A stretch of DNA of 33,753 nucleotides from Betaproteobacteria bacterium (GTDB taxonomy: Bacteria > Pseudomonadota > Gammaproteobacteria > Burkholderiales > SG8-39), in NCBI GenBank assembly GCA_016189945.1, contig JACPRN010000104.1, forward strand, positions 1-33,753. Direction: 5' to 3'. Positions within the stretch are counted from its first letter, which is position 1; every line of letters begins with the position of its first letter. The notes under the pieces are model-generated. The model was not told where the DNA came from. It ran no database searches and saw only the letters and a program-made list of their open reading frames with translations. Shown in pieces: positions 1 through 33,753 of this stretch. The position numbers and the translations under genes were made by a program.

Positions 1-1148
1 ATCTCGATCACGCTCCCCGGATGCCCCAGGTCGGCCATCAGCTCGGTAAGGCGCTTGAGCTTTTGCGCCTGCGCTTCGCGCGCATCGCCGGCGAATTCCA
101 CCAGCAGAATCGCCTTGGGTTCGCCGCGGATGAACTTCTCCGTGACCGGACGAAAAACCGGATTGGCGCGCGCCAGGCCGATCATGGTCGCATCGACCAG
201 CTCGACCGCCGCCGGGCAAAGCCGCACGATATGCTGCGGCGCCTGCATCGCGCTGGAGAACGAATCGAAGTGGCACACGCCAAGCGCCTTGTGGGCGGGG
301 AGCGGCGAGAGCTTGAGATGGATGCGCTGCGACCAGGCGAGGGTGCCCTCCGAGCCGACCAGAAGCTGCGCAAGGTTGTGCGGCGCGTCGGGCGTGACCA
401 TGTCCAGGTTGTAGCCCTGCACATGGCGCAGCACTGTCGGCCAGCGTCCGGCGATCTCCCCGGCTTCGCGGCCGGCGATGGCGTGGATGCGCGCGACCAG
501 TTCGCGGTAGGGCGCGGGGGCGGCTTCGACCTCTGCGGACGGTCCGAAGCGGTACTCGGAGCCATCCGCGAGCAGCGCGTCGATGGCGAGCACGTTGTGC
601 ACCATATTGCCGTAGGCGATCGAACGCGATCCGCAGGAGTTGTTGCCCGCCATGCCGCCCAGGGTCGCCTGTGCCGAAGTCGACACGTCCACCGGAAACC
701 ACAATCCGTGGGGTTTCAAGAGCGCGTTCAGGCGATCGAGCACCAGTCCCGGCTCGACCACCGCGGTTCGATTCGCCGGGTCGAGTGCGACCAGGCGGTT
801 GAGGTACTTGGAGGTGTCGATCACCAGCGCCGCGCCGACGGTCTGACCGCACTGCGAGGTTCCGGCCCCGCGCGCAAGCACCGGCACGCCCTCTTCGGCT
901 GCGATCTGAATCGCGATCCGCGCGTCGCGCTCGCTCTTGGGAACGACCACCCCTACCGGTTCGACCTGATAGATCGAGGCGTCGCTCGAATAGCGGCCGC
1001 GGCTGGCGGCGTCGAACAGGACCTCGCCCTCGATCTCGCGCGCGAGCCGCGCCGCGAGCGCGGAATCGCCGCGGCGCGGGTGAAACGAGACGCTGAATTC
1101 TATTGCCCGGTTCAAGCGGGGGCCGGCGAGGACCGCGGCGCTTCGCAC
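1..1148 (-). CDS. FAD-binding 2-hydroxyacid dehydrogenase (GlcD/YdiJ-like), 3' part beyond window
   Basis: This partial gene is absent from the ORF track because it has no ATG start and runs off the left edge. The minus-strand frame is open for about 380 codons and translates to a FAD_binding_4 (GlcD/PCMH-fold) domain, with RYSSDASIYQ, ARGAGTSQCG, GGMAGNNSCGSRSIAYGN and LVGSEGTLA in order. This pattern fits the long (about 950-1000 residue) flavoproteins that carry a C-terminal Fe-S domain and oxidise D-lactate, D-2-hydroxyglutarate or similar acids; the Fe-S half would lie outside the window. Two starts are possible. A GTG at 1148 has GGAGG four bases upstream. A TTG at 1115 overlaps the TGA of the upstream dsbA-like gene as TTGA. 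Either way the two genes are translationally coupled. The exact substrate cannot be told from this part. Confidence 0.88.
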   Translation of the reverse strand, partial: MRSAAVLAGPRLNRAIEFSVSFHPRRGDSALAARLAREIEGEVLFDAASRGRYSSDASIYQVEPVGVVVPKSERDARIAIQIAAEEGVPVLARGAGTSQCGQTVGAALVIDTSKYLNRLVALDPANRTAVVEPGLVLDRLNALLKPHGLWFPVDVSTSAQATLGGMAGNNSCGSRSIAYGNMVHNVLAIDALLADGSEYRFGPSAEVEAAPAPYRELVARIHAIAGREAGEIAGRWPTVLRHVQGYNLDMVTPDAPHNLAQLLVGSEGTLAWSQRIHLKLSPLPAHKALGVCHFDSFSSAMQAPQHIVRLCPAAVELVDATMIGLARANPVFRPVTEKFIRGEPKAILLVEFAGDAREAQAQKLKRLTELMADLGHPGSVIE

Positions 1149-1780
1149 TCGGCCTCCAGCATGGCCGCGAGCAGGACCTCGGGCTCCTGCGCGCCGGAGA
1201 CCGCGTAGCGCCGGTTGAGGACGAAGAAGGGCACCCCTTGCACGCCGAGGTTGCGCGCGGAAAGCTCGAGCGCGCGGACGCGTTCGCGCGCAGCCTCGCT
1301 CGCAAGGCAGGCGGCCACATCCTCGGGTGCGAGACCCGCTCCGATCGCGATCGCGGCCAGGGTCTCGTTCAAAGTGAGGTCTTTGGCGTCGATGAAGTAG
1401 GCGCGAAAGAGCGCTTCGACGACTTCGTCCTGCCGCCCGGCGCCCGCGGCGAGCTCGATCAGGCTGTGCGCGGCAAGGGTGTTGGGCTGGCGCGCCAGCT
1501 TGTCGAACGCAAAGGCGATGCCGACGCTTGCGCCCACCGCGGTGATGCGCCCGTAGATGTCAGCGGCGCGCGCGCCGAATTTGCGCCGCAGATATCCGGC
1601 GCGCTCGACCCCGTCGGCGGGAAGCTCGGGGTTGAGCTGGAAGGGCTGCCAGCGCACCAGCGGCGCGCTGGCCTGCGGGTTGCGCTCCCGGTACAGCTCG
1701 AGCGCAGCCGCCAGCCGGCGCTTGCCGATATAGCACCAGGGACAAACGACATCCGAAATGACCTCTATTTGAAGTCCCAC
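1112..1780 (-). CDS. DsbA-family oxidoreductase (FrnE-like)
   Basis: The product is 222 residues, the usual length for the FrnE/2-hydroxychromene-2-carboxylate isomerase branch of the DsbA thioredoxin fold. The active-site motif C-P-W-C is at residues 13-16 (VVCPWCYIGKRR), directly after the first beta strand. The cis-Pro region GVQGVPFFVLNRRYAVSGAQ near residue 180 is also typical of FrnE. There is no signal peptide, so the protein is probably cytoplasmic and acts as a thiol oxidoreductase or a glutathione-dependent isomerase. It precedes and overlaps the 2-hydroxyacid dehydrogenase, so the two are probably one operon; a functional link is not shown by the sequence. Confidence 0.88.
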   Translation of the reverse strand: MGLQIEVISDVVCPWCYIGKRRLAAALELYRERNPQASAPLVRWQPFQLNPELPADGVERAGYLRRKFGARAADIYGRITAVGASVGIAFAFDKLARQPNTLAAHSLIELAAGAGRQDEVVEALFRAYFIDAKDLTLNETLAAIAIGAGLAPEDVAACLASEAARERVRALELSARNLGVQGVPFFVLNRRYAVSGAQEPEVLLAAMLEAECEAPRSSPAPA

Positions 1781-1871
1781 GTTGAATCCGCTTGGAATGA
1801 AACGGCGATCATACCCGTTTGCCCGTGGCTGGGACGCATGCCGGCGCGGCGGGAAAAGCGGACTCGGACTT

Positions 1872-1938
1872 GGTCAGACCCTATTTTTCGGAAAAGGATT
1901 GGGGGCAAGGCCCATTTTTTGGAAGAATGGGGCTGACC
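1872..1938. repeat. REP-like imperfect palindrome in divergent intergenic region
   Basis: GGTCAGACC at 1872-1880 is mirrored by GGGGCTGACC at 1929-1938. The interior holds a smaller hairpin (GGGC-AAG-GCCC) and A/T-rich runs (TATTTTTCGG and TTTTTTGGAA) that also pair imperfectly. The element lies between the divergent dsbA-like gene and the aminotransferase gene. Its ends recur, nearly identical, at 26944-26974. REP sequences scattered by RAYT (Y1-type) transposases look like this, but no transposase is in the window. Confidence 0.6.
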
Positions 1939-1958
1939 CTTTACTTGAGGACCAAACC

Positions 1959-3152
1959 ATGAGCTACCGCAGCGGTCGCCATTTCCTTCAGATTCCCGGT
2001 CCGACCAATGTGCCCGAGCGGGTATTGCGCGCCATCGACCGAGCGACCATCGATCACCGCGGTCCCGAATTCGGCCGCATGGGGCTGGAGATCATCGAGG
2101 GCCTGCAGTTCGTGTTCCGCTCCAAGCAGCCGGTGATCATCTTTCCGGCCTCGGGGACCGGCGCCTGGGAGGCGGCCCTGGTCAACACGCTCTCCCCCCG
2201 CGACCGGGTGCTGATGGTCGAAACCGGGCATTTCGCCGCGCTGTGGAGCCGCATGGCGGCCCGGCTGGGGCTCGAGGTGGAGATGATCGCCACCGACTGG
2301 CGCCACGGCGCCGATCCGGCCGCGGTCGAGCAAAAGCTGAAGCAAGACACGGGTCGCTCGATCCGCGCCGTCTGCGTGGTGCACAACGAAACCTCGACCG
2401 GGGTCACGAGCCGGATCGCGGCGCTGCGGCGCGCGATCGACGCCGCGGGGCACCCGGCTCTGTTCATGGTCGATACCATCTCATCGCTCGCCTCGATCGA
2501 TTACCGCCACGACGAATGGGGGGTCGATGTGACCGTCGCCGGATCGCAGAAAGGCCTGATGCTGCCGCCCGGACTCTCGTTCAACTGCGCGAGCCAAAAA
2601 GCGCTCGCCGCGGCGAAATCGGCCAAGCTGCCCAAATCGTACTGGGGCTGGGAGGAAATGCTCGCGGCGAACAAGAACGGTTACTTTCCCTATACCCCCG
2701 CGACCAACCTGCTCTACGGCCTGCGCGAAGCACTGGCGATGCTCAAGGAGGAAGGACTGGAGGCGGTGTTTGCGCGCCATGCGCGTCACGCCGAGGCCAC
2801 GCGCCGCGCGGTCCGCGCCTGGGGCCTGGAGGTGCTGTGCTTGGAGTCGGCCGAATACTCCAATTCGCTCACCGCCGTGCTCCTGCCGGCCGGAGGCGAT
2901 GCCGACCGCCTGCGCCAGATCATCCTGGAGGCATTCGACCTGTCGCTCGGCACCGGGCTGGGCAAGCTCGCGGGCAAGGTGTTTCGCATCGGTCATCTGG
3001 GCGATTTCAACGACCTCATGCTCGCCGGCACCCTCGCCGGGGTCGAAATGGGGCTCGCGCTTGCCGGGATATCGCACCGCGGGGACGGGGTGCGCGCCGC
3101 GCTTGAGTATCTGGGCGAATGCGCGCGCGCGGGCCGCCGCCAGGCTGCCTGA
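1959..3152 (+). CDS. sgaA: Serine--glyoxylate aminotransferase family protein
   Basis: This is a class V aminotransferase of 397 residues from the ATG at 1959. The ORF-track start at 1782 is too early: the family begins at residues like RHFLQIPGPTNVPERVL, and TGAGG lies eight bases before 1959. The PLP lysine is K198 in VAGSQKGLMLPPGL, and VHNETSTG (near 142) and VDTISS (near 171) are the other cofactor motifs. The family transfers the amino group from serine (or alanine) to glyoxylate, giving hydroxypyruvate and glycine, and works in the serine cycle and in photorespiration-like glyoxylate disposal. It is followed 50 bases later by a TRAP transporter, and the divergent flank carries a hydroxyacid dehydrogenase, so a role in glyoxylate metabolism is plausible. 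Whether serine or alanine is the preferred donor cannot be read from the sequence. Confidence 0.9.
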   Translation: MSYRSGRHFLQIPGPTNVPERVLRAIDRATIDHRGPEFGRMGLEIIEGLQFVFRSKQPVIIFPASGTGAWEAALVNTLSPRDRVLMVETGHFAALWSRMAARLGLEVEMIATDWRHGADPAAVEQKLKQDTGRSIRAVCVVHNETSTGVTSRIAALRRAIDAAGHPALFMVDTISSLASIDYRHDEWGVDVTVAGSQKGLMLPPGLSFNCASQKALAAAKSAKLPKSYWGWEEMLAANKNGYFPYTPATNLLYGLREALAMLKEEGLEAVFARHARHAEATRRAVRAWGLEVLCLESAEYSNSLTAVLLPAGGDADRLRQIILEAFDLSLGTGLGKLAGKVFRIGHLGDFNDLMLAGTLAGVEMGLALAGISHRGDGVRAALEYLGECARAGRRQAA

Positions 3153-3202
3153 ACGAATCGCAGTCGGCCTTGTCTTCAATTCATCGCTCGAGGAGGAAGA
3201 CT

Positions 3203-4192
3203 ATGAGATTCGCGAAGTTGTCCGTGTTCCTCGGCAGTGCCGTCCTCTCTCTCGGGCTGTGGCCCGCAGCAGGGCTGGCGCAGCAGCCCGTAACCATCCG
3301 GCTCGGCCACGTGGGCTTCCCCGGATCGCTCTTCGACATCGTGAGCACCAGGTTCGCCCGAGATGTGAACGCGGCGCTGAAGGGCCGGGTGGAGGTGAGG
3401 GTGTTTCACTCGAGCCAGCTCGGCACCGACGAGCAGATGATCAAGGGGATCAGGGTCGGCGCCCCGGAGATGGCCTACCCGTCCACGATCATGAGCACGG
3501 TGGACCAGCGCTACGGCGTCTTCGAGATGCCGTACATCATCGTCAACCGCGCCCACATGAAGAAGGTGGCGGAGAACAAGGAAGTTCAGAAGGCGTTGTT
3601 CGATGGCCTGCCGGCGCGGGGTATCCGGCTGCTGGGCGTGTGGGAGAACGGCTTTCGCCACATCACGAACAACCTGCGCCCAATCGTCCGCCCCGAGGAT
3701 CTCAAGGGGATCAAGCTGCGCGTGCCGGGCGGAGTCTGGCGCGTGAAGATGTTCCAGGCCTACGGCGCCAACCCTTCGCCTATGCCCTTCGCCGAGGTCT
3801 ACTCGGCGCTCCAGTCCGGAGTGATGGACGCTCAGGAAAATCCATTTCCCCAGATCCATTCGGCCAAGTTCCAGGAGGTGCAGAAGTTCCTCTCGCTGAC
3901 GGGCCATGTCTACACGCCAGGCTACCTCATCGTAAACGAGGCCTTCTGGCAGAAACTCCCCAAGGATGTCCAGCAGACGATCGCCAAGATCGCCTGGGCT
4001 ACGGGCGATTTCGCTCGCTCCGAGGGCGAGCGGCTGGACCGGGAACTCATTTCCAAGCTCGCGCCCCCGATGAGGGTCAACGAGGCGGACAAAGAGGCCT
4101 TCATCAAGGCGTCGAGCGCAGTCTATGAGGAGTTCGGCAAGCAGATTCCTGGCGGCGCGGACCTGATCAGGATCATCCAGTCCCTGCGCTGA
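3203..4192 (+). CDS. TRAP transporter substrate-binding protein (DctP family)
   Basis: This is the periplasmic solute receptor of a tripartite ATP-independent transporter, 329 residues. The ATG at 3203 is chosen because AGGAGG lies six bases upstream and the protein then begins with a signal peptide (MRFAKLSVFLGSAVLSLG..AGLA, cleaved near residue 26). The upstream extension in the ORF track has no signal-peptide character. The body shows the DctP hallmarks: VTIRLGH at the mature N-terminus, a GVWENGFRHITN segment, DLKGIKLRVPG with the ligand-binding arginine region, and SALQSGVMDAQENP. The usual ligands are carboxylates, with an arginine holding the carboxyl group; the exact ligand is unknown. 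The stop codon overlaps the dctQ start (TGATG). Arginine codons AGG/AGA appear six times, unlike the neighbouring CGC-biased genes. Confidence 0.93.
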   Translation: MRFAKLSVFLGSAVLSLGLWPAAGLAQQPVTIRLGHVGFPGSLFDIVSTRFARDVNAALKGRVEVRVFHSSQLGTDEQMIKGIRVGAPEMAYPSTIMSTVDQRYGVFEMPYIIVNRAHMKKVAENKEVQKALFDGLPARGIRLLGVWENGFRHITNNLRPIVRPEDLKGIKLRVPGGVWRVKMFQAYGANPSPMPFAEVYSALQSGVMDAQENPFPQIHSAKFQEVQKFLSLTGHVYTPGYLIVNEAFWQKLPKDVQQTIAKIAWATGDFARSEGERLDRELISKLAPPMRVNEADKEAFIKASSAVYEEFGKQIPGGADLIRIIQSLR

Positions 4193-4707
4193 TGGAGAAG
4201 CTGCTCGGGCGGCTCGTCGCCCTCATCGAGTGGTGGACCGTTTGCCTTCTTGCGGCGATGTGGGTGGTCGTCTGCCTCGGGGTCTTCTTCCGCTACGTGC
4301 TCAACGCGTCATTGGTCTGGTATGACGAGTTCGCCTCCTACCTGCTCGTCTGGCTGACTTTTTTCGGCGCCGTTGTCGCGGCTTACCACCGGCGTCATAT
4401 CGGGTTCGAGCTGGTAGTGGACAAGCTGGCTCCGTGGGCACGCCGGGCCGTGGACTTCGTCGGCGAGGCTGCCGTGCTCGGCTTCCAGTTCGTGCTCTTG
4501 TACTACGGCTGGATCCTCGCGCAGAGGATGGGCGACGAGACCGCCATCTCGCTCCCCTGGGTGAAGGTCGTCTGGGTGAACAGCGTGATGCCCATCACCG
4601 GGGGCCTCATGTTCCTGATCAGTCTCACGCGACTTGCCGGCATTTTGTCCCGGCGGCCGAATGCACAGGAGGCCCAAGGAACGTGGAGTGGCTCATCCTC
4701 GGAGTGA
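4192..4707 (+). CDS. TRAP transporter small membrane subunit (DctQ family)
   Basis: The product is 171 residues with four hydrophobic segments, near residues 12-34, 45-63, 84-104 and 124-147. The DctQ signature region follows the first one: RYVLNASLVWYDEFASYLLVW, then FFGAVVAAYHRRHIGFE. The ATG overlaps the stop of the receptor gene by one base, and the 3' end overlaps the dctM gene by 25 bases, so translation of all three is coupled. DctQ is the small inner-membrane component that works with DctM. The polar tail after residue 155 is short and of no evident function. Confidence 0.93.
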   Translation: MEKLLGRLVALIEWWTVCLLAAMWVVVCLGVFFRYVLNASLVWYDEFASYLLVWLTFFGAVVAAYHRRHIGFELVVDKLAPWARRAVDFVGEAAVLGFQFVLLYYGWILAQRMGDETAISLPWVKVVWVNSVMPITGGLMFLISLTRLAGILSRRPNAQEAQGTWSGSSSE

Positions 4708-5960
4708 TCGTTCTCCTCACCGTCATCAACGTCCCGATCGGGTTCGCGCTCTCGATCGCGACCATCGTCGCCATCCTCTGGACGGGCAGCGCGTCGCTCA
4801 GCGTCGTTCCCCTGAACCTCTTCTCCGGAGCCTCGAGCTTCCCGCTGCTCGCGATCCCGCTCTTCATCCTGGCCGGGGGGCTCATGGAGACCTCGGGCAT
4901 TTCCCAACGCCTGGTGAACCTGGCGAACAGCCTGGTGGGCTTCATCCGCGGGGGGCTCGCCATGGTCGCGGTCGTCGCCACCATGATCCAGAGCGAGATC
5001 TCGGGCTCATCGGTGGCCGATGCCGCCGCCATCGGCAAGGTGGTGATCCCGGCGATGGAAAAACGCGGGTACCCGCGGACCCTGAGCGCAGCCATCGTCT
5101 CCAACGCAGCGTCGGCGGCTATCCTCATCCCACCGTCGATCCCCATGATCATCTATGCGTGGATGGCCGAGGTCTCGATAGCGAAGCTGTTCTTTGCCGG
5201 TTTCCTCCCGGGCTTCGTAACTTGCGTGGCGATGATGGGCCTGTGCTACTACTACGCGCGCAAGTACAACCTCCCCAAGGAGCAGAAGTTCTCCATCCGC
5301 GAGGTGGGCCGCTCGACGTTTCACGCCTTCTGGGCCCTCTTCATTCCGATCGTGATCTGGGTCGGGATCCTGGGCGGGATTGCCACCGCGACGGAGGTGG
5401 CCGCTCTGGCCGTGGCGGCGGCATTGATCATCGGAATCTTCATCTACCGAGAGCTTTCGGGAGGCCAGACGCTCAAGATCCTCAGGGAGTCGTCCAGCCA
5501 GACGGCCACGGTCATGCTCATCGTGGCCTCCTCGGCGGTGCTCGGGTGGTTCCTCACCAGCGAGCAGGTCCCGCAAAAGTTTGCGCGGATGATCCTGGAG
5601 ACGACTTCCGACAAGTTCCTGATCCTCCTCTTCCTGAACCTCTTTTTCTTCGTGACGGGAATGTTCCTGCACTCTGCGGCGGCCATCATCCTCATCGTGC
5701 CCATCGTGCTTCCGCTCGTGCGCCAGATCGGCGTGGACCCGATCCACTTCGGCATCATCGTGACCATCAACCTCGGCGTCGGGCAGCAGACCCCGCCGGT
5801 GGCGACCGTGCTGTTCACCACGGCGGCCATCGCGCGCCTGCCGTTCTGGGCCGTCTTCCGGGTGGGGTGGCCTTTCACCGTCGTGCTCGCGCTGGTGACG
5901 TTGCTCGTGACCTACGTGCCGTGGATCAGCCTGGGTCCGGTAAGCTGGATCAACTGGTGA
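4683..5960 (+). CDS. TRAP transporter large permease subunit (DctM family)
   Basis: This is the channel-forming, ion-coupled subunit of the TRAP transporter. The ORF track gives an over-long frame from 4434. The real start is probably the GTG at 4683, giving 425 residues, the normal DctM length, beginning with a hydrophobic segment (VEWLILGVIVLLTVINVPIGFALS). AGGAGG stands ten bases before it. Further evidence is many transmembrane segments, FPLLAIPLFILAGGLME (near 60), the QSEISGSSVADAAAIG region (near 100), ASAAILIPPSIPMIIYAW, and near the C-terminus HFGIIVTINLGVGQQTPPVATVLF. All of these are conserved in DctM. With the two genes before it, this makes a complete three-part transporter probably using a sodium gradient for a carboxylic acid. 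Confidence 0.93.
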   Translation: MEWLILGVIVLLTVINVPIGFALSIATIVAILWTGSASLSVVPLNLFSGASSFPLLAIPLFILAGGLMETSGISQRLVNLANSLVGFIRGGLAMVAVVATMIQSEISGSSVADAAAIGKVVIPAMEKRGYPRTLSAAIVSNAASAAILIPPSIPMIIYAWMAEVSIAKLFFAGFLPGFVTCVAMMGLCYYYARKYNLPKEQKFSIREVGRSTFHAFWALFIPIVIWVGILGGIATATEVAALAVAAALIIGIFIYRELSGGQTLKILRESSSQTATVMLIVASSAVLGWFLTSEQVPQKFARMILETTSDKFLILLFLNLFFFVTGMFLHSAAAIILIVPIVLPLVRQIGVDPIHFGIIVTINLGVGQQTPPVATVLFTTAAIARLPFWAVFRVGWPFTVVLALVTLLVTYVPWISLGPVSWINW

Positions 5961-6012
5961 GCCAGGCGTTCTTGCCGTTCCACGTCTGAGGTCTCGTTTT
6001 GGAGTATCCGCT

Positions 6013-6792
6013 ATGTCCGGAACTGTTCTGGTCACGCGACAAGGCGACATCGCCACCGTAATCCTCGACAACGCCGAGCGCATGAATGCGCTTTCCCATC
6101 CCATGTGGGAGCGGCTCGGGCAGGCGATGACCGAACTCTCGGGCGACGAATCGTTGCGCTGCGTCGTGCTGCGCGGCGCCGGAGCGAAAGCCTTCGCCGC
6201 CGGCGCCGACATCGCCGAATTCGAGCGCGAGCGGGCCGACTCGAAACAAGCCAAGCGCTACGGTCGCGCGGTCGAACGTACCCTGCGATCACTCTCGCTC
6301 TGCAGACACCCCGTGCTCGCCATGATCCAGGGCGTGTGCGTCGGCGGAGGGCTGGAGATCGCGGCGACCTGCGACCTGCGCATCTGCGGAGAATCCTCGC
6401 GCTTTGGCGTGCCGGTGAAGAGCCTCGGGCTGGTGATGGGCTACGGCGAGCTGAAAGGCCTGATCGATCTGTGCGGGAAAGCGGTTGCGCTCGAAATCGC
6501 GCTCGAAGGCCGGGTGTTCGGCGCCTTGGAGGCCAGGGAGAAAGGACTGGTCAACCGCGTGGTGCCCGACGGCGGGGTGGAGGAGGAGGCCTACGCGAGC
6601 GCAAGGCGCATCGCCGAGGGGGCGCCGCTTGCGGCGCGCTGGCACAAGAAGTTCGCCAACCGGCTGATGCAGCCAAAGCCCGTTTCGCGCGCCGAACGCG
6701 ACGAAGCCTATGCCTGCTTCGATACCGAGGACTTCCGCATCGGCTTGCGGGCGTTCCTCGCCAAGCAAAGGCCGCAATTCAAGGGTCGTTGA
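6013..6792 (+). CDS. Enoyl-CoA hydratase/isomerase family protein
   Basis: This crotonase-fold protein has 259 residues, with TTGGAG about ten bases before the ATG. The oxyanion-hole segment AFAAGADIAEF (60-70) and the second one, CVGGGLEIAATCDLRI (109-124), are present. Residue E115 in GGGLE matches the first catalytic glutamate of rat crotonase (E144). The second catalytic glutamate (E164, in the FGxPE motif) is replaced: the protein reads FGVPVKSLGL, so V135 stands there. This argues against plain water addition to enoyl-CoA and suggests an isomerase, hydrolase or other member of the superfamily. It lies 52 bases after the TRAP genes and may be cotranscribed with them; it is convergent with the sensor kinase gene. 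Confidence 0.88.
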   Translation: MSGTVLVTRQGDIATVILDNAERMNALSHPMWERLGQAMTELSGDESLRCVVLRGAGAKAFAAGADIAEFERERADSKQAKRYGRAVERTLRSLSLCRHPVLAMIQGVCVGGGLEIAATCDLRICGESSRFGVPVKSLGLVMGYGELKGLIDLCGKAVALEIALEGRVFGALEAREKGLVNRVVPDGGVEEEAYASARRIAEGAPLAARWHKKFANRLMQPKPVSRAERDEAYACFDTEDFRIGLRAFLAKQRPQFKGR

Positions 6793-6826
6793 AAGGGCAC
6801 GCCTGGCGCGCCTGCGGCCGACGAAT

Positions 6827-8701
6827 TCAGGGCTGCGCTTCGACGATCACGCGCGTTCCCTTTTCGGGCATCGATTCGATGCGACACTTGCCGCCGATCG
6901 CTTCGGCCCGTTCGCGCATGGAGAGCAGTCCGAGCCCGAGCGACTTTCCGCTCTGGCGCAACTCCGCCGAATCGAATCCGCTCCCGTTGTCCGCGATCGA
7001 CAACTCGATGCGCTCGGAATCGCTGTGAAGATCGACGGCGACCGCGCTCGCGCCGGAGTGCTTGGCGCAATTCATCAGCGCTTCCTGGGTGATGCGATAG
7101 AGCGCGATTTCCTTTTCCGCCGGCAACCTGACCGCAGGGGCTTGCCCGTTCACCGTGACCGCGATATCGGTCCTGGCGCGGAATTTTTCTCCCAGGTCTT
7201 TGAGCGCAGGCAGCAGGCCCATGTAGTCGAGCACCGCCGGATGCAGTTCCGAGCTGATTTCCCTCGTGGTTATCTGCGCGTCTTCGGCGAGGCCCGAGCA
7301 GTCGGAGATCCGGTCGCCCAGCCGCGCGAGATCATCCGGGCAAAGCTGCTTTCCGACGATTTCGAGATCGAGGCGGATCGCGGTCAGATTCGATGACACG
7401 CGGTCGTGAAGTTCGCGCGCCAGGCGCCGCTGTTCGGCCTCGAGCACCGCCACCATGCGCCGCGTGCCCTGCTGCAGGCGATCGGCGTAGCTCAACACCG
7501 AGGCCTCGGCGCGTTTGCGCTCCGCGATCTCGGCCTCGAGCTGCCGGTTGGCGGCGAGCAGCTCATCGGTTCGCTCGCGCACGCGCGCCTCGAGACCCTG
7601 GTTGAGCTCACGGATCTTGTCGTCGGCGCTCTGCCGTTCCAGCTCGAGCCGGTTGAGGTTATCGACCAGGCGGCCGACTTCGTCTTGGCGCGCGACCGGG
7701 ATCGGCGCGAAAGGCGTTTTGCCCGCGGACATGCGCTTGATCGCGCGCGTTGCCTCGTCGAGCGGCGCCATCTGGCGCCTGAGAACCAAGATCAGCAGTA
7801 ACACCGCGAGAAGCGAGATGAGCGCAGCGGTCAGGTAGATCTGTTTCGTGAACGAACGGACCGGCGCAAAAGCCTCCTCGGTGGTGATGTTCGCAATCAC
7901 GATCCATCCGGCGCTCTTCAATTTTCGGCTCACGCCGAGCACCTCGACGCCGGAGCGGGTCACGGTGATGCCGGCGCCTTCGTAGCCCTCATCGAGTCGC
8001 CGGTCGAGCATGCGGCTGGCACCTCTGGGACTCATGGGAGTCATGATCAGGCTCTGATCGGTGGCCGATACCACCAGCCGGTCGCCGGGGGAAACGACGA
8101 GGAAATTGCCGCTCTTGCCGATCCTCGCCTCGTGGAGTTTGCCGAACAGCTCGGTCTCCGAGCTGATGACAGGTGCGACCAGCGCGCCGCTCACGGCGCC
8201 GTAGGCGTCGTGCAGAGGCACTGCGATCGGGATGAGGGGGTGCGAGGAAAATCGCCCGGCCACGATGGGAGAACCGACCAGCGGCTTGTCGCCGGCCATC
8301 ACGTCGCGAAAATACGCCTGGCCTCCGAGCAGGCCGCCGCGGCGCGCCATGAAGCTCGGTGCGTGATCGGCGACGATGATCCCGTCGCGGTTGACCACCA
8401 CGACACCGAGGTGAAACAGCGTGATGGAGGGGTTACGGTGATCCAGAAGGCGCTGAATCTGCGGCGGGCCGGCGTTGCGCTCGAAAATCATCCCCGCGGC
8501 AATTTCCTTGAGCGATTCGATGCGAAACCGCAGCGCCGCGTCCAGCTCGTCGGCGACGTAGTTGACTTGCGCCGACAATTGCTCCGATATCAGTTTCTCG
8601 ATATCGGACTGGAGCACCGCGGCCATGCGCGTGGCAAAGCCCCAGAAGCCCGCGATCAGCAGAGTCATCACCAGCAGCAGAATGCGGGCCTTCAGGCTCA
8701 T
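6827..8701 (-). CDS. Sensor histidine kinase, NarX-type (HisKA_3) with periplasmic dCACHE-like domain
   Basis: The product is 624 residues from the ATG at 8701; the ORF-track start at 8833 adds a stretch without membrane or domain character that would overlap the divergent gene. Order: membrane segment 7-24; periplasmic sensor region 30-285 with a dCACHE-like pattern (VVNRDGIIVADH, GGQAYFRDVMAG, GNFLVVSPGDRLVVSA); membrane segment 288-308; HAMP about 308-360; coiled coil 360-425; HisKA_3 with the phospho-acceptor H432 in RLARELHDRV; HATPase_c from about 530 with RITQEALMNCAKHS (N544), DNGSGFD and GLGLLSMRERA. Kinases of this type phosphorylate LuxR-family response regulators. None is encoded next to it or anywhere in the window, so it is an orphan here. 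It is divergent from matB with 130 bases between, so a role in sensing an organic acid used by those genes is a guess. Confidence 0.92.
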   Translation of the reverse strand: MSLKARILLLVMTLLIAGFWGFATRMAAVLQSDIEKLISEQLSAQVNYVADELDAALRFRIESLKEIAAGMIFERNAGPPQIQRLLDHRNPSITLFHLGVVVVNRDGIIVADHAPSFMARRGGLLGGQAYFRDVMAGDKPLVGSPIVAGRFSSHPLIPIAVPLHDAYGAVSGALVAPVISSETELFGKLHEARIGKSGNFLVVSPGDRLVVSATDQSLIMTPMSPRGASRMLDRRLDEGYEGAGITVTRSGVEVLGVSRKLKSAGWIVIANITTEEAFAPVRSFTKQIYLTAALISLLAVLLLILVLRRQMAPLDEATRAIKRMSAGKTPFAPIPVARQDEVGRLVDNLNRLELERQSADDKIRELNQGLEARVRERTDELLAANRQLEAEIAERKRAEASVLSYADRLQQGTRRMVAVLEAEQRRLARELHDRVSSNLTAIRLDLEIVGKQLCPDDLARLGDRISDCSGLAEDAQITTREISSELHPAVLDYMGLLPALKDLGEKFRARTDIAVTVNGQAPAVRLPAEKEIALYRITQEALMNCAKHSGASAVAVDLHSDSERIELSIADNGSGFDSAELRQSGKSLGLGLLSMRERAEAIGGKCRIESMPEKGTRVIVEAQP

Positions 8702-8831
8702 CGGCACGGGCAGTGGCCATGGTTTGGAGCATCGCCGGGGCGCCGCCTTTCTTGACGCGGCGGGCGGCCCCTCATACGATGACGCGCTCATTCTACCGCG
8801 GGCCCGGGCCCGCAAATACCGCAATGCCGCC

Positions 8832-10352
8832 ATGAATGCCTATTCCTTCTTCAGGCGCGGGTTTGCCCCCCGGCATCAGCGCAACTTCATCGAAACCGAT
8901 CGCGGTGAGCTGTTCAGCCATGCCGACCTGGAGCGCGCGACGGCGCGCGTTGCCTCGTTTCTCGCCGGCCTGGGGCTCAAGGCGGGCGATCGCGTTGCAG
9001 CGCAGATCGACAAATCGCCGCAGGGACTGTTCCTGTACCTCGGCGCGCTGCGCGCCGGGCTGTGCTATCTGCCGCTCAATACCGCATATCAAAGGGGCGA
9101 ACTGGACTATTTTCTCGGCGACGCCGAACCGCGCGTCGTGGTATGCCGGCCCGAATCCGAACCGCTTCTCGGCGACCTTGCCCGCGCCCATGGCATCGCT
9201 CACCTGTTCACCCTCGACGAGGCGGGCGCAGGCAGCCTGGCTCGGGCGGTTGAAGGCGCCCCCGAGGAGTTTTCCGACCGCGAGCGCGCGGACGATGACC
9301 TGGCCGCGATCATCTATACCTCGGGCACCACCGGCCGCTCCAAGGGCGCCATGGTGACCCACGGCAACCTCACCTCCAACGCCGAAGTCCTGCGCCAATT
9401 CTGGCGCTTCAGCGCCGAGGACGTCCTCATCCACGCGCTGCCGATCTTTCACGTCCACGGGCTTTTCGTCGCCGTGCACCCGATTCTGCTCGCAGGCGCC
9501 CGGATCCTGTTCCAGCGCAAGTTCGATGCGAAGGCGGTGATCGCGGACCTCCCGCGGGCGAGCGCCCTCATGGGCGTACCCACCTTCTATACGCGGCTGC
9601 TCGCCGAACCCGGCTTCGGACGCGAGGCCTGCCGCGGCATGCGCGTATTCATCTCCGGTTCGGCGCCGCTCTTGATGGACACCTTCAACGCGTTTCGCGA
9701 CAGGAGCGGCCACACGATCCTGGAGCGCTACGGCATGTCCGAGGCGGGAATGATCACCTCCAACCCTTACGAGGGCGAACGCCGCGGCGGCACCGTCGGC
9801 CATCCGCTCCCCGGCGTTTCGGTGCGCGTGGTCGGAGCCGAGGGCCGGCCCCTGGCGCCGGGCGAGCCCGGGGACATACAGATCAGGGGTCCGAACCTCT
9901 TCGCCGGCTATTGGCGCATGCCGGAGAAGACAAGAGAGGAGTTCACCGCGGACGGGTGGTTCCGCACCGGCGATGTCGGCCAGTGGGACAGCGAAGGCTA
10001 TCTCGCCATCGTCGGGCGCTCCAAGGACCTCATCATCTCCGGCGGTTACAACGTCTATCCCAAGGAGATCGAGCTGCTGATCGATGCCATGCCGGGCGTG
10101 ACGGAATCGGCGGTGGTCGGCGTGCCGCACCCGGATTTCGGCGAGACGGTGGCCGCGGTCGTGGTACGCGCGGCGGGCTCGCCGCTTATCGAGGCGCAGG
10201 TGATCGCCCACGTCAGGTCGCAGATCGCCGCGTTCAAGGTGCCCAAGCGCGTGCTCTTTGTCGGCGAGCTGCCGCGCAACGCCATGGGCAAGGTGCAGAA
10301 GAACCTGTTGCGCGAGCGCTTGCTTGACACTGCCCATGAACCAGGGTATTAG
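8832..10352 (+). CDS. matB: Malonyl-CoA synthetase (malonate--CoA ligase)
   Basis: This is an ANL-superfamily adenylate-forming ligase of 506 residues from the ATG at 8832; the ORF-track start at 8562 runs through the divergent kinase gene. It matches rhizobial MatB along the whole length as I recall it: QIDKSPQGLFLYLGALRAG, PLNTAYQRGELDYFLGDAEP, the P-loop IYTSGTTGRSKGAM (161-174), HALPIFHVHGLF, ISGSAPLL, ERYGMSEAGM, GRSKDLIISGGYNVYPKEIE, and the catalytic lysine K487 in NAMGKVQKN. The reaction is malonate + ATP + CoA to malonyl-CoA + AMP + PPi in the cytoplasm; methylmalonate is a common second substrate. A Bug-type receptor gene follows after 60 bases, fitting uptake and activation of malonate or a similar diacid. 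No malonyl-CoA decarboxylase is in the window. Confidence 0.88.
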   Translation: MNAYSFFRRGFAPRHQRNFIETDRGELFSHADLERATARVASFLAGLGLKAGDRVAAQIDKSPQGLFLYLGALRAGLCYLPLNTAYQRGELDYFLGDAEPRVVVCRPESEPLLGDLARAHGIAHLFTLDEAGAGSLARAVEGAPEEFSDRERADDDLAAIIYTSGTTGRSKGAMVTHGNLTSNAEVLRQFWRFSAEDVLIHALPIFHVHGLFVAVHPILLAGARILFQRKFDAKAVIADLPRASALMGVPTFYTRLLAEPGFGREACRGMRVFISGSAPLLMDTFNAFRDRSGHTILERYGMSEAGMITSNPYEGERRGGTVGHPLPGVSVRVVGAEGRPLAPGEPGDIQIRGPNLFAGYWRMPEKTREEFTADGWFRTGDVGQWDSEGYLAIVGRSKDLIISGGYNVYPKEIELLIDAMPGVTESAVVGVPHPDFGETVAAVVVRAAGSPLIEAQVIAHVRSQIAAFKVPKRVLFVGELPRNAMGKVQKNLLRERLLDTAHEPGY

Positions 10353-10412
10353 CGTGCGAATTACCGGCTGCTCGACCGGTTGCCGGAAAGCAACAAACGA
10401 GGAGGAGGCATC

Positions 10413-11387
10413 ATGATGCAGCTTCTGCAACGGATCGCCGCGGTCTGCGTTGGCCTTGGTTTCGCGCTCGCGGCAAGCTCGCAGCCCTTCCCGCAAAAAC
10501 TGATCCGGATCGTGGTGCCCTTCACCCCGGGCACCGGGACCGATACGCTGGCGAGGGTCATCGCCCAGAACCTGACCGAATCCTTCAAGCAACAGGTCAT
10601 CGTCGAAAATCGACCCGGTGCCAACGGCATCATCGCGGTCGAATCGGTCGCCAAGTCCGCCCCCGACGGCTACACCTTGCTCGTCACCACCAATACCACG
10701 CACGCGGCCAATCCGAGCCTTCTCAAATCCATCCCTTACGATCCGATCCGGGATTTCGCGCCGGTCACGAAGCTGGGAAATTTCTCTCCCTCGATGCTGG
10801 CGATCGATCCGCGGCTGCCGTTCAAGTCGGTGGCCGAGCTGATCGCCTACGCCAAGGCCAATCCCGGGAAACTGAGCTACGCCACCGGCAACAGCACCGG
10901 CATTGTCTTCGGCGCCAAGTTTGCGCGCGTCGCGGGCATCGACGTCCTGCACGTGCCCTACAAGAGCACGCCGCCGGCGATGGCCGATGTCATCGGCGGT
11001 CAGGTGTCGATGATCATCCTCGATTTCACCAACGGCCTCACCGGGGCCAAGGCGGGCAAGATCCGCGCGCTCGCGCTGCTGAGCGACAAACCCCACCCCC
11101 TCATGCCCGAGCTGACCCCGCTCGCCCGAACGCCCGGATTCGAGGCGCTCAATGCGTTTGCGTGGCTCGCAGCGTTTGCGCCTGCCGGCACGCCCGCGGA
11201 AACGGTCGACACGCTCAACCGTGGAATCGTGAGAATCCTCAAGCGCAAGGACATCATCGACAAGTTCTTCGAAGGCCTCGGGTTCGAGGCATTCGGCAGC
11301 ACGCCGCAGGAGCTCGGCGCCTTCGTCGCCTCCGAGATCAAGAAGTGGGCCGAGCTGGTGAAGGAGGCCGGCATCCAGCCGCAGTGA
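10413..11387 (+). CDS. Bug/TctC-family tripartite tricarboxylate transporter receptor (copy 1)
   Basis: This is a periplasmic binding protein of the Bug family, 324 residues. The start is ATG 10413 or the next codon, ATG 10416. GGAGGAGG at 10401-10408 suits 10416 slightly better; the ORF-track start at 10380 precedes the ribosome site. A signal peptide ends near LAASSQP. Family motifs are IRIVVPFTPGTGTDTLAR, VIVENRPGANGIIAVESVAKSAPDGYTLL, SIPYDPIRDFAPVT, VPYKSTPPAMADVIGGQV and GTPAETVDTLN. Bug proteins bind small carboxylates in a closed cleft. It probably shares a transcript with matB, so malonate or a relative is a reasonable ligand guess. No TctA or TctB membrane partner is nearby. It ends six bases from the convergent molybdenum hydroxylase large subunit gene. 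Confidence 0.92.
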   Translation: MMQLLQRIAAVCVGLGFALAASSQPFPQKLIRIVVPFTPGTGTDTLARVIAQNLTESFKQQVIVENRPGANGIIAVESVAKSAPDGYTLLVTTNTTHAANPSLLKSIPYDPIRDFAPVTKLGNFSPSMLAIDPRLPFKSVAELIAYAKANPGKLSYATGNSTGIVFGAKFARVAGIDVLHVPYKSTPPAMADVIGGQVSMIILDFTNGLTGAKAGKIRALALLSDKPHPLMPELTPLARTPGFEALNAFAWLAAFAPAGTPAETVDTLNRGIVRILKRKDIIDKFFEGLGFEAFGSTPQELGAFVASEIKKWAELVKEAGIQPQ

Positions 11388-11393
11388 ATCGCC

Positions 11394-13691
11394 TCAGCGG
11401 CGCGCTGCGTCGATGAGATGCCAGATTCTTTGCGGTGCAAGCGGCAGCTCCCGCGGTTCGACTCCCAGAGTCACGAGCGCAGCGGCCACGGCGTTGGCCA
11501 CCACTCCGCCCACCGCGACCGTGCCGCCTTCGCCCCCGCCTTTCGCGCCGAGGGGATTGTGCGGGGAGGGCGAATCCTCGAGCAGGATCGCCCGGATGTG
11601 CGGAAAATCGGTCGCGCTCGGCAAAAGGTAATCCACAAGCGACGCGGTGAGCAACTGCCCTTCCTCGTCGTAGACGAGGTTTTCCAGCAACGTTCCCCCC
11701 AGGCCCTGCACGATGGCGCCGATCGCCTGGCCTCGGGCGGTGAGCGGGTTGATGATCCGGCCGATGTCTTCCACCATCACGTAGTCGAGGAGCTCGATGC
11801 GCCCGGTCCTCGCGTCCACGGCGACGTGCGCGGCGGCGGCGCCATAGGCGGTGGTGTGGTGATGACTTGCGAAAGTCCCCTCCGCTGAAAGTCCTTGGGG
11901 AACCGACTCCGAGAGCGCAAGGGTTTTTCCGCCTGCCGCTTGGGAGGCGCTCAGGCCCTCGCCGATGACGACATCGGAGACGGCACACCCCAGGCGGCGC
12001 GCGGCGGCCGCGCGGATCGCCCCTCTGAGATTCTCCGCGGCAGCCAGGATCGCCGAGCCGCCCATCACCACCGAGCGCGAGTGAAACGAGCCGAAACCTT
12101 CCTTGAGATGGGCGGTTGAGCCGTGAAAGACGCGGATGCGCTCCATCGGCAGCGCCAGAGCTTCGGCCGCGATCTGGGTGCAGACCGTCTCCAGGCCCTG
12201 CCCGAGGTTGGCCGAGCCGACATACACCGAAACCGAGCCGTCCGGCTCCACGACGAGCCGCGCGTTCTCCCTCGGGCCGGCCCCGCCGCCCTCGATGAAG
12301 CAGCCGATTCCCAGGCCGTGATAGCGGCCCTCGATGAGCCTACCCTGCAAGCGGGACTTCTCCGCCCATCCGATCTCCGCCAGGCAGCGCTCAAGCGCGA
12401 TGCGGTAGTCGCCGCTATCCGTCTCGCCTTTGCGCTCCGGGGGCCGGAGGGTGGCAAACGGATAGGGCATCTCCTCCTTGCAGAGGAGGTTGCGGCGCCG
12501 GAATTCGACCGGATCGATCGCGAGGTCCCGCGCCGCCATGTCGAAGAGGCGCTCGCGGAAGAAATCGGCCTCGAAGCGGCCCGGCGCCCGATACGTGCCG
12601 ACCGGCGTCTTGTTGGTCAGCACCATGGTGGACTGGACGTGAATGTTGGGCACGCGGTAGGGGCCCGAGAGGTACTGCGCGATATTGCACGGCTGCACCG
12701 AAGCGTTGGCGCGCACGTAGGCACCCATGTCCACCCAGGCGCGGCCGCGCAGGGCGAGTATCGTGCCGTCTTTTTCGCAGGCGATCTCGACTTCCATATC
12801 GACCTCGCGCGCGTGATCCGAGGCGAGCAGGTTTTCGCGCCGGTCCTCGGTCCATTTCACGGGCCGGTTGAGCTTGCGCGCCGCAAACGGGACGAGATAG
12901 TCCTCGGGGTAGAACTCGCCGCGCACGCCAAAGCTCCCCCCGGTATCGGCCTCGATCATGTCGACGCAGTCCTCGGGTAGGTCCAGGCACTGCGCCAGTG
13001 CGCGGCGGACGGCGAAAGGCACTTTCGCCGCTCCTGAGACCTCAAGCTTGGCCTGCGCCCCGTCCCAGAGGGCGAGCAGGCCTCTGGGCTCCATGCAGCA
13101 GGCGGTGTGCCGCTGCACGCGCAATCTTTCGCGCCGCACGTAGGCCGCGTTCACCGAGGCCGCATCGCCTTTTGAGGCGGTGTAGGTGATCGGCTGGTTG
13201 CTCGCGCACTCCTCGAACAGCAAGACGTCGTTCCTGGCCGATGCGCGCCAGCCGGCCACCGCGGGCAGCGGCTCGATATCGAGGCCGATGGCCTCGAGCG
13301 CGTCCTCGGCGAGCGCGGCGCTGTCTGCAACGGCAAGCGCGATCGGCTCGCCCACGTAACGAACCTTTCTGTGGGCGATGACCGGCTGCTCGAAACGCAC
13401 GAGCTCCGGCAGCGGCGCCGCGCGCAAGGGAATGGTGGGTATCGAACCCTTGGAGGTTTGCGCGATATCCTCGGCGGTGAAGATGCCGCGAACGCCGGGC
13501 ATGGCGCGCGCGGCGGCGCAGTCGATCGCGCGGATGCGGCCATGGGCCACCGGGCTGCGCAGGATCGCCGCGTGGAGCATGCCCTCGCAGTGCAGGTCGT
13601 CGACATACTTGCCGCGGCCGCGCAGAAGGCGCAGGTCTTCGACGCGCTCAACCGGAGCGCCGACGGCGGCAAACGGGTGTTTCGGGTTCAT
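11394..13691 (-). CDS. Xanthine dehydrogenase-family molybdopterin-binding (large) subunit
   Basis: This large subunit has 765 residues from the ATG at 13691, which overlaps the small-subunit stop as ATGA; the ORF-track extension to 14096 is antisense overlap with that subunit. Motifs in order: LLRGRGKYVDDL (N-terminal hammerhead domain), GGSFGVRGEFYPED near 251, VGTYRAPGRFEADF near 364, and the catalytic glutamate near E721 in KGGGEGGTVAVGG. The fold binds the molybdenum-pterin-cytosine dinucleotide and hydroxylates its substrate with water as oxygen source. True form I CO dehydrogenase has AYRCSFR at the active loop; here the cysteine position is alanine (TYRAPGR, A369), so CO oxidation is unlikely. 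The substrate is more likely a heteroaromatic or aldehyde-type compound. No XdhC/CoxI-type maturation gene is in the window. Confidence 0.93.
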   Translation of the reverse strand: MNPKHPFAAVGAPVERVEDLRLLRGRGKYVDDLHCEGMLHAAILRSPVAHGRIRAIDCAAARAMPGVRGIFTAEDIAQTSKGSIPTIPLRAAPLPELVRFEQPVIAHRKVRYVGEPIALAVADSAALAEDALEAIGLDIEPLPAVAGWRASARNDVLLFEECASNQPITYTASKGDAASVNAAYVRRERLRVQRHTACCMEPRGLLALWDGAQAKLEVSGAAKVPFAVRRALAQCLDLPEDCVDMIEADTGGSFGVRGEFYPEDYLVPFAARKLNRPVKWTEDRRENLLASDHAREVDMEVEIACEKDGTILALRGRAWVDMGAYVRANASVQPCNIAQYLSGPYRVPNIHVQSTMVLTNKTPVGTYRAPGRFEADFFRERLFDMAARDLAIDPVEFRRRNLLCKEEMPYPFATLRPPERKGETDSGDYRIALERCLAEIGWAEKSRLQGRLIEGRYHGLGIGCFIEGGGAGPRENARLVVEPDGSVSVYVGSANLGQGLETVCTQIAAEALALPMERIRVFHGSTAHLKEGFGSFHSRSVVMGGSAILAAAENLRGAIRAAAARRLGCAVSDVVIGEGLSASQAAGGKTLALSESVPQGLSAEGTFASHHHTTAYGAAAAHVAVDARTGRIELLDYVMVEDIGRIINPLTARGQAIGAIVQGLGGTLLENLVYDEEGQLLTASLVDYLLPSATDFPHIRAILLEDSPSPHNPLGAKGGGEGGTVAVGGVVANAVAAALVTLGVEPRELPLAPQRIWHLIDAARR

Positions 13692-14182
13692 GCCTTGGCG
13701 CTCTTGTCCACGTAGGCCGCGCGCGCCTCGAAGACCGCCTCGACGATGGGGATGTAGCCGGTGCAGCGGCAGAGATTTCCCGAGAGCACTTCGCGGATGC
13801 GCGCCCTGTCCGCCTCGGGATCCTCGGTGAGAAGCGCGTGCGCGGTGGCGAGCATGCCGGGGGTGCAGAACCCGCACTGCAGCGCGTGGTGCTTGCGGAA
13901 AGCCGCCTGCAGCGGCGTGAGCGCCTCTTCCCGGGACAGCCCCTCGACGGTGGTGACCGCCTGGCCTTCGACCTGCACCGCGAGCATGAGGCAGGAGCGC
14001 ACCGCCTCGCCAGCGACGATCACGGTGCATGCGCCACAGACGCCGTGCTCGCAGCCCACATGCGTCCCGGTCTGCATGAGCTGATGGCGCAGGCAATCGG
14101 CCAGGGTCGTGCGCGCCGACACTTCGACTTCGACCGGCTTGCCGTTGAGTTCGAAGCGGATGAGCATTGTCTGGGATTGCAT
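13688..14182 (-). CDS. Molybdenum hydroxylase [2Fe-2S] small subunit (CoxS/XdhA type)
   Basis: The product is 164 residues, normal for the family. The plant-ferredoxin-type cluster ligands are C44, C49, C52 (GCEHGVCGACTV) and C64. The second, helical cluster domain has C103 and C106 in LQCGFCTPGM and C138 and C140 in LSGNLCRCTGY. All eight ligands are present. It passes electrons from the molybdenum site of the large subunit to the FAD of the medium subunit. AAGGAGAAGG lies about eight bases before the ATG at 14182; an in-frame methionine at residue 6 is an alternative start. It ends in a four-base overlap with the large subunit gene. Confidence 0.95.
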   Translation of the reverse strand: MQSQTMLIRFELNGKPVEVEVSARTTLADCLRHQLMQTGTHVGCEHGVCGACTVIVAGEAVRSCLMLAVQVEGQAVTTVEGLSREEALTPLQAAFRKHHALQCGFCTPGMLATAHALLTEDPEADRARIREVLSGNLCRCTGYIPIVEAVFEARAAYVDKSAKA

Positions 14183-14203
14183 TGAAGCGGCCTTCTCCTT
14201 GAG

Positions 14204-15061
14204 TCAGCTCGCCGCCCGCAGCAGGGCGCGCTCGAGCAGCGTTTGAACCAGCGCGCGCCGGTAGGCGGCGCTCGCGTGCAGGTCCGTCGGGGGATCGACC
14301 TCTGCGGCGGCGACTTCTGCGCTCGCAAGGATTGCCTGCTCATCGGCCGCGCGGCCGTTCAACGCCGCCTCGGCGCGCGCAAGCCGGTGCGCTCGATGGC
14401 AGGCGCCGATGACCCCGATATGGGCGTTGCGGGCGATGCCTTCGGCGTCCGGATCGTAGTACGCGGCAACGCCTGCGAGCGCGAAATCGCCGCGGCGCAG
14501 CGCGAATTCCTCGAACCCCCAGCGGCGGCCCGGGGGCCACGCCGGCAGCCGTACTTCGACGATCAGCTCGTCGTCTGCCAATACCGTCGACAGCGGACCG
14601 AGAAAGAAGTCCGCTGCGCGCACGACGCGCGTGCCCTTCGATCCGGTGAGCGCCAGCTCGGCATCGCAGGTCACCGCGACTCCGGGCATTTCGGCCGCGG
14701 GGTCGGCGTGCGCCAGGTTTCCGCCCACCGTGCCGCGGTTGCGGATCTGGTAATGGGCCACGTGCGCGACCGCTCGAGCAAGCAGCGGATGCGCGCTGGC
14801 AAGGCGCGCATCGCGCTCGATGTCGCGCCAGCGGACCTTCGCGCCCAGGCGAACCCCGTCCTCGCCCAGGCTGATCCGGTCAAGACCCGGGAGCTTGCGC
14901 AGATCGACGAGCAGCGACGGCGCAACCAGCCGAAAGGCCATGGTGGGCAGCAGACTCTGGCCGCCGGAGAGCGCCTTCGCGGTTCCTGCGCCCGCAGCGA
15001 GCAGCGCCACCGCTTCCTCGAGCGTTTCCGGGCAGGCGTATGCGAAGGCGGGCAGCTTCAC
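14204..15061 (-). CDS. Molybdenum hydroxylase FAD-binding medium subunit (CoxM type)
   Basis: This medium subunit has 285 residues and starts with a GTG at 15061, seven bases after the stop of the Bug gene. The first FAD motif is LSGGQSLLPTMAFRL (near 32-46), matching the AGGHSLLPMMKLRL motif of CoxM. The second is RNRGTVGGNLAHADPAAEMP (near 108-127), matching TIGG..HADP. The C-terminal CO_deh_flav_C domain follows from about residue 170. It oxidises the Fe-S subunit and hands electrons to a quinone or another acceptor. The gene order medium, small, large is the usual one for this enzyme class. Confidence 0.94.
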   Translation of the reverse strand: MKLPAFAYACPETLEEAVALLAAGAGTAKALSGGQSLLPTMAFRLVAPSLLVDLRKLPGLDRISLGEDGVRLGAKVRWRDIERDARLASAHPLLARAVAHVAHYQIRNRGTVGGNLAHADPAAEMPGVAVTCDAELALTGSKGTRVVRAADFFLGPLSTVLADDELIVEVRLPAWPPGRRWGFEEFALRRGDFALAGVAAYYDPDAEGIARNAHIGVIGACHRAHRLARAEAALNGRAADEQAILASAEVAAAEVDPPTDLHASAAYRRALVQTLLERALLRAAS

Positions 15062-15068
15062 GCGGGTG

Positions 15069-16052
15069 TTACTGCGCCTTGATGCCCGCGGACTTGATCA
15101 CCTTCGCCCAGCGCGCGATCTCATCGCGCACGAAGGCGCCGAGTTCCTCTGGGGTGCTCGAGACCGGCTCGTTGCCGGTCGCAAGCACGCGCTCGCGCAC
15201 TTCGGCAAGAGCAAGCGCGCGCGCCGTTTCCGCGCTCAGGCGGGCGACGATCTCGCGCGGCACGCCGGCAGGCGCACCCATGATGAACCAGGTCGTGACG
15301 TCGAACCCGGGCAGCCCGCTTTCGGCGACAGTGGCGATGTCCGGTGCGAGATCGCTGCGACGCCCGCTCGTGATGCCGATCGAGCGCAGTTTGCCCGATC
15401 GCACGTGGGGAAGAGCGGAGGTGAGGTCGAGTATCCCGAAGGACACCTGCCCGGCGAGCGTATCGGTGGTGGCGGGCGCCGTGCCTTTGTACGGGACGTG
15501 CGTCATCCTGATATCCATGATCTGCTTGAGCAGCTCGCCGGCAAGATGGTATGAGGTGCCGTTGCCGGCGGTGGCAAAAGCGAGCGAATCGGGCTTTGCC
15601 CGGGCGCTTGCGATCAGCTCGGCGAGGGAGCGTATCGTGCTCGCTGCCGGCACCGCGACCAGCAGCGGCGCGGTTGCGAGCTTGCTCACCGGCGCCATGT
15701 CGCGCGTCGGATCGTAGGCAAGATCGGGCAGGAGCGTCGGGCTGACCGCGATCGGGCCGGGCGTGCCGAGAAAAACGGTGTAGCCGTCCGGCGCCGATTT
15801 GATCCCCGCGGCCACGCCGATGGTTCCGCCGCCGCCGCTGCGGTTCTCGACGATGACCCGCTGGCCGAGCGTTTTCGACAATTCCTGCGCGACGATCCTC
15901 GCCAGGGCGTCGGCCGAACCCGCGGGCGGATACGGCACGATGAATCGGATTTGTTTCGAGGGCCAGGCACCCTGGGCAAACGCGGTGCTCGGGACCGAAA
16001 CACCGAAAATCGCAAGCGCAAGCGCGCATGGCAAAGCAGCCGGAATACGCAT
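15069..16052 (-). CDS. Bug/TctC-family receptor (copy 2), first gene of the Mo hydroxylase operon
   Basis: The ATG at 16052 gives 327 residues and has GGAGGGG eight bases upstream; the ORF-track start at 16079 lies before that site. A signal peptide ends at STAFAQG. Family motifs are IRFIVPYPPAGSADALAR, VIVENRSGGGGTIGVAAG, DLAYDPTRDMAPVSKL and VPYKGTAPATTDTLAGQV. It is very close to the copy at 17657-18640, with the same length and long shared stretches such as VFLGTPGPIAVSPTLLPDLAYD. Only seven bases separate it from the medium-subunit gene, so it probably supplies or senses the substrate of the molybdenum hydroxylase. Confidence 0.93.
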   Translation of the reverse strand: MRIPAALPCALALAIFGVSVPSTAFAQGAWPSKQIRFIVPYPPAGSADALARIVAQELSKTLGQRVIVENRSGGGGTIGVAAGIKSAPDGYTVFLGTPGPIAVSPTLLPDLAYDPTRDMAPVSKLATAPLLVAVPAASTIRSLAELIASARAKPDSLAFATAGNGTSYHLAGELLKQIMDIRMTHVPYKGTAPATTDTLAGQVSFGILDLTSALPHVRSGKLRSIGITSGRRSDLAPDIATVAESGLPGFDVTTWFIMGAPAGVPREIVARLSAETARALALAEVRERVLATGNEPVSSTPEELGAFVRDEIARWAKVIKSAGIKAQ

Positions 16053-16204
16053 GGTGATTTCCCCTCCTTCAGGACACAAGCATCTTATCGCGTCTGGAAA
16101 ATGCGGAATGCCGCTATGGTATCCTGCCCGAGACGAAACCGGATGCTTTCACCCTTACTACCCTATTCGACAGCATACGGTTCGTCGCGCCCAACGGAGC
16201 CCCC

Positions 16205-17653
16205 ATGACTTATAGCACCATGAGAGATTTTTTGAGCGCGCTGGAGACGAAGGGCCTGCTGCGCCGGATCGAAAAGCCCGTCGACCCCACCTGGGAACCG
16301 GCGGCCCTGGCGAAATGGATGTACCAGGCCTTGCCGGCCGAAAAACGCTTCGGCATGCTGTTCGAGAAAGTCCTCGGCTCCGACATCCCGATTGCCACCG
16401 CCGCGCTGGGCGCCAATACCGCCACCTACGCCGCCGCGCTCGGCGTCGAGCCCGAAGGCATCAACGCTGCCTGGGCGAGGGCCTGCCTCAACCCGATCGC
16501 GCCCAAAGAGGTCAAGAACGCGCCGTGCCAGGAAGTGGTCATCTCGGGCAAAGATGTTCGCCTTTCCTACCTGCCGATCCCCGTGTGGACGCCGGGCAAG
16601 GACAAAGGCCCCTACATCACGACCATCACCGCGACCAGGGACCTCGATACCGGCAAACAGAACATGGGCGTGTACCGCACCCTGGTGCGCGACGAGAAAA
16701 CCGTCGTCTCCAACCTCCAGCCGGGCCGCCACGGCTACGCCAATACGCTCACCTGGACCGGCAAAGGCAGGCCCGCGCCCATCGCCTGGGTGATTGCGGC
16801 ACCCCCCGCGGTGCATCTCGCCGCGGTGGCCCGCCTGCCCTATGGGGCCGAAGAGATCGCGATCGCCGGGGCCCTGATGGGCGCGCCGGTTCCCATGGTG
16901 AAGTGCAAGACGGTCGATCTTTGCGTCCCGGCCGAGGCCGAGATCATCGTCGAAGGCGAGGTCCATCCCGGTGAGACCGACATGGAAGGCCCGTTCGGAG
17001 AATTCGCCGGCTACATGGGACCGATCGACCGCCGTCCTGTGGTGCGCATCACCGCGATCACGCAGCGCAAGAACCCGATCTATTACGGCCTGACCAGCCA
17101 GATGCCGCCCTCGGAGAGCACCACCATCCAGAGCCTCACCAACGCCGGGATCCTGCTCAAGACCCTGCGCCACGACCTGGGCGAGATCGCGGTGAGCGAC
17201 GCCTTCATCGACCTCACCTACGGCGGACTGCTCGCGCACGCGATCGTCGCCATGAAACCGGCCTATCCCGGGCATGCGAAGAAAGTCGGACGCCTGGTCG
17301 CGGCCGCCTCCTCGGTCAAGCGGGTGACGGTGGTCGACGAGGATGTCGACATCCGCGATTCATCGCACGTCGACTGGGCCATGAACTCGCGCTACAACCC
17401 GGCGCGCGACACCATCCTCGTCGACGATGTCTATTACCGGACCAAGGCGGGCCAGGTCTGCATCGATCCGTCGGTCGCGCACAACACGATGGGCAGCAAA
17501 GTGATCTGCGATGCGACGCTCAAGGTGGACGCCGGCACTTTCTCCCTGCCGCCGAAGGCGATCATGATGAAGGCGCTCGACGCGTGGAAGCAGGCCGGTC
17601 TGCCCGAGTTCGAGATCCCCAAGCGCGCCAGGCTGCGCATCGACGCTTCGTGA
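16205..17653 (+). CDS. UbiD-family (prenylated-FMN) decarboxylase
   Basis: The product is 482 residues, in the normal 450-520 range, with GGAG six bases before the ATG. UbiD enzymes add or remove a carboxyl group on aromatic, heteroaromatic or alpha,beta-unsaturated acids using prenylated FMN. The catalytic E-R-E set seems intact: R158 in MGVYRTLV, and E261 and E266 in EGPFGEF. The R to E spacing (103) is close to that of the fungal ferulate decarboxylase Fdc1 (R173, E277, E282). VYYGLT-like IYYGLTSQMPPSE and the C-terminal VDWAMNSRYNP/MGSKVICDAT segments are also typical. It sits alone on the plus strand between two paralogous Bug genes. No UbiX-type prenyltransferase is in the window, so the cofactor must be made elsewhere. 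Substrate unknown; catabolic use is favoured over ubiquinone synthesis by context. Confidence 0.93.
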   Translation: MTYSTMRDFLSALETKGLLRRIEKPVDPTWEPAALAKWMYQALPAEKRFGMLFEKVLGSDIPIATAALGANTATYAAALGVEPEGINAAWARACLNPIAPKEVKNAPCQEVVISGKDVRLSYLPIPVWTPGKDKGPYITTITATRDLDTGKQNMGVYRTLVRDEKTVVSNLQPGRHGYANTLTWTGKGRPAPIAWVIAAPPAVHLAAVARLPYGAEEIAIAGALMGAPVPMVKCKTVDLCVPAEAEIIVEGEVHPGETDMEGPFGEFAGYMGPIDRRPVVRITAITQRKNPIYYGLTSQMPPSESTTIQSLTNAGILLKTLRHDLGEIAVSDAFIDLTYGGLLAHAIVAMKPAYPGHAKKVGRLVAAASSVKRVTVVDEDVDIRDSSHVDWAMNSRYNPARDTILVDDVYYRTKAGQVCIDPSVAHNTMGSKVICDATLKVDAGTFSLPPKAIMMKALDAWKQAGLPEFEIPKRARLRIDAS

Positions 17654-17656
17654 GCG

Positions 17657-18640
17657 TCAACCCGCTTTTACGCCCGCAGCCTTGATCACCTTGGCCCAGC
17701 GGGCGATCTCTTCGCGCACGAAGGCGGCGAGCTCCTCCGGGGTGCTCGAGGCGGGCTCATTGCCGGTCCCGAGAATGCGCTCGCGCACTTCGGGAAGCGC
17801 AAGCGCGCGCGCCGTCTCCGCGTTCAGCCGCGCGATGACCTCCCGCGGCACGCCCGCGGGCGCCCCCATGATGAACCAGGTGGTGACATCGAACCCGGGC
17901 AGTCCGTTTTCGGCGATCGTTGCGATATCTGGTGCGAATGCCGAGCGCTTGGCGCCGGTGGTGCCGATCGAGCGCAGCTTTCCGGATCGCACATGGGGAA
18001 GCGCCGAGTGCAGGTCGATGATTCCCAGGGGCACCTGCCCGGCCATGGTATCGGTCGTTGCCGGCGCGGTGCCCTTGTAGGGAATGTGGGTCATGTCGAT
18101 CCCGGTCATCTGCTTCAACAGCTCGCCGGCAAGATGGTGCGAAGTGCCGGTGCCGCCGGTGGCGAAGGAAAGCGACCCCGGCTTGGCCCTGGCGGCAGCG
18201 ATCAGGTCCCCCAGGGAACGTATCGCGCTCGAACCGGGCACCGCCACCAGCAGCGCTGCGGTCGAGAGCTTGCTGACCGGCGCCATGTCGCGCCTCGGAT
18301 CGTAGGCAAGATCGGGCAAGAGCGTCGGGCTGACTGCGATCGGACCCGGGGTGCCGAGAAAAACGGTGTGGCCATCGGGAGGCGATTTCATTCCCGCCCC
18401 CACCCCAACGGTTCCACCGCCGCCGCCGCGGTTCTCGACGATGACCTGTTGGCCAAACGACTTCGACAATTCCTGCGCGATGATCCTCGCCGTGGCATCG
18501 GCCCCGCCTCCGGGCGGAAACGGGACGATGAATCGAATCGGTTTCGAGGGCCAGGCGCCCTGGGCGGAAGCTCCGGTCGAGATCGAGAGGCCGAGGAGCG
18601 CAAGCGCGAGAGCGCAGGGTAAAGCGGTCGGAAAACGCAT
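17657..18640 (-). CDS. Bug/TctC-family receptor (copy 3), paralogue of copy 2
   Basis: The product is 327 residues. The ATG at 18640 has AGGAGGGGG about seven bases upstream. A signal peptide ends at GASAQG. It can be aligned without gaps to copy 2, with roughly three quarters of the residues the same by eye. Differences include DLHSALPH where copy 2 has DLTSALPH, and HTVFLG for YTVFLG. It is convergent with the UbiD gene, with three bases between the stop codons. The promoter area shares CATCTTAT with that of copy 2 at about the same distance. Ligand unknown; an aromatic or heteroaromatic acid handled by UbiD is a reasonable guess. Confidence 0.93.
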   Translation of the reverse strand: MRFPTALPCALALALLGLSISTGASAQGAWPSKPIRFIVPFPPGGGADATARIIAQELSKSFGQQVIVENRGGGGGTVGVGAGMKSPPDGHTVFLGTPGPIAVSPTLLPDLAYDPRRDMAPVSKLSTAALLVAVPGSSAIRSLGDLIAAARAKPGSLSFATGGTGTSHHLAGELLKQMTGIDMTHIPYKGTAPATTDTMAGQVPLGIIDLHSALPHVRSGKLRSIGTTGAKRSAFAPDIATIAENGLPGFDVTTWFIMGAPAGVPREVIARLNAETARALALPEVRERILGTGNEPASSTPEELAAFVREEIARWAKVIKAAGVKAG

Positions 18641-18673
18641 GGTCGTTCCCCCTCCTCAAAAGGAAGCGGCCAT

Positions 18674-18701
18674 CTTATACCGGGCCTGCGCCGGGAGACA
18701 A
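18674..18701 (-). promoter_or_regulatory. Possible sigma-70 promoter of Bug copy 3
   Basis: On the minus strand TTGTCT (18701-18696) and TATAAG (18679-18674) are separated by 16 bases, matching the consensus at 4 of 6 and 5 of 6 positions. The -10 lies 33 bases upstream of the start codon. The plus-strand octamer CATCTTAT of this region recurs at 16081-16088 upstream of the paralogous Bug gene. Assigned by eye only. Confidence 0.35.
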
Positions 18702-18708
18702 CCCGATT

Positions 18709-20220
18709 TCAGCCGCTTTGGCGCATGTACGCGCCAAAGCGCTCGCGCTGCCCTTCGCTCATGTGCAGAGCGCACTTGGTCCGCCTCCAGAGCACGTCAT
18801 CGGCTTCGCGCGCCCATTCGTTGGCGACGAGGTAGCGCACCTCGGCCTCGAACAACCCGCCGCCGAAGTCTTCGCCCAGCTCGGCCTCCTCGCGCGCCGA
18901 GCCGAGAATCTCCGGGACGAGCGTGCCGTGGCGACGCGCAAGGCGCGCGAGCCACTCCCCGTTGAAATTCGGATAACGGCGCTGCAACTCGGCAAGCACG
19001 CGATCGAAGTCCGCCCCGCCGAAGTCTCCTCCCGGGAGCGGCTCGGCATGGGTCCAGGAGCCGCGCGATGGAAGCAAGCGCGAAAGCTTGCCCATCACGG
19101 TCTCGGCAAGCCTGCGGTAAGTGGTGATCTTGCCGCCGACAAGCGTTACCAACGGCGGTCCGGCAAAATCGAGCTGCAGGTGATAGTCGCGCGTGATCGC
19201 CGAGGGATCTTCAGTGCCGTCGCCGTAGAGCGCGCGCACGCCGCTATAGCTCCAGAGCACTTGGGCCGGAGTGATCGGCCGCTCGGTATAGCGGCTGGCG
19301 GCCGCGCACAGATAGGCGATTTCCTCGGGGCTGATTTCCGCCCGGCTCGGGTTCGCGGGGAGCGGCACGTCGGTCGTTCCCACCAGCGTGAACTCGCGCT
19401 CGAAGGGGATGAGAAACACGATGCGAGCGTCCGGGTTCTGCAGGATATAGGCGTGGGTCTTCTCGTGGATCCTCGGAACCACGATGTGGCTGCCTTTGAC
19501 CAGGCGCACGTTGCCTGAGGCGCCGATTCCGATTGCGCGCTCGAGCACGCCCTCCACCCAGGGCCCGGCGGCGTTGACGAGCGCTTTCGCGCTCGCCTGC
19601 AACTCGCCTTTTTCCCCCTTGAGCACAATGCGCCACGCACCCCTCTCGCGCCGCGCCGCGACGCAGGGCGTACGCGTGAGTATGCTCGCGCCGTGCGCCT
19701 TGGCCGAGCGCGCATTGGCCACCACCAGGCGCGCGTCATCGACCGAGCAGTCGTAATAGGCGAAACCGCTTCTGAATTCGCGCTTGAGGCCGGCCCCGTA
19801 GCCATCGGGTTCGAGCCGCACCGGCCGGGATTTGGGCAGCGAACTGCGGCTGCCGCCCAGCCCCCATGCGCGCGTTCCCAGGTGCTCGTAGAGAAAAAGC
19901 CCGGCGCGGAGCATCCACGCCGGGCGCAGATGGCTCTCGTAGGGAAGCACGAACTCGAGCGGCCGGACGAGGTGCGGCGCTATCTTCAGCAGCGCTTCGC
20001 GCTCAGCGAGCGCTTCTGCCACCAGCCTCAGCTCGCCGTGCTCGAGATAGCGCAGCCCGCCGTGGATGAGCTTGGTCGAAGCCGAGGAAGTGCCTCCGCC
20101 GAGGTCTCCCGCCTCGGCAAGCAGCACCCGCAGGCCGCGGCCCGCGGCCTCGCGGGCGACGCCCGCACCGTTGATGCCGCCGCCGATAATGGCCAGATCG
20201 TAGTTGGCAGGGGCGTTCAT
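18709..20220 (-). CDS. glpD: Glycerol-3-phosphate dehydrogenase, aerobic FAD type
   Basis: The product is 503 residues from the ATG at 20220, which suits GlpD; the ORF-track extension to 20511 is antisense to the divergent MFS gene. The FAD Rossmann motif is YDLAIIGGGINGAGVAREAAGRG near the N-terminus, followed by SSASTKLIHGGLRYLEHGE, which is diagnostic of GlpD. Later come LVNAAGPWVEGVL, LVKGSHIVVPR, FERTEFTLVGTTD-like FEREFTLVGTTDVPL, and GGKITTYRRLAE. The C-terminal DAO_C domain is present. It oxidises sn-glycerol 3-phosphate to dihydroxyacetone phosphate at the inner membrane and reduces ubiquinone. No glpK or glpF gene accompanies it. Confidence 0.93.
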   Translation of the reverse strand: MNAPANYDLAIIGGGINGAGVAREAAGRGLRVLLAEAGDLGGGTSSASTKLIHGGLRYLEHGELRLVAEALAEREALLKIAPHLVRPLEFVLPYESHLRPAWMLRAGLFLYEHLGTRAWGLGGSRSSLPKSRPVRLEPDGYGAGLKREFRSGFAYYDCSVDDARLVVANARSAKAHGASILTRTPCVAARRERGAWRIVLKGEKGELQASAKALVNAAGPWVEGVLERAIGIGASGNVRLVKGSHIVVPRIHEKTHAYILQNPDARIVFLIPFEREFTLVGTTDVPLPANPSRAEISPEEIAYLCAAASRYTERPITPAQVLWSYSGVRALYGDGTEDPSAITRDYHLQLDFAGPPLVTLVGGKITTYRRLAETVMGKLSRLLPSRGSWTHAEPLPGGDFGGADFDRVLAELQRRYPNFNGEWLARLARRHGTLVPEILGSAREEAELGEDFGGGLFEAEVRYLVANEWAREADDVLWRRTKCALHMSEGQRERFGAYMRQSG

Positions 20221-20250
20221 GGGCGCGGCGCGTGACGTGCGGCATGTAGC

Positions 20251-20260
20251 TACAATGGGC
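20251..20260 (+). promoter_or_regulatory. -10-like box upstream of MFS copy A
   Basis: TACAAT at 20251-20256 lies inside GCTACAATGG, a ten-base string repeated upstream of the paralogous gene at 21579-21588. No good -35 hexamer is visible at the right distance here. It lies 30 bases before the chosen ATG. Confidence 0.35.
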
Positions 20261-20286
20261 GACTTTTCGGTCCGGTGTTGCGCAGC

Positions 20287-21540
20287 ATGAGACAAAGCGA
20301 TCTTACGCCCCTGCAAAGGGGACTCATATTCGGCGGGGCGGCGATGATGCTCAGCATGAGCATGGGGATTCGCCAGAGCTGGGGGCTGTTCCAGCCGCAC
20401 ATGATCCGCGACATCGGCATCAGCGCCGCGGATTTTTCGCTGGCGATCGCGCTGCAGAACATTATCTGGGGCATTACGCAACCCTTCGTCGGCATGCTCG
20501 TCGATCATCATGGGGCGCGCCGGATCGCGGTTGCGGGCACGCTCCTCTATGCCGCGGGGGTGGCGGTGAGCATATTCGCGACATCGGCGCTGGTCCTGAT
20601 CCTAGGGGCCGGCGTCTGCGTCGGCATCGCGCTTTCGTGCACCTCCTCGAACATGGCCATGTCGAGCACCGCGCGCGCCACCTCGCCCGCGAAGCGCAGC
20701 GTCACCCTGGGCAGCGTCTCGGCGCTGGGCTCGCTCGGCCTCGTGCTCGCATCCCCCTTGGCGCAGTCGCTGATCACCTCCAGCGGCTGGCAGATCGCGA
20801 TGGTCTCATTCCTCGGACTGGTCGCGGTCATGCTTCCGGCGGCATTCCTCGCCGGCGCGGCCGACAAAATCAAAATCGAAGTGCCCCATGGGACCCAACA
20901 GTCGGTGGGCGAGGCGATTCGCGAGGCCGCAGCGCATCCGGGCTACGTGACGCTGGTGCTCGCTTTCTTTGTCTGCGGCCTGCAGCTCGTGTTCATCACT
21001 ACGCACTTGCCCACGTACCTCGAGATCTGCGGTATCGATCCGGTGGTGGGATCGACCTCGCTTGCGCTGATCGGCCTGTTCAACGTCGGCGGAACCTATT
21101 TCTTCGGCTGGCTGGGAGGGCGTTATTCCAAGCGAGTCCTGCTCGGCGGCATCTACATCTTGCGCTCGCTCGTAATCACCGCCTATTTCCTGGTGCCGCC
21201 GACGGCCACTTCGACCCTGGTCTTCGCCGCGGCGATGGGGGCGCTGTGGCTGAGCGTGACCCCGCTCTACACGGGGCTCGTCATCCACCTCTTCGGCCTG
21301 CGCTTCATGACCACGCTGATCGGAATCATGTTCTTCAGCCACCAGGTGGGCGCGTTCCTCGGAGCCTGGGGCGGCGGCCTCATCTACAGCGCGATCGGCT
21401 CCTATGATCTGGCCTGGAAATGGGGGGTGGCGATCGGCCTCGTCGCCGGCGTGTTCCAGATGATGATGAACATGCGCCCGAGCCCGCGCCTCGCCGCAGA
21501 AGGCGCGCCCAAGGCGCAGGCGGCCGCGCTCTCGCGCTGA
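20287..21540 (+). CDS. MFS transporter, copy A of a tandem pair
   Basis: This is a 12-segment major facilitator protein of 417 residues. The ATG at 20287 is chosen over the in-frame GTG at 20275 because it aligns with the start of the tandem paralogue (MRQSDL / MKRNQL). Evidence: GIRQSWGLFQPHMIRD in the first helix region, GMLVDHHGARRIAVAG as the loop 2-3 motif of the superfamily, LGAGVCVGIALSCTSSNMAM, and FFGWLGGRYSKRVLLGG as the repeat of the loop motif in the second half. The central loop around residue 200 is polar. The pattern recalls the oxalate/formate antiporter or monocarboxylate branches, but substrate cannot be assigned. It is divergent from glpD with 66 bases between. Confidence 0.9.
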   Translation: MRQSDLTPLQRGLIFGGAAMMLSMSMGIRQSWGLFQPHMIRDIGISAADFSLAIALQNIIWGITQPFVGMLVDHHGARRIAVAGTLLYAAGVAVSIFATSALVLILGAGVCVGIALSCTSSNMAMSSTARATSPAKRSVTLGSVSALGSLGLVLASPLAQSLITSSGWQIAMVSFLGLVAVMLPAAFLAGAADKIKIEVPHGTQQSVGEAIREAAAHPGYVTLVLAFFVCGLQLVFITTHLPTYLEICGIDPVVGSTSLALIGLFNVGGTYFFGWLGGRYSKRVLLGGIYILRSLVITAYFLVPPTATSTLVFAAAMGALWLSVTPLYTGLVIHLFGLRFMTTLIGIMFFSHQVGAFLGAWGGGLIYSAIGSYDLAWKWGVAIGLVAGVFQMMMNMRPSPRLAAEGAPKAQAAALSR

Positions 21541-21556
21541 TTTGCGCCGTAATAAA

Positions 21557-21585
21557 GCGACACTGCCGCGCTCTGCCGCTACAAT
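21557..21585 (+). promoter_or_regulatory. Putative sigma-70 promoter of MFS copy B
   Basis: GCGACA (21557-21562) and TACAAT (21580-21585) stand 17 bases apart, with 4 of 6 and 5 of 6 consensus matches. The start codon at 21595 begins only nine bases after the -10 box, so the transcript would be leaderless or almost so. No ribosome-binding site is visible before this gene, in agreement with that. Confidence 0.5.
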
Positions 21586-21594
21586 GGCGCCCGA

Positions 21595-22851
21595 ATGAAA
21601 CGAAACCAACTCTCGCGCGGGCAAGTCCTGCTCATCCTCGGCGGGGCCTCGGTCATGATTTCCATGGCGATGGGCATTCGCCAGAGCTGGGGACTGTTCC
21701 AGCCGCACATGATCCGCGATCTGGGCATTACTGCCGCGGATTTCTCTCTCGCGATCGCGGTGCAGAACATCGTCTGGGGCGCAACGCAGCCTTTCGTCGG
21801 CATGCTCGCCGACCGCCACGGGGCGCGCCCGGTGGCGATCGCGGGCGTGCTGGTCTACGGGGCAGGGGTGCTCCTCAGCCTGCTGGCGAAATCCGCCTTG
21901 GTGCTCGTCCTTGGCGCTGGGGTGTGCGTGGGCATCGCCATGTCCTGCACCGGATCGAACATCGCCATGGCCGTGACCGCGCGCACCGTCTCGCCCGCTG
22001 CGCGCAGCGTCGCCATGGGCGCGGTCTCCGCAATCGGCTCGCTTGGCCTCACTTTTGCCTCGCCCTTAGCGCAATCGCTGATCTCAAGCGACGGCTGGCA
22101 GGCCGCCATGGTGTTTTTCCTGGCTCTGGTCGCGGCCATGCTGCCGGCGGCGTTCTTCGCCGGCGGCTCCGACAGAATCGAGCGCGAAGCGTTCCTCGGC
22201 GCGGAGCAGTCGGTCGGGGAGGCCGTGCGCGAGGCCTTCGGCCATTCGGGTTACGTGGTCATGGCGCTCGCGTTCTTTGTCTGCGGGCTGCAGCTCGTGT
22301 TTCTCACCACGCACCTGCCGACCTATCTTGCCATTTGCGGCATGGACCCGACGGTGGGGTCCACGGCGCTTGCGCTGGTGGGTCTTTTCAACGTGGGCGG
22401 ATCGTATCTCTTCGGCTGGCTGGGCGGCCGCTATTCCAAGCGCGTGCTGCTCGGGGGCATCTATGTGCTGCGCTCGCTGTTCATCACGGCGTATTTCCTG
22501 ACGCCGCCCTCGCCCGCATCCACCTTGGTCTTCGCCGCGGCCATGGGCACGCTCTGGCTCGGGGTGATCCCGCTCTTGAGCGGGCTGGTGATCCATTTGT
22601 TCGGCCTGCGCTTCCTTGCCACGCTCGCGGGCATCGCCTTTTTCAGCCACCAGGTCGGATCGTTCCTCGGCGCCTGGGGCGGCGGCGTGATCTACAGCGC
22701 GCTCGGGTCTTATGACCTGGCGTGGAAATCGGCGGTGGCGATCGGCCTGATCGCAGGCGGCTTCCAGATGATGATGAACGTGCGCCCCACGGCGCGTGTG
22801 GCCGCCGAGCGGCAAGCCGGCGCCCGCTCGGTCCCCCAGGCCGCGGGATAA
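21595..22851 (+). CDS. MFS transporter, copy B of a tandem pair
   Basis: This major facilitator protein has 418 residues and is similar to copy A from end to end, including RQSWGLFQPHMIRDLGITAA, TQPFVGMLADRHGAR, LGAGVCVGIAMSCTGSN, CGLQLVFLTTHLPTYLAICG and FGWLGGRYSKRVLLGG. The copies differ at many sites, especially in the central loop (DRIEREAFLGAEQS versus DKIKIEVPHGTQQS) and the C-terminal tail. This is an old duplication with room for different substrates, not a recent copy. It has no visible Shine-Dalgarno sequence. The next MFS gene follows after 23 bases. Confidence 0.9.
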   Translation: MKRNQLSRGQVLLILGGASVMISMAMGIRQSWGLFQPHMIRDLGITAADFSLAIAVQNIVWGATQPFVGMLADRHGARPVAIAGVLVYGAGVLLSLLAKSALVLVLGAGVCVGIAMSCTGSNIAMAVTARTVSPAARSVAMGAVSAIGSLGLTFASPLAQSLISSDGWQAAMVFFLALVAAMLPAAFFAGGSDRIEREAFLGAEQSVGEAVREAFGHSGYVVMALAFFVCGLQLVFLTTHLPTYLAICGMDPTVGSTALALVGLFNVGGSYLFGWLGGRYSKRVLLGGIYVLRSLFITAYFLTPPSPASTLVFAAAMGTLWLGVIPLLSGLVIHLFGLRFLATLAGIAFFSHQVGSFLGAWGGGVIYSALGSYDLAWKSAVAIGLIAGGFQMMMNVRPTARVAAERQAGARSVPQAAG

Positions 22852-22874
22852 CGGCGAAGAGGACATCGGTTTTC

Positions 22875-24110
22875 ATGGAACTCGCATCGCCGCGCGGCGG
22901 CTCGAACAACGAAGCGAAGGCGGTCGGGCTGGTCTGCTCGGCCCACTTCTTTGCCCACTTCCACATGCTGTTGCTGCCGCCGCTCTTTCCCCTGCTGCGC
23001 GAATTCTACGGCGTGGGGTTCACCGAGCTGGGCTTTGCGATCTCCGCCTTGGCCGTCACCAGCGGCGTGGCGCAGATCCCGCTCGGCTTCTTGGTCGACC
23101 GCTACGGCGCGCGGACGATACTGATCGCCGGCACCTTCCTGCAGTCGGTGGCGATCGGGTTGATCGGCATAAGCCCCGTCTACGGCGTGCTCGTCGCGCT
23201 GCTGGCGGCAGCAGGGCTCGCCAATGCGGTCTATCACCCTGCGGACTACGCGATCCTCAACGCCTCGGTCGACAAGAAGCGCATCGGACGCGTCTTTTCC
23301 ATCCACACTTTCGCCGGCGTGCTCGGCGATGCGCTCGCGCCGGCGACGGTGCTTTTCCTCGCATCCTTCGTGGGCTGGCGCGCGGCGCTAGCCGCCTGCG
23401 GCGCCTTCGGCGCGCTCGTTGCCGCCCTCATGTGGATGAATTCCCGCATTCTGCAAGACACCGGGCAGGCGCAGCGCGCCGCCGAACATCAGGCGGGCGG
23501 CGGCGCGCCGCAGCGCACCGGCATGGCGCTTTTGCTCAGCACGCCGGTGCTGATGGGGCTGCTCTTCTATGCCGGGATACACATGACCAACCGCGGCTTT
23601 AACACCTTCTCCGTTTCGGCGCTGCACGAGCTCTACCAGATGCCGCTCGCCGCCGCGACCATGGTCCTGTCGGCATACCTTTTCGTCGCGCCCATCGGTG
23701 TGCTCGTCGGCGGATGGGTCGCGGACCGGGCTGCGCGCCACGACGCACTGGCCGCCGCTTGCTTCCTCGGCATGGGCGCTTCGGTTTTCGCGGTCGCCGC
23801 CTTCGATCCGCCGCTGGCCGTGATCGGGCTGCTGTTTGTCCTTGCCGGATTTTGCCACGGGTTCGTTTCGCCCCAGCGCGACATGATGATCCGCTCGGTC
23901 ACCCCGCCCGGACAAATGGGCAAGGTGTTCGGCTTCGTGTCCACGGGATTCAACGTCGGCGGGGTGATCGCGCCGATTCTTTTCGGCTGGCTGCTCGATC
24001 ACTCGAGCCCGCGCAACGTCTTCTGGGTAATCGGCGCCCTGTCGCTGGCGACCATCGCGACCATCTTCGCCACCGGCGCCGGGCAAAGAAACGCCACGGC
24101 AAAGGCTTAG
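22875..24110 (+). CDS. MFS transporter of a different subfamily
   Basis: The product is 411 residues from the ATG at 22875; the ORF-track start at 22722 lies inside the previous gene. Twelve hydrophobic segments are present. The N-terminal part CSAHFFAHFHMLLLPPLFPLLREFYGV and ANAVYHPADYAILNASV resemble fosmidomycin-resistance (Fsr)-like transporters, where a similar H-P motif follows helix 4. The loop 2-3 motif reads GFLVDRYGARTILIAG. It is not closely similar to the two MFS proteins before it, though it probably shares their transcript. Substrate unknown. It ends two bases from the convergent HicA-like gene. Confidence 0.87.
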   Translation: MELASPRGGSNNEAKAVGLVCSAHFFAHFHMLLLPPLFPLLREFYGVGFTELGFAISALAVTSGVAQIPLGFLVDRYGARTILIAGTFLQSVAIGLIGISPVYGVLVALLAAAGLANAVYHPADYAILNASVDKKRIGRVFSIHTFAGVLGDALAPATVLFLASFVGWRAALAACGAFGALVAALMWMNSRILQDTGQAQRAAEHQAGGGAPQRTGMALLLSTPVLMGLLFYAGIHMTNRGFNTFSVSALHELYQMPLAAATMVLSAYLFVAPIGVLVGGWVADRAARHDALAAACFLGMGASVFAVAAFDPPLAVIGLLFVLAGFCHGFVSPQRDMMIRSVTPPGQMGKVFGFVSTGFNVGGVIAPILFGWLLDHSSPRNVFWVIGALSLATIATIFATGAGQRNATAKA

Positions 24111-24111
24111 T

Positions 24112-24414
24112 TCAGCCCGTCGATCCCTGCTTCGCCTTTTCCTTCATCGCTTCGAACAGCGAGGGCGTGACGCGGGCGCGCGCGAGAAATTCGCGCAGGA
24201 TCTTGACCCCCGAGCGGTCGAGCGTATTGCCGTGATGCGGCCGGTGCAGCACATCCTCGTGGCCGTGGAGCTTCACGCGCAGGCGCGCCCCGGAGAGCGA
24301 TTCGGTTTCGGCGCCCAAATGGTGCAGGAGCGACTCCACTTCGCGCCAGTGAATGTTGGCGCTGATCGGGTCGCGGAAGATGGAATGAATCAGTTGTTCG
24401 TGTTTGTGGCTCAT
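24112..24414 (-). CDS. HicA-like small protein, solitary
   Basis: The product is 100 residues from the ATG at 24414 (MSHKHEQLIHSIF); the ORF-track start at 24657 overlaps the fnr-like gene. The sequence follows the chromosomal HicA-family pattern: SANIHWREVESLLHHLGA, then a basic beta region, HRPHHGNTLDRSGVKILREFL and a C-terminal helix. HicA toxins are small double-stranded-RNA-binding-fold RNases whose catalytic histidine lies in a GSH motif. Here the equivalent stretch reads SGARLRV, so that histidine seems to be missing. No hicB gene stands on either side. It is therefore more likely a housekeeping relative than an active toxin. No ribosome site is visible. Confidence 0.75.
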   Translation of the reverse strand: MSHKHEQLIHSIFRDPISANIHWREVESLLHHLGAETESLSGARLRVKLHGHEDVLHRPHHGNTLDRSGVKILREFLARARVTPSLFEAMKEKAKQGSTG

Positions 24415-24518
24415 GGCAGGCTCGCGCGTAGCAGCCCGCCGATAGGATACCCCAGTTCGAGCAAACGCGGCATGCGAGGGCATGAAATCCCGTGAAATCC
24501 GCCCGGCTGCAGATGCGC

Positions 24519-24537
24519 CAGGCCGCGGGGCGGCCTG
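24519..24537 (-). terminator. Hairpin after the fnr-like gene
   Basis: CAGGCCGC and GCGGCCTG form a perfect eight-pair stem with a three-base loop, starting one base after the stop codon of the regulator gene. There is no U-tract after it on the minus strand, so it may be a weak terminator or a 3'-end protecting hairpin. Confidence 0.45.
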
Positions 24538-24538
24538 C

Positions 24539-25279
24539 CTAGGCGTTGCTCGCGGCGAGGGACTGCAAGCCCTGCAGACTGCAAACCTCGATCGTCTTAC
24601 GCGACATCTTCGCGATGCCGTTTTGCGCGATCTGCACGAATGCCTTGCCGAGCGCACCGGCGCTCAAGCCCAAATAGCTGGCGAGATCCGCGCGCGACAT
24701 CGGCAGCCTGAAGCTCGCCGGATCGTGGCCCAGCGCTTCGAGCCGGTGCGACAAATCGAGCAGGAAGCCGGCGAGCCGGGCCTCGGGGCTGGCGGTCCTG
24801 CGCAGCGACAGGGTGCGTGCATCGCGATTGCGGTAGCGCCCGAAAATCTTGAGGATGTTGCCGCGCAGCGCCGGCGCTCGGTCGGCGAGGTCTTCGAGCT
24901 GGTCGAACGGAATTTCGCACACTTCGCTCGCTTCCAGCGCGCGCATATCGAAGATGTACGCCCGCGGGCCGATTCCGCCCACCCCGACGACGTCGCCCAT
25001 CATGTGAAAACCCATCACCTGCTCGCGGCCGCGTTCGTCGCGGATGGTGTTTCTCAGGCAGCCCGAGCTTATCGCATACAGGCTCTTGAACGGGTCGCCG
25101 ATGCGATAGAGATACTCCCCGGCCTCCACCCGGAACCGCCGCGCGACGGCCTGATCGAGCTGTTCGAGAGCACTCGCGTCCGCGCCATGTCCGAAGCAAG
25201 ACATGCGCACCGCACACGAGGTGCATGCGCGCGACGCAGCCGCGCTGCCTGCTGTAGTTTGTACTTCGGCTTCTTTCAT
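24539..25279 (-). CDS. FNR-type Crp/Fnr-family regulator with atypical recognition helix
   Basis: The product is 246 residues, close to E. coli FNR (250). Cysteines C19, C22, C28 (ACTSCAVRMSCF) and C121 (ASEVCEIP) match the four [4Fe-4S] ligands C20, C23, C29 and C122 of FNR in position and spacing, so oxygen sensing through a cluster is likely. The cyclic-nucleotide-binding-fold beta barrel (YRIGDPFKSLYAISSGCLRN) and a dimer helix follow. The helix-turn-helix is LPMSRADLASYLGLSAGALGKAF. FNR uses E209, S212 and R213 of its recognition helix to read TTGAT; the aligned residues here are G208, G211 and K212. Target specificity may thus differ. A FNR-box-like site lies 100 bases upstream. Confidence in family is high; the altered specificity is inference. 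Confidence 0.9.
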   Translation of the reverse strand: MKEAEVQTTAGSAAASRACTSCAVRMSCFGHGADASALEQLDQAVARRFRVEAGEYLYRIGDPFKSLYAISSGCLRNTIRDERGREQVMGFHMMGDVVGVGGIGPRAYIFDMRALEASEVCEIPFDQLEDLADRAPALRGNILKIFGRYRNRDARTLSLRRTASPEARLAGFLLDLSHRLEALGHDPASFRLPMSRADLASYLGLSAGALGKAFVQIAQNGIAKMSRKTIEVCSLQGLQSLAASNA

Positions 25280-25378
25280 CGACCCGTCCCTAAAGACCCC
25301 TGTCCGCTGAGCACTTATTTTGGTCTTGCGGCCGGTGCCGCGAGAACCGCAATGTTGCCCGGCAATCGGCGCGGGCCT

Positions 25379-25392
25379 TTAACCTAGATCAA
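25379..25392. promoter_or_regulatory. FNR/ANR-box-like site upstream of the fnr-like gene
   Basis: TTAACCTAGATCAA matches the FNR consensus TTGATNNNNATCAA at eight of ten defined positions, with one perfect half-site (ATCAA). It is centred about 106 bases before the start codon of the regulator gene, in a 173-base region that otherwise holds no gene. It could serve autoregulation or control by a second FNR paralogue. The methyltransferase gene on the other side ends towards it, so the site can only serve the regulator gene. Confidence 0.55.
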
Positions 25393-25452
25393 ATTTGCTG
25401 CCGCTTACCCGAAAGCGATTCGCGGGCCGGGCACGGCGGATCAGTAGAAACC

Positions 25453-26106
25453 CTAGCTCCGCCCCTGCTTGGCCCTGCGCGGAATGGTCCACAGGTAAAT
25501 GGTGCGTTCGCGATCGGTGGCCGCAATGCGCACCGTCTGCTGCGGCTGCCAGGTACCCATGTCATGCATATGGGAAACCACGCGCGCCCCCGGCTTCAGC
25601 TCCCGGAGCAGTTTGGGCCGCAGGTCCAGATTGACCTTGGGCCAGAGAAAAAGCATCACCACGGTCGCTTCCCTGATATCGGTCTGGAACAGATCCTGGG
25701 TGAGAAATCGGATCCGATCGGCGACGCCGGCCCGGCGGGCATTCTCCCTCGCCTCGGCGATGCGCTGCGGGTCGATGTCGACGCACACGCCGCGTGCGCC
25801 CCGATCGCGCGCCGCGGCAATGACGATTCGGCCGTCCCCGCAGCCCAGGTCGTAGACCACGTCGGCGCGGCGTACCTTGGCCAGCTTCAGCATCGCCTTA
25901 ACGACCTCCACGTTGGTGGGCTGGTAGGGCACATCGGGCGCGCGCAGCGCCTGCGGGGCAAGACCTCCCGGCTGCGCCCAGGCCGTCGCGAGCCAGAGCG
26001 CGGCGAGCAACGCGCAGGCCAGGCCCCGCGCCCGGCGCCGCCGGGGGGCGCCCAAGCGGGGATCGAGCGCCGGATTTCGCACCGGAGTCAGCTCACAGGA
26101 TCGCAC
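25453..26106 (-). CDS. Class I SAM-dependent methyltransferase with N-terminal signal peptide
   Basis: The product is 217 residues. A basic stretch (RRRRAR, 23-28) is followed by a hydrophobic run GLACALLAALWLATAWA and a signal-peptidase-like site (AWA-QP), so the protein seems exported. The mature part is a methyltransferase fold: motif I VVYDLGCGDGRIVIAA, acidic motif II GVCVDIDPQRIAEAREN, then LTQDLFQTDIREATVVMLFLWP. S-adenosylmethionine is normally cytoplasmic, so an exported enzyme of this class is odd; the hydrophobic run may instead be a membrane anchor with the domain on an unexpected side. The start codon overlaps the LOG-family gene by 14 bases. The methyl acceptor is unknown. Confidence 0.82.
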   Translation of the reverse strand: MRSCELTPVRNPALDPRLGAPRRRRARGLACALLAALWLATAWAQPGGLAPQALRAPDVPYQPTNVEVVKAMLKLAKVRRADVVYDLGCGDGRIVIAAARDRGARGVCVDIDPQRIAEARENARRAGVADRIRFLTQDLFQTDIREATVVMLFLWPKVNLDLRPKLLRELKPGARVVSHMHDMGTWQPQQTVRIAATDRERTIYLWTIPRRAKQGRS

Positions 26107-26920
26107 CGCGCTCGGCCAGCGCGAATTCGGTGAGGTGTTCGGTGATGATCTTGAACGCCTCGTCGACCGAGTCGGTGCGGTGGAAAAGCTGCAGGTCCCC
26201 CCGATCGATGGTGCCGTGGTGCGCGAGCGCTTCGAAGTTGATCACCTCGTCCCAGTACTGCGCGCCGAACAGGACGACCGCCAGGTGCTTGCGCATCTTG
26301 TGCGTCTGGCGCAGCGTCATGATCTCGAACAGCTCGTCGAGCGTGCCGAAGCCCCCCGGAAAGACGAGCAACGCCTTGGCGAGATAGGCGAACCAGAACT
26401 TGCGCATGAAAAAATAGTGAAAGTGAAACGACAGCTCGCGCGTCACGTAGCGGTTGTCGAATTCCGGCACCGGCAGCGAAATGGTAAGCCCGATATTGAG
26501 CCCCTTGGCCTCCGATGCGCCGCGGTTCGCCGCCTCCATGATGCCCGGGCCGCCGCCGGTGCACACGACGAATCGCTGCGCCTCGTCAGGGAGCTGCTTG
26601 GACCATTCGGTGAAGCGGCGGGCGAGTTCGCGCGCATCCTCGTAGTAGCGCGACATCGCGAGCTGCCGGCGCGCGTGTTCCGGATCGCCCTCGCCGCGCT
26701 CGGCGGCGAGCACCTCGGCCTCGGCGCGCTCGCGCGAGAGGATGCGCGCCGAACCCATGAATACGATGGTGTCGTCGATGCGGTAGTGATCGAAGCGGCT
26801 CTTCGGTTCCAGGTACTCGGCCAGGATGCGCAGCTCGCGCGCGCTCGAGCTGTTCAGAAACGACTCCTTGAGGTACGCCTTCGCCGCATGGTGGCGTCTT
26901 TCGGGCCGTTTTTCATTCAT
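26093..26920 (-). CDS. LOG-family (TIGR00730-like) Rossmann-fold nucleotide phosphoribohydrolase
   Basis: The product is 275 residues from the ATG at 26920, which has GGAG seven bases before it; the in-frame ATG at 26956 is less well placed. The two family motifs are clear: CTGGGPGIMEAANRGA and FPGGFGTLDELFEI. These bind the nucleotide phosphate and carry the catalytic residues in LOG proteins, which cleave nucleoside 5'-monophosphates (classically cytokinin riboside monophosphates) to base and ribose 5-phosphate. An N-terminal extension of about 45 residues makes it longer than the 190-residue LOG type and places it with the longer bacterial branch. The physiological nucleotide substrate is unknown. 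It heads a two-gene unit with the methyltransferase. Confidence 0.9.
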   Translation of the reverse strand: MNEKRPERRHHAAKAYLKESFLNSSSARELRILAEYLEPKSRFDHYRIDDTIVFMGSARILSRERAEAEVLAAERGEGDPEHARRQLAMSRYYEDARELARRFTEWSKQLPDEAQRFVVCTGGGPGIMEAANRGASEAKGLNIGLTISLPVPEFDNRYVTRELSFHFHYFFMRKFWFAYLAKALLVFPGGFGTLDELFEIMTLRQTHKMRKHLAVVLFGAQYWDEVINFEALAHHGTIDRGDLQLFHRTDSVDEAFKIITEHLTEFALAERGAIL

Positions 26921-26943
26921 CGGCAACTCCGGAAACTGGGTTG

Positions 26944-26974
26944 GGTCAGGCCCCATTGCTCGAACGGTCTGACC
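26944..26974. repeat. Second REP-like palindrome
   Basis: Read on the minus strand this is GGTCAGACC, eight bases, then AATGGGGCCTGACC. The first element at 1872-1938 has GGTCAGACC at one end and AATGGGGCTGACC at the other, so both ends are shared apart from one inserted C. Here the interior is reduced to eight bases. The repeat lies just upstream of the LOG-family gene in a 221-base gap. The rest of that gap shows no gene. Confidence 0.55.
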
Positions 26975-27141
26975 GCCATCTTAGCAGCCCGTTCGGCAGC
27001 GCTCGCGCGGAAACTTTCCCGCGGCGGGTCCCGCCGGCACGCGCATGCGGCAAGGGCGCGCCGAGGGAATAAGCGCGCGGCGGCGGCTGTTTGCTTTCGT
27101 GCGTCGCTGCACCAGCGACGCCTCGGAGCGAAGGAGGAGCA

Positions 27142-27639
27142 ATGTCACTGAAGCACGTCTTGCGAGCGGTGTTGGCCGGCGCCCTTGCGCTGCTTTCGTT
27201 TTCGGCCCTGGCGCAGCAAAACCTGCAAACCATGCCCTTCGGCAACCCCGTCGGCATCGACACGGCGAGGAAGATGGCGGCCGCCTCGGCCGCCGAGGCG
27301 AGAAGAAACGGCTGGCCGGTGTGCATCGCGATCGTCGATTATCACGGGGACCTGGTGTATTTCGAACGGCTGGACGACACCCAGCTCGGCAGCGTTGCGG
27401 TGGCGATCGACAAGGCGCGCACGGCGGCGAAGTTCAAGCGCTCGACCAAGCTGCTCGAGGATGCCGTAGCCGGCGGCCGCAATGCGCTGCTCAAGCTCGG
27501 CGACGCCTCGCCCATCCAGGGCGGTCTGCCGATCGCGGTCAGCGGCAGGTTCGTCGGCGCCATCGGCGTTTCCGGCGTGGCTTCCCACCAGGACGAGCAG
27601 GTCGCCGCAGCGGGGCTCGCTGCTCTTGCCGCCAAGTAG
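27142..27639 (+). CDS. GlcG/HbpS-family heme-degrading-domain protein, exported
   Basis: The product is 165 residues from the ATG at 27142, with AAGGAGGAG upstream; the ORF-track start at 27091 has no such site. The signal peptide MSLKHVLRAVLAGALALLSFSALA is cleaved before QQN. The body is a single GlcG/HbpS domain: GIDTARKMAAASAAEARRNGWPVCIAIVDYHGDLVYFERLD, then AIDKARTAAKFKRST, and GGLPIAVSGRFVGAIGVSG. The family includes GlcG of the glycolate operon and heme-binding HbpS of Streptomyces; its biochemical role in glycolate clusters is not settled. It faces the glcF-like/flavoprotein/Bug operon, to which it is convergent, so a link to that hydroxyacid-oxidising unit is likely. Confidence 0.88.
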   Translation: MSLKHVLRAVLAGALALLSFSALAQQNLQTMPFGNPVGIDTARKMAAASAAEARRNGWPVCIAIVDYHGDLVYFERLDDTQLGSVAVAIDKARTAAKFKRSTKLLEDAVAGGRNALLKLGDASPIQGGLPIAVSGRFVGAIGVSGVASHQDEQVAAAGLAALAAK

Positions 27640-27706
27640 CGAACCGGAACCAGGGGCCACCCCGGGCGCGAAAGGCCAGCGGCGCGTCAGGGCAGTATCG
27701 CCAAAC

Positions 27707-28672
27707 TCACTGTGCCTTGATGTTTCCCTTGGCCGCCACCTGTTTGTACTGGCTGATCTGCGCCTTCATGGTCGCCGACAATTCCGCCGCGGTGCTGCCG
27801 ACGGGCTCCACGCCCAGATTCATCATGCGCTCGCGCAGGTCCGGCTGAAACACGACTTGCGCGATTTCCTTTTGCAGCCGGGTGGTGAGAGCGCCCAAGG
27901 TTCCGGCCGGCGCGAAAATCCCGGACCACAACACCATCTCGTAGCCAGGGACACCGGACTCGGCAATGGTCGGCAGCTCGGGCACGATGCGCACGCGCTT
28001 GGCGCTCGACACCGCGATCGCGCGCAGCTTTCCGGCCTTGATCTGCGCCATGACCGCGGCGCTGTCGGCAAAGGTCAATGCGACCTCGCCCGACAGCACG
28101 GCGTTGACCGCCGGCGCGCTGCCTTTGTAGGGAATGTGGTTGAGGGCGATTCCGGCGCGCTGGGCGAACATTTCAGTCGCCAATTGAAACGAAGTGGCCG
28201 CCGAGCTGTAGTTGATCCTGCCCGGGCTCGCCTTTGCGATCGCGATCAGCTCCGCGGTCGTCTTCGCTGCAACCGAAGGGTGCACCGTCAGGATCAGCGG
28301 AAACAGGCCGACCATGCTGACCGGCGCAAAATCCTTGATCGGATCGTAGGGGAGGTCGGCGTAGAGCGCGGGGTTCACCGTCATGCCGCTGCTCGGGCCC
28401 ACCAGCAGCATGTAGCCGTCGGCGGCGGCGCGCTTGACCTGCTCGATGGCGATGATGCCGTTCGCGCCGGGTTTGTTCTCCACGATAAAGGGTTGCCCCA
28501 GGGCGGTTTGCAGCTTCTCGCCCACGAGGCGCGCGAGGATGTCGTTGCCGCCGCCCGGCGGGAAGCCGACCACGAGCTTGACCGGCTTGCTCGGATACTG
28601 ATCCTGCGCGGACGACATCCCGCCAAACACAAAGGCGGCAAGGCCAAAAACGAAAACGAGCAACTTCTTCAT
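27707..28672 (-). CDS. Bug/TctC-family receptor (copy 4)
   Basis: The product is 321 residues; the ATG at 28672 follows GGAGG by seven bases. The signal peptide is MKKLLVFVFGLAAFVFGGMSSAQ. Motifs: VKLVVGFPPGGGNDILARLVGEKL, FIVENKPGANGIIAIEQVKRAAADGYMLLVGPSSGM, DLPYDPIKDFAPVSMV and IPYKGSAPAVNAVLSGEV. It is clearly more distant from the other three copies in the window. It is the third gene after the glcF-like and flavoprotein genes (gap 21 bases), so its ligand is probably the substrate of that oxidase, perhaps a hydroxycarboxylic acid. Confidence 0.93.
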   Translation of the reverse strand: MKKLLVFVFGLAAFVFGGMSSAQDQYPSKPVKLVVGFPPGGGNDILARLVGEKLQTALGQPFIVENKPGANGIIAIEQVKRAAADGYMLLVGPSSGMTVNPALYADLPYDPIKDFAPVSMVGLFPLILTVHPSVAAKTTAELIAIAKASPGRINYSSAATSFQLATEMFAQRAGIALNHIPYKGSAPAVNAVLSGEVALTFADSAAVMAQIKAGKLRAIAVSSAKRVRIVPELPTIAESGVPGYEMVLWSGIFAPAGTLGALTTRLQKEIAQVVFQPDLRERMMNLGVEPVGSTAAELSATMKAQISQYKQVAAKGNIKAQ

Positions 28673-28693
28673 TCCAATCCTCCGGAGCAGTGG

Positions 28694-30220
28694 CTAATCA
28701 ATCCCGTATTTTCCGGGAGCGATGATTCCGTTGGGGTCAAGCGCGCGCTTGATCGCGGCGCAGGCCTCCACAAAAGCGCTCATGCGCTGCCCCTGATGAA
28801 ACCCCTGGTACGCGGTCGGGGCACGGCCGACGAAAACCCCCTTGCCGGCGAACTCCAGGGCAAGCGCCCGATAGCAGGCGTCCGCGCGCGCGGTTTCCTC
28901 CGCATCGCCGCGATTATAGACGAGCGTGTGCACGCCGCGGGCAAAGCGCGGCCCACACACGTTCGACACCATGTACTCCAGTCCATGATCGCGGCAGATC
29001 CCGCGCGATGCGAGGTGAAACTCGTTCGCCACCGAACCGATCATCGGCGTTCGCGGCAGGAACCAGATTGTTCCGCCCCCCGGGCGCCAGCGCAACATTT
29101 TCAACTCGCCTTCGCCCGGCACCCCTTCGTAGGAGTTCATCGAAATGCGCAGCGGGGCAATCTCGTTCGCCTCTTCGAGCGCGATGAACCGGCCCTTGCC
29201 GCTGCGCGTGAAATGGGCGATCACCCGATCGAGCTGCGGCTGGACCGCCTGGCGGCTTGCGCCGTAAAAGGCGCCCGAAACTGTCCACGAGCCGAGGCCA
29301 TATCGTTTCTGCAGCGCGCGGCGCGCCTCGTCTGTGATCTGCTTCTTGCCGCCGCTTTGGCCGTACTCCGGGTGCACGCAATCGGCCGCGATCAGGTAGA
29401 GGTCGTTGGTGGCGCGGATCTGCGTGGGAACGAAATTGGAAAGCTTCAACGGGCGGATCAAATCGACGATCTGGTGCAGGTCGGTGTCGTCGGGAAAAGT
29501 AAAGAAGAACGATTCGATGTGCGGGGGCCTGGGCATGACCCACATGCCCGCGCGCGTGACGATGCCGTAGTTCGATTGCGTGAACAGCCCCTCGAGATAG
29601 GGACCGAAGCTGTACTTCGAGACGTGCCAGTTCAAGTGCGAGGCCGACTCGAGGCTCCCGTCGCCCGTGCGAATGACGTCGCCCGAGCCGAGGACCACCT
29701 CCATGCCGCACAGGGTCCCAAAGTGGTCCGCATAGGCGCCGCTGCCGCCCCCCTTGTCGAGGGCATTCCCGAGCAGAGAGCCCTGGGGCGGGCCGGCGGT
29801 GGCCGAGATCATGAGCTTGCTCTTACGCTTCACCAGCTCGTCGTACATCGCCTGAAAGGTCACGCCCGGCTCCACTACGCAGTAGGCGAGGGCCTCGTTC
29901 ACTTCGATCACGCGCGACATCCGGCGCCCGAGGTCGACCACCACCTGCCCGGCGCGCACGGACGATCGCGAGCCCAGGCCGATGTTCTGTCCGGTGCTGA
30001 TGGGATAGAGCGGAACCCGGTATCGGTTGGCCGCCAGCACCAGCTTTTGCACCGCTTGCGTCGAGTCGGGAAAAGCCACGGCGGCGGGGCGAAGGTCCGG
30101 TCCGGGGAGCGTGTGCTCGCCATAGCGCGTGAGCACCTCCTCGCCGGTCGAGATCGCCTCGGACCCGAGTTCCCCGCTCACCGCCTGAACAAATGCCCGG
30201 ATTGATTCTTCGTTCGCCAC
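28694..30220 (-). CDS. PCMH/VAO-family flavoprotein oxidoreductase (4-cresol-dehydrogenase-like), divergent active site
   Basis: The product is 508 residues from a GTG at 30220, with AGAGGAG six bases upstream; the ORF track's longer frame overlaps glcF. It aligns along its whole length with PchF, the flavoprotein of p-cresol methylhydroxylase: LYPISTGQNIGLGS, CVVEPGVTFQAMYDEL, GPYLEGLFTQSNYGIVTRAGMW, RWRPGGGTIWF and the C-terminal RALDPNGIIAPGKYGID. Key residues differ. Tyr384 of PchF, which binds FAD covalently, is L376; the phenol-binding Tyr95 and Tyr473 are L82 and G465; Arg474 is kept as R466. FAD is thus probably non-covalent and the substrate probably not a phenol. The partner is a GlcF-like Fe-S protein 11 bases upstream rather than the cytochrome of PCMH. 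PchF residue numbers are from memory. Confidence 0.88.
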   Translation of the reverse strand: MANEESIRAFVQAVSGELGSEAISTGEEVLTRYGEHTLPGPDLRPAAVAFPDSTQAVQKLVLAANRYRVPLYPISTGQNIGLGSRSSVRAGQVVVDLGRRMSRVIEVNEALAYCVVEPGVTFQAMYDELVKRKSKLMISATAGPPQGSLLGNALDKGGGSGAYADHFGTLCGMEVVLGSGDVIRTGDGSLESASHLNWHVSKYSFGPYLEGLFTQSNYGIVTRAGMWVMPRPPHIESFFFTFPDDTDLHQIVDLIRPLKLSNFVPTQIRATNDLYLIAADCVHPEYGQSGGKKQITDEARRALQKRYGLGSWTVSGAFYGASRQAVQPQLDRVIAHFTRSGKGRFIALEEANEIAPLRISMNSYEGVPGEGELKMLRWRPGGGTIWFLPRTPMIGSVANEFHLASRGICRDHGLEYMVSNVCGPRFARGVHTLVYNRGDAEETARADACYRALALEFAGKGVFVGRAPTAYQGFHQGQRMSAFVEACAAIKRALDPNGIIAPGKYGID

Positions 30221-30231
30221 GCGCTGCTCCT

Positions 30232-31605
30232 CTACCAGAAAGCCGAATTGTCGCCGTTTGCCTCCGCCGCCGGGACCTCCGCGCTGGCTTCCTGCGCAAG
30301 CGGCCGCGGGACAAAACCCTCCAGCCCGCGCGGAGCGGGGCCGCCGCTCGCCCAATCGACGAGCTGCACCGTGTGCGCAACCGGATATTCGGCAAAACGC
30401 GAGATCTGGATGAGACAACCGAGGTTGCCCGCAGCGATCACATCGGGCGCGATCGCTTCGATGTTCGCGGCCTTCCTTTGGCCCAGCCGCGCGGACATCT
30501 CGGGCTGAAGGATGTTGTAGGTGCCCGCGGAACCGCAACAGATGTGGCCCTCGGCGATATCGGCGACCACATAGCCCATCTTGCGCAGCAGCGCCCGCGG
30601 CTCGCGCGTGATCCTCTGGCCGTGCTTCATGGAGCAGGCATCGTGGTAGGCGACCAGTGCTCCGCTGTTGGTGTTCGCAAGCGGCAAGGGAAGCTCAGCG
30701 AGAATAACGCTGATGTCGCGCGCGGCTCTTGCAACCGAGGCTGCCGCCTGGCCGAGTTCCGCGTCATCGGCAAACAGCTCGTCGTAGTGGCGAATGACCG
30801 AGCCGCAACCCGAGGTGGTGACGGCGATCGCATCGATTGCGCCTGCGGCGAGCATTTCGCCCCAGTGGCGCACGCAGCGCGCCGCCTGCTTGATCGCCTG
30901 CTCGCGAAACCCCAGGTGCAGCTTCATCGCCCCGCAGCAGAAATTCCCTCGTGACTCGACCACGCGCACCCCCGCGCGCGCGAGCACGCGCCTGGCGGCG
31001 CAATTGATTTCGGCGCCCAGGACCGACTGCGCGCAGCCCTCGAGCAGGGCCACCGAGCGAAGTTGTGGCGACGGCGCCTCGCGCGAGCAGGGCGCAGGCA
31101 AGACCGGTGCACCGCGCGGCGAAAACGCGGCCAGCCCCGGCGCATTGGCGAGCCGGCCGAGCGCGCCGAGCCGGCCAGGAAGCGCGCATACCAATCCGGA
31201 GAGCGGCTTGCCGAGAATCCGCAACCCCCGGAGCATTCGCGGGCTGGTCAGCAGCGCCGCCACGCCACTGCGAAAGAGGCGATCGGGCAGCGATCTCACG
31301 CGGCTTGATTCGACGTACTCGCGGGCGATGTCGATCAGAACGCGGTAATTGACCCCCGCCCCGCAGCTCGTCTCGCACGACAGGCACGACAGGCAGCGAT
31401 CGAGATGAACGACAGTCGCCCGCCGCGGCGGCGCTTTCGATGCGAGCATCTCCTTGATGAGGACGAAGCGCCCGCGCGGCGAATCGTTTTCCTCGCCGTC
31501 CAAGATGTAGGTCGGGCACACGGCGGTGCAAAAGCCGAAATGAACGCATTCGCCGGCGGCAGCCCGCGCTTGGTCGAGCCGGGTTATCGGGATCGGAGCG
31601 TGCAT
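30232..31605 (-). CDS. GlcF-like iron-sulfur subunit with a modified first cluster motif
   Basis: The product is 457 residues from the ATG at 31605 (MHAPIPITRLDQ); the ORF-track start at 31728 is within the intergenic terminator region. It resembles the glycolate oxidase Fe-S subunit: CVHFGFCTAVCPTYILDGEENDSPRGR, then CLSCLSCETSCGAGVNY (C71, C74, C77, C81), and two CCG domains (GNFCCGAMKLHLGF, SGCGSVIRHY; HDACSMKHGQR, HICCGSAGTYN). The first ferredoxin motif should read CxxCxxCxxxCP, but the second cysteine is F23 (codon TTC, one base from TGC), leaving C20, C26 and C30. This cluster may be [3Fe-4S] or take another ligand. It likely carries electrons from the flavoprotein downstream to the quinone pool. 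No GlcD/GlcE pair is here. Confidence 0.9.
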   Translation of the reverse strand: MHAPIPITRLDQARAAAGECVHFGFCTAVCPTYILDGEENDSPRGRFVLIKEMLASKAPPRRATVVHLDRCLSCLSCETSCGAGVNYRVLIDIAREYVESSRVRSLPDRLFRSGVAALLTSPRMLRGLRILGKPLSGLVCALPGRLGALGRLANAPGLAAFSPRGAPVLPAPCSREAPSPQLRSVALLEGCAQSVLGAEINCAARRVLARAGVRVVESRGNFCCGAMKLHLGFREQAIKQAARCVRHWGEMLAAGAIDAIAVTTSGCGSVIRHYDELFADDAELGQAAASVARAARDISVILAELPLPLANTNSGALVAYHDACSMKHGQRITREPRALLRKMGYVVADIAEGHICCGSAGTYNILQPEMSARLGQRKAANIEAIAPDVIAAGNLGCLIQISRFAEYPVAHTVQLVDWASGGPAPRGLEGFVPRPLAQEASAEVPAAEANGDNSAFW

Positions 31606-31640
31606 TCGTTTCGAGGTGACTTGGAGCGCCAGCGCAGCGC

Positions 31641-31662
31641 AAAAAACGCCCCAATCGGGGCG
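31641..31662 (-). terminator. Rho-independent terminator of the adenosine-kinase-like operon
   Basis: On the minus strand CGCCCC-GATT-GGGGCG forms a six-pair GC stem with a four-base loop followed at once by TTTTTT. It lies 91 bases after the stop of the adenosine-specific-kinase gene and 36 bases before the glcF-like start, so it separates the two transcripts. Confidence 0.85.
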
Positions 31663-31752
31663 CTTGGAACGCTGCCAGTTTACCACCCTATCCCGGGACG
31701 GCGTGTCGCATCCGGCGCGCCGCGGCAAAGCAAGGCGAAACGCCGGTCTCCC

Positions 31753-32238
31753 TCAGAGCTTGTAGCCGATCTGCCGCAGCAGCCCCTTGCGCCAGGCGAC
31801 GTCGGCCTCGGCCTCCACCCCCTTGGGAGGAAAGCCGTCCACCACGCCGAGGATGCCGCGCCCCTGCTCGCTCTGCGCGATCACCACTTCGGTCGGATTG
31901 GCGGTGGCGCAGAAGATGCGGCACACTTCCGGCACCATTTTCAGCGCGTTCAAGACGTTCACCGGAAAGAACCCGTCGCCCAGAAACACGATGAAGGTGT
32001 GGCCCGCGCCAAGCGCAAGCGCGTTCTTTTGCGCCAGTTCGACCATCGCCGGGTCGGTCCCCGAGACCCGAACCAGGCACTTGCCCGAGGCCTCGCAAAA
32101 GGCCAGCCCGAACTTGATCCCGGGCACCGCGCCGACGAGCGCCTCGTGCACGTCTTCCACGGTCTTGATGAAGTGCGTTTGCCCGAGAATGAAATTGGTC
32201 GCCTCGGGCTTGTCGATTTTGACGCTGAGGAGTTCCAT
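31753..32238 (-). CDS. Adenosine-specific kinase family protein (PF04008)
   Basis: The family of about 160-residue proteins is recognised by strings such as ILGQTHFIKTVEDVHEALV, GIKFGLAFCEASGKCLVR, PVNVLNALKMVPEVCRIFCATANP and EQGRGILGVVDG, all present in order. The ATG at 32238 gives 161 residues and has AAGGA eight bases upstream; the ATG at 32244 adds two residues but leaves only two bases to that site. The name comes from an archaeal member; the biological role in bacteria is not established. It follows the small membrane protein gene by about 30 bases and is closed by a strong terminator. Confidence 0.88.
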   Translation of the reverse strand: MELLSVKIDKPEATNFILGQTHFIKTVEDVHEALVGAVPGIKFGLAFCEASGKCLVRVSGTDPAMVELAQKNALALGAGHTFIVFLGDGFFPVNVLNALKMVPEVCRIFCATANPTEVVIAQSEQGRGILGVVDGFPPKGVEAEADVAWRKGLLRQIGYKL

Positions 32239-32268
32239 ACCCATGTTCCTTGGAGGTTCGCCAAGATC

Positions 32269-32562
32269 TCAGTCTAGCCGGTTTTTCGGGCCCTTCTCAG
32301 GAGGCCCATCCGTCGAATCCAATGCCCGCGGGCGCTCCTTCTCCTCATGCACCGAATACTCGCCCTCGATCACCACCGACCCTTCGGATGCGCGCGGCCG
32401 GGCGCCAAAGAACCGGCGCACGGCGACATAGGCGAGCAGGCCCAATACGGCGAAAACCGCGATCCACCAGGCGACAAACAGGCCGATGACTGCCGCCAGC
32501 ACGAAGCAAGCAAGCACGGCGAACTTTGCCATCGCCTTCAGCGCAGCGATGATCCAATTCAT
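32269..32562 (-). CDS. Small membrane protein of unknown function
   Basis: The product is 97 residues. Residues 10-48 are strongly hydrophobic (FAVLACFVLAAVIGLFVAWWIAVFAVLGLLAYVAV), enough for one long or two short membrane segments. A basic patch RRFFGARPR follows, suggesting a cytoplasmic side, and then an acidic, charged tail. No family is recognised. It is the probable first gene of the two-gene unit with the adenosine-specific-kinase homologue and is divergent from the HIT gene, with 74 bases between them. Confidence 0.7.
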   Translation of the reverse strand: MNWIIAALKAMAKFAVLACFVLAAVIGLFVAWWIAVFAVLGLLAYVAVRRFFGARPRASEGSVVIEGEYSVHEEKERPRALDSTDGPPEKGPKNRLD

Positions 32563-32636
32563 CTCAAATCCAGTGCCTGGCGTAGAGTATCGGCAGTCCG
32601 AGCGAAATCAGTCGACGACTCCTGCAGGACCGAACC

Positions 32637-33005
32637 ATGGAAGACTGCATATTTTGCCATCCGAAGCGCGAGATTCTCCTCGAGGACCGGCACGCGCTCG
32701 CCATCTTCGACGCGCACCCGGTGTCCAGAGGCCATGCGCTCATCGTGCCGCGGCGGCATGTCGCGACCCTCTGGGACCTCGATCCGGAGGAGTATGCGGC
32801 GTGTTTCGCGCTGGTGCGCGCAGCGCGCCCAGTGCTCGAATCGCGCTTTTCGCCCGATGGCTTCAACGTAGGGGCCAACTGCGGCGAGGCGGCCGGCCAG
32901 ACGGTCTGGCACGCGCACATCCACCTCATCCCGCGCTACCGCGGTGATGTGCCGAACCCGCGCGGGGGCGTGCGCAACATGCTTCCGCATGCGGGACATC
33001 ACTGA
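32637..33005 (+). CDS. HIT-family nucleotide hydrolase/transferase
   Basis: The product is 122 residues. The histidine triad is WHAHIHLIPRYRGD, with H92, H94 and H96, preceded by GANCGEAAGQTV; N-terminal CIFC (C4, C7) and RGHALIVPRRH fit the HINT/Fhit-like branch. The triad's central histidine forms a covalent nucleotidyl intermediate; usual substrates are AMP-lysine-type or dinucleoside polyphosphates. It is complete and stands alone on the plus strand, convergent with the toxin gene. The precise substrate is unknown. Confidence 0.92.
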   Translation: MEDCIFCHPKREILLEDRHALAIFDAHPVSRGHALIVPRRHVATLWDLDPEEYAACFALVRAARPVLESRFSPDGFNVGANCGEAAGQTVWHAHIHLIPRYRGDVPNPRGGVRNMLPHAGHH

Positions 33006-33032
33006 GGCGGGGCGAGGGCCTGACAGCGAATA

Positions 33033-33455
33033 TCATCCCTTGGCCTTTCGACGGAGCAGCGCCTTCAGGCGTTTCGTCAAGCCTGGACGGTCCTCGCGCG
33101 AGGCCGCTACATCGAGCACCAATGCCTCCCAGGCATCGACCTCGCGAGCGGGAAGGTCCGGATCGGGAAGCGCGCCGTTTGCCTGCAGGAACACAAGGCA
33201 AGCCGCCAGGGCTGTGCGCTTGTTGCCGTCCACGAACGAGTGGTTGCGGCACAGATGGAACAGATAGGCAGCCCCGATATCGATCGTCTTCGAAATCAGC
33301 GGCTCGCCGGCAAACGACGCCTGCGGCGCCGCCACCGCGGCCTCAAGCAGCGCCCGGTCGCGTATGCCGGCTCCTCCACCGTGCGCCGAGATCACCTCCG
33401 CATGGATGCCGAGGACCGCCTCGACATCGAGGTGGATCGGAGCGGCTTTAGGCAA
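33033..33455 (-). CDS. doc: Doc-type (Fic-fold) toxin of a toxin-antitoxin pair
   Basis: The product is 140 residues, near the 126-residue P1 Doc. The Fic/Doc core motif is HSFVDGNKRTA, with H72 and R80, complete for catalysis; P1 Doc has A where this has G. Doc toxins phosphorylate elongation factor Tu using this motif with reversed nucleotide orientation, while classical Fic proteins transfer AMP; the short length and the antitoxin partner favour Doc. GGAGIRDRALLEAAVAAP at residues 27-44 is the usual N-terminal region of the family. Its start lies eight bases inside the antitoxin gene, so translation is coupled. Confidence 0.92.
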   Translation of the reverse strand: MPKAAPIHLDVEAVLGIHAEVISAHGGGAGIRDRALLEAAVAAPQASFAGEPLISKTIDIGAAYLFHLCRNHSFVDGNKRTALAACLVFLQANGALPDPDLPAREVDAWEALVLDVAASREDRPGLTKRLKALLRRKAKG

Positions 33456-33675
33456 GGCGCTTGAACAACTCGGCGTTGCGTCTGATCAAGTCCTTGGCCG
33501 CGGCGCGAGCATCGGCTGCGGAGATCGCCGGCCGCATCGGCGTGATGACGATCGCACCGCCCTCGTGCACGGTCACGTTGACTTCGTCGCCGGCCTTCAA
33601 GCCGGTCAGCTCACGCAGCGCGGCGTCGAAGATCAACCCTTGAGAGTTTCCAATTTTCGCGATGGTCTTGATCAT
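33448..33675 (-). CDS. AbrB/MazE-type antitoxin
   Basis: The product is 75 residues. A SpoVT-AbrB swapped-hairpin DNA-binding domain fills residues 1-47 (IKTIAKIGNSQGLIFDAALRELTGLKAGDEVNVTVHEGG). The rest is a short helical tail rich in alanine and basic residues, which would cover the toxin. The usual Doc partner is Phd; an AbrB-type partner is a known alternative pairing in chromosomal modules. It is the first gene of the pair and would autoregulate through its promoter region. Confidence 0.9.
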   Translation of the reverse strand: MIKTIAKIGNSQGLIFDAALRELTGLKAGDEVNVTVHEGGAIVITPMRPAISAADARAAAKDLIRRNAELFKRLA

Positions 33676-33689
33676 GAGGCATTGACGTT

Positions 33690-33712
33690 AAACAATGTTG
33701 TACGCCATTCTA
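33690..33712 (-). promoter_or_regulatory. Possible -10 box and operator of the toxin-antitoxin pair
   Basis: On the minus strand TAGAAT (33712-33707) matches the -10 consensus at five of six positions, with TTGCGC 18 bases upstream as a weak -35. Just downstream, ACAACATTGT has inverted ACAA/TTGT arms and lies where an autorepressor would bind. Assigned by eye; no experiment supports it. Confidence 0.35.
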
Positions 33713-33753
33713 CCGGTGGCGGTGCGTTGCGCGCAAGCGGGGCGGCATTCAAC

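Follow-up and report, generated by a model that had tools for sequence, protein, structure and literature searches.

A 4-cresol dehydrogenase-like flavoprotein without the phenol-binding tyrosines, encoded next to a GlcF-like iron-sulfur protein that lacks a cluster cysteine

Introduction

The 4-phenol oxidoreductases of the VAO/PCMH fold, including 4-cresol dehydrogenase (PchF; PDB ID: 1dii and 1wve), possess a Tyr-Tyr-Arg phenolate clamp (Y95, Y473, and R474 in PchF), which is conserved in all of the enzymes surveyed (PMC11148156). The FAD of PchF is covalently attached to Tyr384, that of VAO and VAD to a His residue (H422 and H387, respectively), and PchF is accompanied by the cytochrome PchC and by PchX. 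A non-covalent exception is nsVAO from Novosphingobium, a vanillyl alcohol-oxidizing member of the EUGH clade, which has Leu at both the Tyr and His sites and was found in its crystal structure to bind FAD without a covalent bond (PMC7617285).

GlcF, a subunit of the classical GlcDEF system, has two CCG domains together with two ferredoxin-like motifs, and mycobacterial EtfD, a CCG-domain Fe-S protein with a membrane heme b domain, carries flavin electrons from its partner ETF to menaquinone through two cubane clusters that are fully ligated by Cys (PMC13083937). FAD-binding oxidoreductases encoded together with an Fe-S protein have also been described in the benzene-related clusters BzS1_12970-12990 and ORM2 'Magic', both of which were likened to GlcDEF by their authors (PMC13416013, PMC13101534).

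The locus described herein lies in a stretch of 33,753 nucleotides from a betaproteobacterium (contig JACPRN010000104.1; hereafter, the window) and shares some features with each of these systems. Its flavoprotein is homologous to PchF over the whole length and retains Arg474 (as R466) and Glu380 (as E372), whereas Tyr95, Tyr384, Tyr473, Glu427, His436, and Asp440 are all replaced, and its partner is a GlcF-like protein instead of PchC and PchX. It resembles nsVAO in having Leu at the Tyr-linking position and no His at the other site, but falls in a clade of its own, which lacks the phenol clamp. The partner has the motifs and domains of GlcF; unlike in GlcDEF, however, the catalytic subunit is of the PCMH type rather than GlcD, GlcE is missing, and one cluster Cys has been lost. 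The two cubane-cluster motifs, the two CCG domains, and the proposed route from a flavoprotein to the quinone pool recall EtfD, which is set apart by its heme b domain, its ETF partner, and the complete Cys ligation of both its cubane clusters, while the BzS1 and ORM2 clusters differ in having two flavoproteins per complex and in belonging to anaerobes. No description of the flavoprotein, its clade, or the gene pair was found in the open-licence literature.

Results

Flavoprotein gene and its overall fold

The genes considered here are as follows.

30232..31605, (-) strand: GlcF-like Fe-S protein, 457 aa, ATG start; NF008434 at 338.8 bits (cut-off 333), Pfam CCG (two copies) and Fer4
28694..30220, (-) strand: VAO/PCMH-type flavoprotein, 508 aa, GTG start, without the equivalents of PchF Tyr95, Tyr384, and Tyr473
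27707..28672, (-) strand: TctC-type solute-binding protein of a tripartite tricarboxylate transporter, PF03401 at 219 bits, 21 bp downstream of the flavoprotein gene

The flavoprotein reading frame opens with the GTG at 30220, downstream of an AGGAG box, and runs for 508 residues without any internal stop. In a phmmer search of solved structures, PchF (1wve/1dii) was the best relative with an E-value of 1.5e-99 over residues 11-508, followed by other 4-phenol oxidases and dehydrogenases, and D-lactate and glycolate dehydrogenases were matched only at 1e-13 or weaker. The FAD_binding_4 domain (PF01565) scored 85.8 bits, above the Pfam cut-off, and the NCBIfam GlcD model reached only 51.2 bits against its cut-off of 567.9. 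The fold of the 4-phenol oxidoreductases thus extends over the whole protein, in good agreement with the original prediction, which had described it as PchF-like from end to end. An AlphaFold2 model built on an alignment of nine similar sequences had a mean pLDDT of 52.4, reflecting the small depth of the alignment, and its quality did not permit superposition or a search by fold. Since no signal peptide was evident by eye, the system is probably cytoplasmic.

Replacement of the clamp and FAD-linking tyrosines

A MAFFT alignment to PchF, in which the numbering was checked and an offset of 22 yielded Y95, Y384, Y473, R474, E380, E427, H436, and W394, placed L82, L376, G465, and R466 opposite Tyr95, Tyr384, Tyr473, and Arg474, respectively. 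The codons in question are listed below.

29975..29977, (-) strand: L82, at the position of PchF Tyr95 (phenol clamp), from the alignment
29093..29095, (-) strand: L376, at the position of PchF Tyr384 (FAD attachment), from the alignment
28823..28828, (-) strand: G465-R466, at the positions of PchF Tyr473-Arg474, from the alignment
28937..28939, (-) strand: R428, at the position of PchF His436; Arg in 26/26 clade members and His in all 15 PchF-group sequences

These assignments, obtained separately, coincide with those made originally, namely three lost tyrosines and one retained arginine.

Relatives were gathered by a related-locus search and by searching whole genomes from the order, the phylum, an Alcaligenaceae-type family, an alphaproteobacterial class, and one further family, as well as plasmids; two scans of viral contigs for further relatives found none. 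Among the genomes searched, 26 sequences from Beta- and Alphaproteobacteria, including the window protein, formed one branch with a long stem (support 100/100; 52-70% identity). Position 82 is Leu in 25 of them and Met in the remaining one, position 376 is likewise Leu in 25 with a single Cys, and positions 465-466 are Gly-Arg without exception, while all 15 sequences of the PchF group have Tyr, Tyr, and Tyr-Arg at the same sites. The window protein is therefore not a degenerate copy, and Leu/Leu/Gly-Arg is a conserved trait of the clade; the check that had been proposed, conservation of this signature in homologues next to GlcF-like genes, was run and passed. The most divergent member, the flavoprotein of G735 (L054/L068; 52%), carries the Cys at the Tyr384 position and has Thr at the W394 position.

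Outside the clade, 35 relatives including PchF were compared (27-38% identity); 34 of them retain Tyr95 and 33 retain Tyr473, but Tyr384 is missing here, too, in many sequences that probably belong to the oxidase type. Loss of the clamp, more than loss of the FAD link, is thus what distinguishes the clade. The equivalent of Arg466 was present in all 61 aligned sequences, and hence by itself does not point to a carboxylate substrate.

The comparison further revealed 37 positions fixed differently in the clade and the PchF group. The original list of changes was correct but incomplete in this respect, as E427, H436, D440, V279, and V483 have also changed in a clade-specific manner: His436, Val279, and Val483 of PchF, together with Gln209, correspond to R428, R269, H475, and H199 of the window protein, Glu427 is Ser or Met in the clade, and D440 is replaced by Thr, Ala, Ser, Val, or Gln, with Glu380 retained as E372. 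In RjEUGO, residues 436 and 438 are published substrate contacts (PMC11148156). As R428 corresponds to the strand residue two positions earlier, we infer from this analogy that its side chain would face the substrate. Beside the flavin N5, the residue pair reads A142-G143 in the PchF register and G143-P144 in the VAD register, being uncertain by one position, so that this pair does not speak against oxidase activity, and a Pro to Gly change considered for this site was dropped because of this one-residue difference.

Putative mode of FAD binding

Neither of the residues used for covalent attachment, the Tyr of PchF (Y384) or the His of VAO (H422) and VAD (H387), was found in the window protein. 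The former position is occupied by L376 (Cys in one clade member), and the VAO/EUGO His site corresponds to T384 in a phmmer alignment with VAD, whose linked residue is H387. The BBE-type His site appeared by eye to be Q78. With Leu at the Tyr site and no linking residue at the other known sites, the flavoprotein is likely to hold its FAD non-covalently; the earlier proposal to this effect is well supported by the sequence and has a precedent in nsVAO.

GlcF-like partner with an altered cluster motif

The GlcF-like gene, encoding two ferredoxin-type motifs and two CCG domains, ends 11 bp before the flavoprotein gene. The same arrangement recurs in 24 of the 26 clade members of both classes, with glcF lying 9-59 bp upstream, and an annotated Rhizobium leguminosarum plasmid has an identical gene order. 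The two members without an adjacent glcF (L010 and L011) come from genomes that hold a second, GlcF-linked copy (L122 and L118, respectively). These glcF-less copies are accompanied by tctC and araC, and their products may rely on the GlcF of the linked copy or on a different acceptor.

The flavoprotein-linked GlcFs constitute one clade (support 100/99) separate from the canonical GlcFs of the same genomes. All 17 genomes examined in this respect contain a GlcF encoded away from the flavoprotein gene, and the genome of the window itself has a separate canonical glcE-glcF pair (L098), in which the Cys motif is intact. No open reading frame for GlcE was found between or beside the flavoprotein and GlcF-like genes, a GlcE-like protein being encoded only beside the canonical GlcF at L098. 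A phmmer search of the PDB with the GlcF-like protein gave no relative at an E-value of 0.001. By eye, the relatives of the PchF group are adjoined by a small cytochrome c (PchC), a Tat-type PchX-like protein, and a PchA-like aldehyde dehydrogenase; neither PchC nor PchX is encoded beside the window flavoprotein, where the GlcF-like gene and tctC are found instead.

The first of the two CxxCxxCxxxC motifs in the window GlcF reads C-x2-F-x2-C-x3-C, so that only one complete motif remains in place of the two in GlcDEF.

31537..31539, (-) strand: codon of GlcF F23, which occupies the second Cys position of motif 1 (CxxCxxCxxxC; residue 24 when numbering starts one codon upstream)

This position is Phe or Tyr in all 23 linked GlcFs that include the region and Cys in all 16 canonical ones, and the other seven motif Cys residues and the CCG Cys residues are retained in the canonical proteins and in the linked ones (23/23). 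When 201 genomes of the family were scanned for this altered motif, 16 matches were obtained, namely 12 GlcFs directly beside the flavoprotein gene and 4 chance short frames.

In EtfD, cluster D4, which adjoins heme b, is ligated by the first three Cys residues of motif 1 and the last Cys of motif 2 (PMC13083937), and by comparison the Cys lost from GlcF belongs to the terminal cluster. The window GlcF shows the ligand pattern of [3Fe-4S] clusters in paired ferredoxin-like motifs, in which one motif has a non-Cys residue at its second Cys position and the other seven Cys residues remain. In 7Fe ferredoxins and SdhB, seven of the eight Cys residues are present, the missing second Cys of one motif gives a [3Fe-4S] cluster, and in SdhB this cluster is located beside the quinone. 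By this analogy, the three-Cys cluster of the GlcF-like protein is predicted to be a [3Fe-4S] cluster like that of 7Fe ferredoxins, although a fourth, non-Cys ligand at the changed site could give a [4Fe-4S] cluster instead.

Gene neighborhood and putative substrate

The tctC gene probably shares an operon with the flavoprotein gene and also occurs near several of its homologues, but, given the abundance of TctC genes in this group of bacteria, says little about the substrate. Convergent with tctC lies a GlcG/HbpS-like gene (27136-27639, (+) strand; PF03928, 123.7 bits). The glc operon of E. coli includes GlcG; no GlcG/HbpS-like gene was seen beside the flavoprotein homologues checked. Elsewhere in the window, an open reading frame at 33033-33455 on the (-) strand resembles by eye a Fic/Doc-type (death-on-curing) protein.

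The neighbors vary among the relatives and often concern the breakdown of aromatic acids, without a single common pathway. In three alphaproteobacteria of one genus (L110, L111, and L112), the alpha and beta subunits of a Rieske ring-hydroxylating dioxygenase are encoded upstream of glcF and an Asp/Glu-racemase-family protein downstream of the flavoprotein gene. At L068, where the flavoprotein gene occupies 7001-8503, a nearby sulfatase-family gene is followed by that of a 3-hydroxyanthranilate 3,4-dioxygenase. A salicylyl-CoA 5-hydroxylase-like protein is encoded near the flavoprotein at L063 and on the Rhizobium plasmid, L009 has a neighbor of the benzoate-CoA-ligase family that scores below the model cut-off, and an AraC regulator resembling FeaR is a recurrent neighbor. 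Two distant relatives, L068 and L112, have sulfatase-family genes no more than some 5 kb away from that of the flavoprotein. A link to indole-acetate breakdown, raised by the aromatic neighbors, found no evidence.

As for the substrate itself, both clamp tyrosines are gone in 26/26 sequences, the window protein having L82, G465, and R466 in place of Tyr-Tyr-Arg. Absence across the clade of a clamp published as universal (PMC11148156) supports a non-phenolic substrate, as had been proposed. The accompanying idea of a carboxylate is plausible only: R466, being universal, does not speak for it, and R269, R428, the GlcF partner, and the TctC neighbor lean in its favor. A carboxylate, perhaps an aromatic 2-hydroxyacid, would fit the added arginines R428 and R269, with their putative roles in the pocket, and the GlcF partner.

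Discussion

Taken together, we consider it reasonably probable that the two genes encode a two-subunit dehydrogenase, in which a PCMH-type flavoprotein with non-covalently bound FAD oxidizes a non-phenolic acid and a GlcF-like subunit passes the electrons to quinone. In the proposed mechanism, the flavoprotein would be the catalytic subunit of a cytoplasmic, quinone-linked enzyme; the substrate, most likely a small or aromatic acid such as a 2-hydroxyacid, would be held by R466 and the clade-specific R428 and R269 and would deliver a hydride to N5 of the non-covalently bound FAD. From there, single electrons would travel via the clusters of the GlcF-like protein to the membrane quinone pool, not to a periplasmic cytochrome c. 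F23 would leave three Cys residues at the counterpart of the final cluster ahead of heme b in EtfD, and the predicted [3Fe-4S] cluster would resemble that next to the quinone in succinate dehydrogenase. More tentatively, and in our estimate falling slightly short of an even chance, the pair may represent an undescribed respiratory dehydrogenase, in which a rebuilt, phenol-free flavoprotein has co-evolved with a 7Fe-type GlcF bearing a terminal [3Fe-4S] cluster and transfers electrons from an acid of aromatic catabolism directly to quinone.

A different reading would keep a phenolic or other neutral aromatic substrate, bound through a rearranged clamp, and change only the electron acceptor. The aromatic-catabolic neighbors (the Rieske dioxygenase, 3-hydroxyanthranilate 3,4-dioxygenase, and salicylyl-CoA 5-hydroxylase-like proteins) and the presence of R466 in 61/61 sequences speak for it, but with E427, H436, and D440 replaced along with both tyrosines of the otherwise universal clamp, we regard it as unlikely. 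It is still less probable that the flavoprotein simply takes the place of GlcD in an ordinary dehydrogenase for glycolate or lactate that is paired with GlcF. Against the GlcD model, the flavoprotein reaches 51 bits where 568 are required, the cluster has no GlcE, the same genome already holds the canonical glcE-glcF of L098 with its intact Cys motif, and the linked GlcF belongs to a separate clade with the cluster Cys missing; these points outweigh the NCBIfam GlcF cut-off passed by the neighbor, the GlcG/HbpS-like gene nearby, and the status of GlcDEF as the classical partner system.

The existence of L010 and L011 without glcF might instead indicate a flavoprotein oxidase that passes its electrons to O2 or to a soluble acceptor, with the neighboring GlcF as a passenger, and the N5-side residue is Gly in the PchF register, a P151G substitution having converted VAD into an oxidase (PMC7617285). 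Across two classes, the two genes are nevertheless closely linked and form matching monophyletic groups, and the Cys loss is common to the linked GlcFs only, which makes this explanation very improbable. The quinone-linked two-subunit dehydrogenase remains our preferred reading.

Automatic annotation as an FAD-binding oxidoreductase and GlcF hides the likely differences in substrate and cofactor. Non-covalent FAD is already known among such relatives from nsVAO; what is new is the coupled change of the Fe-S partner. One flavoprotein scaffold appears to have shifted its partner from a periplasmic cytochrome c to a cytoplasmic Fe-S/quinone route, with matching changes in both subunits, namely the loss of the covalent FAD link and the phenol clamp in one and of a cluster Cys in the other. 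The gene pair makes it possible to test for what purpose the family needs a covalent flavin bond, and by which route a subgroup of flavoproteins swaps its electron-transfer partners.
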